Source: a virus. Taken from it: a stretch of DNA of 55,223 nucleotides. The notes beneath the pieces were generated by a model, which was given only the letters and a program-made list of their open reading frames with translations, was not told the origin of the DNA and made no database searches. A program made the translations under genes and the position numbers. Positions 1 to 55,223 of the stretch are shown in pieces. Within the stretch, counting starts at the first letter, position 1. Each line of letters starts with the position of its first letter. The stretch lies in IMG/VR virus record IMGVR_UViG_3300025282_000042, positions 1-55,223 of that record. The stretch is one strand, 5' to 3'.

Positions 1-132
1 CGATAGTTCATCAGATCATTTTCATAATTAGTCTCAAATTGACTTAACTCTTTAAAAGCATCTTTATCTCTTAATGTAGCTGCTCTATTCAAATTTCTAA
101 TTTCTTTTTTATCTAATCCTGCTCTTTCGATT
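1..132. repeat. Terminal overlap, left copy (assembly circularisation)
   Basis: This segment recurs at 55092-55223 with one difference (G at 6, T at 55097). It lies inside a gene whose reading frame is restored exactly when the two copies are superimposed. It is therefore best read as the overlap of a circular or circularly permuted assembly, not as a functional terminal repeat. The mismatch changes one codon (Asn versus Lys) and sits at the extreme contig end, where base errors are common. Confidence 0.93.
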
Positions 133-2105
133 TTTGCCATCTCAGCTTTTCTTTCTTTTTCACTTAACTCTCTTAACTGAGGGGCCATAGCTCTTGATGC
201 ATCAGCCATAATTCTTCCTGCAGTTTCAATTATACTTCCTCTACTAGCCTCTTCAGCACTTACCTGTCCAGTAGCTCCAAAAGCTGCAAGAATTTCAAAA
301 CCTCTTTGTTTTTGTAAAGAACCTATTTGCTCATCATACATTGTTTGAGCATCTTCTGCTCCTTCCCTTAACTCTTCCACAGCCTCTCTATCCTGACTTT
401 GTATATCTGTTCTAAAATCTTCTAATTCCGTTTTTTCTGTTCCATATCTACTTTTTCTTCTAGCCTGTCTTTGTTTTAAGTTTTCCAACTGTTCTTTTGT
501 AAACTTACTTTTTTCCGCTAACCCTTTTAGTGTTGCCCTTTCTGCTAGTTCAGAGGCAGCTAGTTCTGCAGCATCTTTAGTCTCTGCCGCCTCTAGTGAT
601 TTTTTGTAAGTAGCAATTCCTTCCTTTTCTCCTGCTAAGACATCATCATATGCCTGTCTTGGTGTTCCAATCCCCATGACATCTGAAAGTTTTTGATCCA
701 CAGGCTTTCCTAATAAAATATCTAATGGGTTCCATCTGGCCTGTCTCTTTTTAGCTTCTTCAACTTCTGCTGTTTTTAAGGCAACAGGAGAGACTTGTGC
801 TAATGCAGAGCTAACCCCTCTACCGGGTCCAATATCACTTTCATCTATAGAAGATACTCCTTCTACATTTAATTGCTCCATCTTATCTGCAGAAAGATTT
901 CCTAGTTGTGCCAGTTTTGCTATTCTTGCACTCTGCTGCCAAGGAAGTAAATCCCTTGAAGTAAATTCTTCTACTTCTTCAAAGCGTTCTGTCTCTGGAG
1001 TATCGGTTAAGTGAAATAGATTACGGCGAGGAGCGGCGTATTTCCATCCTCTGGTAAATTTGCGAGGCACTCTATACTGCTGTTTGGGCAAAGATTTATT
1101 ATTCTGGTGAGACTCAACCATACCAGAAAGTCCTCCTCTTATCTGTCCACCAGAAGCTGCTTTCTGCGTACCTCCAAATCCAAACCCACCAAGAGTACCA
1201 TATAATCCAGCCCCTTGAGCAGCAGCAGTAAGCAATGTCTGTCCAAGAGAAGGTGTAGGTGCAGTCTGGGTTGTATATTGATAAGCTGCTGGTGTATAAG
1301 GGAATCCTCTAATAGAAGCTTGATACTCCTGCAATGATCTTGTTGGGAATTCTCTTTCCTCAAGAAAATCTTGATAAGCTAAATCCAGTGCCTTCTGATC
1401 AAGCAATTGTTTTGATTCACCCACAGTCTGTAACGCAGCCAATTCTTTTAAAGCCTGATTAGGAACGCCAGTCATCTGTCTTTCTAAAAATCCAGATAGT
1501 CCTGCTGCTGCTGCTCTTTCATCTTGAAAAGCTTGTTGTGCCTGTGCAAATGCTTGAGCACTTCCTTTAGTTTGAATATCAGATAACTGTTCTTGTAGAT
1601 TTCTTAATGATTCAGACTCAAGAAGTCCTGCCCTTGACCCTCCGAAAGACCCTGCTGCTGCAGCTTCTGCCGCAACTTTTGGTGCAACCTGTAAATCAAA
1701 ATCTCTTTGAGCTTCTCTTTTTGCAACATCAATTACTTCCTGCTGAAAAGGACTAGACAATCTTGCTATATCTTCTGTCGTTATAGGTCTTCCTGCTCTT
1801 GCAGCAGCATCTGTAGCTGCTGTCAGAAATGTTGCACTTGTAGCATCAGGAACACTACTTATTCCTCTTCTGGCTAAATCAGTTAGTCCTGTAAAAGCTT
1901 CTTCCTGTAAAGGACCAAAACCTCTAATCCTTGGACCAGTAAATGGTATAAACTTCAATCCTTCTTGTTGAGCTTTAGCCTTCTGAAAAATATCTGTAAT
2001 AAAAGGTCTAAACTCTGGAGGAAGTTGTGTAGTTGTTATTGAGGTCGCTGATCCTACAGGAGTTCCTGCTGGTCTTGGGCTACCCAATACTGATAATATT
2101 CCCAT
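1..2105 (-). CDS. Large coiled-coil virion protein, N-terminal 701 codons (gene crosses the contig join)
   Basis: I translated this by eye. An ATG at 2105 with an AAGGAT ribosome site starts an open frame that runs off the left edge. It continues in frame from 55091 to a stop at 54461, giving 911 aa. The N-terminal half begins MGILSVLGSPRPAG, followed by Ala/Gln/Glu-rich helices, a Gly-rich stretch near residues 290-320 and a long charged coiled coil near residues 480-600. No enzyme motif was seen. It lies 10 bp after the 537-aa protein gene and directly before the 1489-aa gene, so it belongs to the late virion block. An internal or ejected virion protein is likely from position and composition only. 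No family is recognised. Confidence 0.8.
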   Translation of the reverse strand, partial: MGILSVLGSPRPAGTPVGSATSITTTQLPPEFRPFITDIFQKAKAQQEGLKFIPFTGPRIRGFGPLQEEAFTGLTDLARRGISSVPDATSATFLTAATDAAARAGRPITTEDIARLSSPFQQEVIDVAKREAQRDFDLQVAPKVAAEAAAAGSFGGSRAGLLESESLRNLQEQLSDIQTKGSAQAFAQAQQAFQDERAAAAGLSGFLERQMTGVPNQALKELAALQTVGESKQLLDQKALDLAYQDFLEEREFPTRSLQEYQASIRGFPYTPAAYQYTTQTAPTPSLGQTLLTAAAQGAGLYGTLGGFGFGGTQKAASGGQIRGGLSGMVESHQNNKSLPKQQYRVPRKFTRGWKYAAPRRNLFHLTDTPETERFEEVEEFTSRDLLPWQQSARIAKLAQLGNLSADKMEQLNVEGVSSIDESDIGPGRGVSSALAQVSPVALKTAEVEEAKKRQARWNPLDILLGKPVDQKLSDVMGIGTPRQAYDDVLAGEKEGIATYKKSLEAAETKDAAELAASELAERATLKGLAEKSKFTKEQLENLKQRQARRKSRYGTEKTELEDFRTDIQSQDREAVEELREGAEDAQTMYDEQIGSLQKQRGFEILAAFGATGQVSAEEASRGSIIETAGRIMADASRAMAPQLRELSEKERKAEMAKIERAGLDKKEIRNLNRAATLRDKDAFKELSQFETNYENDLMNY

Positions 2106-2115
2106 TTTTCTATCC

Positions 2116-3729
2116 TTATGATATAATTAGTGATTGTAAAGCTTTTGTCGCATCAGTCTCTGGTGGTTGCATGTCCCTGCCATATTTTCTTTTTCTGAAT
2201 TTAGATATAAATCCATCCATAGCTTCTGCCCCTTCATCTGCATTTCCATTTCCTAACATAGCCATTACATCTGCTGGCACTACATATTCTTTTGGAGATA
2301 CTGCAGCAATACCTCCTCCTTTAATAGGCATCATTACATTGTCTTGCATTCCATGTCCATCACCTTGTATTTGTCCTTCAAAGGCTCCTCCATCCTGAAG
2401 AGAAAGAAGCCCACCTTCTTTAGCAAAAATTTGAGTTGGATCAGAAAAAAATCTTCCACTTTGTCCAATAGCAGAAGGACTTACGCCTCCTTGTGTATAT
2501 AGCGCAACAATCTGTTCTTGTGTTAGAGGTGGCTGAAGTGCTCTAAAGTTAAATGGTAAGTCCTCTGGTACAAAGTCCTCTGGTAAGAAGTCATCAGATG
2601 TTTCTTCCGCTTCTTCGTAGGCTTTTCTCTGTTCTTCCATTGCATCTACATCTGCCATTACACTAGCTGTTTGTAAAGCAGGTTGAATTACTCCAGTTAT
2701 ACCTCTACCTTCTGGAGAATAATACTCTGTTACAGTTTCTTTAACATCTTCAAAAGTTTTAGGAGGTTTACCCAACCAATCTCTACTTGTATCCTTAAAA
2801 GCCTGTATATTTATTACTTCTTCTGGAGGAACATATCTCCCCAGTCCTTCTAGAGCATATGCTCCTATATTTTCAGTAGGTGTAAAACGACCAACTGTTG
2901 GAAGATTTCTTACATCTGGACCCAATTGTGATATATCCAGAGCCTCTCCTCCCAAACCTTCAAAACTTCCGGGTATGTTTGCTGCCTGTCTCATTATTTT
3001 AGGATCAAAACCAAGCTCCTCTAAATAGGTAGAACTTACCTCAGTTTCAGGTACACCTTGTTGTAGAGTTTGTGCTAATGCAGATTCAGAAGTAGGATAA
3101 TAAAGTTCATCTACCTTTTCTCCAAAACGATACCTCGCCTCTGGCTCCACTCTTCTTGCAGCATCTCTAATATCGAAATCGCTTAAACCTCTAAAGGTCT
3201 TTCTAGCTCCTGTTATATCGTCGTATTGTTTTATAAATTCATCATCAGGTTGAGGACCAACATGCTTTCTTCCATATCTACCAAGTTCTCCCAAGCCAGA
3301 AAACAGTGCTCCAGTTCCTGCACCATATCCTATAGATTCTCCTACAGGACGACCAGTAAGTGCTCCTGTAGCTCCACCAACAAAAGCACCTGTCAGTCCA
3401 CCCTTTAATAATCTTCCTGCAATTCCTCCACCAAATGCTGGTATTATAGATGACGCAATAGGTGTAAGTACAGTCCCAAGCAACATGGCTGCGATATTTT
3501 TTGGCTTAAGAAGTTTTTTAACAAAGCCTTTTACACCTCTAAAAATACTTCCTAAGAAATATTCTGGAAGTCCTGTCTTAGGATTGAGAGACATCAGCCC
3601 TGTAGACATAAGCCTTTGAACCTCTGGCTTAGTCATATGGACTAACTCTGTATCTCCCTGTCTTCCTCTTGCAGCCATTAAGTTTGCAAGACCAGACCCC
3701 GGAGCATTTCTATCAATATATAAAGCCAT
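2116..3729 (-). CDS. Gly/Ala-rich virion protein with SPxEYVxPADV motif
   Basis: 537 aa. Residues about 60-150 form a hydrophobic Gly/Ala-rich segment (GGGIAGRLLKGGLTGAFVGG type), which suggests membrane insertion or channel formation during DNA ejection. Near residues 440-500 it carries GGLLSLQDGG and then VSPKEYVVPADVMAMLG. This SPxEYVxPADV signature is frequent in structural proteins of marine tailed phages (family knowledge). It follows the 637-aa protein gene by 2 bp in the same late operon. Putative internal virion protein; the exact role is unknown. Confidence 0.75.
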   Translation of the reverse strand: MALYIDRNAPGSGLANLMAARGRQGDTELVHMTKPEVQRLMSTGLMSLNPKTGLPEYFLGSIFRGVKGFVKKLLKPKNIAAMLLGTVLTPIASSIIPAFGGGIAGRLLKGGLTGAFVGGATGALTGRPVGESIGYGAGTGALFSGLGELGRYGRKHVGPQPDDEFIKQYDDITGARKTFRGLSDFDIRDAARRVEPEARYRFGEKVDELYYPTSESALAQTLQQGVPETEVSSTYLEELGFDPKIMRQAANIPGSFEGLGGEALDISQLGPDVRNLPTVGRFTPTENIGAYALEGLGRYVPPEEVINIQAFKDTSRDWLGKPPKTFEDVKETVTEYYSPEGRGITGVIQPALQTASVMADVDAMEEQRKAYEEAEETSDDFLPEDFVPEDLPFNFRALQPPLTQEQIVALYTQGGVSPSAIGQSGRFFSDPTQIFAKEGGLLSLQDGGAFEGQIQGDGHGMQDNVMMPIKGGGIAAVSPKEYVVPADVMAMLGNGNADEGAEAMDGFISKFRKRKYGRDMQPPETDATKALQSLIIS

Positions 3730-3731
3730 AG

Positions 3732-5645
3732 TTAAGTCACCTGATTTGGTTGCATGTAATGAGATTGTGGTAGTGTACTTTGTGCATATGCTGTATTAAT
3801 ATTACTTACTGGTTGAGGTTGTGGTTGCTGTGGTACAGGAGCATTTGCTGTATTAGGAAGCATAGTTAATCCTTTATTTAATAACTGTGCCTGATTATAT
3901 TGAGGTACAGAAGGAGCAGGAACATTTCCTTGAGCATAAGCATTTGCAACAATACTTCTTAGCCCACTCTTTATATTATCTCCTATATTCTGATTAACAG
4001 TATTTATCATTCCCTCCTGATTAGGAACTCCACTATATTTATCTCCTTCATATCCCATCTTTGTAGCTAACAGTTTTTCAATATTCTCTCCTGCCTGATA
4101 GACTGAAGGATTTCCTCCATGAGCCAGAGATATTAATCCTCCCTGTGCTCTTTGTTCCTCTCCCCCTGCTTGTATAACTTCCCAAGGTTCTATAATTTCT
4201 TCTTCTCCAGATACAGTTGGGAAAGAATATTTAGGAAGCAGCCTACTTCCTACTAGATTAAGAGCAGCAGTAGCTACTGGAGGAATTCCTAGAGCACCTC
4301 CTCCTATAGATATTAGTAGATTTTTAAGAATATCATTAAAATTTAATCCTCCTAAAAGATTCCCTACGTTGCTTAGTCCACCCTTAAAGTCAGGATTATA
4401 TCCAGTCCAAACTGGCATCTGTCCTTCGAGTTCATCTAACTCCCTTGTCGATCCTACTTTTCCTCGCCAATCTCTAACACCCCAAGTTCCGGGGCTATAG
4501 AAAGACGGTCCTGAACCTGACATTATATTTTCTCTGGATTGTGCTGCCCTCTGACGAGTTTTGTCAACTGGAAACTGACCATAACTTAGAGGAGGCCATG
4601 CTGAAGCAGCTTCTAAATAAGGATTTGCCGTGCCTTCTATAAGTGGTTCTACGGGGGCTGATCTAGGTACTCCATATATATCTTCTCTAGTTGGACCTGA
4701 AGTAGGATCAGTTCCTATCGCTGTAGAAAGAGGAGAAGGAGTTATTAAATCTGTTGCTCTAGGTACTCCAAATATATCTTCTCTAGTTGGACCTAAAGTA
4801 GGATCAGTTCCTATTATTGTAGAAAGAGGTGCATAGCGGGGACCACTTGCCGGACTCCACTGACCTTGTGCTATTAGATTAAGATAATTTTCATCTGCCT
4901 GTGATTCTATAGATTCCTGCTGTGCTAATAATGCATCTCTTTCTGCTTGTGATTTTAAGAAATCCTCCAATTGCTTTCTTCTTCTTTCACCCTCTATCGT
5001 TTCATATCTTCTGCGATTATCATAAAATGATCCTCTGGGTATGTCTGTAGGAATAAGAGTTTCAGCATATAGTGCATCATCGTCAAGAGTGCTGCGTGTT
5101 AGTTTATCTAATTCTGATAATCCTCCTGTAGTAGGGGATGTTGATTTAATAATTGGAACATTAGCCTTATCGTCTTGTGGAACACCTCTAAATGTTGTTA
5201 CAACGCTTTTTTTGGGGGGTTTAGTCCCTTTCAATTTAGCCAACTGAAATTCCGCATTAAGTTCAACTTCAGGATACTTTCGCCTTCCTGACGGATCATA
5301 TTCCCGTTGGAAATTTATATAATCATATATTCTTTCAGTTTCCTCATCAGTAAATCGAATACCTGCCTTGTCACCTAATCCAAAGGGGCCAATGCGTTGT
5401 TGTTCTCTAACAGGAAGAAGAGGTTCTGGAGCCAACGGATCACTTGGAAATTCTGGAGCCAACATACCACTTTGATATAGAGCTTCTGAGGCATAGGGAT
5501 CAGTTCTAGCAACATTTGCTAGTGCCTCTTCTCTATTCATAGCTCTCTGCATCAAATCCCTATCTTCCTCCTGTTGTGCTTGAGAGGGTGCTGACTCCTG
5601 TTCTTCAAACCCAAAAAAACCTACATCTGTAAAGTCATTTGCCAT
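3732..5645 (-). CDS. Virion-associated protein with internal tandem repeat
   Basis: 637 aa from the ATG at 5645, which overlaps the stop of the upstream gene as TAATG. A longer TTG-start form (5663) is possible but less natural. The N-terminus is acidic and Gln-rich. In the middle, a unit of about 30 residues is duplicated (LSTIIGTDPTLGPTREDI / LSTAIGTDPTSGPTREDI, then YGVPR or FGVPR). A hydrophobic Gly-rich helix follows near residues 430-470, then GGLISLAHGG, and finally a Pro/Gln/Asn-rich tail. GGLISLAHGG resembles GGLLSLQDGG of the next protein. The gene lies in the tail/internal-protein block, so a structural role is inferred. No known domain is recognised. Confidence 0.72.
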   Translation of the reverse strand: MANDFTDVGFFGFEEQESAPSQAQQEEDRDLMQRAMNREEALANVARTDPYASEALYQSGMLAPEFPSDPLAPEPLLPVREQQRIGPFGLGDKAGIRFTDEETERIYDYINFQREYDPSGRRKYPEVELNAEFQLAKLKGTKPPKKSVVTTFRGVPQDDKANVPIIKSTSPTTGGLSELDKLTRSTLDDDALYAETLIPTDIPRGSFYDNRRRYETIEGERRRKQLEDFLKSQAERDALLAQQESIESQADENYLNLIAQGQWSPASGPRYAPLSTIIGTDPTLGPTREDIFGVPRATDLITPSPLSTAIGTDPTSGPTREDIYGVPRSAPVEPLIEGTANPYLEAASAWPPLSYGQFPVDKTRQRAAQSRENIMSGSGPSFYSPGTWGVRDWRGKVGSTRELDELEGQMPVWTGYNPDFKGGLSNVGNLLGGLNFNDILKNLLISIGGGALGIPPVATAALNLVGSRLLPKYSFPTVSGEEEIIEPWEVIQAGGEEQRAQGGLISLAHGGNPSVYQAGENIEKLLATKMGYEGDKYSGVPNQEGMINTVNQNIGDNIKSGLRSIVANAYAQGNVPAPSVPQYNQAQLLNKGLTMLPNTANAPVPQQPQPQPVSNINTAYAQSTLPQSHYMQPNQVT

Positions 5646-5926
5646 TAATTTAAATCCTGCCAAGAAGTTTCTGCCCCTAGACTAACATATCCTGCAAACT
5701 TCCCTCTGCTTGCTATATAAGCTATGTTACCTGCTTGAGGTCGCCCAATGCTTGTTATACATACCACACTAAAAATATTTGTAGATGGTTTTGCATCCAC
5801 CTGTGAATCCCTTTGTTCTAAAGTATTAACCAATACCGCACCCCACTGTTCCAGTAACTGATAAAATTCCTGTGCTGTATATTCTCCAATCCTGACGAGG
5901 CTACGAAGTTGTGGGTATCTCGCCAT
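5645..5926 (-). CDS. Small conserved late protein, unknown function
   Basis: 93 aa. Starts MARYPQLRSLV and is of mixed alpha/beta composition, without signal peptide or membrane segment. It is tightly packed: 3 bp after the gp10-like gene, with its stop overlapping the start of the next gene. Position between the tail stabilisation protein and the large virion proteins suggests a tail or connector accessory role (inference only). Not recognised. Confidence 0.65.
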   Translation of the reverse strand: MARYPQLRSLVRIGEYTAQEFYQLLEQWGAVLVNTLEQRDSQVDAKPSTNIFSVVCITSIGRPQAGNIAYIASRGKFAGYVSLGAETSWQDLN

Positions 5927-5929
5927 ATC

Positions 5930-7789
5930 TTATCGTAGCCCGTCAGGTTGTAATGAAAGTCTCAGTGAGCCATATCTCCAGCTAGTCCCTGCTTCTCCTG
6001 AAGAAACCCGAACAATAGCTTGCCTTCCTCTTGCCCTAAAATCAACTTTCTTAGTTGTAGGAGATATAGTAAATGGTCCTTTTTTAATTTGATCATTTAC
6101 AGGAAAATTCTGTACAGTTATACTAAAACCTAAATTTCCTCCAGATAAGGTAAAGTCTGGTATTAATCTGTCTGCAAATAGCAGGTTCGTACCATCGGGA
6201 TTAATCTCAAAAACAGCAGACTCAATAAAAGATGTCTGTGCCACACCATTAGCTGTAAATATTCCATCTGGTTCGTTATTATAAAAGAATGAAGAAACAG
6301 AAACTCCTGTAGTTATTGTATTATCAAAAATAATCTTATCGAAATATGTTGTATTGATACCTGTACCATAATACCAAGCCTGTTCTTCTGTATTAAATAT
6401 AACGTACCTATCACATTCTGTAGAATCTGAAGAAGGATATAACCAGATCACTTCCTTAAATTCAGAATTAATTCCAGCATAAACCTTATCTTTATTTGTA
6501 ATATTAAAATCATCGAAGATATATCTTCTTACTGTACAAGGAAGATTCTTTACTCTACCATCAAAGAGATAGAAGTTATCATCCCCCATCCAGTAAGATA
6601 TACCATCATAATCTACTGCTGCATGAGGAGCAATCAATCCACAGTTGCTTCCCATTTGTGTAAACGAGAAGGTAAAAGGCGGTCCAACAAATTGCATACC
6701 CCATACAGAATTGTCTGTCCAAATCATAATTGAATTACGAGATTTTGTTGCACCAATAATTTCTGTTCCATCAGCCAGAATATTTTCTCCTGAAGTGGAA
6801 CTAATAGAGGGAGTAAAATTATTATAATTATTTTGATCAGCCCATCTTACCAATAAGGGATTATATGTTCCTGTTGCATACTCATTACTTCCTAAAGAAA
6901 TTAAATGTCTGTCATTAGGAGACACAACAATGTAGTTATTAATTGAAGGAGAAGCACTTACAAATCCTGCTCTTGGAGGAGTTGAGCTTCTGGTTGAATC
7001 CCAGAAATATATCCTGCCTCCTCTTCTACAAGCAAGAATGTCTTCTCCCCAATTATCTAATGTCCATTGAGTAATCCTTGTCACAATATTAGATGAGCTT
7101 GCAGCCTCACTCCATGCCCTGACTCCAGTTGTAGAAACTCCTGCATTATAAACTCCTGCTCCATATCCTAAACCCTGAATAGCTACATCTGTTCCTGTAG
7201 GTAAAAGATATTTTAATGTTGCTGTTCCTACCTTGCTTTGTGAAGCATTGGCTGTAACAGAAGCATCAAAAGAAAACTGGTTATCTCCTAAAACAGATAC
7301 AGCAAATGTCCCACCTGTTAAATCTATTGTTCCCCCAATTGTTGTGGCAGAGGTAAATGTAATAAAATCTCCTGTCTCTGCACCATGACTTGAAACAGAA
7401 ACAGATACTCTAGTGGAACCATCAACAGTATAAAAGCCATTATTTGTTCCATCAACTGTAACCACAGCAGAAACATTAGTTCCTACAGAAACCTCTTTAA
7501 TAGGTGTAATATCCAAGATGGAATTATCATTGTATTCGTATAACTTTTTCTCTGTTCCAAAAGAAGCAAATTTAAATGTATCGTTATCTGACCAAGCAAG
7601 CAAATCTCTTCCTGTTCCATCAAAAGAAGAAGTTGATCTCTTGGAATAACCCCTTAAATTTTCTGGTCTTCCCTGTCTAAACCTAATTTTATTACCGTCA
7701 TACCATGAACCTTCTTCAGCATACTCTGTAGACTCACGGTTAATTCCCGGTCTAAAATTTAATTTAGCTAATCTAGATTGTGTAGACAT
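5930..7789 (-). CDS. Packaged-DNA stabilisation / tail hub protein (P22 gp10-like)
   Basis: 619 aa. The N-terminus (FRPGINRESTEYAEEGSWYD, then KIRFRQGRPENLRGY) and the repetitive beta-rich body with WxxD/N motifs match the P22 gp10-type tail accessory family common in marine podoviruses. In P22 this protein plugs the portal-tail channel after packaging together with gp4. Two gp4-like adaptors are encoded upstream (14094-14768 and 16968-17657), which fits. Residues about 95-185 form a repetitive Thr/Ser/Val-rich insertion that may be an immunoglobulin-like decoration. Assignment rests on motif memory and context. Confidence 0.65.
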   Translation of the reverse strand: MSTQSRLAKLNFRPGINRESTEYAEEGSWYDGNKIRFRQGRPENLRGYSKRSTSSFDGTGRDLLAWSDNDTFKFASFGTEKKLYEYNDNSILDITPIKEVSVGTNVSAVVTVDGTNNGFYTVDGSTRVSVSVSSHGAETGDFITFTSATTIGGTIDLTGGTFAVSVLGDNQFSFDASVTANASQSKVGTATLKYLLPTGTDVAIQGLGYGAGVYNAGVSTTGVRAWSEAASSSNIVTRITQWTLDNWGEDILACRRGGRIYFWDSTRSSTPPRAGFVSASPSINNYIVVSPNDRHLISLGSNEYATGTYNPLLVRWADQNNYNNFTPSISSTSGENILADGTEIIGATKSRNSIMIWTDNSVWGMQFVGPPFTFSFTQMGSNCGLIAPHAAVDYDGISYWMGDDNFYLFDGRVKNLPCTVRRYIFDDFNITNKDKVYAGINSEFKEVIWLYPSSDSTECDRYVIFNTEEQAWYYGTGINTTYFDKIIFDNTITTGVSVSSFFYNNEPDGIFTANGVAQTSFIESAVFEINPDGTNLLFADRLIPDFTLSGGNLGFSITVQNFPVNDQIKKGPFTISPTTKKVDFRARGRQAIVRVSSGEAGTSWRYGSLRLSLQPDGLR

Positions 7790-7799
7790 TTAAATTAAC

Positions 7800-8723
7800 C
7801 TATCCAAATTCCTTCACAAGAAGAGAATCTACTGCTGAAGTTTCTCTCACATTATAAATAAGCAGGTCTACTGAATTAATAGACGTACTGAGTGTAGGAG
7901 TACTAGCTGCAGGAAATAAATAAGAGGCTCCAAAAGAAGCAGTTCTACTTCCTGTACCATCCTGAATAATATAAATATGTCCTGTCTGTCCTACTGTGGG
8001 ATTGGAAGGACTTCCTAAAGTTCTATTTCCTCCCAGTGTAACAATGAAATCATTACCTGTACTAAAATCTACATCAATAGAAGCTGCATCAGTCAATGTT
8101 GTTGGAGTAGAAATAAAAGGTCCAGAGAAAGTTGCAGTAGATGTTGCAGCTAAAGCTCCCTGTACACTTACTACAGAAGTAAAAGTTTTCTTTCCTGTAA
8201 TTGTTGTATCTGTAGATGTAGGAATATATCTAATATCTGCTGAAGAAACAGGAATAAGGTTTGCATCTCCTGTACCAAAATCTAAATCTGCTGCTGTACC
8301 AAGCCCTAGTCCTTTAGCATTAAATCCATATACAGAAACAGCATCACAAAAAGCCATTCCAGCCATACTTGCTACCACAGTCATTCCTGTACCACTTCCC
8401 GTTTTTAGAGTAATAGTACTGCTGCTTTGTCTTACAGTCTGATCATTAATAACGTAGAATTTTGAAACAGTAGGTATTGTAATATCAATATTTGCACTTA
8501 CAGTTCCTACAAATTCCAGAATAGCTGATCTTGATTGATCTGTAGTTCCATTATTTTCAGATAATGTAATATTAGCAGAAGAGCAGGAAACAGTAGTATA
8601 TGCAGCTAATGCATCATCCAACATATCAATAACATTAGCATTGAGAATAGTTCCCCAACTGTTAGGATTTTCTCCATCTGCCTGTTTTTCTAACCTGACT
8701 CTAGATGTAAATGTACTTGCCAT
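7800..8723 (-). CDS. Tail fibre-like protein
   Basis: 307 aa. The N-terminus (RVRLEKQADGENPNSWGTILNANV) is the anchor type seen in many marine phage fibre proteins. A Thr/Ser/Ala-rich beta body follows. The C-terminal region of about 90 residues (DVDFSTGNDFIVTLGGNRTL, then IIQDGTG) closely resembles the C-terminus of the 534-aa fibre at 12215-13819, so the two share a tip domain. It lies in the fibre block of the late operon. A host-recognition role is inferred. Confidence 0.75.
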   Translation of the reverse strand: MASTFTSRVRLEKQADGENPNSWGTILNANVIDMLDDALAAYTTVSCSSANITLSENNGTTDQSRSAILEFVGTVSANIDITIPTVSKFYVINDQTVRQSSSTITLKTGSGTGMTVVASMAGMAFCDAVSVYGFNAKGLGLGTAADLDFGTGDANLIPVSSADIRYIPTSTDTTITGKKTFTSVVSVQGALAATSTATFSGPFISTPTTLTDAASIDVDFSTGNDFIVTLGGNRTLGSPSNPTVGQTGHIYIIQDGTGSRTASFGASYLFPAASTPTLSTSINSVDLLIYNVRETSAVDSLLVKEFG

Positions 8724-8733
8724 GTTTTATTCC

Positions 8734-9156
8734 TCAGTAATATTTTTGTTTGAACGAGGCTGGTCTTCCTCTTGCTATAGTATAAGCAACAATTGTATTT
8801 TCGTCATTAACTGTTCTTAAAGATAAAGCAACTGATTCAGTCTTAAGATAATCTACATAAGTAATCACAATAGAATATACTACAAATATAGAAGGTTTGG
8901 ATAACATTCTACATTCATCAGCATCTACCTTTTTCTTAAACAGAAGCATAATTTCTGGGAATCCTCCCGTAGTATCAATTCCAACCATTTCCATAATATC
9001 TTTTTCATCTTTACAAACTGCTCTAACTATAATATGATCACCACTTTTCCAAAGAGGTTCTGGAGCTTGAAATCCTTCTTGTGCTAAACTTGGAGTTGAA
9101 TAATATAAAAATACTCCTAGTAAACTACTAAATAAAATATATTTTAATTTTGTCAT
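8734..9156 (-). CDS. Putative secreted protein with signal peptide
   Basis: 140 aa. MTKLKYILFSSLLGVFLYY followed by STPSLAQEG is a good Sec signal peptide with an AxA-like cleavage site (SLA-Q). The mature part has two Cys and mixed strands, with no recognised domain. A Sec signal is unusual among fibre genes: the product would act in the periplasm or on the host surface. Possible roles are superinfection exclusion or protection against re-adsorption of released fibres (speculative). Confidence 0.65.
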   Translation of the reverse strand: MTKLKYILFSSLLGVFLYYSTPSLAQEGFQAPEPLWKSGDHIIVRAVCKDEKDIMEMVGIDTTGGFPEIMLLFKKKVDADECRMLSKPSIFVVYSIVITYVDYLKTESVALSLRTVNDENTIVAYTIARGRPASFKQKYY

Positions 9157-9176
9157 CTAATATACTGCTCCTATAA

Positions 9177-9728
9177 TTATCCGCTTCGTGGATTTTTAGG
9201 CCAGTCATAAAAAACTGCTGCTTTATTTCCAGCATCTAACATCTCTTGTGTAAGAACTGTCATTGCTTTTAAATTATCTACACTATCTTTTTCGTCAATA
9301 GCAGCCTCTAATTCTGCAGCTTTAGCTCTTAGATCAGTTCTCCATTGCATTAAATCAGCAGGAGGTTCCTTTTCTATATCAGCCTTTCTAATAATAATCC
9401 AGTCTGTCTTTCCAAGTTCAGAAGAAAGAACAGAATTAACTTGTGCTTTCATATTATCTTTTATAAAACTTACAGTTCTTTCATTTTTAGTTTGTGTAAT
9501 GTTTACACTATCCTCTCCTATAACAGGAGAACCTTCAGAACCAGTATAAAACATATCATCTTGATACTGTCCTGAGTAAATATATGGAAGAATACCTATA
9601 GCTTTTCTCTCTGCATCTGTCCAAGCAGATGAAAAAATACTTCTAGGATATTGAATTCCACTTAAAGTTAAAGGTCTAGGATTATTAATTGTTTGAATAA
9701 TCTTACCTTCAGAAATAACTGCCCACAT
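9177..9728 (-). CDS. Probable tail fibre assembly or small tail protein
   Basis: 183 aa. MWAVISEGKIIQTINNPRPL at the N-terminus and a helical C-terminal half (KAAELEAAIDEKDSVDNLKA) resemble small proteins often encoded beside tail fibres that act as fibre chaperones. It lies between the 821-aa LamG/SPRY-type fibre gene and the secreted protein gene. Assignment is by size, layout and loose resemblance only. Confidence 0.5.
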   Translation of the reverse strand: MWAVISEGKIIQTINNPRPLTLSGIQYPRSIFSSAWTDAERKAIGILPYIYSGQYQDDMFYTGSEGSPVIGEDSVNITQTKNERTVSFIKDNMKAQVNSVLSSELGKTDWIIIRKADIEKEPPADLMQWRTDLRAKAAELEAAIDEKDSVDNLKAMTVLTQEMLDAGNKAAVFYDWPKNPRSG

Positions 9729-9749
9729 CTGCTAGTTTCCTTTCTCTGT

Positions 9750-12215
9750 TTATCGTCCATAGATGGGAGGAAGTGTACCTCCACCACCAATGTCTGCCAT
9801 TGCCATATAAATTATATCATTTCCAGAACCATTAGGACCAGAATCTCCTACTCTTACTTTAAAACCTTCTGCAAGAATATCTATATCATAAGCTGATCCA
9901 CTTGATCCTTGTGTACCGTCGCCTTGAGCATTATTTAAATTAGCAAATAAAACTGTAGATAGAGTGCCGGGATTATATGTCATTGTTGCTGTGTCAATGA
10001 TGCCCCAATCTCTAGCCACATCTGCATTTTTCCAAATGATATATCTAGGTTTAAAACCTGTATAAATAAATGGACCGTTGGTAGCTCCAGTGCCTATATA
10101 TGCTCCTACTTTACATACTCCAGCTACTGATCTAAAACAATATGCTATCATAGCTGTGGAACTTTGGTTTGTTTCAGCAGAAGTCCCTAGACTGACAACA
10201 GTTGCTGTTGGTGCTGTACTATTATAAAGAGTTGCATCTGCTACAAATGCTACGGTACTATCTAATCTCAGAGAACCTGAAGCTGGACTACTATCAGCAT
10301 CTGCATGATAAACATTCCAGTCATCACCTCCGGGCAACTCCCTTATTATTACCATCTCTGGCGCACCACCCAATCCATGCCCAATTGTTGTATTTGATCC
10401 AGTACCAGTATAACTTACTATACTAAAATGATCTGCACCAGCAACACTGGTAGTACTATTGGTGTCTCCATTTTCATTAGTACTTGTAGTATTGCCACCT
10501 AACCATTGCCAAGATACAAACTTTTCTGTATTTGTATTAACCTGATCTAAGTTACCAACAGTAAAACCGTCAGAGCCAAAGGCAGTAAGTCCTTCTGATT
10601 CTGTAGTCTGAGCAGCAGTAGTATCAGATTCAATCTGTTTAGTAGTTCCTCTTACAGCATCATATAATGCATGAGAATCAGCAGCATCTCTGTTTTTAAT
10701 CCAAACAAAATCTGGCTGAAAACCTGTACCAGTATTGGCCTTTCCTCCAGAACCAATTGCAGTTCCGTTACCTGTATAAAGAACTGGATTAAAGTAATCT
10801 ATACCTTGATAAGTTGGTGCAGTAAACTCTGAAGAAGTTATTTCCCCAAAACCAGAAGGAACTGATGCAAGATTCCAAGTAGAACTAGGAAACTTTAAAG
10901 AAACAGTACCTGTATTTGTATCCAGTGCAGGAGTTATATTTGATGGAACAGAGGTAACTGTTGCATTTGTACCACCAGCAGGATCACCAGAACTAGCCCA
11001 TGTAACTGTGGTAGCACCAGAGGCAATCCTACCAAACCAGAATTTAGAATTATCTGCATCATATGCCATTGCAATTCTATCATTTGTAGACCAAGAAAAT
11101 AAAGCTGATCCTTCTGTATTGTCGTTTACAACCTTTCCATCATTTTGCATTCCCCAACTTAATGCTGTTCCTCCACAAGCAGCATCTAAGAAACTGCTTG
11201 ATTCTGCAAAACCAACTCTAGCCGATGCCACACTGTCCCAGTTTGCTTCCCAATACCATTTCCCAGTTGTTGGAATACCCAAGGTTACTCTCATACAGGC
11301 TCTTCCTGCACCGGGTCCAGCAGAGGTGAGATTACCTGATGACAGCGTAGGTAGTGTATCATCTGAGTGATCAATATAATTTATAGTTGGATACATTTTA
11401 CTTGGTGTATTTGTTGACTGATTACCAGAAGCTATACTTGATAAAGAGAAGTCATTATTATTAGAACTTTCGTCGTTTCCTAAATCAGAAGAATCATCAA
11501 AGGAAAGCATAAAACTAGTTCCACCAGCAGTAGAAGCTAGTGAAGTAATATCTGAATCTGATTTAGGTGAAAATTCAGAACCATTAGTTCCAAAGGTAAA
11601 AGCATCCAGAAAATCTGTTACGGCAACATCTCCATTTTGAATTGAATCCCCATCCAAGAAACATATCTGTGCCATATATGCATTAGCATAAACAGAAGAT
11701 GTTCTTGAGCGTCTTCCAATTTCATTTGCCTGATCATTATTCCAGTATGTCTCTCCAGCAGAAGAAGGATAAGCAGCACTACCAGTGCTTAGAGCCATTG
11801 CAACACCATTAATATAAATACTGATACGATCAGTTTCAGAACCTTCATTAGAATCATAAGATATAAGTGCATGATACCATGCAGTATCTCTCAATAAGGC
11901 TGTTGTATTTACATTCATTGAAGCATTGTCATCCTGCACCATTAAAAAGGTACTCGTAGTTGTATCCATTGCTACTCTAAATTCAGAAGTTCCGCTATTA
12001 GCAGAAAAGAAAACCATTTCTGTACCAACTGAATTTAATTCAAACCAAAATGATAGAGTCCAACGTGTTCTATTTCCTGCAGACCCCGGAGTTCTTGTTA
12101 AGTAATCAGCAGAACCATCAAGCCATATTGATTTGGGTATAAGACCACTATTAAAAGTAGTTGTTGTGGATTGTCCACCTGCTCCTAAAAGAAGATTGTT
12201 ACTAAATACACTCAT
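9750..12215 (-). CDS. Tail fibre / receptor-binding protein with LamG- and SPRY-like domains
   Basis: 821 aa. Residues about 25-165 (SIWLDGSADYLTRTPG, WTLSFWFELN, WYHALISYDSN, ISIYINGVAM) form a LamG/concanavalin-like jelly roll. About 315-430 (GKWYWEANWDS, WGMQNDGKV, DRIAMAYDADNSKFWFGR) is SPRY-like. The C-terminal third carries a repeated carbohydrate-binding-like pattern (WIKNRDA..., YIIWKNADVARDWGI). The start overlaps the stop of the preceding fibre as TAATG. These domains bind glycans in related phages. It is probably the main adsorption protein. Confidence 0.75.
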   Translation of the reverse strand: MSVFSNNLLLGAGGQSTTTTFNSGLIPKSIWLDGSADYLTRTPGSAGNRTRWTLSFWFELNSVGTEMVFFSANSGTSEFRVAMDTTTSTFLMVQDDNASMNVNTTALLRDTAWYHALISYDSNEGSETDRISIYINGVAMALSTGSAAYPSSAGETYWNNDQANEIGRRSRTSSVYANAYMAQICFLDGDSIQNGDVAVTDFLDAFTFGTNGSEFSPKSDSDITSLASTAGGTSFMLSFDDSSDLGNDESSNNNDFSLSSIASGNQSTNTPSKMYPTINYIDHSDDTLPTLSSGNLTSAGPGAGRACMRVTLGIPTTGKWYWEANWDSVASARVGFAESSSFLDAACGGTALSWGMQNDGKVVNDNTEGSALFSWSTNDRIAMAYDADNSKFWFGRIASGATTVTWASSGDPAGGTNATVTSVPSNITPALDTNTGTVSLKFPSSTWNLASVPSGFGEITSSEFTAPTYQGIDYFNPVLYTGNGTAIGSGGKANTGTGFQPDFVWIKNRDAADSHALYDAVRGTTKQIESDTTAAQTTESEGLTAFGSDGFTVGNLDQVNTNTEKFVSWQWLGGNTTSTNENGDTNSTTSVAGADHFSIVSYTGTGSNTTIGHGLGGAPEMVIIRELPGGDDWNVYHADADSSPASGSLRLDSTVAFVADATLYNSTAPTATVVSLGTSAETNQSSTAMIAYCFRSVAGVCKVGAYIGTGATNGPFIYTGFKPRYIIWKNADVARDWGIIDTATMTYNPGTLSTVLFANLNNAQGDGTQGSSGSAYDIDILAEGFKVRVGDSGPNGSGNDIIYMAMADIGGGGTLPPIYGR

Positions 12216-13819
12216 TATGAATATGCCTTTGTTAGTAAAGCTTGGACATCTGTAGATGTATGAACTATATAATCTAATCTATCAATTGCATTTCCATCTG
12301 TTGACAAGGTAGGTGCTTCACCTCCTGCAAAATCCCAACTACTTCCATAAGCAAGAGTTTGAGAACCTGTTCCATCCTGTACAATAAATATACTTCCTAC
12401 TTGTCCTGCAACACAATTCGTTGGATTATCTAATGTTCTGTTTCCTGCCAGTGTAACTGTAAAGTTTTGTCCTGCATTAAAATCTACAGAAATATTTGTT
12501 CCATCTGTTAATGCATTAATATCTGCAACTGCTGCAGTTTCTATTCTTAAGTTTTTTCCCAAAAGAGCATTGATTCCTATAGCAACAGCACTAACATAAA
12601 AATCTGTTCCTGATACAATTCCTGTTAGGGTTCCTCCTGCCAAAGGAAGGTGATTACCTATGCTTGTAGCCAAAGCTGCAGAAGTAGTAGCTATAAGAGT
12701 GTTTGTAGTTCCTATACTTGTAGCTAAAGCTGTAGAGGTAGCAGCAACACGAGTATTTGTAGTTCCTATGCTTGTTGCTAAAGCAGAAGAAGTTGCCGCA
12801 ATAAGTGTGTTTGAGTTACCTATACTTGTAGCTAGTGCAGCAGAAGTAGCTGCAAGCACAGTATTAATAGATGTTATCGCATTAATATTAGTTGTGATAT
12901 TTGTATTAGAATTACCTATGCTTGTGGCTAAAGCTGCAGAAACAGTAGCTAGTTCTGCATCAGTAGCAAAGCCACTACCATCACCTATAACAGAATTAAT
13001 AGATGTTATTGCATTAGTATTCGTTGTAATATTTGTATTAGAATTCCCTATACTCGTTGCTAGGGCTGCAGAAGTAGTAGCAATAAGGGTATTTGTCGTT
13101 CCTATACTGGTTGCCAAAGCAGCAGAAGTTGTTGCAATAAGAGTATTTGTAGTCCCTATACTTGTTGCCAAAGCTGCAGATGTTGCTGCAAGAACTGTAT
13201 TAACAGATGTAATTGCTGCCTTATTTACTGATGTTAAAACACTAACTGCAGCTACATCACTAGTACTTGGAATAGCACTTCCACCAATATAAATCTGTGT
13301 TGTAGCATAGACATTGGCTGCTGAAACAGCCCCAGAAAATTCTGCTGCTACACCAGAAACCTTTGTTGTAAAACTCCCTGTCCCTGCGACAAAATTAGTT
13401 GCGCTTAAACTTGTTGTAAATCCACCAACTACACCAGCTAAATTTGTTGAAACAGAGACTGTTCCAAAACTTTGATTAGTCTGTAACTGAATAACTCCTT
13501 CTTTAGTTATTCCTGCAGAAGGATCAGTTGCTACACCTGTTCCTGTCCCATAGGTAGTTGCTGCACCTACAGAAGTTAATGTACCAGTAATAGAAACAAA
13601 TTCATTTATTGCAGAAACAGAAGCTGTTAATGCGACACCACCAATTTCAAAAGTTCCGTTTACATTCACAACAGCATTACTCAATTGAAGGGCAGAGTTT
13701 GTACCATCACCACTTTCAATTGTTCTTACTGTTGAATCAATACCATCATTAGTAGATACAGCTACTTTTAAAAGTTGCTTATATGTATTAGCTATTTGTT
13801 TTCCTGTTAAGTCAGTCAT
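12215..13819 (-). CDS. Repetitive tail fibre protein
   Basis: 534 aa from the ATG at 13819, which overlaps the preceding stop as ATGA. A longer TTG start at 13831 is less likely. Residues about 200-390 consist of some ten near-identical units of the type AATSAALATSIGTTNTLI, separated in two places by NITTNxNAITSIN spacers. This is typical of a trimeric rod-like fibre shaft. The C-terminal domain of about 95 aa is homologous to that of the 307-aa fibre. Repeat number is likely to vary by recombination. Confidence 0.78.
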   Translation of the reverse strand: MTDLTGKQIANTYKQLLKVAVSTNDGIDSTVRTIESGDGTNSALQLSNAVVNVNGTFEIGGVALTASVSAINEFVSITGTLTSVGAATTYGTGTGVATDPSAGITKEGVIQLQTNQSFGTVSVSTNLAGVVGGFTTSLSATNFVAGTGSFTTKVSGVAAEFSGAVSAANVYATTQIYIGGSAIPSTSDVAAVSVLTSVNKAAITSVNTVLAATSAALATSIGTTNTLIATTSAALATSIGTTNTLIATTSAALATSIGNSNTNITTNTNAITSINSVIGDGSGFATDAELATVSAALATSIGNSNTNITTNINAITSINTVLAATSAALATSIGNSNTLIAATSSALATSIGTTNTRVAATSTALATSIGTTNTLIATTSAALATSIGNHLPLAGGTLTGIVSGTDFYVSAVAIGINALLGKNLRIETAAVADINALTDGTNISVDFNAGQNFTVTLAGNRTLDNPTNCVAGQVGSIFIVQDGTGSQTLAYGSSWDFAGGEAPTLSTDGNAIDRLDYIVHTSTDVQALLTKAYS

Positions 13820-14094
13820 ACTTGATTCCAATCCGTAGCTTCATTTTCCCATAAAGTTGTAGCAGCATCCCAAGTTATATTTCTTCCACCAGTATCTGGT
13901 CCTCTAGGATTTCTTATTGCTATATTATCTTTTACATTAGGAGATTTATTTAAAGGACTATTTTTTAAATCATAAGCACCTTCCCAATCTTCTGGACATA
14001 CCAGCATCCCATAACTATTCATTCTCATAACTCTATGAGGATACTGAAATCCACAAATGTCACATATAGCTAATGCTCTTTTATTTGTAGCCAT
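13816..14094 (-). CDS. Small putative zinc-ribbon late protein
   Basis: 92 aa. The N-terminal CDICGF with a later VCPEDWEG gives three Cys in a zinc-ribbon-like layout, although a fourth ligand is not obvious. The C-terminal part is Asn/Trp rich. The gene is translationally coupled to both neighbours (stop/start overlaps at 14094 and 13816-13819), between a gp4-like adaptor and a fibre. A structural or assembly role is inferred. The family is not recognised with certainty. Confidence 0.6.
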   Translation of the reverse strand: MATNKRALAICDICGFQYPHRVMRMNSYGMLVCPEDWEGAYDLKNSPLNKSPNVKDNIAIRNPRGPDTGGRNITWDAATTLWENEATDWNQV

Positions 14095-14768
14095 TAATAC
14101 ACATTAATCTTTGGTAATAAATACATGCTTGCTCTCTCTTTGTCTTCAACCATAGCTCTTGAAAGAAGCTCTTCATAATTTCCTTTTAACATTGCTATTC
14201 TTGTATCTGCAACCAGAGGACGTTTCATAGACATATAATAAGCTAAACCACAAGTTAAAGGAGGAAGAAATCTTTTTGGAAGATCAGCATTCTGACCTTC
14301 AGATTTATTTACATCTTGAAGTTCACTTATCTTTTCTATCTTTAAAACATCTGTAGAATTTTCTGGTATAGGCCAGATAAAGACTGTAGGTTTACTTTGA
14401 TTACGTTTAATAGTATATTGACTAGCTCTGCCAGTTTGTCCCTTTTGAGGAATATGAAGATACTCTTCAAAAGAAATTCTTGTGGCAGCGATATCTACAT
14501 TATCTCTATTTACAATAAGCTGAAGAGCATCTATTGCAGACTCATCCAGATCATAAGATGTAACACTAGCAGATACAGTAACTAGAGTAGTTTGTGTAGA
14601 CCACAAAAGAATGCCTCTATTCTGCCAGTCTTTCAACATAAGATTAATTGATCTTCTGGCAGAAGCTGGCTCATGACCAAGAGTTTGTTCACCCCCAATC
14701 ATTTCCATTGCTTCCTGTATAACTTCGTCTATATCCAGATCAAAATTATATGTTCCTGATAAAGCCAT
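14094..14768 (-). CDS. Head-to-tail adaptor / tail accessory factor (P22 gp4-like)
   Basis: 224 aa. The N-terminal helical pattern (YNFDLDIDEVIQEAMEMIG, then ARRSINLMLKDWQNRGI-LLW) and the following beta segment match the P22 gp4-type tail accessory factor family. Members bind beneath the portal and close the head after packaging. It pairs with the gp10-like gene at 5930-7789. The stop/start overlap at 14768 links it to the upstream Lys-rich gene. A second adaptor-like protein is encoded at 16968-17657. Confidence 0.68.
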   Translation of the reverse strand: MALSGTYNFDLDIDEVIQEAMEMIGGEQTLGHEPASARRSINLMLKDWQNRGILLWSTQTTLVTVSASVTSYDLDESAIDALQLIVNRDNVDIAATRISFEEYLHIPQKGQTGRASQYTIKRNQSKPTVFIWPIPENSTDVLKIEKISELQDVNKSEGQNADLPKRFLPPLTCGLAYYMSMKRPLVADTRIAMLKGNYEELLSRAMVEDKERASMYLLPKINVY

Positions 14769-15025
14769 TAAATCTGTCCACCTTTTTTATAACCGTTCAT
14801 TACTTTATTTCTTCCCACAAGACCACCTCCTGCAGCTTTTCTAAAACTAAGACTAGCAATTTTAGGCATAAATCCCTTTCCTTTGGTCAGTCCTTTTTCT
14901 GATTCTAAAAGAAGACCATACTCTTCTAATTCTCTAGGAGTAAGTTTAGATACATCAATAGGATTTGGTCGTACCTTACCCTTTTTAGATTGGGAAAGAA
15001 AACGATATTTTGTGGGATAGCCCAT
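14768..15025 (-). CDS. Small basic late protein with KKGG tail
   Basis: 85 aa from the ATG at 15025, which overlaps the previous stop as TAATG. Lys/Gly-rich, ending GRNKVMNGYKKGGQI. It is the third of a run of basic proteins (16726, 15627, 15025) that share Lys-Lys-Gly-Gly elements. It may bind DNA or be packaged in the capsid (inference). No recognised domain. Confidence 0.6.
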   Translation of the reverse strand: MGYPTKYRFLSQSKKGKVRPNPIDVSKLTPRELEEYGLLLESEKGLTKGKGFMPKIASLSFRKAAGGGLVGRNKVMNGYKKGGQI

Positions 15026-15624
15026 TAATGCTTTCCTGTTGCTCCCCATCCTCTTTTTGCAGCACCAACACCCATAGGACCACCCTTTTTAAATCCATAG
15101 GTTCCTCTTGGTTTTCTTGTAGCTTTAGCAACGTCTCTTCTACCTTTCATAGACATTTTCTTACCAGCTTCTTTACCTCTGGTCATGCCTAGCTGCTCAT
15201 CTTTTCTTGCATCATAACCCTGTTGCATTTTACCGCCTCCGGCATATCTCCTGCGTTTAGCCTCAGACATAGTACCTGATCTTGATTCTTCTGCAGGAGA
15301 CAGTCCTACACGACTCATTTTCTTTGGCATAATTTTCCCTCCCTTTTTAAAGTCTAGATGGTCTGGAATCCATCTTTCTTGAGTAAGACGAAATTTAGCT
15401 GCATTTAATACAGAAGGACTAGCCTCTTTTCCTTCCATCAGTTTAGCAGTCCTATCTAAAAACCTCATAGCTTTTTGTTCAGCTTCTTTTTTACCCACAT
15501 CTTGCTTTTCCATAATATCATTAACAAGATAAGAGGGTGGTGTAGTAAACTTCTTAGTTGCCTTTCTTTTTCTTGGCTTTAGACGTTTAGCAACTCCTTT
15601 AGCTACTCGACTCAATATTGGCAT
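15025..15624 (-). CDS. Lys-rich late protein with C-terminal RGWGAT motif
   Basis: 199 aa from MPILSRVAKG at 15624 (AAAGGAG upstream). The longer form from 15657 is less likely. It is highly basic (RLKPRKRKATKKF), with KKGGK repeats and ending GVGAAKRGWGATGKH. The neighbour at 15627-16523 ends GVGQAMRGWGATMKRRT, so the two share a C-terminal tag. Such tags may direct proteins into the capsid (inference). Candidate nucleoid-like internal protein. Confidence 0.65.
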   Translation of the reverse strand: MPILSRVAKGVAKRLKPRKRKATKKFTTPPSYLVNDIMEKQDVGKKEAEQKAMRFLDRTAKLMEGKEASPSVLNAAKFRLTQERWIPDHLDFKKGGKIMPKKMSRVGLSPAEESRSGTMSEAKRRRYAGGGKMQQGYDARKDEQLGMTRGKEAGKKMSMKGRRDVAKATRKPRGTYGFKKGGPMGVGAAKRGWGATGKH

Positions 15625-15626
15625 AA

Positions 15627-16523
15627 CTATGTTCTCCTTTTCATTGTAGCACCCCAACCACGCATAGCCTGTCCTACACCTCTTGGTTTAGAAGCTGATT
15701 TTCTTTTGGTCTTTTTAGATTTAATTGAACCGCCTTTTTTCTTTAAGGTCAACTTTCCGCTTTCTACTAATTCCATTAACTCTTTGACTTGAGGCTCAGT
15801 TACGCCTTCTTTGAAGCGATCACCCATCATATCATGAATATAACTTGCAGGAGGAGCATATTCTCCTGTTCCTTTTATTCCTTCAGGATATTTGCTACTT
15901 TTTGCCACAGACTTTGCCTGACCTGTCATTTTGAGCCTTCTTTTTTGAGCTTGAGACAGTCCTGTGGGAAGCTTTACTTTTGAAAGAGGTGGACCTTCTT
16001 CAACAGGATTATACATACGCTCACCAAATTCATCAAAATATTTGAGCTTTTCTGCTCCTGTAGCTTTATCGCCTACATATTCTTTTCTAAGACCCGGACT
16101 TGATCCCCTCGGAGGTACATAATTAGGATCAGTTTCTCTCATCTGTCTTTGTTGTTCTTTTAAGAAGTCTCGCCACCGTTTAGGAACTCCTTCAGTTCTA
16201 GTTCTTGTAGGCTTGGGTTTGACTGCAGCTTTCTTTCTATCAGCAAGAATCTTTGTAGCTTCTTTTCTATCTACACCTAGCTCGTCCATAATCTCTTTAA
16301 CGGCAGCAGGAATTCTTCCTCTAGAAGTTCTTTTTCTTCCTCTTTTACCTTTCTTAGCTTTAGGTTTAGTTTCAACTTTAGCTTTAGGTTTAGCTTTAGC
16401 TTTAGGTTTAGGTTTAGCTTTGGGTTTGGTAGCTTTCTTAATTACTTCATCACTATCACCCATAATATCTTGACCCCATTTAAGAAGTCTTTTTCCTGCT
16501 TTTCCTGCTATTCCTGCTGGCAT
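15627..16523 (-). CDS. Histone-like Lys/Ala/Pro-rich protein
   Basis: 298 aa. Residues about 25-70 are a KPKAKPKPKAKAKPKAK-type tract resembling histone H1 tails, followed by RGRKRTSRGRIPAAV. A helical middle and the shared C-terminal GVGQAMRGWGATMK motif follow. It probably binds DNA, perhaps packaged with the genome or condensing it before packaging. The codons of the tract are themselves repetitive (GCTTTAGGTTTA in the plus strand), so replication slippage may change its length. Confidence 0.65.
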   Translation of the reverse strand: MPAGIAGKAGKRLLKWGQDIMGDSDEVIKKATKPKAKPKPKAKAKPKAKVETKPKAKKGKRGRKRTSRGRIPAAVKEIMDELGVDRKEATKILADRKKAAVKPKPTRTRTEGVPKRWRDFLKEQQRQMRETDPNYVPPRGSSPGLRKEYVGDKATGAEKLKYFDEFGERMYNPVEEGPPLSKVKLPTGLSQAQKRRLKMTGQAKSVAKSSKYPEGIKGTGEYAPPASYIHDMMGDRFKEGVTEPQVKELMELVESGKLTLKKKGGSIKSKKTKRKSASKPRGVGQAMRGWGATMKRRT

Positions 16524-16527
16524 AATA

Positions 16528-16725
16528 TTAATCCTTATAGGTTATTTCTTTACCGGGTTCATAGTCTACAACGACATCCTGCTCTGGTCCCTGAACTGCT
16601 GGTCCTTTTCTTGCAGCACCAAAACCTTGCCCCGTTGGATTACCTGTAACTTCTTTCATAGCTTTTTCATAAGCTGCGTAACCTTTTGCATCATATGAAT
16701 AATGTTTTCCTTTAAATGTAGGCAT
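16528..16725 (-). CDS. Small late protein, unknown
   Basis: 65 aa, MPTFKGKHYSYDAKGYAAYEKAMKE onward, with an acidic end. No signal or membrane segment. Sits 4 bp upstream of the histone-like gene and directly abuts the 80-aa basic gene. Conserved-looking but not recognised. Confidence 0.6.
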   Translation of the reverse strand: MPTFKGKHYSYDAKGYAAYEKAMKEVTGNPTGQGFGAARKGPAVQGPEQDVVVDYEPGKEITYKD

Positions 16726-16968
16726 TTAACTTCTCCCTCTTTTCATTTTTTTAAAAGTCATAGCAAGTCTAGCACGTTGTCCTAATTTACCCGGTTTTTT
16801 TGCAGCAGCCTTTAATGTAGCTGGAGGAATTGTTTTTCCTTTTTTAATACCTAAAGATTTTCTTAAAGCTCCGGGTTTCTTTATTGCTTTTTGTATCCAC
16901 TTTTTATCTTTTGCCACTTTTCTATTTCCTTTCAGTTCTCTTGGAATATCACTTCTGCTAATTGCCAT
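16726..16968 (-). CDS. Small strongly basic late protein
   Basis: 80 aa, over a quarter Lys/Arg, ending TFKKMKRGRS. Its start overlaps the stop of the adaptor-like gene at 16968, so the two are coupled. Composition suggests nucleic-acid binding or an internal capsid protein. No known family is recognised. Confidence 0.6.
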   Translation of the reverse strand: MAISRSDIPRELKGNRKVAKDKKWIQKAIKKPGALRKSLGIKKGKTIPPATLKAAAKKPGKLGQRARLAMTFKKMKRGRS

Positions 16969-17657
16969 CAGGGAGAACCCTGTATAATTGGATCAGCAGA
17001 ACCTGCAGGACTTGCAGCAACTGCCATATCGTCTTGCCTTGTTCTTCTGGCTTGATTTCTTAATCCATCAATAGCTGTTTTAAATTCTGCTTGCCAGATA
17101 GGAACTGTATCAAAACTTTTATTGAAAAGAGAAGCTTCAATCATGCAAGCATAGAAGAGCGCATCGTAACAAAAATCAGAAAAATAGTTGTTAGGAGCAG
17201 CAGATGTAAGGGTCGCAGGTCTGGAAACATGAAGCACCTCCCCATCATAAGTTGATGTCGGTGTAGGAGCTAAGTAAATAGCTGTATTATTTCTCATTGC
17301 ATAATATTTTGGCTGTCCTACGGAAGCACTCACATAGGGCCAAAAATCATAAATAAATTCTTGTGTTCTTGGAAGTAAACTAATTCTACTGTTTGCAGTT
17401 CCTACAGGAGCAGAAACAGAAGCAGATACAAGAATGTTAAAGTTTCTTACAATCCTTGTTCCACTTGGTAAAGACACAAGAGGATTATTAGCTGAAACAG
17501 CTATTGAAGTAAATGTATTTAATCCGTAGTCATCCAGTTGTGTGACTAAACGATTTTCTGCCTTATTAATAAAATACTCTATGTGAGTAGTAAATTCTGT
17601 TCCATCATTTTCAGCAGTATTTTGAATATCTGTTACAAGTGTAGAATAAGAAGGCAT
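16968..17657 (-). CDS. Phage head-tail adaptor protein (gp4/DUF6682-like)
   Basis: 229 aa. The N-terminal helix pair (STLVTDIQNTAENDGTEF, HIEYFINKAENRLVTQLD) followed by beta segments and a helical end (FKTAIDGLRNQARRTRQDD) is the layout of phage adaptor proteins below the portal. It follows the capsid block by three genes. It may form the connector together with the 14094-14768 product. Family assignment is by pattern memory. Confidence 0.6.
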   Translation of the reverse strand: MPSYSTLVTDIQNTAENDGTEFTTHIEYFINKAENRLVTQLDDYGLNTFTSIAVSANNPLVSLPSGTRIVRNFNILVSASVSAPVGTANSRISLLPRTQEFIYDFWPYVSASVGQPKYYAMRNNTAIYLAPTPTSTYDGEVLHVSRPATLTSAAPNNYFSDFCYDALFYACMIEASLFNKSFDTVPIWQAEFKTAIDGLRNQARRTRQDDMAVAASPAGSADPIIQGSP

Positions 17658-17662
17658 ATAGT

Positions 17663-18007
17663 TTACCCATAAAAAACGGTTAGAACGGCGGCACTTGAAG
17701 GTGCAGAAACTTTAATTACACCACTAGCTTTTGGTCCATAATCTCCTAAATAAATATCTGCTCCAGCTACAGCTTTAAACTTTGTAACAGCACCAACAGT
17801 ATTAGAGGAAACACCTCCTGCTACATTAACTTGCTTCTCGCCAGTAATTAAATATGTTCCTGCTACATCAGCATACAAGGCATATATTCTTGTAAAAGAG
17901 TCATTGGTATTACTTGAATTCAAAGTAACTGAAGTTGTAATATCAACAAGCAGCCCACTTCCAGTTCCACCACCATCAACCATTGCGGTTTTAATATTCG
18001 ATGACAT
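17663..18007 (-). CDS. Putative capsid decoration or head fibre protein
   Basis: 114 aa, Gly/Thr/Ser/Val-rich all-beta composition, no Cys. It is first after the major capsid gene, downstream of a terminator hairpin. The position next to the capsid gene and the beta-rich composition suggest a head decoration or stopper protein. Not recognised. Confidence 0.55.
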   Translation of the reverse strand: MSSNIKTAMVDGGGTGSGLLVDITTSVTLNSSNTNDSFTRIYALYADVAGTYLITGEKQVNVAGGVSSNTVGAVTKFKAVAGADIYLGDYGPKASGVIKVSAPSSAAVLTVFYG

Positions 18008-18020
18008 ATTTTATCCCTTT

Positions 18021-18057
18021 TAAAAATATAAGAAGGAGGGATTTCTCCCTCCCTCTT
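18021..18057 (-). terminator. Intrinsic terminator after the major capsid gene
   Basis: In the minus reading direction a hairpin with a 12-position stem (AAGAGGGAGGGA / TCCCTCCTTCTT, one mismatch) and a 4-nt loop is followed by TATATTTTT. It sits 10 bp after the capsid stop. It probably terminates part of the transcripts, giving capsid mRNA in excess over tail genes. Confidence 0.8.
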
Positions 18058-18067
18058 AATGGTTGAA

Positions 18068-19021
18068 TTAACCAGTATTACCGAAGAAGCCTCTCCAGTC
18101 AGACCAACCAAAGCTATAACGCTCTCTGGCTTTGAAACGGAGATTTCCAGTATCAAAATCTGGCTCCATTTTAGTCTGTAGAGGTGCTCTAACAAACATC
18201 TTAGTACCGTTAGGAACATTAGTCTTAACGTACCAACCATCTGTATCGGTAAACCGCCGATTAATCTGAGAACCCTTTGGCAGCATTGACATGCTACGAA
18301 CTGAGTTCACATCGTTCCACCCTGATGGTGCGGTTAGTGCAGAACTGCCGTCAATGGCAATACTACCTGCTGCCGGAACCAACTGGGAGTTTAGTAGTGA
18401 ATTAGCTGTTGCCCAATAATCTGGTGGAATATGAAGTGAGACAGCAGACCCACCAACCAGAATACCACGATCATCTTTGATCTTCTGAATCGTCGTAAGT
18501 GCAGATTCAAGAGATGCATAAGCAAGATCAGCAGCACTCAAGGAGTTGGACTGATTGCCATCACTTATCGTTGGATGGGCAGCACTGAAAAGCGGAACCC
18601 CATCTCCACCATGATAAGCAGCAGTATCGGTAAAGCCGTTGTTGAAGATATCAGCAGCTTTAACCTCTTTCGTATTAGCCATCGCTCTTGCAAGACCTTT
18701 GGCACGAAGTTTGGCGAAGGTATCATACAGATTGTCCTCCATCGCCTCTTCCGTGACAGCAAAAGCAAGACTAATGGTTTCATTAGTATAACGGGCAGTA
18801 TAACTTTCTGAAGCAGTATCATAAGTTACTGCAGCACCCTCTCCCTTAACAGGAGCAGTACCAAACCCAGTAAACAGAACCTCTTCTTCAAAGGCTCTAT
18901 CTGAATTTTCAATTTCAAAAAGTGCTCTATGCTCGTTATCAACATCCCCGTATTCTAAACCAAACACGGCGTTCAAACCGGGGAGTAGTTCTTTAGCAAT
19001 ACTAGCTCTATTAATAGCCAT
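18068..19021 (-). CDS. Major capsid protein (HK97-fold, Mu gpT-like)
   Basis: 317 aa. Starts MAINRASIAKELLPGLNAVFG. It has the charged GDVDNEHRALFEIENSDRAF segment, an LFSAAHPT loop, and ends FKARERYSFGWSDWRGFFG, a typical end for Mu gpT-like HK97-fold capsid proteins. It lies downstream of the scaffold-like gene and is followed by a strong terminator, as expected for the most abundant virion protein. Codon choice looks richer in C/G-ending codons than in neighbouring genes, which fits high expression. Confidence 0.85.
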   Translation of the reverse strand: MAINRASIAKELLPGLNAVFGLEYGDVDNEHRALFEIENSDRAFEEEVLFTGFGTAPVKGEGAAVTYDTASESYTARYTNETISLAFAVTEEAMEDNLYDTFAKLRAKGLARAMANTKEVKAADIFNNGFTDTAAYHGGDGVPLFSAAHPTISDGNQSNSLSAADLAYASLESALTTIQKIKDDRGILVGGSAVSLHIPPDYWATANSLLNSQLVPAAGSIAIDGSSALTAPSGWNDVNSVRSMSMLPKGSQINRRFTDTDGWYVKTNVPNGTKMFVRAPLQTKMEPDFDTGNLRFKARERYSFGWSDWRGFFGNTG

Positions 19022-19034
19022 AATCTAACTCCCC

Positions 19035-19637
19035 CTATGCTAGTGTTACGCTAGGTGCAAGCATCGCTTTGTGATGTGCAAGCCTAACTTCAAGTACTGG
19101 GAATGCTCTTTCTGTCGCAACAGTAATATCATTTCCCGGTTCGTCTTTCACAGCTACTGGATATACATCAATAGCTTGTGTTGCTAGTCTGGTCGCAGCT
19201 TTAATACCAAAACCTGACTGGCCGGTAACAGTTGATCCAGCACCAACAGTCAATCCAAAGAAAGACTGATTAATATCGCCAGCAGAAACAGAAGCATCTG
19301 CCTGAATATAATATGTTGCTGTCGGATCAGTATTTACCATAGCCGTGGCGTTAGTGGCAGAAGTGCCAGTAGGCCAATATTTACTCCATTTTGGTTGTCC
19401 ATCCTGAACATAATGACACCCTTGGAATACACCTACAACAATAGGAGCATCACCAAGAGAAGTGCCACCAACAGTAACTGGTTCACAGTTACCTAAAGTA
19501 GCTTTAACTGTATCACCAGTAAAGATATTTTTTGCCAACCCTGATGCAATAGGAATCTCCTCAAAACCAGTGGAGTTAGCACCAGAGCCACGCATTCTTG
19601 CAGGTTGGAAACCACGGAGAGCTTTTGAAGTACTCAT
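19035..19637 (-). CDS. Capsid-associated protein upstream of the major capsid gene
   Basis: 200 aa, Thr/Ala/Val/Gly-rich, mostly beta (IPIASGLAKNIFTGDTVKATL onward). It lies between the 165-aa protein gene and the capsid gene, with a good AAAGGAG site. A head decoration or minor capsid role is inferred from position. No family named. Confidence 0.6.
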   Translation of the reverse strand: MSTSKALRGFQPARMRGSGANSTGFEEIPIASGLAKNIFTGDTVKATLGNCEPVTVGGTSLGDAPIVVGVFQGCHYVQDGQPKWSKYWPTGTSATNATAMVNTDPTATYYIQADASVSAGDINQSFFGLTVGAGSTVTGQSGFGIKAATRLATQAIDVYPVAVKDEPGNDITVATERAFPVLEVRLAHHKAMLAPSVTLA

Positions 19638-19688
19638 ATATTTTCTCCTTTAAAATAAAGTTTCCCTAATAAACCCTCTAACTAGAAA

Positions 19689-20186
19689 CTAATCCTGAAA
19701 ATTAGGACTCCTTCCTCTTGTCACAGAGGATTTACTATTATTAGTTATAGGCATTCTGGAATCAGAGGAGTTCTCTAACTGTGAATTAACTGCAGTCATT
19801 AGATTGTCACTCTTATTCTGGAAATACCTCTGACGGGCAGCGATTTTTCCTTTAGGCATTTTTGCCAAGGCCAAGTCTCCACGACAGACCGTACCGCTAT
19901 ACCGCCCTTCCTCCAGCACGATAGAGGAATGTATCATCTCAGGAACTTCATCTGGAGCTACAAAAGTCCATCCTTCAGCCAACTTCTTTCCAATATTCTG
20001 ATAGTCATCGTTTTCTCTCAGCTTAATTCGTAGCCAACGTAATCCCATATTCTGGTCATCGAAACGATTTTGAACACTATCAGGAATATCTAAAGCATCT
20101 GGCTCTTCGTAAGTCCATTCTGTTTCTTCTCTAGTTTCCAGTTCTCTTTGATTTGCACTTCGCGCATTTTGATTTCGTGTATCCAT
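19689..20186 (-). CDS. Conserved morphogenesis protein next to scaffold
   Basis: 165 aa from the ATG at 20186 (GGAGG 8-9 nt upstream). An in-frame start at 20231 would overlap the scaffold gene without a good site. Contains WTYEEPDALDIPDSV, MGLRWLRIKLRENDDYQN and a basic PKGKIAARQRYFQNK segment, a pattern I associate with head-region proteins of marine podoviruses. Function unknown. Confidence 0.6.
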   Translation of the reverse strand: MDTRNQNARSANQRELETREETEWTYEEPDALDIPDSVQNRFDDQNMGLRWLRIKLRENDDYQNIGKKLAEGWTFVAPDEVPEMIHSSIVLEEGRYSGTVCRGDLALAKMPKGKIAARQRYFQNKSDNLMTAVNSQLENSSDSRMPITNNSKSSVTRGRSPNFQD

Positions 20187-20190
20187 AGTG

Positions 20191-21132
20191 TTAACCTCCA
20201 CGCTGTGTTTGAATAGTTGTATATTCCCCATCGGCTAAATCAGCCTTTCTTTTTTCTGCGGCATATACCTCAAGAGGAATATTCCATTTAGTAGCTAACC
20301 TCACATCTTCTTGTGATAGTTTAACTTTTTTACTGGAACTTGCAGGTTTGCGTGATGCTCCTGCAACCACTTGAGCAGGTTGTGTCGTAACCTGTTCCGA
20401 AACTTCTTCTTCTACCTCCTCATATCTATGAGGAAATTCCTTTTTTAATCTTCTGTCTATTTCTGTATAAAAATCATCGTCAGAAGTATTAAATCCCATC
20501 TGCTTTAATTCAGCATCTATAGCTAAAGCTGCTGCAGTTCTTACTGAGTCTTTACCAAACCATTCATTTTCTGCAGCCCAACTTTGAGCTTTTGGATCAG
20601 GAGCTTGAGGTGCAGCCCTCTTTTGTTCCTGTCTTTGTTCAATTGCTTTTTCATAATTAGAAAGAGCAACTTTTCTTTCACCTAAATTCTGTAAGTCAAG
20701 CTGTGCTTGGTTTAAAGCTTCCTGCGCCTTAAGAACTTTATCTGAATCTCCATCTTCATAAGCTTCTCTATAATTACTTCTTGCTAATTCAATCTTATCT
20801 GTAAGCTGTTGTTCAGAAACTTCTGTACTTACTTTTTGAGTATCAGTAAACTGTTTTTCTCTTGTTAAAATACTTCTTTGCAATTCTTCATTATCTTGCA
20901 TTAGTTTCTGAATCTGCTCATCTCTAGATTTTCTCTGAGAAACTAACTGCCTAATTCTTTTTTGTGCTCCTTTTGTTTCTATCCCGTCAAGTTCTTCTGG
21001 CTCTTCTACAGTTTTTTCTTTAACTTCGACAGGTTTCGTTTCTTTTTTAGGAGCCATCTCTCCTTCAATTTCAAAATCTACTTTTTCTTCCGACACTTCT
21101 ATATTATTCCACCCTTCTTGAGTATCACTCAT
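20191..21132 (-). CDS. Putative scaffolding protein
   Basis: 313 aa. The acidic N-terminus (VDFEIEGEMAPKKE, VEEPEELDGIE) is followed by a long charged coiled coil at about residues 55-170 and a basic C-terminal part (GASRKPASSSKKVKLS), probably the capsid-binding end. This composition and the location between portal and capsid are characteristic of scaffolding proteins. A good minus-strand promoter lies upstream (21187-21216). Confidence 0.7.
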   Translation of the reverse strand: MSDTQEGWNNIEVSEEKVDFEIEGEMAPKKETKPVEVKEKTVEEPEELDGIETKGAQKRIRQLVSQRKSRDEQIQKLMQDNEELQRSILTREKQFTDTQKVSTEVSEQQLTDKIELARSNYREAYEDGDSDKVLKAQEALNQAQLDLQNLGERKVALSNYEKAIEQRQEQKRAAPQAPDPKAQSWAAENEWFGKDSVRTAAALAIDAELKQMGFNTSDDDFYTEIDRRLKKEFPHRYEEVEEEVSEQVTTQPAQVVAGASRKPASSSKKVKLSQEDVRLATKWNIPLEVYAAEKRKADLADGEYTTIQTQRGG

Positions 21133-21186
21133 TATTTTTCTCCCTTACGTTGCCACGAAAGCAATTCGATTTACGTTAGTGTTCAT

Positions 21187-21216
21187 ATTATACTATAAGT
21201 TATAGTGATCGCGCAA
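21187..21216 (-). promoter_or_regulatory. Sigma70-type promoter for the capsid block
   Basis: On the minus strand TTGCGC (-35) is followed after 18 nt by a perfect TATAAT (-10), about 55 bp before the scaffold start. It would let scaffold and capsid genes be transcribed separately from the terL-portal end. Confidence 0.6.
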
Positions 21217-21223
21217 CCCCCTG

Positions 21224-21646
21224 TTAATTAGATAAATTAAATGTTGGGTCTAAATATTTTGGATTTTGTACTTTCAGCAGAATTTGATCATCAAATAAGA
21301 GAATTAATTTAATTCCTTTATACTGCATCTTTACTCCTGCATTTTTACCGTAGCAAACATAGTCTCCTTTTTTACACCACGGTCCTTCAGGAAATTTATC
21401 TTTATCCATATAAGCTAACTTTCCTAAAGTTATAACTCGTCCTACTGTTGTAAGATAAGCCATGTCATCTTTTGTTGAATCGGGAAGAAGAACACCCCCC
21501 TTTGTTTTTGTTTTAACAGAAACGGGACGAACTAGAACATGATATCCCGGTATAGTTGGAAGAGGAGAAGGATCGGAAACTTCCTCCTCCTCCCCAGAAA
21601 TCCACTTATCGTTTATAATTGCTTTGTTTAAAGCTAGTTGTTGCAT
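21224..21646 (-). CDS. Phage co-chaperonin, GroES/Cpn10 family
   Basis: 140 aa. After an N-terminal extension of about 28 residues it reads IPGYHVLVRPVSVKTKTKGG then VLLPDSTKDD, matching the GroES opening strand and mobile loop (GG[IV]xLP). It continues with VGRVITLGKL and KGDYVCYGKNAG, equal to the GroES core. GroES is normally about 97 aa, so the extension is unusual. It would cap host GroEL and help fold the capsid protein, like T4 gp31. Its place between portal and scaffold supports this. Confidence 0.85.
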   Translation of the reverse strand: MQQLALNKAIINDKWISGEEEEVSDPSPLPTIPGYHVLVRPVSVKTKTKGGVLLPDSTKDDMAYLTTVGRVITLGKLAYMDKDKFPEGPWCKKGDYVCYGKNAGVKMQYKGIKLILLFDDQILLKVQNPKYLDPTFNLSN

Positions 21647-21661
21647 ATTTAATTTTCTCCT

Positions 21662-21859
21662 TTAATCGTCATCATTGTCTGAACGCATTCTTTTCTTAAG
21701 AATATCTCTCAGTGCTTCTCTTGACCATTCTATACCAGCACAGTATCCTACCATATGTTTATAAGTAGGAAAATCATCTGCACTTCCTGCAGCAACTGCT
21801 CTAACTATTGTTTCTAATTCTTTATTATATTTTTGGACGACCTCATCCCAAAGCTCCAT
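21662..21859 (-). CDS. Small helical late protein
   Basis: 65 aa, MELWDEVVQKYNKELETIVRA onward, ending in acidic SDNDDD. All helical by composition. Small proteins of this type often lie between portal and scaffold genes in T7-related marine phages. Function unknown. Good coupling to neighbours (15 bp to groES). Confidence 0.6.
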   Translation of the reverse strand: MELWDEVVQKYNKELETIVRAVAAGSADDFPTYKHMVGYCAGIEWSREALRDILKKRMRSDNDDD

Positions 21860-21861
21860 GT

Positions 21862-22035
21862 TTATTCTGCTGCCTCCACAACAGGCTGATTCTGATAGAA
21901 CTCAGGCCATCCAACCATGTTAAAGACATATCCTATTGCCATACCTACACCTATGGCAATTATAATTTTCCAATGCTTGGAGCAACAACTTATTATTCTT
22001 TCACTCCACGCTGTAATACTTGAAATTATGTTCAT
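21862..22035 (-). CDS. 57-aa single-pass membrane protein
   Basis: Read by eye. The ATG at 22035 has AAGGAG 8 nt upstream and the stop is at 21862. The product begins MNIISSITAWSERIIS and has one membrane helix (IIIAIGVGMAIGYVFNMVG) and an acidic C-terminus. It sits 3 bp after the portal stop and 2 bp before the next gene, so it is part of the late operon. A holin-like or accessory membrane role is possible. The family is unknown. Confidence 0.65.
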   Translation of the reverse strand: MNIISSITAWSERIISCCSKHWKIIIAIGVGMAIGYVFNMVGWPEFYQNQPVVEAAE

Positions 22036-22038
22036 ATA

Positions 22039-24705
22039 TTACTCCTTGTCTGTTTCATTATACTCACCCTTTTCCCCTTCCATTCTGGTTGCCATTTCCG
22101 CAACCTTAATCAAAGTTTCTTGGGCTTGTTTATTTCCTTCTGCCTCGCCTCTTTCTGCTGTATCTATTAATTTTATTAAAGCTTTTAACTGTTCAATATT
22201 ACTTTTTACTGCATCTCCTTTTGAGGCTTGAGACAACTTTGCCAATGTATCCATAACTTTTAGTTCCTGTTCCTGATTTAAATCAGCTTCCTTAACTGCA
22301 GCATTAAATAACATATCTACAGCTTTCATGGATTGTTTAGCAATTCTATCCCTTTCTTTTTCTTCTGACTTACTCTGCTGTTCTGCTCCCTTTTGAACAG
22401 CCTTTACAGCTATTTCAGATTCTTCAATATCTAACTTCCTATTTTCTAAAGCAGCTTCTGTTGCATCAGTTTGTAATTGTATCTGAAGTTTCTGCTGTTC
22501 CAAAGCTAGTCTGGCTTTTTCAATCTCTACCATCTGCTGTTCTGGAGACTGCTGTGGACCCATAGCCATATTTGCATTAAGAACCTGTTGTGCAGCCTGT
22601 GCCATAGCAAGTTCTGCTGTTTGAGGCATTGCTGCTTGATCAGGAGGTAACTGCTCAATCATCTTCCTTGCAACACCATTTACCTGTTCTTGGTATTTCA
22701 TAATTGAATGTTCCTGAATATTAGATTCAAGAAGAGGTTTTATTCTTTGCATAATTGGAGACTTACCATGAGCAGGGTCTTGTAAGTATGCCATCTTTAT
22801 CTGAATATGAGCATCATGATTCTGACCGGGGAAGGACGCAATTGGAACTCCCTTTGTTGCAGCCATAATATCTGAAATAGGATCAAGGGGTTTAGGCTCA
22901 ATCTTTGGAGGAAGTATCTGATCCAGATTCGGCATATTCGCCGCTCCAAGGATTGTTCTATTTAAAGCTTCCAGATTGAACATACCGGGAGGAGACTGTT
23001 GAGATAACTGTAAAGCCATCTGAGCCAACATCATCCTGTGTGCATTAGAGGGAATATTGGGATCAGAAACGGGGATAATATCTACCCTTCCGTCAAAATC
23101 CCTTTTTAGAACGTGTCGGGATTGCCCCGGCACATTGAACGGATATTCATTTGGTAGGTAATCGTGATTGATTCTTCCCAATATCTTTAGCTCATCTCTC
23201 TGCGATTTGTGAAGTCTTTTATGTATAGCACTGAAAAACTTACTTGACGCTTCAAGCAAAGCCATTGTCGTTCCGACAGGACCATATGAGGAAGCATCTG
23301 ATACCATTTTTTCTGTGTTATCAGCAAACTTCTGACCTGCCCCTGAAACAAAGCCAAGCATCTGGAACAGAGTCGAGGAAGGCTCTTTATATGGCAAAGT
23401 AATAATTGCTTTACTTAGGTCCATACCAGTTGCTTCAACTTCTTTAAATTCCCCCGGTGCTATTGGATCATTATCGCCTACAATTCTAACTCCTTTAGCC
23501 TTATATCCCCCCGGTAGGTTCGCAAACTGACCTGCATCAATGAGTGCTCTCATGGCTGCTGTCGCAGTCATTGTGAGATTACCAAGGAAGTGGATCAGTC
23601 CTAACCCGTAAAAACCGAATCCCGGTACGAATCTATAGTGTACAAAATGTAATATTTTTTGTCTCGTTTCGTCGTCGGGCTTGTAGTTTCTACGAATACT
23701 AAGTATTTTTCTTGATTGCTCTTCCAGAGTGACAATGTAGGGAAGAGCAATTCCATCATCGTATTCTGGATCATCTTCCAGTTCTAGATAACAATGCTGC
23801 TCCAATAAAGTATATTGAGGATCATCTGCTCCTGCAGGAGACACACCAAGGATTGTATCCATCTTGGTTGTCATTGCACTTAGCATTGGTATTCCTGCAT
23901 CTGGAAGATCGACATCCATATACATACCTGAAGCTATTTCTCTAGCTAAATCATTTGGACTTCTATAAATAACATGAGTATACCTATCTGCTTTTCTTAA
24001 ATCACTTGCATAATAAGAGACATAGAACTGGTCAATAGGAACAAACTCTGAAACTGGTCTGTCCAAAGAAGCGTCATAATAAATCTTTTTGAATGCTGAA
24101 CCTATCAATGGCAGATGGAAAAGCATTCTTTCAAACTCATCAAAGTATTCTGGCATCTGCTCAGTAAGCTGGTAGTTCATAAACTGCTCTACCCTGTCAG
24201 CTTGCATTTCTTTTTCTGGAGAATAGTCTCCCATGATCTGAGCTTTAACTGGACCAGAAGGAGGAAATAATTCGTTGGATGCTTTTGACTGGAACTTAAC
24301 AGCGTTCTCTACAAGCATTGGATGTACTGCTGTACATGCTCCCTCGAAAGGCTGTGAAGCTTCCTCAAGTTTTAATCCAAGAAGATCGAAGCCTCTTTCA
24401 AACATAGACTCCCATTCATTTCTTGAATCCTTATCTGCAGTAAACTTATCAAAAACTCCTGCAGATATGTCTTCTAAATCTGTATCATCTATGTTTTCAG
24501 CGAGATTTTCAAACCACTCTTCTACTGTGGGCTTTTGTTCAACCTCCAGACTGTCCTCAAAATTGACTACAACTCCCCCATCTGGGGATGCATCAATAGT
24601 AACTGCTTCTCCTATTTCAGCAGACACGCCACCTTGCCCCACAGGAAGGGTAATGATTTCTGCCTGTTGTCCTATTGTTTCATATGGATTTCGTTCAGTT
24701 GCCAT
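22039..24705 (-). CDS. Portal protein
   Basis: 888 aa, long for a portal, as in large marine podovirus portals. Contains LEEASQPFEGACTAVHPMLVEN, WYIGN-like stem segments, GPVGTTMALLEASSKFFSAIHKRLH, and a long C-terminal coiled coil (about residues 700-800, ARLALEQQKLQIQLQTDATE) that may form a barrel inside the capsid. It lies immediately downstream of terL, the standard packaging order. It would form the dodecameric DNA gate. Confidence 0.85.
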   Translation of the reverse strand: MATERNPYETIGQQAEIITLPVGQGGVSAEIGEAVTIDASPDGGVVVNFEDSLEVEQKPTVEEWFENLAENIDDTDLEDISAGVFDKFTADKDSRNEWESMFERGFDLLGLKLEEASQPFEGACTAVHPMLVENAVKFQSKASNELFPPSGPVKAQIMGDYSPEKEMQADRVEQFMNYQLTEQMPEYFDEFERMLFHLPLIGSAFKKIYYDASLDRPVSEFVPIDQFYVSYYASDLRKADRYTHVIYRSPNDLAREIASGMYMDVDLPDAGIPMLSAMTTKMDTILGVSPAGADDPQYTLLEQHCYLELEDDPEYDDGIALPYIVTLEEQSRKILSIRRNYKPDDETRQKILHFVHYRFVPGFGFYGLGLIHFLGNLTMTATAAMRALIDAGQFANLPGGYKAKGVRIVGDNDPIAPGEFKEVEATGMDLSKAIITLPYKEPSSTLFQMLGFVSGAGQKFADNTEKMVSDASSYGPVGTTMALLEASSKFFSAIHKRLHKSQRDELKILGRINHDYLPNEYPFNVPGQSRHVLKRDFDGRVDIIPVSDPNIPSNAHRMMLAQMALQLSQQSPPGMFNLEALNRTILGAANMPNLDQILPPKIEPKPLDPISDIMAATKGVPIASFPGQNHDAHIQIKMAYLQDPAHGKSPIMQRIKPLLESNIQEHSIMKYQEQVNGVARKMIEQLPPDQAAMPQTAELAMAQAAQQVLNANMAMGPQQSPEQQMVEIEKARLALEQQKLQIQLQTDATEAALENRKLDIEESEIAVKAVQKGAEQQSKSEEKERDRIAKQSMKAVDMLFNAAVKEADLNQEQELKVMDTLAKLSQASKGDAVKSNIEQLKALIKLIDTAERGEAEGNKQAQETLIKVAEMATRMEGEKGEYNETDKE

Positions 24706-24765
24706 TCTTATAAGTATCCTTAAATTTTGAAATGTCCCAAGTACTCGCCTTGCACCATTATAACA

Positions 24766-26328
24766 CTAAAAATTCCAGTACGCAACCCTCTGTTGTCTAC
24801 GGGGATTTTCGTCATCTTCCCAAGAGGGATCATCTGGGTGGCCTATACGCCAAGACTCTCTCATATAATGGACTGCCATTGTCAGGGCATCCACCTGATC
24901 ATCATGCTTTGCATGGGGAAAGGTAATTAATTCTTCTACGAGTTCATCTGCCCATCTTTTATTCTTTGGTATCCAAACTCTTCCTGCTTCAAGTAAAGGA
25001 CTTGCTGCATATACCCTTGCAACCTTATCCTTATCTGGTGTATATTCCAGAACTGGCAGACCTCCTCTTCTCATATCCTGTATAAGAGACTGTCCAGAGG
25101 CTTTCTTTTCTACAATACACACATCTGGCTTATACTCATCGTAGAGAAGCTGCGCCATTCTTCTTAGATCAGGGTATTCATAGCGTCCTCTCTGGTTTCC
25201 AAGCAGGATAAGATTACCTCCATAGTATTCTCTTCCCTTATCATCTTCTTCTGCTGTATCAAAAATACCCCATGTCTGTATGACACTGAAATCTGCAGTT
25301 GTTCTTGTACTGAACGCTGTATCATATGTCTGAATTATAAAATCACATTCAGGAGGATCGTCGTAATCCCATTCCTGTATCCACCTCTTCTTTATTACAC
25401 CCCCTTCTTCAGGGGTTGGGTTCTGCATATATAAAGAGTTCCAGTATCTGGACCCATTACTTGCAATAATCTCTTCTTCATCTATTCTTAAAATTTCATC
25501 TGGCTTCCATTCAGGAAAATAGCTTGATCCTACAGGTAAATCCAGTAATTCAGAAGCTTCATCGTCTATCCATGCAGGAATCTTTACAACTTCCCAAGGA
25601 TATGTTACTTCCATATCCATTATTTCCTGTTGTTTTAGCAACCATCCACAGAGATCATCATGATGATACCTTGTATTAATGATAACTATCGCACCATTAG
25701 GCATAATACGGGTTCTTAAGCCAGCAGGATACCATTCCTTGATATATCTCCTACCTGCTTCAGAGAAAGAGTCTTCTTCAGACATTGCATCGTCTAATAT
25801 GGCTATATGTGCACCTCTACCAGCAATCTGGCTTCGCACACCTGCCGCATAGTACGTTCCATTGTGGTTTGTCTTCCACTTTCCTGCTGCCCTTACATCT
25901 GATCTTAGAGTAACCCCCTTGAATATGTCCTGAAACTTGTCCATTCCAACAATATCTCTTACTGATCTACCGAAATCAGAAGATAGTTGGTCACTATGAG
26001 AGATTGTAAGGATTTCGTGCTCTGGATTATTACCTATATACCAAGCAGGGAATAGCTTTGAGCAGATTACAGACTTTGAACTACGAGGAGGAAGAAAGAC
26101 CATAAGCCTTTTTATCTTTCCTTCCTTAACTTTCTGTAATTTATCTGCTAAAACCCTGATGTGCTTCCCCATCTTCCAGTCAGAGACAAGGGTTGGAGCC
26201 ATTAATCTGATAAAAGACAGGAAATCATCATTACATTTGGATGTAATCCTCTGATCCAGTAAGGAATACATCGCAAGAAGACCATCATACTTGCTTATTT
26301 CTGTGTTTTCTATGTTTTGTTCTGTCAT
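24766..26328 (-). CDS. terL: Terminase large subunit
   Basis: 520 aa. The ATPase P-loop is VFLPPRSSKS (about 77-86), a non-canonical Walker A with Arg-Ser-Ser-Lys-Ser. Walker B is HIAILDD (about 174-180). The C-terminal RNase H-like nuclease shows TYDTAFS (Asp about 336), TADFSVIQTWG and KHDDQVDALTMAV. It pumps DNA into the prohead and cuts it. It is the first gene of the minus arm, with a promoter about 90 bp upstream. The small subunit candidate is far away, at 48104-48511. Confidence 0.92.
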   Translation of the reverse strand: MTEQNIENTEISKYDGLLAMYSLLDQRITSKCNDDFLSFIRLMAPTLVSDWKMGKHIRVLADKLQKVKEGKIKRLMVFLPPRSSKSVICSKLFPAWYIGNNPEHEILTISHSDQLSSDFGRSVRDIVGMDKFQDIFKGVTLRSDVRAAGKWKTNHNGTYYAAGVRSQIAGRGAHIAILDDAMSEEDSFSEAGRRYIKEWYPAGLRTRIMPNGAIVIINTRYHHDDLCGWLLKQQEIMDMEVTYPWEVVKIPAWIDDEASELLDLPVGSSYFPEWKPDEILRIDEEEIIASNGSRYWNSLYMQNPTPEEGGVIKKRWIQEWDYDDPPECDFIIQTYDTAFSTRTTADFSVIQTWGIFDTAEEDDKGREYYGGNLILLGNQRGRYEYPDLRRMAQLLYDEYKPDVCIVEKKASGQSLIQDMRRGGLPVLEYTPDKDKVARVYAASPLLEAGRVWIPKNKRWADELVEELITFPHAKHDDQVDALTMAVHYMRESWRIGHPDDPSWEDDENPRRQQRVAYWNF

Positions 26329-26417
26329 ATGTTATATATAGTTATTATAAAAGAAGGGAATATTAAAAGATAAATATAAAGTGTATATAATTTAAAGAGT
26401 TTGTCTTGTCTGTGTAG

Positions 26418-26446
26418 ATTATAACATATCTATATAGACTACACAA
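26418..26446 (-). promoter_or_regulatory. Minus-arm promoter before terL
   Basis: On the minus strand TTGTGT (-35), 17 nt, perfect TATAAT (-10). The promoter lies within an inverted repeat TGTGTAG (26411-26417) - 21 nt - CTACACA (26439-26445), which could be an operator. It would drive terL, portal and the rest of the late arm. Confidence 0.6.
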
Positions 26447-26505
26447 GCCCCGGTTTGGAATTAATTACCCCAGATGAGAGTGACCCTTGTATTTTTTGTA
26501 AATTT

Positions 26506-26533
26506 TTGAGAGGTCTGTTTATATATATATGAG
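26506..26533 (+). promoter_or_regulatory. Candidate plus-arm early promoter
   Basis: TTGAGA, a 16-nt spacer and TATGAG, inside a TA-rich stretch upstream of all plus-arm genes. Only a moderate match to the sigma70 consensus. It is proposed because some early promoter must lie in this gap. Confidence 0.35.
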
Positions 26534-26613
26534 TGTGTGCGTGTTTGTGGGGGTGGGTACGCATAATGCGCGACGAAAAATCTCTGGATTTTCAAAGGAA
26601 TTCCTTGGATTTT

Positions 26614-26631
26614 AAAACCCTTTAGGGTTTT
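26614..26631 (+). other. Short hairpin with TTTA loop
   Basis: AAAACCC - TTTA - GGGTTTT, a perfect 7-bp stem. It is the first of a series of short stem-loops in the divergent region, several with a TTTA loop. Confidence 0.6.
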
Positions 26632-26638
26632 ATCTAGT

Positions 26639-26691
26639 CTATTTAGCTCTCCATAGAACGAACTCTACGAGTTCTATGGAGAGCTAAATAG
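26639..26691 (+). repeat. Family A bulged hairpin, copy A1
   Basis: Perfect 17-bp outer stem (CTATTTAGCTCTCCATA / TATGGAGAGCTAAATAG), 4-nt bulge GAAC on the 5' side, inner stem GAACTC/GAGTTC and loop TAC. No T-run follows, so it is not an intrinsic terminator. Five further copies lie downstream in the plus arm. Confidence 0.92.
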
Positions 26692-26751
26692 TTCAGTGGT
26701 TTTGAGGGAAGGTTTTCCAGTTCATCGAAGATGTCCCTACAAAATCACTTC

Positions 26752-26864
26752 AACGCTACTCTGTAGCGTTCCTTAGAACTTCCAAGCTATTGTTTTAACA
26801 ATAGTTTTTCCAGATCAAAGCCTTTACCAAGGCTTCCTGCACATGATGAAATCCTTTAGGATTT
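26752..26864 (+). other. Cluster of four short perfect hairpins
   Basis: 26752-26770: AACGCTAC-TCT-GTAGCGTT. 26787-26804: CTATTGT-TTTA-ACAATAG. 26818-26835: AAGCCTT-TACC-AAGGCTT. 26849-26864: AAATCC-TTTA-GGATTT. In addition TCAAAGCC (26815-26822) can pair with GGCTTTGA (26881-26888), enclosing the last two. The cluster is either an untranslated leader or single-strand origin-like structure. No open frame was seen here. Confidence 0.65.
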
Positions 26865-26956
26865 TGAGGAGGACTTGACAGGCTTTGATGAAACTGTTAG
26901 GAAAATACCCCTGACTTCTTAGGAAGGGGATATTTTACTTATTAGGAGATTTTGCG

Positions 26957-27133
26957 ATGGAGCATTTGACTGGTGTTTTGTGGATCGTTCAAGACTTTGC
27001 AGAGACAAAAGGGGTTATGGTTTCAGTCAGCCCTGATGGAATTGGTTTCGATAGTCACATGCTCTCTACTGGAGAGCATATTGATTGGTCAGTAGATATC
27101 TTGGAGACAGAGATATTTATAAATAATCTTTGA
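26957..27133 (+). CDS. 58-aa early protein, unknown
   Basis: Read by eye. The ATG at 26957 has AGGAG 8 nt upstream and the stop TGA is at 27131-27133. The product begins MEHLTGVLWIVQDFAETKGV and is neutral to acidic, with SPDGIGFDSH in the middle. First gene of the plus arm, followed by hairpin A2. First-expressed small phage proteins commonly inhibit or redirect host enzymes. No family recognised. Confidence 0.65.
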   Translation: MEHLTGVLWIVQDFAETKGVMVSVSPDGIGFDSHMLSTGEHIDWSVDILETEIFINNL

Positions 27134-27141
27134 CTTTGTAG

Positions 27142-27194
27142 CTATTTATTCCCTCTAGAATGAACTCTAGTGAGTTCTAGAGGGAATTAAATAG
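27142..27194 (+). repeat. Family A bulged hairpin, copy A2
   Basis: Outer stem CTATTTATTCCCTCTA / TAGAGGGAATTAAATAG with one extra base on the right, bulge GAAT, inner stem GAACTC/GAGTTC, loop TAGT. Compared with copy A3 the outer stem differs at three base pairs, each changed on both arms so that pairing is kept. Confidence 0.93.
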
Positions 27195-27232
27195 AATTTG
27201 GATTTTTAACCGCCAACTTGGAGGATATTCCT

Positions 27233-27400
27233 ATGGCAAAACGTACAGAGAAGATTTTTCAGTCACAAAGCCCCAAAGGTCGTTGGATTACTTTTGACAA
27301 AGGCAGAGATAAATTTGCCGATATGGTCAAGAGTGGCCGCGCAATTAGGATTTTACATCCTAATGGGAACTCGAAAGTCATCGTAGGAGTTGCTGCATAG
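27233..27400 (+). CDS. 55-aa basic early protein
   Basis: Start ATG at 27233 with GGAGG 8 nt upstream. An in-frame TTG at 27218 would precede that site and is rejected. MAKRTEKIFQSQSPKGRWITF onward, Lys/Arg-rich, ending KVIVGVAA. Small beta-rich fold likely. Flanked by hairpins A2 and B1, so it forms one unit of a leader-gene cassette series. Function unknown. Confidence 0.65.
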   Translation: MAKRTEKIFQSQSPKGRWITFDKGRDKFADMVKSGRAIRILHPNGNSKVIVGVAA

Positions 27401-27462
27401 CAAAGACTTTTGAAGATGAGGGAGCGTCTTTTGGGACGTTCCCAATTCTTGAACAGTCTTTG
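27401..27462 (+). repeat. Family B composite hairpin, copy B1
   Basis: Outer arms CAAAGACT/AGTCTTTG enclose an imperfect AAGA/TCTT step and an inner stem GGGAGCGTC/GACGTTCCC (one G-T pair). It begins immediately after the stop of the 55-aa gene. Copies B2 and B3 share layout and most sequence but differ by paired changes in the inner stem. Confidence 0.85.
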
Positions 27463-27471
27463 ATTTTGTAA

Positions 27472-27524
27472 CTATTTACTCTCTATAGAATGAACTCTAG
27501 TGAGTTCTATAGAGAGTTAAATAG
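27472..27524 (+). repeat. Family A bulged hairpin, copy A3
   Basis: Outer stem CTATTTACTCTCTATA / TATAGAGAGTTAAATAG, bulge GAAT, inner GAACTC/GAGTTC, loop TAGT. Flanks are duplicated from A2: CTTTGAxTTTGTA before and AATAGAATTTGG after. Confidence 0.93.
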
Positions 27525-27529
27525 AATTT

Positions 27530-27651
27530 GGTGTTCTTTGTGGAAGATGTGTGATGTGTAGTGCAGTATTTCTTGCCAAAGCATCACTAAGACCAAGTTT
27601 GTCAGCTTGAGCCTTTCCTTTGACAAGAAGGGTCTTCCACAAAGCACACCA
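27530..27651 (+). other. Structured insert with 18-bp inverted ends (branched RNA or mini-element)
   Basis: Arms 27530-27547 and 27633-27650 pair in 17 of 18 positions (GGTGTTCTTTGTGG... with ...CCACAAAGCACACC). Inside, TAGTG/CACTA and TTGTCA/TGACAA can form two further stems, giving a three-way junction. The same flanks occur fused after hairpin A2 (AATTTGG next to ATTTTTAACC at about 27194-27210), so 27532-27650 behaves like an insert with a matching empty site. No convincing open frame with a ribosome site lies inside. Confidence 0.75.
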
Positions 27652-27678
27652 TTTTTAACCATAGCAAAGGAGATGGGT

Positions 27679-27849
27679 ATGTCTAGTCGCGTTAAGATTG
27701 AACTTACTTTTGAAGCTGATCTTGATATGGTTCCGGGTTGGGGTCATGAGCCAGAGGATTGGGTAAACTACGTTACACAAAATCTAATGTCGTCAACTTA
27801 TAATTCTTGTGTTACTGTTCACAAAGTTGAAAAGGAAAGAAAAATATAG
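27679..27849 (+). CDS. 56-aa early protein, unknown
   Basis: MSSRVKIELTFEADLDMVPG onward. AAAGGAGA lies 6 nt before the ATG at 27679. The ATG two codons earlier is too close, and an in-frame TTG at 27607 lies inside the structured insert. The product looks like a small alpha/beta protein (EDWVNYVTQNLMSS helix). The segment ATAGCAAAGGAGATGGGTATG at its start recurs at the next gene. Function unknown. Confidence 0.65.
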   Translation: MSSRVKIELTFEADLDMVPGWGHEPEDWVNYVTQNLMSSTYNSCVTVHKVEKERKI

Positions 27850-27859
27850 ACCTTTTGTA

Positions 27860-27919
27860 AAAGACTTTTGAAGGTGAGGGAATGTCCTATAGGATGTTCC
27901 CTATCCTTGAGTAGTCTTT
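27860..27919 (+). repeat. Family B composite hairpin, copy B2
   Basis: AAAGACT/AGTCTTT outer arms, AAGG/CCTT step, inner stem GGGAATGTCC-TATA-GGATGTTCCC (10 pairs, two of them wobble). It is part of a direct repeat of about 75 nt shared with B3 that also includes the preceding ATAGACCTTTTGTAA. Confidence 0.87.
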
Positions 27920-27941
27920 AACCATAGCAAAGGAGATGGGT

Positions 27942-28058
27942 ATGAATTTAAGACGTGAAAACGATGTGAAAAAATCAAATATTAGGCATTTAATTAACTG
28001 CCTAACCTTGATTACCATTACACTGATTGTTTGCATGACAGTTATAGACCTTTTGTAA
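27942..28058 (+). CDS. 38-aa single-pass membrane peptide
   Basis: Read by eye. The ATG at 27942 is preceded by AAAGGAGATGGGT, the same leader as the preceding gene. The product has a basic start (MNLRREND) and one hydrophobic helix (LINCLTLITITLIVCMTV). Its last codons lie in the repeated ATAGACCTTTTGTAA. Too short for ordinary gene finders. The repeated leader supports real expression. Possibly an inner-membrane effector. Confidence 0.55.
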   Translation: MNLRRENDVKKSNIRHLINCLTLITITLIVCMTVIDLL

Positions 28059-28118
28059 AAGACTTTTGAAGGTGAGGGAGCATCCTTTAGGATGTTCCCT
28101 ATCCTTGAACAGTCTTTG
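28058..28118 (+). repeat. Family B composite hairpin, copy B3
   Basis: AAAGACT/AGTCTTT outer arms, AAGG/CCTT step and inner GGGAGCATCC-TTTA-GGATGTTCCC. Relative to B2 the inner stem changes T-G to C-G and G-T to A-T, keeping pairing. Followed by CCATAGCAAAGGAAGG, a variant of the shared leader. Confidence 0.87.
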
Positions 28119-28145
28119 ACCATAGCAAAGGAAGGAAAGTAAATT

Positions 28146-28490
28146 ATGAACGAAATAAATAATTTAGCTGAAGTCTACGGTTCCTACGCTGATTACCATT
28201 CCGCTGTATCAAAAACTATTAAAGAAACTGTGGACTGGGCAGATAAAAGATTAAATAAAATAATAAGGCTCAGACTATTAAGTGATCCCTGTTTTCCTGC
28301 TTGGGATATTTCTTATTGTCATGGTCAACTCAAAGACGGGACTTTTGTAAATGTGGAGTTGCCTTTTCCCGACGGCCAGCTTCCGAAAGGTAAAGGTAGG
28401 ATCACTAAAGCTATCCTTGCAGAAGCCAAAGTAGATGGTGTTTATGCCAAAGGATTAGGTATTTTCAATGCAATAAGTTGTCTTTCATAA
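28146..28490 (+). CDS. Early hypothetical protein, 114 aa
   Basis: MNEINNLAEVYGSYADYHSA onward, helical N-terminal half (SKTIKETVDWADKRLNKIIRLR) and a beta C-terminal half with GQLKDGTFVNVELPFPDGQLP. It is the first gene after the cassette repeats, with AAGGAAGG upstream. No motif recognised. Presumed early takeover protein. Confidence 0.7.
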   Translation: MNEINNLAEVYGSYADYHSAVSKTIKETVDWADKRLNKIIRLRLLSDPCFPAWDISYCHGQLKDGTFVNVELPFPDGQLPKGKGRITKAILAEAKVDGVYAKGLGIFNAISCLS

Positions 28491-28509
28491 CAAAGGAAGG
28501 ATAGTAAAA

Positions 28510-28752
28510 ATGTATAATCCAAATTGTGAGGAAGGTTTTGTTACTTTTCATGGCATAGATAAAGGTTATCCAGAAAATAAAATTATTTATGTAGAGGAAC
28601 GAGACAACTATGGATCGAAAAGAATATATCCTATTTGTCCTAAAGGAAGGCTCTTTGCAAGACTTGCAGGAACAAAGACACTCACTCTGGAAGTGATTGA
28701 AACTATTAAGAAACTAGGATATACTATTATAGAAGAAGGAAAAATTCTATGA
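28510..28752 (+). CDS. Early hypothetical protein, 80 aa
   Basis: MYNPNCEEGFVTFHGIDKGY onward, mixed beta, ending GYTIIEEGKIL. Strong AAGGAAGGA site. Stop overlaps the next start as ATGA, so it is coupled to the 245-aa gene. No family recognised. Confidence 0.68.
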   Translation: MYNPNCEEGFVTFHGIDKGYPENKIIYVEERDNYGSKRIYPICPKGRLFARLAGTKTLTLEVIETIKKLGYTIIEEGKIL

Positions 28753-29486
28753 GCCATATAATCTATGATGGTCCATCCCTACTTGATGGAAAACCTATTG
28801 TTGCTATAGCCTTACAAGGTAAGTCTAACAATGACAAAACTGGTGACATGGTACAAACTTATATACTTTGTAAGGATACTGATCCAAGGATAGCTAATAA
28901 AAACGGGTTAGATTATTCTATCTGTGGTGATTGTATCCATCGCGGCATACCACACAATGATCCGAAAAAGAAACTTGCAAAGAAAAGAACTTGCTATGTA
29001 TTTATTGGTCAAGGTCCAGTGCTGGTATACAAGGCTTACAAAGCTGGTAAATATATCAAAATTACAACTCACAAAGATATATCTGAAATAGGGGATGGAC
29101 GTAGTGTCAGGTTAGGCACTTATGGCGATCCTTCAGCAGTACCAGCTTATGTATGGGAAAGTTTACTGTCTAAAAGCTCTGGGCATACAGCATATAGTCA
29201 CCAGAAAGATATAGAAAATGCTGACTTCCAGCCCAAGTTTATGATGGAAAGTGCAGATACTTTGAAACAAGCAATGGATGCTTGGTCTAAAGATCATAGA
29301 ACATACCGTACCATAGCGTCTATGGATGAGATAGTTAAAGGAAAAGAAATACTTTGTCCTGCAAGCAAAGAGGCTGGGCGAAGAACACAGTGTACCAAGT
29401 GCTTGCTATGTTCTGGCTCTCAAATTAAAGCTAAGTCCATAGCTATAGTGGTGCATGGTAATGGTGCAGTACATTACACACAATAA
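28749..29486 (+). CDS. Conserved phage protein with Cys pairs, 245 aa
   Basis: Contains CGDCIHRGIPHNDPKKK near residue 60, TCYVFIGQGPVLVYKAYKAG near residue 80, SVRLGTYGDPSAVPAYVW, and a C-terminal CTKCLLCSGSQIKAKSIAI. The Cys pairs may bind zinc or an Fe-S cluster. Proteins of this pattern are widespread in phages of Proteobacteria, but their function is unknown to me. Coupled to the preceding gene. Confidence 0.72.
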   Translation: MSHIIYDGPSLLDGKPIVAIALQGKSNNDKTGDMVQTYILCKDTDPRIANKNGLDYSICGDCIHRGIPHNDPKKKLAKKRTCYVFIGQGPVLVYKAYKAGKYIKITTHKDISEIGDGRSVRLGTYGDPSAVPAYVWESLLSKSSGHTAYSHQKDIENADFQPKFMMESADTLKQAMDAWSKDHRTYRTIASMDEIVKGKEILCPASKEAGRRTQCTKCLLCSGSQIKAKSIAIVVHGNGAVHYTQ

Positions 29487-29498
29487 AAGGAAAAGAAA

Positions 29499-29648
29499 AT
29501 GGATGAAATAAAAAGATTATTACTAAATGCAAGAGATAGTCTTGAATGGATTATGGGTAGACCAGAATGGGAAAGTTTATCTGAAGGGTCTAGTGCAAGT
29601 GAGATAGTAGAAGAAATAGATAGAATTTTTGGAAGGAAAATAAAATGA
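29499..29648 (+). CDS. 49-aa helical early protein
   Basis: Read by eye: MDEIKRLLLNARDSLEWIMG onward, fully helical and acidic, ending FGRKIK. AAAAGGAAAAG upstream. Its TGA overlaps the ATG of the next gene. Below the usual gene-finder cutoff but tightly packed on both sides. Confidence 0.6.
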   Translation: MDEIKRLLLNARDSLEWIMGRPEWESLSEGSSASEIVEEIDRIFGRKIK

Positions 29649-29824
29649 GTAAAATTAAAAATCTTACTATGCAAATTGAAGAGTTCTGTGATGGCTATTT
29701 CTATGGTGGTGAAGTCGATTTTACTATCGAAGAAGTATCCGAAGATGTAGAGAAATACTTTAGCTCTGCCGATGCAGGAAAATATGCAAAGAATTATATT
29801 GAAAAAACACTAAAGGATTTATGA
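29645..29824 (+). CDS. 59-aa acidic early protein
   Basis: Read by eye: MSKIKNLTMQIEEFCDGYFY onward, then GGEVDFTIEEVSEDVEKYF, ending in a Lys-rich helix. GGAAGG ribosome site, ATGA overlap with the upstream stop, 1 bp gap to the next gene. Unknown function. Confidence 0.62.
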   Translation: MSKIKNLTMQIEEFCDGYFYGGEVDFTIEEVSEDVEKYFSSADAGKYAKNYIEKTLKDL

Positions 29825-29825
29825 T

Positions 29826-30035
29826 ATGATTACAGGATATGATGTAACAGTCTTCAGAGAAGTGACACAGAAAACAGAACTTACAATCTTTAATCACTTT
29901 GTCAACTTAACTGAAGATCAAATAAAGAAACTTGCTCTTAAGGAACTCGATGAAATACCAGACTATGATTGGTTTAATTTAGAAATACATGAAGAAACAG
30001 TAGTTGTGGGCAAGGACTTAAAGGAAGGAAAATAA
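29826..30035 (+). CDS. 69-aa acidic early protein
   Basis: MITGYDVTVFREVTQKTELT onward, with DQIKKLALKELDEIPDYDWF. One gene of a tightly spaced run of small open frames (29499-30195). No recognised fold. Confidence 0.65.
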   Translation: MITGYDVTVFREVTQKTELTIFNHFVNLTEDQIKKLALKELDEIPDYDWFNLEIHEETVVVGKDLKEGK

Positions 30036-30036
30036 A

Positions 30037-30195
30037 ATGAATGTAGAACAACGAGTAGAAAACTTGATGGCAGAAGCCAAGTCGAGTAGGCGTAGAGGTT
30101 GGGCCATGTCAGAAATTCTTAAAGAGTTTAAGGATAAAAAGGAACAGGCCAAGGCAAGGGAGTATATCATAGATAAATATGGGAGTGCATCCTGA
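30037..30195 (+). CDS. 52-aa basic helical early protein
   Basis: Read by eye: MNVEQRVENLMAEAKSSRRR then GWAMSEILKEFKDKKEQAKA. The ATG is 1 bp after the preceding stop, with AAGGAAGG upstream. Last gene before hairpin A4 and a promoter, so it ends the first early transcription unit. Confidence 0.62.
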   Translation: MNVEQRVENLMAEAKSSRRRGWAMSEILKEFKDKKEQAKAREYIIDKYGSAS

Positions 30196-30213
30196 TTGCC
30201 GAAGTCCAATAGG

Positions 30214-30265
30214 CTATATAGACCCTATAGAGTGAGTTCTACGAACTCTATAGGGTTCTATATAG
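30214..30265 (+). repeat. Family A bulged hairpin, copy A4
   Basis: Outer stem CTATATAGACCCTATA / TATAGGGTTCTATATAG (one extra base at right), bulge GAGT, inner stem GAGTTC/GAACTC and loop TAC. The inner stem is inverted relative to A1-A3 but pairing is retained. It lies 5 bp upstream of a strong promoter. Confidence 0.92.
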
Positions 30266-30269
30266 TTAG

Positions 30270-30298
30270 TTGCGTCAACCCACCAACAGTGATATAAT
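30270..30298 (+). promoter_or_regulatory. Sigma70-type promoter after hairpin A4
   Basis: TTGCGT, 17-nt spacer, perfect TATAAT, 20 bp before the start codon of the 75-aa gene. It would start a second early transcription unit. Confidence 0.7.
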
Positions 30299-30317
30299 TA
30301 CTTAGGAGATTAAACAG

Positions 30318-30545
30318 ATGAAGTACGATCACCAGATGCCAGAAATTAATTTACACGAAGTTAATGAAGTTACGGCAGAAAGAACTAATCACAATTACTT
30401 TTCAACTACAAGGGTAAGGGTTGGTAGTGAGAATGGTGGAGGATTAAAAGCTGTATTATATCATGACCCTGACTTAGTGATAGAGGTAAAGGTAAGGAAA
30501 CGTACAGATGCAGAAAAGAAAAGAGAAGAAAAGAAAGCTGCCTAA
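30318..30545 (+). CDS. Early hypothetical protein, 75 aa
   Basis: MKYDHQMPEINLHEVNEVTA onward, with a beta middle and a highly charged C-terminus (KVRKRTDAEKKREEKKAA). First gene behind the 30270 promoter with a TTAGGAGA site. Unknown. Confidence 0.68.
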   Translation: MKYDHQMPEINLHEVNEVTAERTNHNYFSTTRVRVGSENGGGLKAVLYHDPDLVIEVKVRKRTDAEKKREEKKAA

Positions 30546-30654
30546 GAACAGGAGTAAGGCTGCTTCTGTCCTGTGGCGTTTAGGTCATCCTGTCGTGCCA
30601 CCAAAGCGTGGCAGGTTGGCTCCCTATAAAAGAAAAAAGAAAGAGTGGGGATAA
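30508..30654 (+). CDS. 48-aa very basic protein overlapping the previous gene
   Basis: Read by eye in another frame: MQKRKEKKRKLPKNRSKAAS then VLWRLGHPVVPPKRGRLAPY. It overlaps the end of the 75-aa gene by 38 bp and fills the gap before the next gene. Codon content past the overlap looks coding. Could bind nucleic acid. No clear ribosome site is visible, so confidence is moderate. Confidence 0.5.
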   Translation: MQKRKEKKRKLPKNRSKAASVLWRLGHPVVPPKRGRLAPYKRKKKEWG

Positions 30655-30657
30655 ACG

Positions 30658-30927
30658 ATGCAATATTGGAACACATTTAATGGAAGAAGGAGTAGTAACG
30701 TGTCACTACAAAATGAAAATAACAAAGGTATAGAGGAGCGTTTAAGTAAAATAGAGGAACGCTTAGACATGATAGATAATTTTTTAAATAACAATACAAC
30801 AAGTTACAGTAGCTTCGCCACCGCCAAAGATTTATATGAACAGTCAGACTTGCGTGACGAGGTTAGGGGCTTCGTGGAAAGAGATTTTTATATTTCCTCT
30901 AACATTGAGATTAGGAGCGCAAGATGA
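30658..30927 (+). CDS. 89-aa coiled-coil early protein
   Basis: The N-terminus (MQYWNTFNGRRSSN) is followed by a heptad-rich coiled coil (KGIEERLSKIEERLDMIDNF) at about residues 24-43 and an acidic helical end. Gene stop overlaps the next start (ATGA). Unknown partner-binding protein. Confidence 0.65.
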   Translation: MQYWNTFNGRRSSNVSLQNENNKGIEERLSKIEERLDMIDNFLNNNTTSYSSFATAKDLYEQSDLRDEVRGFVERDFYISSNIEIRSAR

Positions 30928-30995
30928 TTGAAACAATTCTTATTACAACTGCAGTACTATTAATTGTTGATTTGTTTCTGAGTGGAGTATTATAA
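30924..30995 (+). CDS. 23-aa transmembrane micropeptide
   Basis: Read by eye: starts MIETILITTAVLLIVD and consists almost wholly of one membrane helix. The start overlaps the preceding stop as ATGA, has GATTAGGAG upstream, and the stop is 1 bp from the next start. Tight coupling on both sides argues for a real micropeptide. Function unknown. Confidence 0.5.
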   Translation: MIETILITTAVLLIVDLFLSGVL

Positions 30996-30996
30996 A

Positions 30997-31185
30997 ATGG
31001 TAGAGATATATAACTTCAGAGCTATAAGAGAAGATGTCCTTGATAAAAAGGGATTACTAACTATGGAAGATGAAGTAAGGGTTGACATGTTAGAGCGTGG
31101 TCTAAATCCTACATCTTCCAAAGATATAAAAGAGTTCTGGAATATAATATCAAAAGGAAAAATAGCAAATGAGCAACATACATAA
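30997..31185 (+). CDS. 62-aa early protein
   Basis: Start ATG 30997 (GGAG 9 nt upstream) rather than the in-frame GTG at 30982. MVEIYNFRAIREDVLDKKGL onward, helical, charged. Overlaps the next gene by 17 bp. Unknown. Confidence 0.62.
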   Translation: MVEIYNFRAIREDVLDKKGLLTMEDEVRVDMLERGLNPTSSKDIKEFWNIISKGKIANEQHT

Positions 31186-31402
31186 CGACGAAATATTAGA
31201 AAATATTTACGATACAGTCTATGAAGAACTTATTAAAGCTGGGCATCCACCCAGTGCGGCAGAATATGTTGGTCAAATCTTGGCAAGAAAAATATTTGAT
31301 GAAGAAGATGTAACTTCTTTGGATTTATTTACTGCATGTAAGGATTATTGCGCCCAGAACTGGTGGAGTTTAAAGAAAGGAAAAGACGATGGGAAATCAT
31401 AA
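31169..31402 (+). CDS. 77-aa helical early protein
   Basis: MSNIHNDEILENIYDTVYEE then AGHPPSAAEYVGQILARKIF. All-helical, acidic, two Cys near the end (CKDYC). Overlaps both neighbours, typical of coupled early genes. Not recognised. Confidence 0.62.
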   Translation: MSNIHNDEILENIYDTVYEELIKAGHPPSAAEYVGQILARKIFDEEDVTSLDLFTACKDYCAQNWWSLKKGKDDGKS

Positions 31403-31742
31403 ACCATATTTAAGTCATGATGAAATAAGCTACAACATATCAGAGTATCTCTGTACAGTAGCTGGTGTAGATAGCATTACAGATATATCTTTAGATGAAA
31501 TAAATAGTTACATGTCTGGCTTAGAAGATTTTTATAATAAAGAATCTAATGACGTATACAAAAATTCATGTGACGATTCGGACTGCTTCTGTCGCAAACA
31601 ACTGGATTGGCCGGATAATATTCGAGATGGTTGTGAACGGGAAGCCGCCTATAATAGAGAAGCTAAGACTGCTCACAATCCCTTTTCTTCTGTAAGAAAC
31701 ATTGTGGGTTCTGCAGTCATGTCTACATTTAAGGGTACATAA
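31389..31742 (+). CDS. 117-aa Cys-containing early protein
   Basis: Acidic and helical up to residue 55, then a Cys-rich patch CDDSDCFCRKQLDW with a further Cys in DNIRDGCERE, possibly a metal site. GAAAGGAAAAG upstream. No known family. Confidence 0.62.
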   Translation: MGNHKPYLSHDEISYNISEYLCTVAGVDSITDISLDEINSYMSGLEDFYNKESNDVYKNSCDDSDCFCRKQLDWPDNIRDGCEREAAYNREAKTAHNPFSSVRNIVGSAVMSTFKGT

Positions 31743-31743
31743 A

Positions 31744-31947
31744 ATGAAAAGTAAATTAAAAGTTATCCATGATATTATTAAAGGTAAAAATTCCCCAAAC
31801 TTTAACAAGTTAAATAGAATAGGATGGATACTATTTCCTTCCCTGTGTATGTTAAAAGATAGACTTGTTGCTAAAAGAAAATATAAAAGAGATATTAAAC
31901 TTGGTAAGGCTGTTATTAAAAACGGAATGAAACTTTATTACGAATAG
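31744..31947 (+). CDS. 67-aa basic early protein
   Basis: Start at ATG 31744, just after the previous stop. Upstream in-frame TTG/ATG choices would overlap the previous gene. MKSKLKVIHDIIKGKNSPNF onward, strongly basic with a hydrophobic patch GWILFPSLCML. Possibly membrane-peripheral or nucleic-acid binding. Unknown. Confidence 0.6.
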   Translation: MKSKLKVIHDIIKGKNSPNFNKLNRIGWILFPSLCMLKDRLVAKRKYKRDIKLGKAVIKNGMKLYYE

Positions 31948-31956
31948 GAGAAGGCT

Positions 31957-32187
31957 ATGCCAGTAATTAAACCAACACATTCCCCAAGAATAGAGTATGT
32001 AACAAGAGAAGTAGATAATAAAAGAGTTAAGTGGGTTGAGAAATCCCTGTCTTCTTTATCCTCTTTAGAAGAAATAAAACAAATAAATCCCTTTACAGGT
32101 AAGCGTAACTGGTGTTATGATCACTATGTATGGGTCATAGAAAGTGTTCGTGATCCTAACTGTGCTAAACTTTCTAGGAGAAAGTAA
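31957..32187 (+). CDS. 76-aa basic early protein
   Basis: MPVIKPTHSPRIEYVTREVD onward, with a Ser-rich linker (SLSSLSSLEE) and PFTGKRNWCYDHYVWVIESV. AGGAGAAGG ribosome site. Abuts the next gene. Unknown. Confidence 0.62.
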   Translation: MPVIKPTHSPRIEYVTREVDNKRVKWVEKSLSSLSSLEEIKQINPFTGKRNWCYDHYVWVIESVRDPNCAKLSRRK

Positions 32188-32664
32188 ATGGAACTAATGT
32201 TAATGAACGATGGGTTATATATACATACAGACACCACTAAAGAAGAGAACAATAATGAAAAAAAGAAGCACAGGCAGATACTAATAGATAGATTAGACGT
32301 TTTTAGTTTAGAAGATTTAATCTTTAAGTTTATTAATAAATTAAAAAAAGTACCTAACTCTCAGGCTATTCATGATTTATCAGAAGTAAATAATTGGCTT
32401 TATAATTATCAAATAGATTTAGGGGATGCAATAGAGCAACGTAAGCAGGAGAGTTTACTAGATAAACTTAAAGAATTACGCAATGAAATTCTTACAGGTG
32501 AGAAAGAAACTGCAGCAACTAATATAGGGAGTGGTGAATTTTCTTATATGAAAGAGCCTTATGATGTACATAAAGCAATCAGAATAAAACTAGATGATAT
32601 AATAAATAATCATCAGTTTTTAACTGACTTTGGTTCAATTGAGGGAGGTAAGATGAACAGCTAA
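32188..32664 (+). CDS. 158-aa helical early protein
   Basis: MELMLMNDGLYIHTDTTKEE onward. Long charged helices (KHRQILIDRLDVFSLEDLIF; KQESLLDKLKELRNEIL) suggest a coiled-coil regulator or assembly protein. The stop overlaps the next start (TAATG). Not recognised. Confidence 0.62.
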   Translation: MELMLMNDGLYIHTDTTKEENNNEKKKHRQILIDRLDVFSLEDLIFKFINKLKKVPNSQAIHDLSEVNNWLYNYQIDLGDAIEQRKQESLLDKLKELRNEILTGEKETAATNIGSGEFSYMKEPYDVHKAIRIKLDDIINNHQFLTDFGSIEGGKMNS

Positions 32665-32849
32665 TGGCTGTTACTGAGATAGAAGAAATAGTATTTAGAT
32701 TAAAAGCAGTCCAAAGAGGTATTGAACAAATACCATTTAATTCTATGGAACAGGAACTCATATGGAGGAGTATATATGAAGAGATAAAACAAATACAGGA
32801 AACATTAGAAGAAGATGAAGCATTTAAAACTGAAATAGTTATTAACTAA
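32664..32849 (+). CDS. 61-aa acidic helical protein
   Basis: MAVTEIEEIVFRLKAVQRGI onward, one long helix-turn-helix by composition, ending in acidic EEDEAFKTEIVIN. Coupled to the 158-aa gene and 12 bp upstream of the DUF932-like gene. Confidence 0.6.
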   Translation: MAVTEIEEIVFRLKAVQRGIEQIPFNSMEQELIWRSIYEEIKQIQETLEEDEAFKTEIVIN

Positions 32850-32861
32850 AGGAAGAAACTT

Positions 32862-33764
32862 ATGCTAGAACATTTAACATCTACCAAAGATAGAAATATA
32901 TTTTTCCCAGTATTTTCAGAACCTGTTCGTGGACTTTTTAGTGGTCTAGAAGCATCTAAGAAAAAGATGCTTACGACATGGACTTCAAAGGATGAGTATC
33001 GTGAAAACCTTTCAAAGAAATATCTGTCTGTCGTCAACGAAAATTACAGAGTTGTAGAGAATAAAGAAATTCTTCTACCTTTACAGGAGCAGATGGTAAA
33101 TTACTTTGATCCCACAGTTCTAAAAGGAATAAAAATTAAGGATACAATCCTTAAAGATGGTGCGGTATGCTGGTCAGAGTATACCTTCCCAGATATTTCT
33201 CAGGAGATTACAGCAAAGAGTGGACACAAAACAAAGTTTAATCTTAGATATATTCTTAAGAATACCTTTGATGGAAGTGGCTCGGTCATGTTGTACAGTG
33301 GGGATATTGATACCTTCTGCACTAATGGAATGATCTCTGGATCATATGACATTACAAAGAAAAGGCATACAAAGAACTTCAATACAGAAGGTTTCCTAGA
33401 TGCTTTTGATAAGACATTAGTGACCCATAAGCAACAGGTAGAGAAGTATCAGAAATGGGCTGACACGTTTATCTCTGCACCAAGAGTTAGGAAGCTGTTG
33501 GAAAATCTTACAAAATCTCCAATGCAAAAGAAGAAGAAACATACACTCTCTGACAGACTGTATCGCCAGTTTGCTGAAGAGGTAAAAACCAGAGGCCAGA
33601 CTGTCTTTGCTTTGACCTCTGCAATGAGTGCCTATGCTTCCCATAACTCACCCCGTTTCCCTGTTTCCAAGGCAGGTGATGCAGGAACTTTGTTAAAGAG
33701 ACAAGAAAGAGTTGGAGCATGGCTTAATTCTTATCACTTTAAAGCTATGCTAGAGCATGTCTAA
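32862..33764 (+). CDS. DUF932-like phage protein
   Basis: 300 aa. The central LYSGDIDTFCTNGMISGSYD segment, ISAPRVRKLLENL and a C-terminal VFALTSAMSAYASHNSPRFP region match the phage/plasmid DUF932 family, whose members lie in replication/recombination gene sets. No catalytic role is established. The gene precedes the SleB-type hydrolase with a 1-base stop/start overlap. Assignment by motif memory. Confidence 0.65.
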   Translation: MLEHLTSTKDRNIFFPVFSEPVRGLFSGLEASKKKMLTTWTSKDEYRENLSKKYLSVVNENYRVVENKEILLPLQEQMVNYFDPTVLKGIKIKDTILKDGAVCWSEYTFPDISQEITAKSGHKTKFNLRYILKNTFDGSGSVMLYSGDIDTFCTNGMISGSYDITKKRHTKNFNTEGFLDAFDKTLVTHKQQVEKYQKWADTFISAPRVRKLLENLTKSPMQKKKKHTLSDRLYRQFAEEVKTRGQTVFALTSAMSAYASHNSPRFPVSKAGDAGTLLKRQERVGAWLNSYHFKAMLEHV

Positions 33765-34249
33765 TGAAAAAGTATTTACTATGGGGAGTCTTTATGGCTC
33801 CCCTTTTTTTGTGTATGTCTGCTAAAGCTGGCATGCTAACCCTCCAAAAACAGATCACTTGTTTAACAGAGGCTATTTATTTTGAGGCTAGGGGTGAGAA
33901 TTTTATTGGACAACTAGCAGTAGCTAATGTTATACTGAACAGAGTTCGGCATGTTAAATTTCCTAACACAGTATGTGACGTGGTGCATGAAGGACGTTAC
34001 TGGAAAGGTAATCCAGTCAGAAACAAGTGCCAATTTTCTTATTGGTGTGATGGTAAGTCAGAGAAAATGAAAGACAAGACTGCTTTAGAACAAGCTAAAA
34101 ACATAGCAATCCTTTCCCTAGCTGGTGCTAGAATAGACAGGATGGAAAATGTTTTATACTATCACGCATCTTATATGCGACCCTACTGGATTTCTTATGT
34201 AGATAGGGTAGAGAAAATAGGAACCCATATATTTTACAGGAGTAAATAG
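33764..34249 (+). CDS. Secreted cell-wall hydrolase, SleB family
   Basis: 161 aa. N-terminal signal peptide MKKYLLWGVFMAPLFLCMS with cleavage after AKA. The Hydrolase_2/SleB core follows: LTEAIYFEARGENFIGQLA with catalytic Glu, VANVILNRVRH, and a CQFSYWCDG segment. SleB enzymes are lytic transglycosylases acting on peptidoglycan. The signal peptide would allow holin-independent export. It lies among early/middle genes, apart from the M15 peptidase of the late arm, so it may weaken the wall early or act at lysis. Confidence 0.82.
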   Translation: MKKYLLWGVFMAPLFLCMSAKAGMLTLQKQITCLTEAIYFEARGENFIGQLAVANVILNRVRHVKFPNTVCDVVHEGRYWKGNPVRNKCQFSYWCDGKSEKMKDKTALEQAKNIAILSLAGARIDRMENVLYYHASYMRPYWISYVDRVEKIGTHIFYRSK

Positions 34250-34250
34250 G

Positions 34251-34442
34251 ATGTCTAAAAATCTTTGGGATAAAGATAGAAAAGTTATTGTGCGTCAACT
34301 CATTAAAGAATATTTAGAAGAAGGCTATTCAATTAAGGAAGCAAAGAAGTATGCTAGTGAAGAAGCTAATGAAGTTATGGCAGATAAAATGTCTTTTGTA
34401 GAGAATATTCAAAATGAGGCATGGGAGAATGAGGATGGATAG
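34251..34442 (+). CDS. 63-aa charged early/middle protein
   Basis: MSKNLWDKDRKVIVRQLIKE onward, helical with Lys/Glu pairs (YSIKEAKKYASEEANEVMAD). Starts 1 bp after the hydrolase stop. Overlaps the next gene. Unknown; could bind DNA as a small helical protein. Confidence 0.6.
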   Translation: MSKNLWDKDRKVIVRQLIKEYLEEGYSIKEAKKYASEEANEVMADKMSFVENIQNEAWENEDG

Positions 34443-34644
34443 ATGGATGGTGCGTCTAAAGAATAAAAATCAAACAGCAAGTTGGAGATTTAATTCAAAA
34501 AGAAAAGCAGAAGACTTTTTAAATGATAGAAGAAAACTTGTGCAACACTTAGGATATGACCCCGATCAGGTGTACTTATTAGTTCCTGTAGAGAGAGTTC
34601 TTACGAACTCTACAGGGACTAATAAAAATAGGAGAGGAGTATGA
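34435..34644 (+). CDS. 69-aa protein whose end encodes hairpin A5
   Basis: ATG 34435 (GGGAG 7 nt upstream) is preferred over an in-frame ATG at 34414. MDRWMVRLKNKNQTASWRFN onward, a small basic alpha/beta protein (RRKLVQHLGYDPDQVYLL). Its last 23 codons include the family A hairpin A5 (34576-34625). The reading frame passes through the hairpin, and the stop overlaps the helicase-primase start (34641). Confidence 0.6.
   Translation: MDRWMVRLKNKNQTASWRFNSKRKAEDFLNDRRKLVQHLGYDPDQVYLLVPVERVLTNSTGTNKNRRGV
34576..34625 (+). repeat. Family A bulged hairpin, copy A5 (inside coding sequence)
   Basis: Outer stem TTATTAGTTCCTGTA / TACAGGGACTAATAA with one T-G pair, bulge GAGA, inner GAGTTC/GAACTC, loop TTAC. 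It ends 15 nt before the start codon of the helicase-primase, with the ribosome site (GGAGAGGAG) directly after it. Confidence 0.9.
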
Positions 34645-36284
34645 CTAGTCAATTTATTAAACACGTTGCTTGTGAAAATTGCGGATCATCTGATGGTAAT
34701 GGTTTATATGATGATGGTCATCAGTATTGTTTTGTCTGTGAAACATTTATTTCTAATGAGGAAGGTGACGAAATGCCAGACACTGTAAAGAAGGCTCCCA
34801 TACAGGGAGTATATACAAACATTTTATCTAAGGGAATTCTATCTGAAATTCCTGATAGGCGATTAACTTTATCTACTTGTAAGTCTTACGGAGTTACAGT
34901 TGAGCTAACTAATGAGGCTGTTACAAAACATATATATCCTTATTATAATGCTGAAGGACATCATGTAGGAAATAAAACTAGGGTAGTAGCAACAAAAGAA
35001 TTTAGATCAGAAGGTAATATAAGTGATGGTGTTCTGTTTGGTCAGAACAAGTTTGATCCAACAGGAAAGTATATTACTGTTACAGAGGGAGAGCTAGACG
35101 CATTGGCATGTTACCAAATATTTGGTTCTAAATGGCCTTGTGTTTCAGTTAAGTCTGCTTCTTCAGCATTAGCAGACTGTAAGAAAAACTTTAAGTATTT
35201 AAATTCTTTTGATAATATTGTATTATGTTTTGATAATGATCTGGCAGGAAGAACTGCAGCCAATAAAGTTGCAGCTATTTTCGAGCCACATAAATGTAAG
35301 ATTGTAAATCTTAAATCTTTTAAAGATGCAAGTGATTATCTAAAGGCTGGACAAAGGGAAGAGTTCATTCAGCTATGGTGGAATGCTACACCTTATACTC
35401 CTGCTGGTCTTATAAATCTAGGAACTCTTGGTTCTTCTTTATATGAAGAAAATTATTGTGAAACTGTGAGCTATCCTTGGACTGGACTTAATGAGAAAAT
35501 CTATGGGATAAGAACTGGTGAGCTTGTTACCTTTACCAGTGGTACTGGGATGGGTAAGAGTAGTGTACTCAGAGAGTTAATGTATCACATTATGAAAAAT
35601 ACAGAGGATAACATAGGGATATTTGCTTTAGAGGAAAGCATAAAGAATACTGCATTTAATATCATGTCCGTAGAGGCTAACCAAAGATTATACATTAAGG
35701 AAATCAGAGATACATTTTCATTAGAACAGCTAAAGGAGTGGGAGAATAATACCATTGGAACGAATAGGTTTGTAGCCTTCGATCACTTTGGTTCTATGTC
35801 TAATGAAGATATCCTTGGGCTTGTCAGGTTTATGTCTAATGCACTGGACTGTAAGTGGGTAGTTCTTGACCATATATCAATGGTTATTTCTGGACAGCAG
35901 GACGGGGATGAAAGACGTAACATAGATAACTTGATGACTAACTTAAGAAAGATCGTCGAGGAGTGTAATATTTCTCTGCTTGTTGTGTCTCACCTCAGAA
36001 GGACATCTTCTGATAGAGGACATGAGGAAGGAAGAGAAGTATCTTTAGCCCACCTTAGAGGATCACAGAGCATAGCTCAACTGTCTGATGCTGTTATAGC
36101 CTTAGAACGTAACCAACAGTCTGAAGACCCAACAGAAGCGAACACTACAACCATAAGGATATTGAAAAATAGATATACAGGAGAGACAGGTATAGCTACC
36201 TACTTGTTTTATGATAAGGAAAGTGGTAGAATGTCAGAAATATCTAATCCTTTTGAAGGAGACAGCGATGAGGTGCATAGTTGA
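34641..36284 (+). CDS. Replicative helicase-primase (T7 gp4 type)
   Basis: 547 aa. N-terminal zinc-binding primase domain with Cys at 11, 14, 30 and 33. Toprim domain with VTEGELDAL (about 146-154) and FDNDLAG (about 197). C-terminal RecA-like helicase with Walker A SGTGMGKSS (about 298-306), Walker B WVVLDH (about 405) and SHLRRTSSDRGHEEG near 450. It unwinds the fork and lays primers for the polymerase encoded next (17-bp overlap). Order and architecture match T7 gene 4. Confidence 0.93.
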   Translation: MTSQFIKHVACENCGSSDGNGLYDDGHQYCFVCETFISNEEGDEMPDTVKKAPIQGVYTNILSKGILSEIPDRRLTLSTCKSYGVTVELTNEAVTKHIYPYYNAEGHHVGNKTRVVATKEFRSEGNISDGVLFGQNKFDPTGKYITVTEGELDALACYQIFGSKWPCVSVKSASSALADCKKNFKYLNSFDNIVLCFDNDLAGRTAANKVAAIFEPHKCKIVNLKSFKDASDYLKAGQREEFIQLWWNATPYTPAGLINLGTLGSSLYEENYCETVSYPWTGLNEKIYGIRTGELVTFTSGTGMGKSSVLRELMYHIMKNTEDNIGIFALEESIKNTAFNIMSVEANQRLYIKEIRDTFSLEQLKEWENNTIGTNRFVAFDHFGSMSNEDILGLVRFMSNALDCKWVVLDHISMVISGQQDGDERRNIDNLMTNLRKIVEECNISLLVVSHLRRTSSDRGHEEGREVSLAHLRGSQSIAQLSDAVIALERNQQSEDPTEANTTTIRILKNRYTGETGIATYLFYDKESGRMSEISNPFEGDSDEVHS

Positions 36285-37929
36285 CATAGAAACAAATGGA
36301 CTAATTAAAGAAGCAACTACTGTGCATTGTATTGTAGCCGCAGATATAGATACAGGACAAAGCTATGTATTCAAACAGGCTGAATGCTATACAGCTTTTC
36401 CTGTATGGGCCAAACAAGTTCAGAAATTTATAATGCATAACGGTATTTCTTTTGATGCTCCAGTTGTCAACAAGCTTATAGGAAAAACAATTAATTTAAA
36501 TTCTGTTACAGATACTCTTATTTTATCTCAACTTTATAATCCCACGAGAGAGGGTGGACATTCTCTAAAAGAGTGGGGTGATAAACTTTCTTTACCTAAA
36601 GAAGAGATAAATGATTTTTCTCAGTTTACTGAGGCGATGCTAGATTACTGTAAGCAGGATATAAACATAACATATAAATTGTACAAACAATTAGAAGCTG
36701 AAGGAAGAAACTTTTCTTCTCGCTCTGTAAAATTAGAACACGCAATCAGGGCTGCTATTGATGTTCAAGAAAGTAATGGCTTTGCTTTAGACATGCCTTA
36801 CGCAATGACTTTGCAGGGTAAATTTGAGGACGAGTCAGATCAAATACAAAGAGAACTTCAAGAAATTTTTGAACCTATAGTAACTATTAGACATCACAAA
36901 ACATCTGGTAAGAGATTGTCTGATCATGTAGAGGTTTTTAACCCTGCTTCAAGAAAACAAATTGCTGAAAGGCTGATGGCTAAAGGATGGAATCCTAAAC
37001 ATAAAACAGAAAAAGGAAATATAATTGTTGACGAATCTGTTTTAGAAAAAATAGATATGCCAGAAGCTAAAGCTATAACAAGATATTTACTTTTACAAAA
37101 GAGGTCTAGTCAGATCAAGTCTTGGATAGAGGCGGCAGGTGAAGATGGCAGGGTTCATGGTAGAGTTCTAACTTTAAAAACTGTGACGGGTAGGATGGCA
37201 CACTACGCCCCTAACATGGCTCAAGTACCAGCTTCTTATTCTCCCTACGGGGAAGAGTGTAGAAATTGTTGGACTGTCTCTAATAAAGATACCCACACAC
37301 TTGTAGGTACTGATGCTTCTGGGTTAGAGCTTAGAGCTTTAGCTCACTATATGAATAACGATTCCTTTGTTAAGGAAATACTTGAAGGAGATATTCATAC
37401 AGCAAACCAAAAGATGGCTGGTCTACCAGACAGGGCTAGTGCAAAGACATTTATCTATGCATTACTTTATGGTGCAGGGCCAGCCAAGATAGGATCAATC
37501 ATTGGAGGAAGTGCTGGTACAGGTAAAAAACTTATTGATACATACCTTTCCAACTTACCCACACTAAAACTTCTTCGTAATCAGGTACAGGAAGCATCAA
37601 TGAAAGGCAAGATCAAAGGTCTGGATGGTAGATACCACCACACAAGATCACCACATAGCTCATTGAATACCTTGATCCAAGGAGCAGGAGCTATTATATG
37701 TAAGGATTGGTTGTTGCGTATCCTAGATGGTATTAATAAACTAGGCTTAGATGCTAAACTTGTTGCATCCATACATGACGAATATCAATTTGAAGTGTCA
37801 AAGAAAGACGCAGAAAGATTTGGACAACTAACAGGAGATGCTATGAAAATGACAGCACAGGAATTAGAAATGAAGTGTCCTCTAGACAGTGAGTTTAAGG
37901 TAGGTGAGACATGGGCAACAACACATTAA
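36268..37929 (+). CDS. DNA polymerase, family A (T7 type) with 3'-5' exonuclease
   Basis: 553 aa from ATG 36268 (GAAGGAG upstream); it starts MRCIVDIETNG, equal to exonuclease motif I of T7 polymerase. Exo II is FIMHNGISFDAPVV and exo III DYCKQDINITYKLY. Polymerase motif A is DASGLELRALAHY (about 348), motif B RASAKTFIYALLYGAG (about 390) and motif C IHDEYQFEV (about 502). It is shorter than T7 gp5 (704 aa), mainly between exo and thumb. Replicative polymerase. Confidence 0.94.
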   Translation: MRCIVDIETNGLIKEATTVHCIVAADIDTGQSYVFKQAECYTAFPVWAKQVQKFIMHNGISFDAPVVNKLIGKTINLNSVTDTLILSQLYNPTREGGHSLKEWGDKLSLPKEEINDFSQFTEAMLDYCKQDINITYKLYKQLEAEGRNFSSRSVKLEHAIRAAIDVQESNGFALDMPYAMTLQGKFEDESDQIQRELQEIFEPIVTIRHHKTSGKRLSDHVEVFNPASRKQIAERLMAKGWNPKHKTEKGNIIVDESVLEKIDMPEAKAITRYLLLQKRSSQIKSWIEAAGEDGRVHGRVLTLKTVTGRMAHYAPNMAQVPASYSPYGEECRNCWTVSNKDTHTLVGTDASGLELRALAHYMNNDSFVKEILEGDIHTANQKMAGLPDRASAKTFIYALLYGAGPAKIGSIIGGSAGTGKKLIDTYLSNLPTLKLLRNQVQEASMKGKIKGLDGRYHHTRSPHSSLNTLIQGAGAIICKDWLLRILDGINKLGLDAKLVASIHDEYQFEVSKKDAERFGQLTGDAMKMTAQELEMKCPLDSEFKVGETWATTH

Positions 37930-38444
37930 TTAACTTTACAGATAAAGAAGTTGATTGGGCAATAGATATGGGACAACAAAGACATGGAGCAAAGCATACC
38001 TCGTTCAGGGAGAAAACCAGAATGGGTAATGTAAGTAAAGTCTTTGGAGGTTCCCACATCTTAGGTGTGCTTGGAGAATTAGCTTATGAAAAACATACAG
38101 GAATTCAAATGGATAGAAATATTTATTCTGTCAGAGATGAGGGCTATGACTTTAAGACATCTAAAAATTCAGGTAAGAACTTTAAGATTGATATTAAAAC
38201 TATAACATATAATGGAGAAGGAGAAAAGGAACTAAAGGTTAAGGTTAGTGAGTACACAAAAAAGATACCAGATGAATATGTTTTAATTTATATAGATAAG
38301 GACAACCTAAAAGAGGCAACTATCTTAGGTTGTATTAGCAGGTCTGATTTTGAAAAGAATAAAAAGGAGAAACAGTACAGAAGCGACTACCCCTCGACGT
38401 ACTATGTTGGAGAATCTTTACTGTGTCCTATAAAAAGTTCTTGA
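37911..38444 (+). CDS. Putative PD-(D/E)XK-type nuclease
   Basis: 177 aa. GVLGELAYEKHTG (about 50-62), EGYDFKTSK (about 78-86) and FKIDIKTITY (about 91-100) resemble the E...D...(D/E)xK layout of restriction-like nucleases. It overlaps the polymerase gene by 19 bp, in a replication/recombination cluster. A role in host DNA breakdown or junction processing is possible. Only pattern-level evidence. Confidence 0.5.
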   Translation: MGNNTLINFTDKEVDWAIDMGQQRHGAKHTSFREKTRMGNVSKVFGGSHILGVLGELAYEKHTGIQMDRNIYSVRDEGYDFKTSKNSGKNFKIDIKTITYNGEGEKELKVKVSEYTKKIPDEYVLIYIDKDNLKEATILGCISRSDFEKNKKEKQYRSDYPSTYYVGESLLCPIKSS

Positions 38445-38469
38445 CTTTAAATATGGCCTATGCTACCAT
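38441..38469 (+). promoter_or_regulatory. Sigma70-type promoter before the HTH gene
   Basis: TTGACT, 17-nt spacer ending in TGC (extended -10 like), TACCAT. Starts at the stop codon of the putative nuclease gene and lies about 30 bp upstream of the 66-aa HTH gene start. Confidence 0.55.
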
Positions 38470-38500
38470 ACACTTTCAATTAACTTAAAGGAGAAAATAT

Positions 38501-38701
38501 ATGAAGACAACTTCCAGTAAAGTTCTACAAGCTCTGAAGAAAGGTATGAGGGTAACACGCCGAACCGCTATTGAAAGGGGTTGGTGTGAAAATCTTACTG
38601 CTGTGATCTCAGTGCTTAGAAGTCAAGGTTATAATATTTTAACCAAGACTGCCTCAACTCCAGAAGGAAATCGGTATACTTACTATCGCCTTGCAGCTTA
38701 A
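38501..38701 (+). CDS. Small helix-turn-helix protein
   Basis: 66 aa. SKVLQALKKGMRVTRRTAIE then CENLTAVISVLRSQGYNILT and GNRYTYYRLAA form a winged-helix layout as in phage HTH proteins of the HTH_39 kind (VLxxLxxG...T...A...R...LR..G..I). Own promoter and AAAGGAG site. Likely a DNA-binding regulator, followed directly by hairpin A6. Confidence 0.65.
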   Translation: MKTTSSKVLQALKKGMRVTRRTAIERGWCENLTAVISVLRSQGYNILTKTASTPEGNRYTYYRLAA

Positions 38702-38703
38702 CT

Positions 38704-38752
38704 CTATTCAATCTGAAGAACGAACTCTAGTGAGTTCTTCAGATATGAATAG
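38704..38752 (+). repeat. Family A bulged hairpin, copy A6
   Basis: Outer stem CTATTCAATCTGAA / TTCAGATATGAATAG (one extra base at right), bulge GAAC, inner GAACTC/GAGTTC, loop TAGT. Lies between the HTH gene and the single-strand binding protein gene. Confidence 0.92.
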
Positions 38753-38794
38753 TAGGAACTTATTCTAACCGTAACTATAAGGAGTATTTAAATT

Positions 38795-39274
38795 ATGGCA
38801 GTTATTTCAGGAACAGCTTACTGGGCTAGTATAGCCAGCCCTAACACAACCTTTGACGAGGATGGTGTTTGGACAGTTGATGTATGTCAATTAGATGCGT
38901 CAACTAAGAAGTTTGTAAAGGGTATTGGTCTTCCCATCAAGAACAAAGGGGATGACCGTGAGGATTTTGTGACGGTGAAACGTAAGGTTCGTCGCAAAGG
39001 TGGAGGCGTAAACCGTTCTCCAAACTTGGTAGACTCTGAACTAAAACCAATGTACAATACTCTCATTGGTAACGGCTCAAAGGTAAATGTACGTTTCAAC
39101 ACCTATGAGTGGGAGTTTGGAGGTAAATCAGGTACAAGTGCTGATCTTGTGGGGGTACAGGTAGTTGAACTTGTACCTTATGGCACTGATGGTACTGCTG
39201 AAGAAAAGGCTTTTGAGGCAGTATCAGGTGGGTACTCTTCTTCTGAAGAAGATATCCCTTTTCCCTCTAACTAA
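38795..39274 (+). CDS. Single-stranded DNA-binding protein (T7 gp2.5/DUF2815-like)
   Basis: 159 aa. Single OB-like domain (GTAYWASIASPNTTFDEDGV; RKVRRKGGGVNRSPN) with an acidic flexible tail ending SSSEEDIPFPSN. The acidic tail of T7 gp2.5 recruits polymerase and helicase. Here the tip contains DIPF, the same four residues that end bacterial SSB. Good AAGGAG site, own terminator downstream. High expression expected. Confidence 0.78.
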   Translation: MAVISGTAYWASIASPNTTFDEDGVWTVDVCQLDASTKKFVKGIGLPIKNKGDDREDFVTVKRKVRRKGGGVNRSPNLVDSELKPMYNTLIGNGSKVNVRFNTYEWEFGGKSGTSADLVGVQVVELVPYGTDGTAEEKAFEAVSGGYSSSEEDIPFPSN

Positions 39275-39282
39275 ACTAGAAG

Positions 39283-39325
39283 GGGTCGAGGTAGCTATGC
39301 CAGTCCTACCTCGACCCTACTTTTT
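39283..39325 (+). terminator. Intrinsic terminator after the SSB gene
   Basis: Perfect 12-bp stem GGGTCGAGGTAG / CTACCTCGACCC, 11-nt loop, then TACTTTTT. Located 9 bp after the stop. The strongest rho-independent terminator in the plus arm. Confidence 0.88.
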
Positions 39326-39340
39326 ATAGGGGAATAAAAT

Positions 39341-40219
39341 ATGAAAAAAATAGATACCTTAGTAGAAGATATATATGATCTCTTTACCGATGCGTCCTCT
39401 GTTGATAAAGACGATCTAAAATTATCTGCTAGACAGCTATCAAGAGCTATAACAAATCATGTTGTAAACAGGTTACTTGAAAGTAAACAACCTAAAAGGA
39501 AAAGAACCTTAAGGATGTCTCAGGTGGGTAAACCTCTGAGGCAACTCTGGTATGATTTAAAGGAATATCCTGTTAATGAAAAACCTTTACCTCATAATCA
39601 GATTAAATTTCTGTACGGAAATATTCTTGAAGAGCTTTTACTTTTCTTAGCTAAAGCTGCTGGTCATACTGTTGAGGAGGAACAAAAGAAAGTTGAACTG
39701 GACGGTGTAAGAGGACATAAGGATTGTCGTATTGATGGCGTAACAGTAGATGTAAAGAGTGCTTCTTCTTATTCCTTTAAAAAGTTTGAGAGCAACACAG
39801 TGGGACAGGATGATCCCTTTGGATATATCTCACAACTTTCAGGCTATGCACAAGCAGAAGGAGATAGGGAAGCTGCTTTCCTAGCTATTGATAAACAGAA
39901 TGGGAAGCTGGCTCTTTCACCTCTACATGAACTTGAATTTGATAATGTATCTCAAAGGATAGGAAAAATTAGAAAGGCTTTGGATTCCGATATCCCACCT
40001 GAGAGATGCTATTCAGATGTACCAGAAGGTAAAACAGGAAACAGAAAGCTTAGTATTGGTTGTAGTTATTGCCCTTATAAATTCTTTTGTTGGAGTGATA
40101 TAAATGAGGGTAGAGGTTTAAGAACATTCCGTTATGCAAATGGTCCTAGATTTTTTACAAGGATTGTTAAACAGCCTAACGTAGAAGAAATTCCTTCTGG
40201 AATGACAAATGAAAACTAA
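39341..40219 (+). CDS. PD-(D/E)XK exonuclease with Cys cluster (Cas4/RecB-like)
   Basis: 292 aa. Catalytic pattern: GNILEELLLFLAKAAGH, RGHKDCRIDGVTVDVKSAS (D...DxK) at about residues 125-148. C-terminal CxxCx5C in IGCSYCPYKFFCW with a further Cys in RCYSDV gives four Cys, as in Fe-S RecB/Cas4 nucleases. It probably acts as the phage recombination or host-degradation exonuclease, taking the place of T7 gp6, next to endonuclease I. Confidence 0.7.
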   Translation: MKKIDTLVEDIYDLFTDASSVDKDDLKLSARQLSRAITNHVVNRLLESKQPKRKRTLRMSQVGKPLRQLWYDLKEYPVNEKPLPHNQIKFLYGNILEELLLFLAKAAGHTVEEEQKKVELDGVRGHKDCRIDGVTVDVKSASSYSFKKFESNTVGQDDPFGYISQLSGYAQAEGDREAAFLAIDKQNGKLALSPLHELEFDNVSQRIGKIRKALDSDIPPERCYSDVPEGKTGNRKLSIGCSYCPYKFFCWSDINEGRGLRTFRYANGPRFFTRIVKQPNVEEIPSGMTNEN

Positions 40220-40577
40220 GTATAAATCTCAGCTAGAGGTTGATACAGCAAAACATCTTAAAGAAAATAAGATGAAAGCACGTTACGAAAAGAAACGACT
40301 CCCCTATCTTTGGGTAGAGGAGAAGCATTATATACCAGACTTCTTTCTATCTAATGGGGTGATACTGGAATGTAAAGGAAGGTTCACTCTTGCAGATAGA
40401 AAGAAGATGCTGTTCATTAAAGAGCAGTATCCAGACATGGACATCAGGTTTGTCTTCTCTAATCCAAAACAGAAGCTTTGGAAAAAAGGAAAGATGACCT
40501 ACGGTAGGTGGTGTGAGAAGAACGGATATCTATATTGTAAAGCAGCAGAAGGAATTCCTGCAGACTGGTTACAGTAG
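40209..40577 (+). CDS. Endonuclease I, Holliday-junction resolvase (T7 gp3-like)
   Basis: 122 aa. Catalytic residues Glu10, Asp44, Glu54 and Lys56 (SQLEVDT, YIPDFFL, ILECKG) keep the spacing of T7 endonuclease I. It resolves branched DNA before packaging and breaks host DNA. It overlaps the exonuclease gene by 11 bp. Branched or cruciform DNA formed by the long family A hairpins would be a potential substrate (inference). Confidence 0.9.
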   Translation: MKTKYKSQLEVDTAKHLKENKMKARYEKKRLPYLWVEEKHYIPDFFLSNGVILECKGRFTLADRKKMLFIKEQYPDMDIRFVFSNPKQKLWKKGKMTYGRWCEKNGYLYCKAAEGIPADWLQ

Positions 40578-40578
40578 G

Positions 40579-40923
40579 ATGTCTGTAACAAAGAAAATTG
40601 CATCCCAAACCCTAACCCCTAGAGAAACAGTTGCCACCCCAGAATCATTTTTATTTATGTCTGTTATTCTTCAGGCTCTTCTTGATGCGATAACAGAAGA
40701 AAGTCTTATTCCAGATAAAAGAAAATCTTTAAATAAAGAAAGAGCACTGGCTTGGTTCTATGCAAGCATTGGTGTAACAGCTTCTGACTTTGAAGAAGTA
40801 TGTGACCTAGCAAACATTGACCCAACACAAATGAAAACTTTTGCACTTGATGTAATCACTTCAAATAATAAAAAACATATGAGAGAAAAAATTAATTTAT
40901 TATTTTCTCGCCGCACACAGTAA
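40579..40923 (+). CDS. Conserved replication-cluster protein, 114 aa
   Basis: Start ATG 40579, 1 bp after the resolvase stop (TAGGATG). MSVTKKIASQTLTPRETVAT then FLFMSVILQALLDAITEESL and basic helical ends. I have seen this type beside replication genes of marine podoviruses, but no function is known to me. Confidence 0.62.
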   Translation: MSVTKKIASQTLTPRETVATPESFLFMSVILQALLDAITEESLIPDKRKSLNKERALAWFYASIGVTASDFEEVCDLANIDPTQMKTFALDVITSNNKKHMREKINLLFSRRTQ

Positions 40924-40945
40924 CAACTTAGAGGAAGGCACAACC

Positions 40946-41182
40946 ATGAAACCATTAGATAAGCAGGTTGGAGGAGAACATTATAGAAGTTGTAAGATAC
41001 AACCAGTAGAATATATTTATGCAAACAACCTTGACTATTTTGAGGGTAATGTGATAAAATATATAACCCGTCACAGAATGAAAGGTGATGGAGCCGCAGA
41101 CATCAAAAAAGTTATTCACTACGCAGAATTAATTCTACAATTAGCTTACAACGAGAAGCCAGAGGGGGGAGTTGATGTTTAA
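40946..41182 (+). CDS. DUF3310 protein
   Basis: 78 aa. VGGEHYRSCKIQPVEYIYAN, NVIKYITRHRMKGDGAADIK and KVIHYAELILQL are the hallmark of DUF3310 phage proteins, often called nucleotide kinase-like without proof. It overlaps the ribonucleotide reductase gene by 8 bp, consistent with a nucleotide-metabolism context. Confidence 0.82.
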   Translation: MKPLDKQVGGEHYRSCKIQPVEYIYANNLDYFEGNVIKYITRHRMKGDGAADIKKVIHYAELILQLAYNEKPEGGVDV

Positions 41183-42851
41183 ATCCAATAAAAATCCACA
41201 GTTCCGATCCAAATTTTCAGAAGATATATTTAATACAAAGTACTATCATGCAGGTGCTGAGACTATGTATGAACTGGCAGCAACTCTGGTTGAGGATGTG
41301 TGTCAGGACAAGATGACTACCTCAGAAAAGACAGAGCTTACAAATCATATAGCAGAATTAAGATTTATTCCGGGGGGTAGGTATTTATATTACGCAGGAA
41401 GAGAGAAGAAGTTTTTTAATAATTGTTATCTCTTAAAATGTGAGGAAGACACCAGAGAAGATTGGGCTAATCTTTCTTGGAAGGCTGAATCCTGTCTGAT
41501 GACAGGTGGTGGAATAGGTTCTGACTACTCAGTGTACAGAGCAGAAGGTAAAGGACTTGGAGGAACAGGTGGTATTGCTTCTGGACCTATTCCTAAAATA
41601 CAAATGATAAATGAAATTGGTAGAAGAGTTATGCAGGGAGGTAGTAGAAGGTCTGCAATTTATGCAAGCCTGAATTGGAAGCATGAGGATATATATAAAT
41701 TTCTTTCTTCTAAAAACTGGAAGGATATGCCGATAGGGAATACAGGACAGACTTTGTTTGATGTTAAACAAGATGACTTTAATTTTCCTGCCCCCTTAGA
41801 CATGACAAATGTAAGTGTTAATTATGACACAGAATGGTTATTAAACTTTTGGAAAACAGGAGAGGTAGGAGATGTCTTTAGGACAAATATACGTCAGGCT
41901 TTGTCAACAGCAGAACCGGGCTTTAGTTTCAATTTCTTCGACAAGGAAAAAGAAACGCTACGAAATGCTTGTACAGAAGTTACGTCAGAAGATGATTCAG
42001 ATGTGTGCAATTTGGGAAGTCTTAATTTTGCTAGGATTGATGATCTTAATCAGCTTAGAGACGTGGTAGAATTAGCTACAAAGTTTCTTCTTTGCGGTAC
42101 ACTCAGAGCACAACTACCATATGATAAAGTTTATGAAGTAAGAGAAAAGAATAGAAGGCTTGGTCTAGGATTGATGGGTCTGCATGAGTGGTTGATACAA
42201 AGAAATAGCAAGTATGAAACTACAGAAGAGATGCACCGTTGGTTGAAAGTTTATGAGGCAGAGTCTGATAGGATTTCTGATTCCTTTGCAGATGAATTAG
42301 GAATTTCCAGACCTGTAGCTAAACGTGCAGTAGCACCTACAGGAACAATAGGTATTATTGCTGGTACATCTACTGGGGTTGAACCTATCTTTGCTGTCTC
42401 TTATAAAAGAAGATACCTGAAAAATAGAAGGTGGCATTACCAGTATGTTGTAGATAGTGCGGCTCAAGAAATGATTGACTTGTATGGAACAGACCCCAAC
42501 AAAATAGAATCAGCAATGGACTTGGCTACAGATTATGAAAGAAGATTATCTTTCCAAGCTAACATACAGGAATATGTGGACATGAGTATTTCAAGTACAA
42601 TCAATCTCCCACCGTGGGATACTAAAGAAAATAATGAAGATTTAGTAGAGCCTTTTGCTCAGACACTAGCTAGGTATGCTCATAGACTTAGAGGATTTAC
42701 CTGTTTTCCTGATGGAAGCAGAGGCGGACAGCCTCTAACCGTTGTGTCTTATAAAGAGGCAGTAGATAAACTTGGTGAAGAATTTGAAGATAACATACAG
42801 GCTCATGATATTTGTGAGATCACTGGTTCAGGTGGGGTATGTGGAGTTTAG
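41175..42851 (+). CDS. Ribonucleotide reductase, probably class II (B12-dependent)
   Basis: 558 aa from ATG 41175. FIPGGRYLYYAGR, FFNNCYLLKCEED, the LMTGGGIGSDYSVYR loop, catalytic RNACTEV (about 263-269), APTGTIGIIAGTSTGVEPIF and C-terminal CEITGSGGVCGV match NrdJ-like reductases with active Cys-Asn-Glu residues and C-terminal redox Cys. No small subunit gene is nearby, which supports class II. It makes dNTPs for replication. Its stop codon shares one base with the tRNA gene. Confidence 0.85.
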   Translation: MFKSNKNPQFRSKFSEDIFNTKYYHAGAETMYELAATLVEDVCQDKMTTSEKTELTNHIAELRFIPGGRYLYYAGREKKFFNNCYLLKCEEDTREDWANLSWKAESCLMTGGGIGSDYSVYRAEGKGLGGTGGIASGPIPKIQMINEIGRRVMQGGSRRSAIYASLNWKHEDIYKFLSSKNWKDMPIGNTGQTLFDVKQDDFNFPAPLDMTNVSVNYDTEWLLNFWKTGEVGDVFRTNIRQALSTAEPGFSFNFFDKEKETLRNACTEVTSEDDSDVCNLGSLNFARIDDLNQLRDVVELATKFLLCGTLRAQLPYDKVYEVREKNRRLGLGLMGLHEWLIQRNSKYETTEEMHRWLKVYEAESDRISDSFADELGISRPVAKRAVAPTGTIGIIAGTSTGVEPIFAVSYKRRYLKNRRWHYQYVVDSAAQEMIDLYGTDPNKIESAMDLATDYERRLSFQANIQEYVDMSISSTINLPPWDTKENNEDLVEPFAQTLARYAHRLRGFTCFPDGSRGGQPLTVVSYKEAVDKLGEEFEDNIQAHDICEITGSGGVCGV

Positions 42852-42927
42852 CTCTTGTAGCTCAACTGGATAGAGCGACAGACTTCTAATCTGTAGGTTG
42901 TGGGTTCAAGTCCTTCCAAGAGCACCA
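42851..42927 (+). tRNA. tRNA-Arg (anticodon UCU)
   Basis: Acceptor GCTCTTG/CAAGAGC perfect. D arm GCTC..GAGC. Anticodon stem ACAGA/TCTGT with loop CTTCTAA (anticodon TCT). T loop TTCAAGT with a weak T stem (one mismatch, one wobble). Encoded ACCA end. It reads AGA, a frequent Arg codon in this AT-rich phage. Its first base is the last base of the reductase stop codon, so processing and translation termination are juxtaposed. Confidence 0.93.
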
Positions 42928-42937
42928 ATATTTTTTG

Positions 42938-42966
42938 TTGACAGTAGAGAGAAAATATGAGATAAT
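42938..42966 (+). promoter_or_regulatory. Strong sigma70 promoter for hsp20
   Basis: Perfect TTGACA, 17-nt spacer, GATAAT (one mismatch from TATAAT). It begins 11 bp after the tRNA and predicts a start near 42973, immediately before the structured leader. The best promoter match in the window. Confidence 0.82.
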
Positions 42967-42973
42967 AAATAAA

Positions 42974-43097
42974 TCAAGGCTTGGTCTGTGCCTCCCGACT
43001 ACTCCTATTAACTAGGGTAGCGAGAAGAAATCGGGCTACAGACTATCCTTGGAAATGCCTTGTTGGGTTTCCAAAACATCTTGCGAAAGGAGATAAA
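42974..43097 (+). promoter_or_regulatory. Structured 5' leader of hsp20 with pseudoknot
   Basis: P1: TCTGTGCC (42985-42992) with GGCTACAGA (43034-43042, one bulged T). P2: CTACTCCTA (42999-43007) with TAGGGTAG (43013-43020, one bulge). P3: TTGGAAA (43049-43055) with TTTCCAA (43068-43074). The P3 loop holds GCCTTG (43057-43062), complementary to CAAGGC (42975-42980) at the 5' end, a 6-bp pseudoknot. CTCCT in P2 can alternatively pair with AGGAG of the ribosome site. Could be a riboswitch, thermosensor or autoregulatory leader. No known class matched from memory. Confidence 0.65.
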
Positions 43098-43538
43098 ATG
43101 TTTACTGCTCACACACTGAATCACAGTATAGGATTAACAAAGTTTATGGACGATCTGCAGCATATGCAGTCTCTTCCAGAAAAAAATAAAGTGTTTCCCC
43201 CTCATAGGATTGTAGCAACTGGTGGAAATAATGAAGCAGGGGAATTTAATATGTATATATTAACTCTTGCATTAGCTGGATATTATAAAGATAATATTTC
43301 TGTTAAATTAATTGAAGAGGGTACTCTTAGAATTTCTTCTGAAGGAGAAAAATTAAAAGATACAAAAGAAACCCAATACTTATATAATGGTATAGCGTGT
43401 CGTTCTTTTACAAAAGATTTTAAACTTTCTCCTTACATGACTGTAAAGAGTGTTTCTTTTAAGGACGGTCTGTTACATATATATTTAGAACATAAACTAC
43501 CAGAGGAGAAGAAACCTAAAATATTCACAATTAACTAG
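43098..43538 (+). CDS. Small heat-shock protein, Hsp20 family
   Basis: 146 aa from ATG 43098 (AAAGGAG 6-7 nt upstream). An upstream in-frame start would lie inside the leader. The alpha-crystallin domain is clear: TLALAGYYKDNISVKLIEEG, then LRISSEGEK, GIACRSFTKDFKLSPYMTVK, and the SFKDGLLHIYLEHKLPEE signature. It holds unfolded proteins and may protect capsid or replication proteins. It has its own promoter, leader and terminator, so it is an independently controlled unit. Confidence 0.88.
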   Translation: MFTAHTLNHSIGLTKFMDDLQHMQSLPEKNKVFPPHRIVATGGNNEAGEFNMYILTLALAGYYKDNISVKLIEEGTLRISSEGEKLKDTKETQYLYNGIACRSFTKDFKLSPYMTVKSVSFKDGLLHIYLEHKLPEEKKPKIFTIN

Positions 43539-43544
43539 AGGAGT

Positions 43545-43573
43545 GGAGGGGTATAAAGCCCTTCCTATTTTTA
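43545..43573 (+). terminator. Terminator after hsp20
   Basis: GGAGGGG / CCCTTCC stem (one G-T pair), 7-nt loop TATAAAG, then TATTTTT. The T-run touches the start codon of the next gene (43574), leaving that gene without a visible ribosome site. Confidence 0.72.
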
Positions 43574-44020
43574 ATGGCTTTTAAATTTACACCAGTAGAA
43601 GCACAGGTCATAGATGTATTTTGGTCCCAAATATCTCCATTGTTTGAGAAAATTATAGAGAAAGAAGGTATGGGGAGAGAAACACTAGCTTCTTTAAAAG
43701 AAAAGATTAAAGAAAGATATCTACTAGTGTGGATAGGCTGGGAGGACTCTGCCAATAATATTGTTGCTGCTTACTGTACTCAAATTATAGAGTATCCTAC
43801 AAAACGTATATGTCAATGGGGTTATATGTCAGCAAAAAATAATGAGATGTCTAGGTGGGAAGAACCCATGTTGAAATCTCTAGTTCGATATACCATAGAA
43901 AATGAATGTAATGGTATTGAATTCTTTAGTACAAGAACAGGATGGAAAAAGATATTTAAAAAATATAAAATAAATATAGAACCTGTAGGAACTTTATATG
44001 AGACAAAGACAGATGCATAG
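43574..44020 (+). CDS. GNAT-like phage protein
   Basis: 148 aa. Mixed alpha/beta, with YLLVWIGWEDSANNIVAAYC, EYPTKRICQWGYMSAKNNEM and EWNGIEFFS-like strand order, as in degenerate N-acetyltransferase-fold proteins of phages. No acetyl-CoA loop is clear. It overlaps the glycosyltransferase gene by 23 bp. No ribosome site is visible before the ATG, so start choice is uncertain. Confidence 0.5.
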   Translation: MAFKFTPVEAQVIDVFWSQISPLFEKIIEKEGMGRETLASLKEKIKERYLLVWIGWEDSANNIVAAYCTQIIEYPTKRICQWGYMSAKNNEMSRWEEPMLKSLVRYTIENECNGIEFFSTRTGWKKIFKKYKINIEPVGTLYETKTDA

Positions 44021-44840
44021 TTTACCAACAATTTATATTGGATACGATCCCAGAGATGGGGAAGCATATAAAGTTCTTGTTGAATCCATACTGGATTTTT
44101 CTTCTAAACCAGTGAATATTATTCCTATCTTTCAGGAAGAGATGCGGCGAATAGGTTTCTATAGAAGAGAAACCATTAATATTATTCCCAATATATCCCA
44201 GAGCATGGCTCATTCAGAAAGTGAAGAGGAGATATCTGTAGATACAGTAGATAAAAAACCTTTTTCAACTGAATTTAGTTTTACTCGTTTCTTAGTTCCC
44301 TTTTTAAATAGGCATCAAGGGTATGCTCTATTCATGGATTGTGACATGATGGTAAGGTCGGACATTATGGAAGTATTTGATTATCCATTAAGAGAAGACA
44401 AGGCTATCTGGTGTGTGCAACACAACCATTCCCCCACAGAGCATTTAAAGATGGATAATAAAGCACAAACACAATACTCTAGAAAAAACTGGTCTAGTTT
44501 TGTACTGTGGAACTGTGGTCATGAAGCACATAAATATTTTTCTATAGATGATGTTAATCTCCAGACAGGATGGTATCTCCATAATTTTAAATGGATTTCA
44601 GACCATGATATAGGTTCTCTTCCAGAAGAATGGAACTGGCTGGATGGACACTCATCCCCTGACCTCGTAGCTAAAAATGTTCACTTCACCACTGGTGGTC
44701 CTTGGTTTAAAAACTGGAAAGCCAAAACAATTGGTGACGCAAAGTATGCGTTGGAGTGGGACAACACCCACTCAATTATAACTATTGAAGAATCTTTAGG
44801 AAAGGAAAAGAATATAGCATGGAAAAAAGAATTAATATAG
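43998..44840 (+). CDS. GT-A type glycosyltransferase (GT8-like)
   Basis: 280 aa. PTIYIGYDPRDGEAYKVLVE at the start and FTRFLVPFLNRHQGYALFMDC with DCD (about 113-115) as the DxD metal site. Later NCGHEAHKYF and a C-terminal VHFTTGGPWFKNW as in GT8 enzymes. It transfers sugars from nucleotide sugars to an unknown acceptor. Overlaps the 764-aa glycosylation gene by 22 bp. An ATG at 44013 is an alternative start. Confidence 0.75.
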   Translation: MRQRQMHSLPTIYIGYDPRDGEAYKVLVESILDFSSKPVNIIPIFQEEMRRIGFYRRETINIIPNISQSMAHSESEEEISVDTVDKKPFSTEFSFTRFLVPFLNRHQGYALFMDCDMMVRSDIMEVFDYPLREDKAIWCVQHNHSPTEHLKMDNKAQTQYSRKNWSSFVLWNCGHEAHKYFSIDDVNLQTGWYLHNFKWISDHDIGSLPEEWNWLDGHSSPDLVAKNVHFTTGGPWFKNWKAKTIGDAKYALEWDNTHSIITIEESLGKEKNIAWKKELI

Positions 44841-47113
44841 TTACATCTTTTTCTGAAGATGGTTGGAAAACATATGGAAAAGAGATGGTGCGTACTGCCG
44901 CCAAGTATTGGGGGCCAAATATTTATTTGACAGCATTTTATCATGACTTTGAAATGACTGATCCGTTTATTAATCCACAAATTTCTTATCGTAATTTAAA
45001 TAAAGTACAGGACATGGTAGACTTTAAGAAAGAGTATGCAAAGTATGATGGTACTCTGGGTGGGAAAGCTCCCTACACTTACAAGTTAGACTGTTTAAAA
45101 TTCTGTCATAAAGTTTTTGCACTCACAGAATTTGCTTTTGATTTATGTTCTTACAGTAAAGAACCGGGATGGCTTATCTGGCTGGATGCAGATACCATAA
45201 CGACAAAGCGTTTAAATCATGTAACCCTTAGTACCTGTCTCCCAGAAAATGCTTCCCTAGTTTATCTGGGAAGGAAGCACTATGAATATAGCGAGACATC
45301 TTTTTTAGGATTTAATCTTAATCACCAAGCACCAGTAGATTTACTAGGAGACTTAAGAGGAGCCTATATTTCTGGTGAGGTTTTAAATTACAGGGAATGG
45401 CATGATGGGTTTGTCTTTGAAAGATTATTAAAAATTTATATAGCTCATGGATTAAAAGCCCATGACTGGACAGGACATCTGGATGAAATTAAGAGTCTTC
45501 ATTCTGGTGTACAAGCCTTTGAGAAATTTCCTTTAGGTGAATACATGATCCATAATAAAGGATCAAGAAAGAAACCCGGAGGAGGTGTTTCTCCTGATAT
45601 TAATGGACCAGAAAGATACAAACAATTAATGCAGTTAGTTCTCTTTTATAAACCTAAATCTATTATTGAGACAGGAACATGGAATGGTGGTAGGGCTATT
45701 CAAATGGCTTTAGCTGCCTTCCAACATACAGATAAGGTAACGTATACAGGCTACGATCTTTTTGAAGAAGCAACAACAGAATCAGATAAACTAGAATTAA
45801 ATTCAAAAGCTCATAATTCTATTGAAGCAGTTACTGGAAGACTGCAGGAATTTGCAGATAAGATTAAAGAGCAGGGAAAAATATTTAAATTTAAACTACA
45901 TAAAGGAGATACAAAGAAAACTTTAAAGAAATCTAAAGCAGACTTTTCTTTTATAGATGGAGGACATTCAGAAGATACTGTTAATCATGATTTTAAAATG
46001 CTTAATAAATCTCCTGTTATTGTTCTTGACGATTACATCCTAAAGGAAGAAGATGGGAGCGGTCCTTCAAAAGAATTTTATGGTGTAAATAAGATTGTCC
46101 AGAAACAAAAACGCTCTACCATTCTCCCTTCTAAGGATCAGGTAGAAGGGGGAGGAAGGACTCATTTAGCAATTGTTTTAACAGATAAGGATTTGCCGGA
46201 TATCCCCATAGATATTCAGTCAGTTCCTATTGTAGTCCACCCAAAGGATTGTGTTCCAAAAGAATACATTGAAACTAATGTAAAGGCCAATACAAAAATA
46301 ATTAATAAGTGGATTCAAAGAGCTAAACCAAATAATGAGGTTGCAATCCTTGTGTCTGCAGGAAGGGTTGACTGGGAATCATTAAAGGGTTTTATCAGGC
46401 ATGAGGGTGAAGACAGGTGTAAGGTTGTCTGTGTAAAACATTCCTATCCTAAACTCTTAGAAGAAGGAATAAAACCTTGGGCTTGTGTAATTCTTGATCC
46501 CCGTCCAGTTGATGGGATAAGTACTCATGGTGTAGTAAGAAAAGATTTATTTAAGACTGTGGATAAAGATACTTTATTCCTTAACGCATCCATGACTGAT
46601 CCCTCAGTAACCAATCTTATTAAATCTAAAACAGATAATATTATTGGATGGCATGCTTTTTCAGAGGCACTGAGAGACACAAAGGCAGAGGAACAACAGA
46701 AGGCTATCACTGTAAAAGAGGAGCTAGGCATAGAGGCAGGAGCTACAATGATCGTTGGTGGAACCTGTGCGGCTATGCGGAGTATAGGTATTATGCATAC
46801 ACTAGGCTTCAGAACTTTCCATCTTTTTGGATATGACTGCTCCATGCCTGAACCAAGTGCAGAAGAGAAGAAGATAATTGAAAATGAAAAACCAAAATAT
46901 ATTCAGGTAGGTATTAAAGTAAACGGAGAGAACCGTCCCTTCTGGACTACAGGAGAACTCTTGGCTATGGCTCAAGACTGTGAGAAATTATTTGATAGAG
47001 AAGATGTAGATATGAATTTAAATTTTCACGGAAGAGATACTCTTGTCGCAGCTATATGGGAAAACTCAACGACTAAAAACTTAAAACATTACAGAGAAGT
47101 GTTAGAGATATAG
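44819..47113 (+). CDS. Three-part protein: glycosyltransferase + methyltransferase + MptE-like (DUF115)
   Basis: 764 aa. Part 1 (about 1-270): GT-A-like with WLIWLDADTITTKRLN, DAD near 124. Part 2 (about 280-450): class I SAM methyltransferase, SIIETGTWNGGRAIQMA as motif I and FIDGGHSEDTVNHDF near 378. Part 3 (about 500-760): VAILVSAGRVDWESLKGFI, CVILDPRPVDG, GGTCAAMRSIG and FHLFGYDCSMPEP, resembling DUF115 / MptE-like domains found in flagellin and glycan modification proteins. Together with the GT8-like gene it probably builds or modifies a surface or virion glycan. Domain limits are approximate. Confidence 0.7.
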   Translation: MEKRINIVTSFSEDGWKTYGKEMVRTAAKYWGPNIYLTAFYHDFEMTDPFINPQISYRNLNKVQDMVDFKKEYAKYDGTLGGKAPYTYKLDCLKFCHKVFALTEFAFDLCSYSKEPGWLIWLDADTITTKRLNHVTLSTCLPENASLVYLGRKHYEYSETSFLGFNLNHQAPVDLLGDLRGAYISGEVLNYREWHDGFVFERLLKIYIAHGLKAHDWTGHLDEIKSLHSGVQAFEKFPLGEYMIHNKGSRKKPGGGVSPDINGPERYKQLMQLVLFYKPKSIIETGTWNGGRAIQMALAAFQHTDKVTYTGYDLFEEATTESDKLELNSKAHNSIEAVTGRLQEFADKIKEQGKIFKFKLHKGDTKKTLKKSKADFSFIDGGHSEDTVNHDFKMLNKSPVIVLDDYILKEEDGSGPSKEFYGVNKIVQKQKRSTILPSKDQVEGGGRTHLAIVLTDKDLPDIPIDIQSVPIVVHPKDCVPKEYIETNVKANTKIINKWIQRAKPNNEVAILVSAGRVDWESLKGFIRHEGEDRCKVVCVKHSYPKLLEEGIKPWACVILDPRPVDGISTHGVVRKDLFKTVDKDTLFLNASMTDPSVTNLIKSKTDNIIGWHAFSEALRDTKAEEQQKAITVKEELGIEAGATMIVGGTCAAMRSIGIMHTLGFRTFHLFGYDCSMPEPSAEEKKIIENEKPKYIQVGIKVNGENRPFWTTGELLAMAQDCEKLFDREDVDMNLNFHGRDTLVAAIWENSTTKNLKHYREVLEI

Positions 47114-47122
47114 GAGGATTTA

Positions 47123-47527
47123 ATGTTTGGAATTGCTGAAAGTGTAATCGGAGTTGCAGGAAAGGTCTTAGATAAATTTGTTGAAGACAAGGATTTAAAA
47201 ACTAAGCTTGAGGCTGAGTTTAAAACACAGGTACTTCACTTAGACGCACTTCAGGCTCAAGCTAATATTGAACAGGCAAAGCATCCCTCAATTTTTGTAA
47301 GCGGTAGTAGACCAGCAATCATGTGGATATGTGCCTTTGCTTTAGGATGGCAATTTATATTTGCTCCCATTATATCGTGGGGTTTAATCATATGGTATCC
47401 TCTGGTCACTCTTCCCATTCTTCAGACACAGGAACTAACTGGTTTAGTATTAGCACTTCTTGGTCTAGGTGGAATGAGAACTGCAGAAAAATGGAGGGGT
47501 GTTCATAGAAATAATATGAAGAGATGA
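47123..47527 (+). CDS. Holin-like membrane protein (3TM gene-transfer-agent holin family)
   Basis: 134 aa. An amphipathic N-terminal half (ESVIGVAGKVLDKFVEDKDL), then membrane segments PAIMWICAFALGWQFIFAPI, ISWGLIIWYPLVTL and LTGLVLALLGLGGMRTAEKW. This layout is that of the GTA_holin_3TM family. It would permeabilise the inner membrane for lysis. Overlaps the following lipoprotein gene by 4 bp, supporting a lysis cassette. Confidence 0.75.
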   Translation: MFGIAESVIGVAGKVLDKFVEDKDLKTKLEAEFKTQVLHLDALQAQANIEQAKHPSIFVSGSRPAIMWICAFALGWQFIFAPIISWGLIIWYPLVTLPILQTQELTGLVLALLGLGGMRTAEKWRGVHRNNMKR

Positions 47528-47745
47528 GAATCTTTCTCTCTCTGATCTGCATCCTATGTTTAAATGGGTGTACAATTACATCTGGTTTAACGATGGGAGC
47601 TTCTGCAGCGTCTTCCCTCTTTGACAGATACGAGAAACACAAAATCGAAAGGAGATTAAAAGAACTTGAAAAAGAAATACAGGGAAAGAATGGCTATAGC
47701 TATGTGGATGTCGGCTATGGTTATAGTAATGGTGGGTCTTATTAA
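47524..47745 (+). CDS. Small lipoprotein, candidate outer-membrane spanin
   Basis: 73 aa. MRIFLSLICILCLNGCTITS has a lipobox (LNGC) with the lipid Cys at about 16. The mature part has a short coiled coil (RYEKHKIERRLKELEKEIQ) and a Gly/Tyr-rich end. Directly coupled to the holin gene (ATGA). Size and lipobox fit an o-spanin or another lysis lipoprotein. No Rz/Rz1 overlap is evident. An inner partner could be the TM coiled-coil protein encoded at 48998-49336. Confidence 0.65.
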   Translation: MRIFLSLICILCLNGCTITSGLTMGASAASSLFDRYEKHKIERRLKELEKEIQGKNGYSYVDVGYGYSNGGSY

Positions 47746-47773
47746 TATAATCTGTGGAGGATGTGTGGTATGA
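47690..47773 (+). CDS. Possible 27-aa hydrophobic micropeptide overlapping the lipoprotein gene
   Basis: Read by eye in another frame: starts MAIAMWMSAMVIVMVGLI and ends CGGCVV. One membrane helix. It overlaps the 3' end of the lipoprotein gene and reaches the cupin start (overlap). Weak upstream site (AGGGAAAG). Could be chance. Kept because it fills the gap and is wholly hydrophobic. Confidence 0.3.
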   Translation: MAIAMWMSAMVIVMVGLINIICGGCVV

Positions 47774-48111
47774 TGGCTGGTAAGGTATGGGGTAACACTC
47801 AACTTATCCATGCTAATGGTGTGCTGGAATTTCACAGAATTGAAGTAAATGAAGGAGGAAAATGCAGCAAACACAGACACAAATATAAATGGAATGGTTT
47901 CTTTGTAGAAAAAGGAGAGCTTATTATTAAGGTATGGAAAAATGATTATGATCTAATGGATATAACCATTCTTAAAGAAGGGCAGTTTACTCAGGTTAAG
48001 CCCGGAGAGTATCACCAGTTTGAAGCTGTAAGAGATACAGTAGCCTTTGAACTTTACTGGGCAGAGTTTGATCACGGAGATATAGAAAGGGAGAATGTAG
48101 GAAGTGCTTAA
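47770..48111 (+). CDS. Cupin-fold protein
   Basis: 113 aa. The ATG at 47770 is 9 nt after GGAGG; the upstream in-frame ATG (47761) touches that site. HRIEVNEGGKCSKHRHKYKW, then FVEKGELIIKV and VKPGEYHQFEAVRDTVAFEL give the two cupin motifs with His metal ligands (HRH, and His in EYHQF). Similar cupins occur in sugar-phosphate isomerases or as small regulators. The gene may belong to the glycan block upstream. Substrate unknown. Confidence 0.75.
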   Translation: MMAGKVWGNTQLIHANGVLEFHRIEVNEGGKCSKHRHKYKWNGFFVEKGELIIKVWKNDYDLMDITILKEGQFTQVKPGEYHQFEAVRDTVAFELYWAEFDHGDIERENVGSA

Positions 48112-48511
48112 CGAAAAGCAAGAGAAGTTTGCACAGGCATATGTCATGCACAGGAATGCAACAGATGCTGCAAAGGCTGCAGGATATGCTGAAAGGTCTG
48201 CTTATAATCAAGGATACAGACTTCTGCAGGATGCTGTCATTCAGGAACGGATAGAAGACTTAGCAAGAGAACTTGAAACCAGTGTTGATGTCATAGAAGA
48301 AATAGAAAATCAATATGCTTTTGCTAAAACCCAAGGACATACAAACAGTGCAATTAAAGCACTGGAACTTTTGTCCAGAGTAAGAGGACATAAGAGTGAT
48401 AAGGATAAAGAGATTAGTAGAGAGGACTTACAGGCATCCATCATAAAAGCAATGGAGATATTAGGACAAGACGAAATAACTAAGCTTGTAAAGAAATGTG
48501 AATTTGATTAA
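48104..48511 (+). CDS. terS: Terminase small subunit (Terminase_2-like)
   Basis: 135 aa, GTG start overlapping the cupin stop. LNEKQEKFAQAYVMHRNATD then AAKAAGYAERSAYNQGYRLL is the helix-turn-helix signature of the Terminase_2 family. The C-terminal half is a charged coiled coil for oligomerisation. It recognises phage DNA for packaging. It is unusual that it lies at the far end of the plus arm, about 21.7 kb from terL, on the opposite strand. Confidence 0.75.
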   Translation: MLNEKQEKFAQAYVMHRNATDAAKAAGYAERSAYNQGYRLLQDAVIQERIEDLARELETSVDVIEEIENQYAFAKTQGHTNSAIKALELLSRVRGHKSDKDKEISREDLQASIIKAMEILGQDEITKLVKKCEFD

Positions 48512-48831
48512 TGGAAACTATGGTTACACTTACTGAACGAGCCAAGGCATACATGAAAAGTGTATGTGAAGGAGGATATGTAACTCTTGGTATTAGGGGA
48601 GGAGGATGTTCTGGGTTTCAGTATGTATGGGGATTGTCTCCTGAGTTAAACGGAGAAGACATCCAGTGGTCACAACCTGTAGAAGATATCCTTCTACTTG
48701 ATCCAGTAGCTGAATTACATATCTTAGGAAGTGAAATAGATTATGTCGAGGAACTTGGAGGAAGCTTTCTAAAAATTATAAATCCTCTTGCAACCAGTCA
48801 ATGTGGTTGCGGAGAGAGTTTTAGTGTGTAA
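48511..48831 (+). CDS. A-type Fe-S cluster carrier (IscA/ErpA/HesB-like)
   Basis: 106 aa. TLGIRGGGCSGFQYVW with Cys33 and C-terminal QCGCGESF with Cys98 and Cys100 give the three conserved ligand Cys of A-type carriers at usual spacing. LTERAKAYMKSV at the start and ILGSEIDYVEELGGSFLKI also match. It could supply clusters to the Cys-rich nuclease or to host enzymes. It is a metabolic accessory gene. The start overlaps the terS stop by one base. Confidence 0.87.
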   Translation: METMVTLTERAKAYMKSVCEGGYVTLGIRGGGCSGFQYVWGLSPELNGEDIQWSQPVEDILLLDPVAELHILGSEIDYVEELGGSFLKIINPLATSQCGCGESFSV

Positions 48832-48997
48832 TGACCCTTCTTCTACAGAATTCCCTGCGAATACACTAAATTAGAGAAAATTAACTCTCTAGGAAGCTCA
48901 CTGAGAGCGTTAAGAGGGTTCCTATATACAATCATACCGGAGAATATTGATTATCACCAGTGAGGCTTAGAGAGCCTTGAAAAGGATATCGCCTCTT
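48832..48997. other. Convergent structured spacer between the two arms
   Basis: 166 bp without a gene where the arms end head-to-head. Stems seen: TAGAGA/TCTCTA (48872-48891 area), TAGGAA...TTCCTA (about 48889-48926) enclosing GCTC/GAGC, and AGGCT-TAGAG-AGCCT near 48962-48977. No good T-run follows any of them, so rho-independent termination is uncertain. The series may act as a bidirectional transcription barrier. Confidence 0.55.
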
Positions 48998-49336
48998 TTA
49001 CCCTATGGGAGGATGCTTTCCATTGTGCATGTCGTATAACTTACTGATATCCTCCATTATCATGGCTACTTTAGCTTCTAAAATTCCTCTTCGCTCATTT
49101 ACCTTTGCCAAATTATCTGGACTTAAGATACCAGTTAAAACTTTTATCTGGTTCTGGAGAACAACGATGCTGTTAGACATCCCATCCAAGTCATGACCAT
49201 ACTCACTAAGCTTTTTTAAAATGATATCCTGATTTTCTTTTAGAGTTCTGACTTGAGCTTTAACTAAAGCCCATGCTCCAGACAGAGATGCTAGGACAGC
49301 ACCTATTTGAAAAAGCATTCTTGCATCTAGTTCCAT
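48998..49336 (-). CDS. Membrane-anchored coiled-coil protein (candidate inner-membrane spanin or holin)
   Basis: 112 aa from the ATG at 49336 (TAATG overlap with the previous stop). The GTG 4 codons upstream is less likely. One N-terminal membrane helix (ARMLFQIGAVLASLSGAWAL), then a long coiled coil (KENQDIILKKLSEYGHDLDG; VLQNQIKVLTGI; RRGILEAKVAMIMEDISKLY). A membrane anchor plus periplasmic coiled coil is the layout of i-spanins. It ends the minus arm, 276 bp after the M15 peptidase gene. Confidence 0.6.
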   Translation of the reverse strand: MELDARMLFQIGAVLASLSGAWALVKAQVRTLKENQDIILKKLSEYGHDLDGMSNSIVVLQNQIKVLTGILSPDNLAKVNERRGILEAKVAMIMEDISKLYDMHNGKHPPIG

Positions 49337-49611
49337 TAGCACCTCCACCTTTTTCTGGCTTGTCTTAATCTTGAATTAGGATTCTTAGCTGCTTTAGGAA
49401 ACTTCTTCATCTGTCCTGCTGATCTTGCACAATAACTCTTCCGTCTAGCTGCTCTCTTACCTGTAGGTTTCTTCTCTGTTACAGCAGTCTTTAGTTTACT
49501 GCCGGGATTTTGTCTGCGATATTTCTCTACTCCCTTAGAGGTTAATCCAGCACCAGACTTTGTTGGTCTTTTATATCCTCCCTTTATTGTCATCCCTTTC
49601 ATACCAGCCAT
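49336..49611 (-). CDS. Basic DUF6321-like protein
   Basis: 91 aa. The C-terminal half KKPTGKRAARRKSYCARSAG then QMKKFPKAAKNPNSRLRQAR, ending RWRC, matches a short domain (DUF6321 from memory) recurrent in marine and cyanophage late genes. Very basic, with two Cys. Probably binds DNA or is packaged. Directly follows the M15 peptidase gene. Confidence 0.7.
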   Translation of the reverse strand: MAGMKGMTIKGGYKRPTKSGAGLTSKGVEKYRRQNPGSKLKTAVTEKKPTGKRAARRKSYCARSAGQMKKFPKAAKNPNSRLRQARKRWRC

Positions 49612-49992
49612 TTATTTATAACTCCATATCCAAGGTCTTCTATGTATATCTGTATTAACCATATCATCTAAGTGAATAAATCTGGAAACTCTATTCCCTC
49701 TCTGGGCTACTCCTATCCCAGTCATCTCATGTTTTATTCCAAGTCTTATTATTTCGTAAGCCTCAGAACCAAGACACTGGATATCTACTGCCCTTCCAAA
49801 AACATGAGGAGAATTTTCTGCTCCCCCAATTCTTATATTATAAGTTGGACTTCTATAAGCAGATGTTAAAATAATTGGTTTGTTAAACTCTTCTCTCAGG
49901 GTTACAAGCTTTTTCATAAAGGCTGAATCCATGTGGCATTCACCTGTTCCCTTACATTTTAATTCTTTCTCACTAAAATATTTCCACTCCAC
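49612..49992 (-). CDS. M15-type peptidoglycan peptidase (endolysin candidate)
   Basis: 126 aa. LTSAYRSPTYNIRIGG, SPHVFGRAVDIQC with zinc ligands His63 and Asp70, and FIHLDD with His107 give the M15A D,D-carboxypeptidase/endopeptidase signature. It would cleave peptide cross-links at lysis or during entry. It starts at the stop of the 1489-aa internal protein gene. No signal peptide, so it needs a holin for export or is packaged in the virion. Confidence 0.83.
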   Translation of the reverse strand: MEWKYFSEKELKCKGTGECHMDSAFMKKLVTLREEFNKPIILTSAYRSPTYNIRIGGAENSPHVFGRAVDIQCLGSEAYEIIRLGIKHEMTGIGVAQRGNRVSRFIHLDDMVNTDIHRRPWIWSYK

Positions 49993-52900
49993 TATCTTTG
50001 TCCTGTTTGAGCACCTACATAACTTTTATATACATTAATCAGTTCAGCCTGTGCCTCTCTAACAGGAGGAGGTGATCCACCTCTTTTCTTTGTAGCCTCG
50101 TTCCATTTAAATATATCCTTTCTTAATGGAGCAGGAGGTATATAAACACCTTTATTAATTAGATTAGCCAGAATTTTCTTGTCCATAAATTTAGGGAAAT
50201 ATCCTTCTCTTGTAATGGCTTTATAAATATCTTTATTATTCATACCCAAACTCTTTGCATGAGTTATTACATCAAACATATCTTTTGCTAAAGAAAATTG
50301 TTTTTCTAAAGCTTCTTCATAGCCTTCAACAAGTTCTTCTGCTGTCATAGGAGATTGTTGTTGTGTCATATCTGTAAATATTTTTCCAGCTTCCCCCATC
50401 TGCCTTTTTAAATCAGACATCCTATATCCTAATTCTATTTTAATGTCATATTTTTGAGGCTTTACACCAGTCAAACTCCATAACTCATTTTCTTTTGTAG
50501 TCTTTCTTCCAGCCTTCCCCCTCTTCATAGCATACTCAGCCCCTTCAAAAGGCTGTTCAGTATACGCTCCATATATATTTCTAGCTGTTCTAAAAAGACC
50601 GGGATCAAAAGGCTCTAAGAATCCTAGAACTCCTGCTGTCATATCTTGTGCTAAACTATTCGATCCTTTATAAAGTTTATTCCCATACTTATCACGATTA
50701 ACTGCTATATTAACCAGACTTTCTGCAAGCATGGAGGGACCAAAAGTTTCCCACAAAGGCTTAAACCAAGTCTCTCCAACAGCATCTAAAATTTTACCAT
50801 CTACATCCTCTCCCCTATTTAAAGCTTCAATTCCTGCATGTATAGGACTTTGAAATTTCGCCCAAGGATTAATGTAACTTATATTTACTCTTGTTCCTTC
50901 TCCATTTTCAGGATTACCATAGTAAATAAAACGATCACCTTTATCATAAGGAGCATTAAAGAATTCTAATGCTTGTTTCCTTGTATAAGGCTGACCTTCT
51001 TCTTTTTCATTCAAGTCAGTAAATATTTCATTAGCTGTATAAGGTAATGCAGTACCAGCAGCAGTTACACTAATCACAGAACCTGCTCTTGTTAATCCTG
51101 CCTTAAGTTGAGTACCGCCCCTCTGACCACCAGTCTGTGATAGAAGCTTACTACCCTGTGCTATATCTCTTAATGCTGTACCATAAATATTAGTTTGAGT
51201 TCTCATTAGCTCTGTAGTAAAGGCAAGAAAGTCTGCTGCTGGAAGAAGCCTTGCATATCTTACAAACTGAGGAACCCCTGCGTAATTCTGCATATGTCTG
51301 GATACCATATCTGCTGCATATTCATCCAGATTTGTAATTATAATCTCCTCGCCATCTCCTGACCTCATCCTTCTGGCAACCTGATCTGGATAGCCTTCTC
51401 CAAACTGATCTGCAAGTATCTTTTTATATGTATTTTTTTCATTAATAAAAGCCATCTGTTTCCACATGTCATCCATTGACTGATAGAGTTTAACCGCACT
51501 GGTATTTATAGAAACAGCTTTGTCTTTTAAAGTCTTGTCTCCTTTATATATCTGATCTGCTCCGTTCCAGAATTCCTTTTTACTTCCTAATCTTAAAGCT
51601 TCTCTATAGGTTCCAAGATCAACACCGCTTTGAATATAACCAAGAGCAACTCCCTTTTCCATTTCTTTCCTAAGTTCTTTGTCACTCCACTTAGACATTC
51701 CTCTTGCAACTTGATATATTCCTTTTAATGAACTAGGTCTAAAATATCCTGCTCCTGCAGCCATCCAGCCAGCACCAAGAAAGTTTCTTGCAATAGCTGT
51801 GGGACTCCAAACAGTTTTAGCAGCCCTTGTATGTCCTTGTAATAAAAGATATTTTTGAAGATGTTTTTGTTGTAACACAGCAATATTGTTACCATTAATA
51901 ATTGCATCTGCAACTTCTTTATTTGCATATAATCTATCAAGAGGACTGGCTCTGGTATCCAGACTACCTCCAAGGAAGTCTATTTCCATTCCGGCAATCT
52001 CTTCGCCGCCTTCTGTAATAGGTCTTCTTACTCCTGCTCTAACAGGCAGCACAGAAGACAACTCTACTGTTCTTCCAGTGGCAGGATCAGGACGTGTTCC
52101 AGCACCACGAATAAGACTTTCCCCTGTTCCCTGCTCTACAACTTCTCTTCCAGTCAACCTTTTTACCCACTCAGGACTATAAGAACCAAACTCACTACCC
52201 ATCCATTCTGGACGTTCCCTTGTCCTTAAAACGTCCTCTGCTTCTGCACCTACTCTTCCTGCCACGGCTCCTTCAGGAGGTACTACATTTTTAATTAAGT
52301 TAGCTATAGAATTTTCAAACTGATATGTTTCTAAAGTCTGATTAATTTTCATTAAAGAGTTTGCATAATTAGTAAGAGGGTCTTTATATTCTCCAAGCAA
52401 TCCTCTTAGTTCTTCTGGAATATCTTTTCTTTTAGTTAAAATTTTACCTGCCGCACCTTCTCTGAATTTTAATGGAGAAGTAAACGCAGTTATTAAATCT
52501 TCTTCTGTATGCGAGTCAAGTAAGTTTTTTATAGTTTGCTGGATTGCTCCATTCTTACCCATGTATGCATCATATATCTCTTGATCTCCTCTACTTAAAA
52601 TACGTCCTTCACTTGCATTCTGGAAAATTATTCCAAAGCCTTCATCTCCCTCTGCAAATCTTTTTCTAAAGTAGTCTTCTGCTTCCTTCCTAATTTTAGG
52701 ATTATTCTTAAGAGTTTTTCCCCAATCAGGATCATCAAAAATTTTGTATTGTCTTGTAAGCCAAAGCTCACCTGACTTTCCATCCATAGATGCTTTGATT
52801 GTTGTTTCAAGCTCAGAGCCTTCTTTTATCATACCACTATCCAGAAGTTCTTTTTGAAGAATACTTATATCTTCTCTCATACTAGCCAAAGCTTTTAATG

Positions 52901-54461
52901 TCAGTGGTTTATTTGCGTGTTTCGCTATTGCTTCTGGTGATCCCCTAAGAACATTATCTAAATCCTCCAGAACACCCTTACGCAAATCTCCTATTTTTTT
53001 AACACCAAACTCTTTTTCAACAGCCTTTTTAAGAGTTACTAACCTTGTATTTACACCTCGCAAGATTTTATTTCCTGCAGCTTCTTTTAGCCTTGTCAAT
53101 CTTCTAACTTCACGGGGAACAGCAGTTCCTATTCTTCTACTAATCTTTCCTAATAATGTAGTATACCATCTTCTTCCATCTTCAGCAACAGGCTCTACTG
53201 ATTTTGGAGAGTATCTTTTTAGACCTCTAAATAACCCTGTTCCTACACCCTCTTCTTCAAACTCAATACCAGCATGTTCGCCAGCATTTACTATAGCTTC
53301 TTTTGTTTCTTTATAAATCTCGTCAATTTCTTCTTTTGTTTTTTCCGTACCCTCTTCCTTTAATTCTTCAGCTAACTCTTTCCTTGTACCAACATGAATT
53401 ACAGCCTCACCATCCACCTCTAGTTTTTTTCCTTCTCTTCCTACAACTGTTTCAATTTCAGAAGCTGCTGTCCTTGCTCCTATGGTAGGAAGATTTATAC
53501 TTGTAAGTGTTTCAAGAGCTTCTTCTTCTGCCGCCTCTTCCAAGGCAATCAGTCTAGCATCATTCTTTCTTAATTGTTTTTTAGCAAGGAAATGATTAAT
53601 GCCTCTTGCAGGACCATAACCAAAGCCAAATCCTAATGCTGTTCCTAATAATGCATCCCTAGCAACTTCACCATAATTTATCTGATCACTTGGATTATCA
53701 TGAACTTCATCAAACTGTTGTTGGACCATAGTATCCAGACCTGAATGTGCCCCTGTATATGCTGCACTTTCTGCCCCATAGAGCCTAGCCATCTTCTTTG
53801 ATGCAGTTTTTCTTGCTTCTTTTAATGCTTCAGTTGTAACACCTTTTGAAACTCCTTTTTCAGCAAACTCTTTTATTGCCTCTTTCTTTATCCCCTGTTT
53901 AGCCAGAGCCTTTTTCATCTGTTCTTTTAAAGTAAATCGTGCAGCTACATTTGCAACCCTACCTCCAGTTAATCTAGCAACAGTACCAAGACCAAAAGTT
54001 CCTATTACCGATCCCCAAACACTGGGGTCTTGAACCATATTTTTAGCTGCTCTAAGAAATGTAGTTCCATCACTGTCAAGATTTTCATACATATCCATAG
54101 AATTTACCCAAGCTCTTTTAGTACCAGTATCAAGATTATCAGCATTAAAAGCTAACCATCCTGTGCTTGTTATATCGTTGTTTACTTCGGAATGTCTATT
54201 TTTTAACCACTCAGCTAAACGCTTATTCGATCCCTTCCAGCGTTCTCCCTCTTCTGATTTATAGATAGTATTGGCATAGTCCAGCCACTGAGGATTTACA
54301 TTCAGGCTTTCTTCTGTAAATTGTTCTTCCTGCCCATCATCTGTTACAGTTTCTTCTGCATCAAATTGACTATAATCAACAGGAGTATAGTCTGATGAAG
54401 GAGAAACCTTTTCAGCTACATCAAATTGACTATAATCTACAGGAATATATGTATCGCTCAC
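49992..54461 (-). CDS. Giant internal virion / ejection protein, 1489 aa
   Basis: GTG start overlapping the upstream stop. The N-terminus has a duplicated YxPVDYSQFD unit (residues about 5-32). The body alternates charged helices (DARLIALEEAAEEEALE; KEELAEELKEEGTEKTKEEI) with hydrophobic Gly/Ala segments (YGEVARDALLGTALGFGFGYG; PTAIARNFLGAGWMAAGAGY). Such very large mixed proteins in podoviruses are ejected with the DNA and form the trans-envelope channel (T7 gp16 analogy). No lysozyme or transglycosylase motif is seen. Largest gene in the window. Confidence 0.75.
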   Translation of the reverse strand: MSDTYIPVDYSQFDVAEKVSPSSDYTPVDYSQFDAEETVTDDGQEEQFTEESLNVNPQWLDYANTIYKSEEGERWKGSNKRLAEWLKNRHSEVNNDITSTGWLAFNADNLDTGTKRAWVNSMDMYENLDSDGTTFLRAAKNMVQDPSVWGSVIGTFGLGTVARLTGGRVANVAARFTLKEQMKKALAKQGIKKEAIKEFAEKGVSKGVTTEALKEARKTASKKMARLYGAESAAYTGAHSGLDTMVQQQFDEVHDNPSDQINYGEVARDALLGTALGFGFGYGPARGINHFLAKKQLRKNDARLIALEEAAEEEALETLTSINLPTIGARTAASEIETVVGREGKKLEVDGEAVIHVGTRKELAEELKEEGTEKTKEEIDEIYKETKEAIVNAGEHAGIEFEEEGVGTGLFRGLKRYSPKSVEPVAEDGRRWYTTLLGKISRRIGTAVPREVRRLTRLKEAAGNKILRGVNTRLVTLKKAVEKEFGVKKIGDLRKGVLEDLDNVLRGSPEAIAKHANKPLTLKALASMREDISILQKELLDSGMIKEGSELETTIKASMDGKSGELWLTRQYKIFDDPDWGKTLKNNPKIRKEAEDYFRKRFAEGDEGFGIIFQNASEGRILSRGDQEIYDAYMGKNGAIQQTIKNLLDSHTEEDLITAFTSPLKFREGAAGKILTKRKDIPEELRGLLGEYKDPLTNYANSLMKINQTLETYQFENSIANLIKNVVPPEGAVAGRVGAEAEDVLRTRERPEWMGSEFGSYSPEWVKRLTGREVVEQGTGESLIRGAGTRPDPATGRTVELSSVLPVRAGVRRPITEGGEEIAGMEIDFLGGSLDTRASPLDRLYANKEVADAIINGNNIAVLQQKHLQKYLLLQGHTRAAKTVWSPTAIARNFLGAGWMAAGAGYFRPSSLKGIYQVARGMSKWSDKELRKEMEKGVALGYIQSGVDLGTYREALRLGSKKEFWNGADQIYKGDKTLKDKAVSINTSAVKLYQSMDDMWKQMAFINEKNTYKKILADQFGEGYPDQVARRMRSGDGEEIIITNLDEYAADMVSRHMQNYAGVPQFVRYARLLPAADFLAFTTELMRTQTNIYGTALRDIAQGSKLLSQTGGQRGGTQLKAGLTRAGSVISVTAAGTALPYTANEIFTDLNEKEEGQPYTRKQALEFFNAPYDKGDRFIYYGNPENGEGTRVNISYINPWAKFQSPIHAGIEALNRGEDVDGKILDAVGETWFKPLWETFGPSMLAESLVNIAVNRDKYGNKLYKGSNSLAQDMTAGVLGFLEPFDPGLFRTARNIYGAYTEQPFEGAEYAMKRGKAGRKTTKENELWSLTGVKPQKYDIKIELGYRMSDLKRQMGEAGKIFTDMTQQQSPMTAEELVEGYEEALEKQFSLAKDMFDVITHAKSLGMNNKDIYKAITREGYFPKFMDKKILANLINKGVYIPPAPLRKDIFKWNEATKKRGGSPPPVREAQAELINVYKSYVGAQTGQR

Positions 54462-55223
54462 TATAATTGACCTTCCGCTTCTTCTTCAGTTAAATTATAT
54501 TTTATCCTAAAATCTTTTATATGCCGATCTCTATTATTGGGATCGTTTTTTACAGCATCCCGAAATGACTTAATAGCATTTGGAGGTGGACCACCAGATA
54601 CTGCAGAAGGCTGCATTATTCCTGATGCTCTAGCTTTTTCTATATATGTCTCTAGTGCCAGAGGCATATCCCCAGTAACTTGAAATATTCTCATTGCACT
54701 AGTATATGCATCGGCATGTTTGCTTTCTGTATCTGCATCAAATGCACTTCCATCCAGATTTCTAAGCTGACCATCTACAATTGTAAAACGTCCCGGTGTT
54801 GCTCCTGACACCTGTTTTAAAAGGACATTATAATCTGCTGCTTCTACATTAGTCATAGTATTAGCAGCGTTATCTGCCAGTTGTTTATAAATCTTAATCC
54901 ATATCTCTGCCCGGTTTCCTTCTGCCTCAGTAGCAGCTTTTTCTGCTGCACTTTGCAGTTTAGCTAGTGCTTGTTGTCTTACTACGTCCCTCTGTGCAAT
55001 TTCAGCTTGCACTGTTTTAACAGCTATTTGTGCTTTTGCTCTTTCTGCTGGTTCCATTATTTGAGTAGTTCTTAGTGCTTCTTTTGCCTGACGATATTTC
55101 ATCAGATCATTTTCATAATTAGTCTCAAATTGACTTAACTCTTTAAAAGCATCTTTATCTCTTAATGTAGCTGCTCTATTCAAATTTCTAATTTCTTTTT
55201 TATCTAATCCTGCTCTTTCGATT
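54461..55223 (-). CDS. Large coiled-coil virion protein, C-terminal part (continues at 2105..1)
   Basis: This is the end of the 911-aa frame that starts at 2105. Over the duplicated 132 bp it repeats residues already encoded at 1-132. The segment is Ala/Gln/Glu-rich coiled coil (AERAKAQIAVKTVQAEIAQR; AAEKAATEAEGNRAEIWIKI), then a compact acidic end (FRIKYNLTEEEAEGQL). An internal ATG at 55183 is not a start once the genome is circularised. The stop overlaps the GTG start of the 1489-aa gene by one base. Confidence 0.82.
   Translation of the reverse strand, partial: IERAGLDKKEIRNLNRAATLRDKDAFKELSQFETNYENDLMKYRQAKEALRTTQIMEPAERAKAQIAVKTVQAEIAQRDVVRQQALAKLQSAAEKAATEAEGNRAEIWIKIYKQLADNAANTMTNVEAADYNVLLKQVSGATPGRFTIVDGQLRNLDGSAFDADTESKHADAYTSAMRIFQVTGDMPLALETYIEKARASGIMQPSAVSGGPPPNAIKSFRDAVKNDPNNRDRHIKDFRIKYNLTEEEAEGQL
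55092..55223. repeat. Terminal overlap, right copy
   Basis: Identical to positions 1-132 apart from T at 55097 versus G at 6. It should be collapsed when the genome is circularised. Confidence 0.93.

Follow-up and report, generated by a model that had tools for sequence, protein, structure and literature searches.

Why do two neighbouring hairpins in a phage genome differ at several stem positions and still keep every one of their pairs? We addressed this question in an uncultivated virus record (IMG/VR IMGVR_UViG_3300025282_000042), of which positions 1 to 55,223 were analysed as a single 55,223-nt stretch, hereafter the window. The record represents a tailed phage with structural genes on the minus strand up to terL (24766–26328) and early and replication genes on the plus strand from 26957. 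Its nearest isolates are the Pelagibacter phages HTVC027P and HTVC023P by terL (37–40% identity) and HTVC115P by primase-helicase (50% identity). The two hairpins, A2 and A3, lie at the beginning of the early block.

A duplicated hairpin differs by three compensated base pairs

Hairpin A2 occupies 27142–27194 on the plus strand, with the loop TAGT at 27168–27171; its 5′ arm carries GAA twice (27158–27160 and 27162–27164), which creates a slidable 5′ bulge, and its 3′ arm has an additional T near 27188. Hairpin A3 lies at 27472–27524 on the same strand. Both fold much more stably than shuffled sequence (z = −7.1 for A2 and −6.1 for A3), and they score 45.2 and 47.1 bits, respectively, against the covariance model described below. 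They differ at 6 of 53 positions, and these six make up exactly three base pairs, all fully compensated: T-A at 27149–27186 of A2 is C-G at 27479–27516 of A3, C-G at 27152–27183 is T-A at 27482–27513, and C-G at 27155–27180 is A-T at 27485–27510. The loop, the bulge and the remaining pairs are identical. A preliminary description of this DNA had reported these three compensated differences, and it proved exact to the base, with the hairpins correctly placed. Under a simple combinatorial model (53 nt, about 20 pairs, random placement), the chance that six random substitutions yield three complete restored pairs is about 2 × 10⁻⁶.

The extent of the duplication needed correction. About 77 bp had been regarded as clear duplicates with few changes outside the stems; the hairpin is indeed duplicated, but the flanks carry changes at 7 of 34 aligned positions, most of them at the 5′ extremity. 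An ungapped alignment of 27115–27201 with 27445–27531 contains 13 differences in 87 positions, six of them in the 53-nt hairpin, and the duplication essentially covers the hairpin together with about 15 nt of 5′ and 7 nt of 3′ flank. A2 and A3 stand before different genes; the one following A2 (27233–27400, plus strand) encodes a 55-aa protein, ORF55.

Other structured elements occupy the same region. A second hairpin family, AAAGACT...AGTCTTT, is present at 27402–27463, 27860–27919 and 28058–28119 (z = −5.8 to −7.4); the copies at 27860 and 28058 lie just before a Shine–Dalgarno (SD) sequence and ATG, and the family recurs in the related contigs L004/L005, where the intervening small genes are arranged differently. 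An inverted repeat (27529–27547 and 27633–27651, 95% complementary) lies between A3 and the gene that follows it and encloses about 85 nt.

A2 and A3 belong to a dispersed family

A2 and A3 are members of a dispersed, gene-linked family that the preliminary description had missed. We defined a descriptor requiring a bulge of 3–6 nt on the 5′ arm, an inner stem of at least 4 bp and an outer stem of at least 12 bp, which A2, A3 and four further hairpins of the window satisfy. A covariance model built from 51 copies likewise found six family copies in the window, all between 26639 and 38752 on the plus strand, the strand of the early and replication genes; weaker minus-strand matches are mirror images of the same palindromes. 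A1 (26639–26691, plus strand; 34.0 bits, z = −9.4) is placed between the divergent terL and the early gene block and has 19 outer pairs, a 4-nt bulge and the loop TAC. The remaining three, also on the plus strand, precede genes: the copy at 30214–30265 (38.0 bits) lies before an ORF of 75 aa (30318–30545); that at 34576–34625 (52.6 bits), with a mid-stem U.G wobble, lies directly 5′ of the primase-helicase gene (34641–36284, plus strand; phrog_239); and that at 38704–38752 (32.2 bits) lies before the gene for a Gp2.5-like ssDNA-binding protein (SSB; 38795–39274, plus strand; phrog_112).

Several observations adjoin these sites. Near the place of A1, L005 carries at about 2581–2644 a longer hairpin that shares the TGAG bulge and differs in its stem. 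In the close relatives L208 (3957–4117) and L209 (2112–2272), a 153-bp stretch with a 56-aa ORF separates the hairpin from the primase-helicase gene; it is missing from the window at 34623–34640, and two similar SD leaders are found there. The primase-helicase genes of G008, G010 and G029 each contain one in-frame TGA within an otherwise open match, attributable to recoding, a frameshift or an error. The same palindrome-rich genome also encodes a T7-type endonuclease I (40209–40577; PF05367, E = 4.5 × 10⁻³⁹), an enzyme type that cuts DNA junctions.

Beyond the window, the descriptor identified 146 distinct core-like hairpins in 137 loci among 290 loci of related phage contigs (3.14 Mb), and merging hairpins with up to 3 differences left 116 clusters. 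In the first set searched, there were 137 matches to the descriptor and 6 in block-shuffled sequence. One version of the core was recovered by pattern scan from 109 viral-contig stretches and was absent from bacterial and archaeal genomes (one genome per species, 84,980 species). Relatives of window proteins are encoded as well by 83 of the 107 loci L324–L430 and are missing from the other 24. The family hairpin was absent from four of the 11 contigs reached via terL relatives (G002, G004, G005 and G006), and the element has therefore been gained and lost.

Searches of existing resources returned no known counterpart. No family hairpin exceeded the gathering threshold in Rfam 15, where subthreshold matches were mostly to microRNA models and the sole match in the window was a tRNA. 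We found no family hairpin in the isolates HTVC115P (whole sequence) or HTVC027P, HTVC023P, DSL-LC04, 023Pt_psg01, HTVC103P and HTVC104P (partial sequences), and blastn of phage and plasmid collections, with either the window region or individual elements as query, retrieved no isolated-phage copy. Searches of the open-access PMC literature yielded no description of these hairpins, and a limited term search of a study of HTVC023P-type pelagiphages (PMC9599517) gave no match. The hairpins are a previously undescribed RNA-type family in marine phages.

Some features of the sampling bear on the counts. Short-core pattern searches pulled in many chance loci, which make up most of L095–L201 and were excluded from the family counts; L111, L112, L118, L124, L142, L147, L153, L160 and L172 were kept from that range, and the off-family matches L210 and L275 were removed. 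The core set was defined by a loop-motif filter that lost at least one genuine variant (L012:801). Assemblies may break at palindromes, as the contigs L001 and L002 end in A1. A fairer subset of 36 hairpins comprises those from protein-fetched loci together with the window.

Shape is conserved and stem sequence is not

Family copies are about 50–56 nt long and consist of an AT-rich outer stem, a mid-stem flaw at 13–17 nt from the loop, 8–9 bp, a 5′ bulge of 3–5 nt, a further 4–6 bp and a small loop, which is UUAC, UAC or UAGU. The flaw may be U.G, A.G, another mismatch or a 1-nt bulge; in 52 of 58 elements the first irregularity falls 11–17 nt from the loop, in one it falls at 23, and five have none. 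The 5′ bulge itself is present in every member by definition of the descriptor. It is commonly slidable, in that the 5′ arm holds two copies of a triplet (AGT..AGT, GAA..GAA) and the 3′ arm a single complement of it. This arrangement was found in 85 of the 116 clusters, where the null averaged 7.3 and never exceeded 15, although slide and loop counts over all clusters are inflated by pattern scans that contained the repeated triplet (one also the loop); in the protein-fetched subset with the window, it was found in 22 of 36 hairpins, compared with 2.1 in the null. The apex is the most conserved part, with A16, C20, T21 and G25 invariant in 51 copies. The stem sequence, by contrast, turns over almost freely, and the shape is kept.

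The 51 gapless copies provide 816 cells, of which 93.5% hold standard pairs and 260 hold double changes, as against 75 double changes in shuffles. The covariation score was 0.80 compared with 0.19 in shuffles, and displacing the partner by one column reduced it to 0.23 at most. The descriptor forces Watson–Crick pairs in columns 7–12 and 17–20, so that failures cannot appear there; in columns 1–6, where pairing is not required, 253 of 306 cells are paired and 118 carry double changes.

We then considered changes between near relatives. When 58 copies were joined in a minimum spanning forest, we counted 23 Watson–Crick-to-Watson–Crick double changes in 19 comparisons, together with 24 one-sided changes between pair and mismatch that mostly come from indel-shifted comparisons. 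Near pairs free of indels are cleaner: L024:807/L033:5079 and L111:417/L111:1162 each show one compensated pair, L008:59/L008:1128 shows two, and L024:807/L033:3781 shows two along with a G.A-to-A.G swap. The exceptions are L172/A1, with one single-sided change to G.U, and L061:7938/8947, with one change to G.U and one between pair and mismatch. The preliminary description had named homologues with many uncompensated stem changes as the finding that would speak against it; that comparison was carried out, the Watson–Crick-to-Watson–Crick changes of near pairs were compensated, and the reading survived.

Wobble pairs are also unevenly distributed between the strands. Within 18 nt of the loop, a symmetric count gave 14 G.U and no A.C (p = 6 × 10⁻⁵), most of the 14 being at the conserved mid-stem position 13–14 and hence not independent wobble intermediates. 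Over whole extended stems, the ratio of G.U to A.C was 27:12 (p = 0.012), with the A.C cases at least 22 nt from the loop; a first, unfiltered count of 31:25 had included off-family matches and run-on ends. This asymmetry points to a role as a single strand of defined sense.

Family hairpins precede the start codons of particular genes

An SD sequence and start codon follow 5–75 nt downstream of the hairpin in the sense direction in 86 of 116 clusters and in the antisense direction in 11; of the 36 hairpins in the protein-fetched subset with the window, 26 and 4, respectively, are so followed, given a simple gene caller that misplaced some start distances. The 86 hairpins are thus located between cistrons and close 5′ of a start codon, as T7-type processing sites are. 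The SD lies outside the hairpin and is not sequestered by it. Predicted accessibility from SD to start was 0.57 with the hairpin and 0.45 with the hairpin shuffled (n = 86). In 28 of 103 cases, the stop codon of an upstream open frame falls at −3 to +8 of the hairpin start.

Linkage to individual genes was assessed through their homologues. A hairpin was found in 10 of 13 regions upstream of ORF55 homologues (38–49% identity), with very different stems, in 15 of 98 upstream of primase-helicase homologues, in 5 of 59 upstream of SSB homologues, in both regions tested for ORF75 (near relatives) and in the one region tested for ORF58 not at all; the matches L316, L090 and L093 are not independent evidence, being almost the same sequence as the window. 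Ten control genes, one of which had no testable homologue, gave 0 of 98 upstream regions in sum. Among the 104 hairpins with a called downstream gene, primase-helicase and ORF55-like genes form the largest groups, with 14 each, and 42 of 52 downstream protein groups are singletons. As 83 of the 98 primase-helicase homologues lack the hairpin, it is not indispensable.

ORF55 and 19 homologues form an unnamed small protein family with a motif like RVLHPSGSFKVI, and the predicted fold of ORF55 is beta-beta-alpha-beta-beta (pLDDT 84). A known RNA-binding fold was considered for this protein and not adopted: there was no PDB match at E ≤ 0.001, the window member has no Pfam match, and Pfam gave just weak single-member matches in the family.

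The hairpins probably act in the transcript

We favour a hairpin of leaders and intercistronic gaps because the conserved geometry, the covariation, the slidable bulge, the position, the gene linkage, the strand-specific wobble and the lack of a U-run all fit it. Judged on these sequence features, it is probable that the hairpin is a functional element of the transcribed RNA. What acts on it is a separate matter, and an RNase III-type nuclease is our tentative candidate. Taken as a whole, the proposal that A2 and A3 are cis-acting mRNA hairpins recognised by shape, most likely as RNase III-type processing sites, is offered with similar reserve. The phage clade would set a hairpin in the leader or intercistronic gap just 5′ of the SD of chosen early and replication genes. 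Recognition would be by shape, through a helix of about 22 bp, a movable 5′ bulge and the mid-stem flaw, and an RNase III-type endonuclease would separate the cistrons and leave the downstream ribosome-binding site free. Folding suggests that the hairpin keeps the SD region open, which could serve either processing or a binding protein. Among phages that carry a T7-like replication module, the best-known device in such a position is the RNase III processing hairpin of the T7 early region.

Several results count against the proposal, among them the weaker wobble bias over whole stems, the many primase-helicase homologues that lack the hairpin and the absence of this geometry from the T7 early region. 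A phage-encoded RNase III was found in none of 11 phage records searched, and the enzyme would therefore be the host's. In addition, 14 of 116 hairpins have TTGACA in the 32 nt that precede them, compared with 10 of 449 controls, as in L066, L112, L124, L147 and L014, the first with TATAAT inside the hairpin base; some promoters would therefore overlap the 5′ arm, and some transcripts may lack the full hairpin.

The main rival to a processing site is a binding protein. A phage or host RNA-binding protein may read the bulge and apical loop as a translational operator, tuning ORF55, primase-helicase, SSB and other early genes, and its binding could select between the two registers of the bulge. 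We consider this possible but doubtful. It would account for the invariant apical bases, for the sliding of the bulge (85 of 116, with the inflation noted above) and for the persistence of hairpins beside particular genes, the ORF55 family standing behind 14 of 104; yet the SD lies outside the hairpin, and searches of Pfam and of PDB folds (E ≤ 0.001) gave no match for ORF55. A related suggestion from the sequence patterns, which we likewise regard as no better than a possibility to be entertained, is dedicated post-transcriptional control, with a bistable switch based on the sliding bulge, or a cleavage gauge, placed before a few early genes (the 55-aa protein, primase-helicase and SSB) and read by a protein blind to stem sequence. 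Stem divergence may also prevent cross-pairing or recombination between copies.

The hairpin might instead be a passive spacer that insulates cistrons by halting upstream ribosomes and keeping the SD open, with no specific partner. The higher predicted SD accessibility and the upstream stop codons clustered at the hairpin start agree with such a role, but a spacer has no need of a conserved slidable bulge and mid-stem flaw, and we find it unlikely.

A DNA-level role, in which a single-stranded or cruciform hairpin serves recombination or marks a cassette boundary (attC- or REP-like), perhaps as a substrate of endonuclease I, appears quite unlikely. Gene content does vary beside the hairpins, as with the small ORF of L208 and L209 that the window lacks, one genome may contain several identical or near-identical hairpins, and the phage encodes the endonuclease. 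Against this, such an element would require neither the strand bias relative to start codons nor the SD spacing, and the 153-bp indel is flanked by two similar SD leaders. The analysis gave no evidence of a target-site duplication, an integrase or a REP transposase, and the window proteins scanned, which were part of the proteome, included no integrase.

The compensated changes might also arise without any RNA role, if arm-to-arm copying by template switching or gene conversion during DNA replication maintained the palindromes. The preliminary description had offered selection and such conversion as the two explanations; our results support selection on shape and do not support conversion as the principal cause. 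Template switching is reported to yield paired stem changes (PMC8794818), and the clean near pairs do change from Watson–Crick to Watson–Crick on both sides. Copying should, however, straighten stems, yet the bulge and the flaw persist, one flaw even passing from G.A to A.G; it should sometimes invert loops, yet TTAC never appears as GTAA (0 of 116); and it does not predict G.U without A.C near the loop, gene linkage or a preferred orientation. Arm-to-arm copying by itself leaves the conserved flaws unexplained and is very unlikely as the whole account, although conversion may be one source of the paired changes.

Intrinsic transcription terminators, suggested by strong hairpins in intergenic gaps, are extremely improbable, as at least five T in the next 8 bases follow only 3 of 116 hairpins (mean T fraction 0.22), and the lack of a T-run after the 3′ arm rules out the classical type. 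T7-like RNA polymerase promoters and N4-like hairpin promoters were weighed by eye only.

The family is an undescribed class of structured-RNA type that is frequent in uncultivated marine phage contigs. If its members are processing or binding sites, they would provide a natural series of substrates, equivalent in shape and different in sequence, for studying recognition by an RNase III-type enzyme or an RNA-binding protein. Their conserved flaws can be followed between copies, which makes it easier to tell selection from template switching as a cause of stem change.

Comparison with known systems

The MS2 coat-protein operator and TAR-like hairpins bear their bulge on the 5′ side only, a few pairs beneath a small loop, and are recognised by shape. 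The family shares the layout of bulge and loop, but its lower stem is much longer and the SD lies outside the hairpin. Integron attC sites and REP hairpins conserve shape over sequence, have extrahelical bases and are repeated between small genes. Shape conservation, extrahelical bases and repetition between small genes are common to them and the family, which differs in lying mostly upstream of an SD and in showing no conserved cleavage box. Paired, seemingly simultaneous stem changes are a likeness to template-switch hairpins (PMC8794818); the family is set apart by its gene linkage, by the fixed orientation of its loop and by the asymmetry and flaws that its members conserve.

The T7 RNase III sites (R0.3–R1.3) resemble the family as intercistronic hairpins of about 60 nt among early genes, near start codons and with internal irregularities, and the window phage shares a T7-like replication module with T7. 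Sites other than R1.1 presumably lie at the positions folded here. R1.1 is given as a 60-nt hairpin with an asymmetric internal loop that is an RNase III processing site (PMC6121014). As folded here, the T7 sites carry a two-sided internal loop and have their upper stem in common. Family members are bulged on the 5′ arm alone, close to the apex and in a slidable way, their loop is UUAC, UAC or UAGU, and their stems change freely; a search of the T7 early region (L323) with the descriptor and with covariance model R1 gave no match. Because the geometry differs from that of T7, we class the family hairpin as an element that would work like such a processing site, not as a member of the T7 group.

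Follow-up and report, generated by a model that had tools for sequence, protein, structure and literature searches.

A block of 119 nt inserted in the leader of a small early gene of an uncultured marine phage very probably forms a conserved structured RNA. We have analyzed a virus record from IMG/VR with 55,223 nt (hereafter the window) and identified six distinct copies of the element in five phages (the window, L027, L037, L088 with two copies, and L089). From these sequences we conclude that it is a putative new structured RNA module of early-gene leaders. What was a visual oddity becomes in this way an RNA family of uncultured marine phages supported by covariation, with a defined fold, strand and site, and absent from Rfam.

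The − strand of the window carries the terminase, the portal and other virion genes, and the genes for replication, the endolysin and the ribonucleotide reductase, together with the small early genes, are mainly on the + strand. Its terminase has at most ~40% identity to those of named phages (HTVC027P being the closest), and the ribonucleotide reductase is 72-73% identical to those of the Roseobacter phages CRP-212 and CRP-3. The first-pass annotation had described a precise insert with inverted ends, placed between two flanks that are directly joined in a nearby leader, and we could confirm both the coordinates and the pairing. The 119 nt (27532-27650) lie between AATAGAATTTGG (27520-27531) and ATTTTTAACC (27651-27660), and the junction free of element in the paralogous leader A2 is found 330 nt upstream of the insert site (Table 1). 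The leaders A2 and A3 have 85% identity across the 87 nt preceding the junction, and the RNA element begins 5 nt past the leader hairpin of A3. The ends GGTGTTCTTTGTGGAAGA and TCTTCCACAAAGCACACC pair at 17 of 18 positions. Paired ends of such size at a spacing of 50-150 nt are unique in the 55 kb, the runner-up having 13 bp.

On its right side, the "empty site" was weaker than first claimed. Several leaders share the sequence TTTAACC, and the 28 nt starting at 27654, in which the next small gene has its ribosome-binding site and its start (27679), are identical to another leader type; therefore, A3 may be a recombinant leader rather than the product of a simple insertion into an A2-like leader. 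Near-identical contigs stop close by (L004/L005 at 26683 and L086 exactly at 27654), so that the exact junction in the window rests on one assembly. The element itself is no assembly artefact, as its conserved homologues show. Nested-palindrome hairpins recur in leaders along the window (26639-26691, 27142-27194, 27472-27524, 30222-30256 and 34576-34625), with tips of the type GAGTTC..GAACTC; they are common to several relatives and entirely missing from many. A second leader type (AAAGACTTTTGAAGGTGAGGGA...AGTCTTT), found at 27402-27465, 27859-27922 and 28057-28120, is an imperfect palindrome repeated ahead of small genes and shuffled among relatives.

Table 1. Coordinates of the RNA element, its parts and the surrounding leader features (window positions unless a locus is named).
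Feature	Position	Strand	Remarks
Paralogous leader A2 without element	27190..27211	+	AATAGAATTTGG abuts ATTTTTAACC at 27201/27202
Leader hairpin A3, nested palindrome	27472..27524	+	A2 copy at 27142-27194
Structured RNA element, P1 to P1	27530..27650	+	strictly inserted portion 27532-27650
P1 5' arm GGTGTTCTTTGTGGAAGA	27530..27547	+	6/18 P1 pairs changed on both sides (6 members)
P2 (GTGATGT...GCATCAC in the window)	27551..27587	+	predicted from fold; sequence and length vary among members
P3 CAAGU[UUGUCA]GCUUG	27594..27609	+	3/5 pairs changed on both sides
P4 CCUUUC[CUUUGACAA]GAAGGG	27612..27632	+	4/7 pairs changed on both sides
P1 3' arm TCTTCCACAAAGCACACC	27633..27650	+	pairs with 5' arm; 18-bp closing stem
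28-nt repeat TTTAACCATAGCAAAGGAGATGGGTATG	27654..27681	+	exact copy at 27917-27944, other leader type
Element B	L012 5616-5487, L013 492-366, L064 4544-4402	−	paired ends

The + strand RNA of the insert folds with −49.8 kcal/mol (z = −6.2), and none of 200 shuffled sequences was as stable. Two interior stems and a three-way junction had been proposed for it. Actually, there are three arms, a variable P2 and the conserved P3 and P4, and given that P3 and P4 are only two nt apart and P4 lies directly against P1, the predicted fold is a four-way junction closed by P1. In relatives P3 reads UUGGU[UUGUCA]GCCAA, and its loop is UUGUCA in five of the six members (AUGUCA in L088a). The P4 loop contains UGACAA (27621-27626), exactly complementary to the P3 loop UUGUCA (27599-27604). 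This complementarity is held in 5/6 members, with the outermost pair lost in L037, and in the diverged copy L088a the pairing of AUGUCA with UGAUGU needs two wobbles. Compared with a nested alternative, in which UUGUCA is paired with UGACAA, P3 and P4 folded as separate hairpins gain 3-7 kcal/mol in stability. The length of the element goes from 97 to 169 nt among members, and varies through P2 and, in L088a, P4. Neither a gradual length variation of the leaders nor a loss of conserved pairing, the two patterns that would speak against a discrete module, was found; the variation in length is within the element and mostly in P2.

The insert gave no match in similarity searches against 50,697 phages and 72,556 plasmids, nor an exact 30-mer of it in IMG/VR. 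We collected 80 relatives via the terminase gene and scanned them for inverted ends 50-150 nt apart. Similar arms (CTTnGTGGAGGA) were found in L027 and L036/L037, immediately behind a leader hairpin, on the upstream side of the terminase. The core common to these loci and the window (UUUGUCAGC, 10-26 nt, UUGACAnG, a few nt and GGUC) was searched as a pattern and added L088, with a second and more diverged copy, and L089. L036, L037 and L090 are essentially one phage (99.9% identical, L037 and L090 coming from a single contig). The homology of the copies is established; a leave-one-out covariance model, trained on the five remaining copies with the window excluded, matched the window at 27529-27651 with 49.7 bits (E=5.7e-10). 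Thus the search for the insert and its structure in related phages, recommended in the first-pass annotation, was successful in L027, L037, L088 and L089.

The covariance model detected no further copy, either in the related loci (803 kb) or in 36 records scanned in full, which included the six named phages HTVC027P, HTVC023P, 023Pt_psg01, CRP-3, CRP-212 and CRP-901. When 84,980 bacterial and archaeal genomes were scanned for patterns, nothing survived the covariance model, by which 12 bacterial genome matches and the arm-pattern matches L112-L121 were rejected. Sixteen core-pattern loci (L092-L107) lacked the arms and were discarded as chance matches. In Rfam 15 no curated family reached its gathering score, and the published descriptions of some HTVC-type phages do not mention non-coding RNAs. 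As far as searched, the element would occur only in this uncultured phage group. ARAGORN and Rfam found no tRNA or tmRNA at the element in the window, where the sole tRNA is a tRNA-Arg at 42851, nor in L027, L036 and L037. Two arm-pattern loci, L084 (1108-1216) and L085 (307-415), are not the element; they correspond to a tRNA-Met (CAT) within a perfect 20-bp extended acceptor stem, located near a tRNA-Leu and a predicted tRNA-Pyl.

The conservation of the pairing is established as well, with covariation that comes from a small set of six copies, all of one phage group. The arms of P1 read GGAAGA/UCUUCC, GGAGGA/UCCUCC, GGUGGA/UCCACC or GGUGAA/UUCACC across members, so the sequence changed and the pairing was kept; 99% of the P1 cells are paired. 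For P1 and P3 together, 97% of the cells in the six-copy alignment are paired and 9 of 23 pairs have two-sided changes, a number reached by none of 500 shuffles and compared with at most 1 in slid controls. For P3 and P4 there were 7 of 18 such pairs, not reached by any shuffle, with the reservation that the P4 register was set with one N in the rows of L027 and L037 and one N on each P4 side in the window row, a placement that tilts the P4 count in favor of structure. The loop-loop cells of P3 and P4 are 97% paired but near-invariant, and so covariation gives no support to this particular pairing. The proposal of a structured RNA module in a duplicated leader has in this way held up, with homologues that carry compensatory changes at corresponding sites elsewhere.

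Pairing could also be selected at the level of DNA, as a cruciform or recombination hotspot. The covariation of P1 alone would fit DNA pairing, the neighboring leaders are also palindromes and the local gene order is shuffled. What makes this reading improbable is the strand preference, which is established: under the same leave-one-out model the − strand of the window copy scored 26.7 bits, 23 bits below the + strand, and the G-U pairs present in P3 and P4 are tolerated on the + strand only. The sense strand of the element is the + strand. The − strand of the insert is open in two frames, yet it had no match in the window, the loci, the phages or the plasmids. Besides, the members differ in length by numbers that are not multiples of three, and there is no common reading frame. 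An antisense gene was rejected on both counts.

In every member the RNA follows a leader hairpin at a distance of 5-70 nt and lies ~0.6-1.9 kb upstream of the terminase, oriented with the small early genes and always between the hairpin and the ribosome-binding site in the direction of the gene. The next gene downstream is different in each member. Within one and the same gene array of L088 and L089, the RNA of L088 precedes a gene whose L089 homologue sits before the L089 RNA, and the RNA of L089 precedes a gene that is found further along in L088, there without the RNA. The element is therefore not the regulator of one particular gene. Its leader position and the AUUUUU at the end of the window copy had suggested an attenuator, and a riboswitch for the downstream gene would fit the position equally. 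Both are contradicted by the other members, which have no U-run (GCUCAUUUC, GCCCAUUUC and GCUCAUUC), by a P1 of 16-18 bp, too stable to switch easily, and by the unrelated downstream genes. A terminator scan gave no + strand site, and we give this kind of regulation only a small probability. A trans-acting or self-associating role is more likely than regulation of the adjacent gene.

The distribution is patchy. The terminase tree places the window in a clade apart from L027, L037, L088 and L089, and L007 and L008, with terminases 99.4% identical to that of the window, are free of the element over the available upstream sequence (5.0 and 2.9 kb), which indicates horizontal gain or repeated loss. 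Such an isolated copy, with inverted ends and a precise boundary when compared to A2, could be expected if a miniature transposable element, bounded by terminal inverted repeats, had entered a leader like A2, another suggestion of the first-pass annotation. We regard it as highly improbable. The arms co-vary and their sequence differs between members, and the comparison of the joined flanks of A2 with the interrupted ones of A3 leaves no duplicated bases that could represent a target duplication. The window has one copy and the relatives two at most (L088), each next to a hairpin leader on the upstream side of the terminase, and the bacterial and archaeal genomes gave no pattern-level match. 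What remains, from the sequence comparisons, is a structured RNA module that would have a function of its own and be exchanged between hairpin leaders by recombination; its presence does change from leader to leader and from phage to phage. In L088 a small hairpin, TGAGCCACATTGAATGTGGTTCA, with ends resembling P1, is found shortly before the RNA (~7450-7410, − strand), perhaps a remnant of another copy.

Regarding function, we see about an even chance that the RNA is trimmed from an early transcript and acts in trans, probably associating with itself via the loops of P3 and P4. The block would be transcribed in the + direction within the transcript of the small early genes. Against this reading, no promoter above chance was found near it. 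The 18-bp helix of P1 would clamp the four-way junction with its variable arm P2 and the conserved hairpins P3 and P4, the loops of which are complementary over six bases. The RNA would then be cut out, with the leader hairpin and P1 serving as nuclease sites or ends, and the excised product would last as a stable RNA of ~100-170 nt. Contact between molecules is favored since, by a rough estimate, the linker of 2 nt between P3 and P4 strains a six-base internal kiss. Such an RNA would be a self-contained module that moves with the hairpin leaders and is not owned by the gene that follows. Whether lytic marine phages have exchangeable structural RNAs, and for what purpose, becomes a testable question.

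The nearest functional analogy is the packaging RNA of phi29. The phi29-type pRNA (RF00044) has about 120 nt, a long closing helix and a multi-way junction, and its fold is kept. The element is alike in its size of ~120 nt, long closing helix, multi-way junction and two mutually complementary loops, and also in retaining the fold while the primary sequence varies. In phi29-type pRNAs the complementary loops are found within one sequence, and the sequence is variable (PMC12670572). Most of the features compared to decide on membership were different, however. The junction is four-way here and three-way in pRNA, and the loop match has 6 nt and is near-invariant here, versus 3-4 nt that co-vary in pRNA. 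The RF00044 model had no match to the element up to E=10. The window phage, unlike phi29, has a conventional terminase large subunit (phrog_38), an A-family DNA polymerase and a DnaB-type primase/helicase, and neither a phi29-type packaging ATPase nor protein-primed replication was found in the window. A self-assembling structural RNA with complementary loops similar to those of pRNA, in a tailed phage with conventional terminase and with its gene shortly before that of the terminase, could for example act on the packaging complex or serve as a defence decoy; it has very little probability in our opinion.

The multimeric RNAs of bacteria and phages such as GOLLD, ROOL and OLE are several hundred nucleotides long. 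The element is far shorter, and no sequence or Rfam relation to them was found. They are non-coding and highly structured and form complexes with their own copies (PMC12286853); the element shares the first two properties, and in its case the self-complexes are only inferred.

A different block, element B, was found in a sister clade, also downstream of leader hairpins (Table 1). It has 130 nt, paired ends of 26 bp, a variable internal arm and a possible pseudoknot of GGUCA with UGACC. It is not recognisable as a divergent copy of the window element (A), and the models R1 and R2 gave no match. Sites of the same kind thus receive, besides A, at least one unrelated element with paired ends, and the hairpin leaders give the impression of docking places where structured RNA modules are taken up. 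We examined the relatives in which 1.9 kb or more is available upstream of the terminase, counting L036, L037 and L090 once; A or B was present in 7 of the 14 that have long hairpins and in 0 of the 19 that lack them, a tally not corrected for kinship. This restriction, together with the constant placement between leader hairpin and ribosome-binding site, fits the main rival of the trans-acting RNA: a cis element of the early mRNA that, jointly with the leader hairpin, protects processed 5' ends, insulates cistrons or spaces the ribosome-binding site, whatever the gene. In early transcripts of the T7 type, intercistronic hairpins are processed by RNase III. The window has likewise hairpins between the small early genes of a presumed polycistronic transcript, but the element next to such a hairpin is a junction RNA, its loops conserved and one of its arms variable, and its processing is only proposed here. 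Most hairpin leaders function without the RNA element, and its conserved loops and unpaired bases exceed the needs of a generic protector, so that we consider the cis role unlikely, though a serious candidate. Other blocks with paired ends were seen in the relatives. L064 has a third element of 160 nt (6751-6592, − strand) between two leader hairpins, which matches B in the first ~18 nt only, and L041 has a block of ~150 nt (618-468, − strand) with arms of 24 nt and internal mismatches, located just upstream of a start codon.
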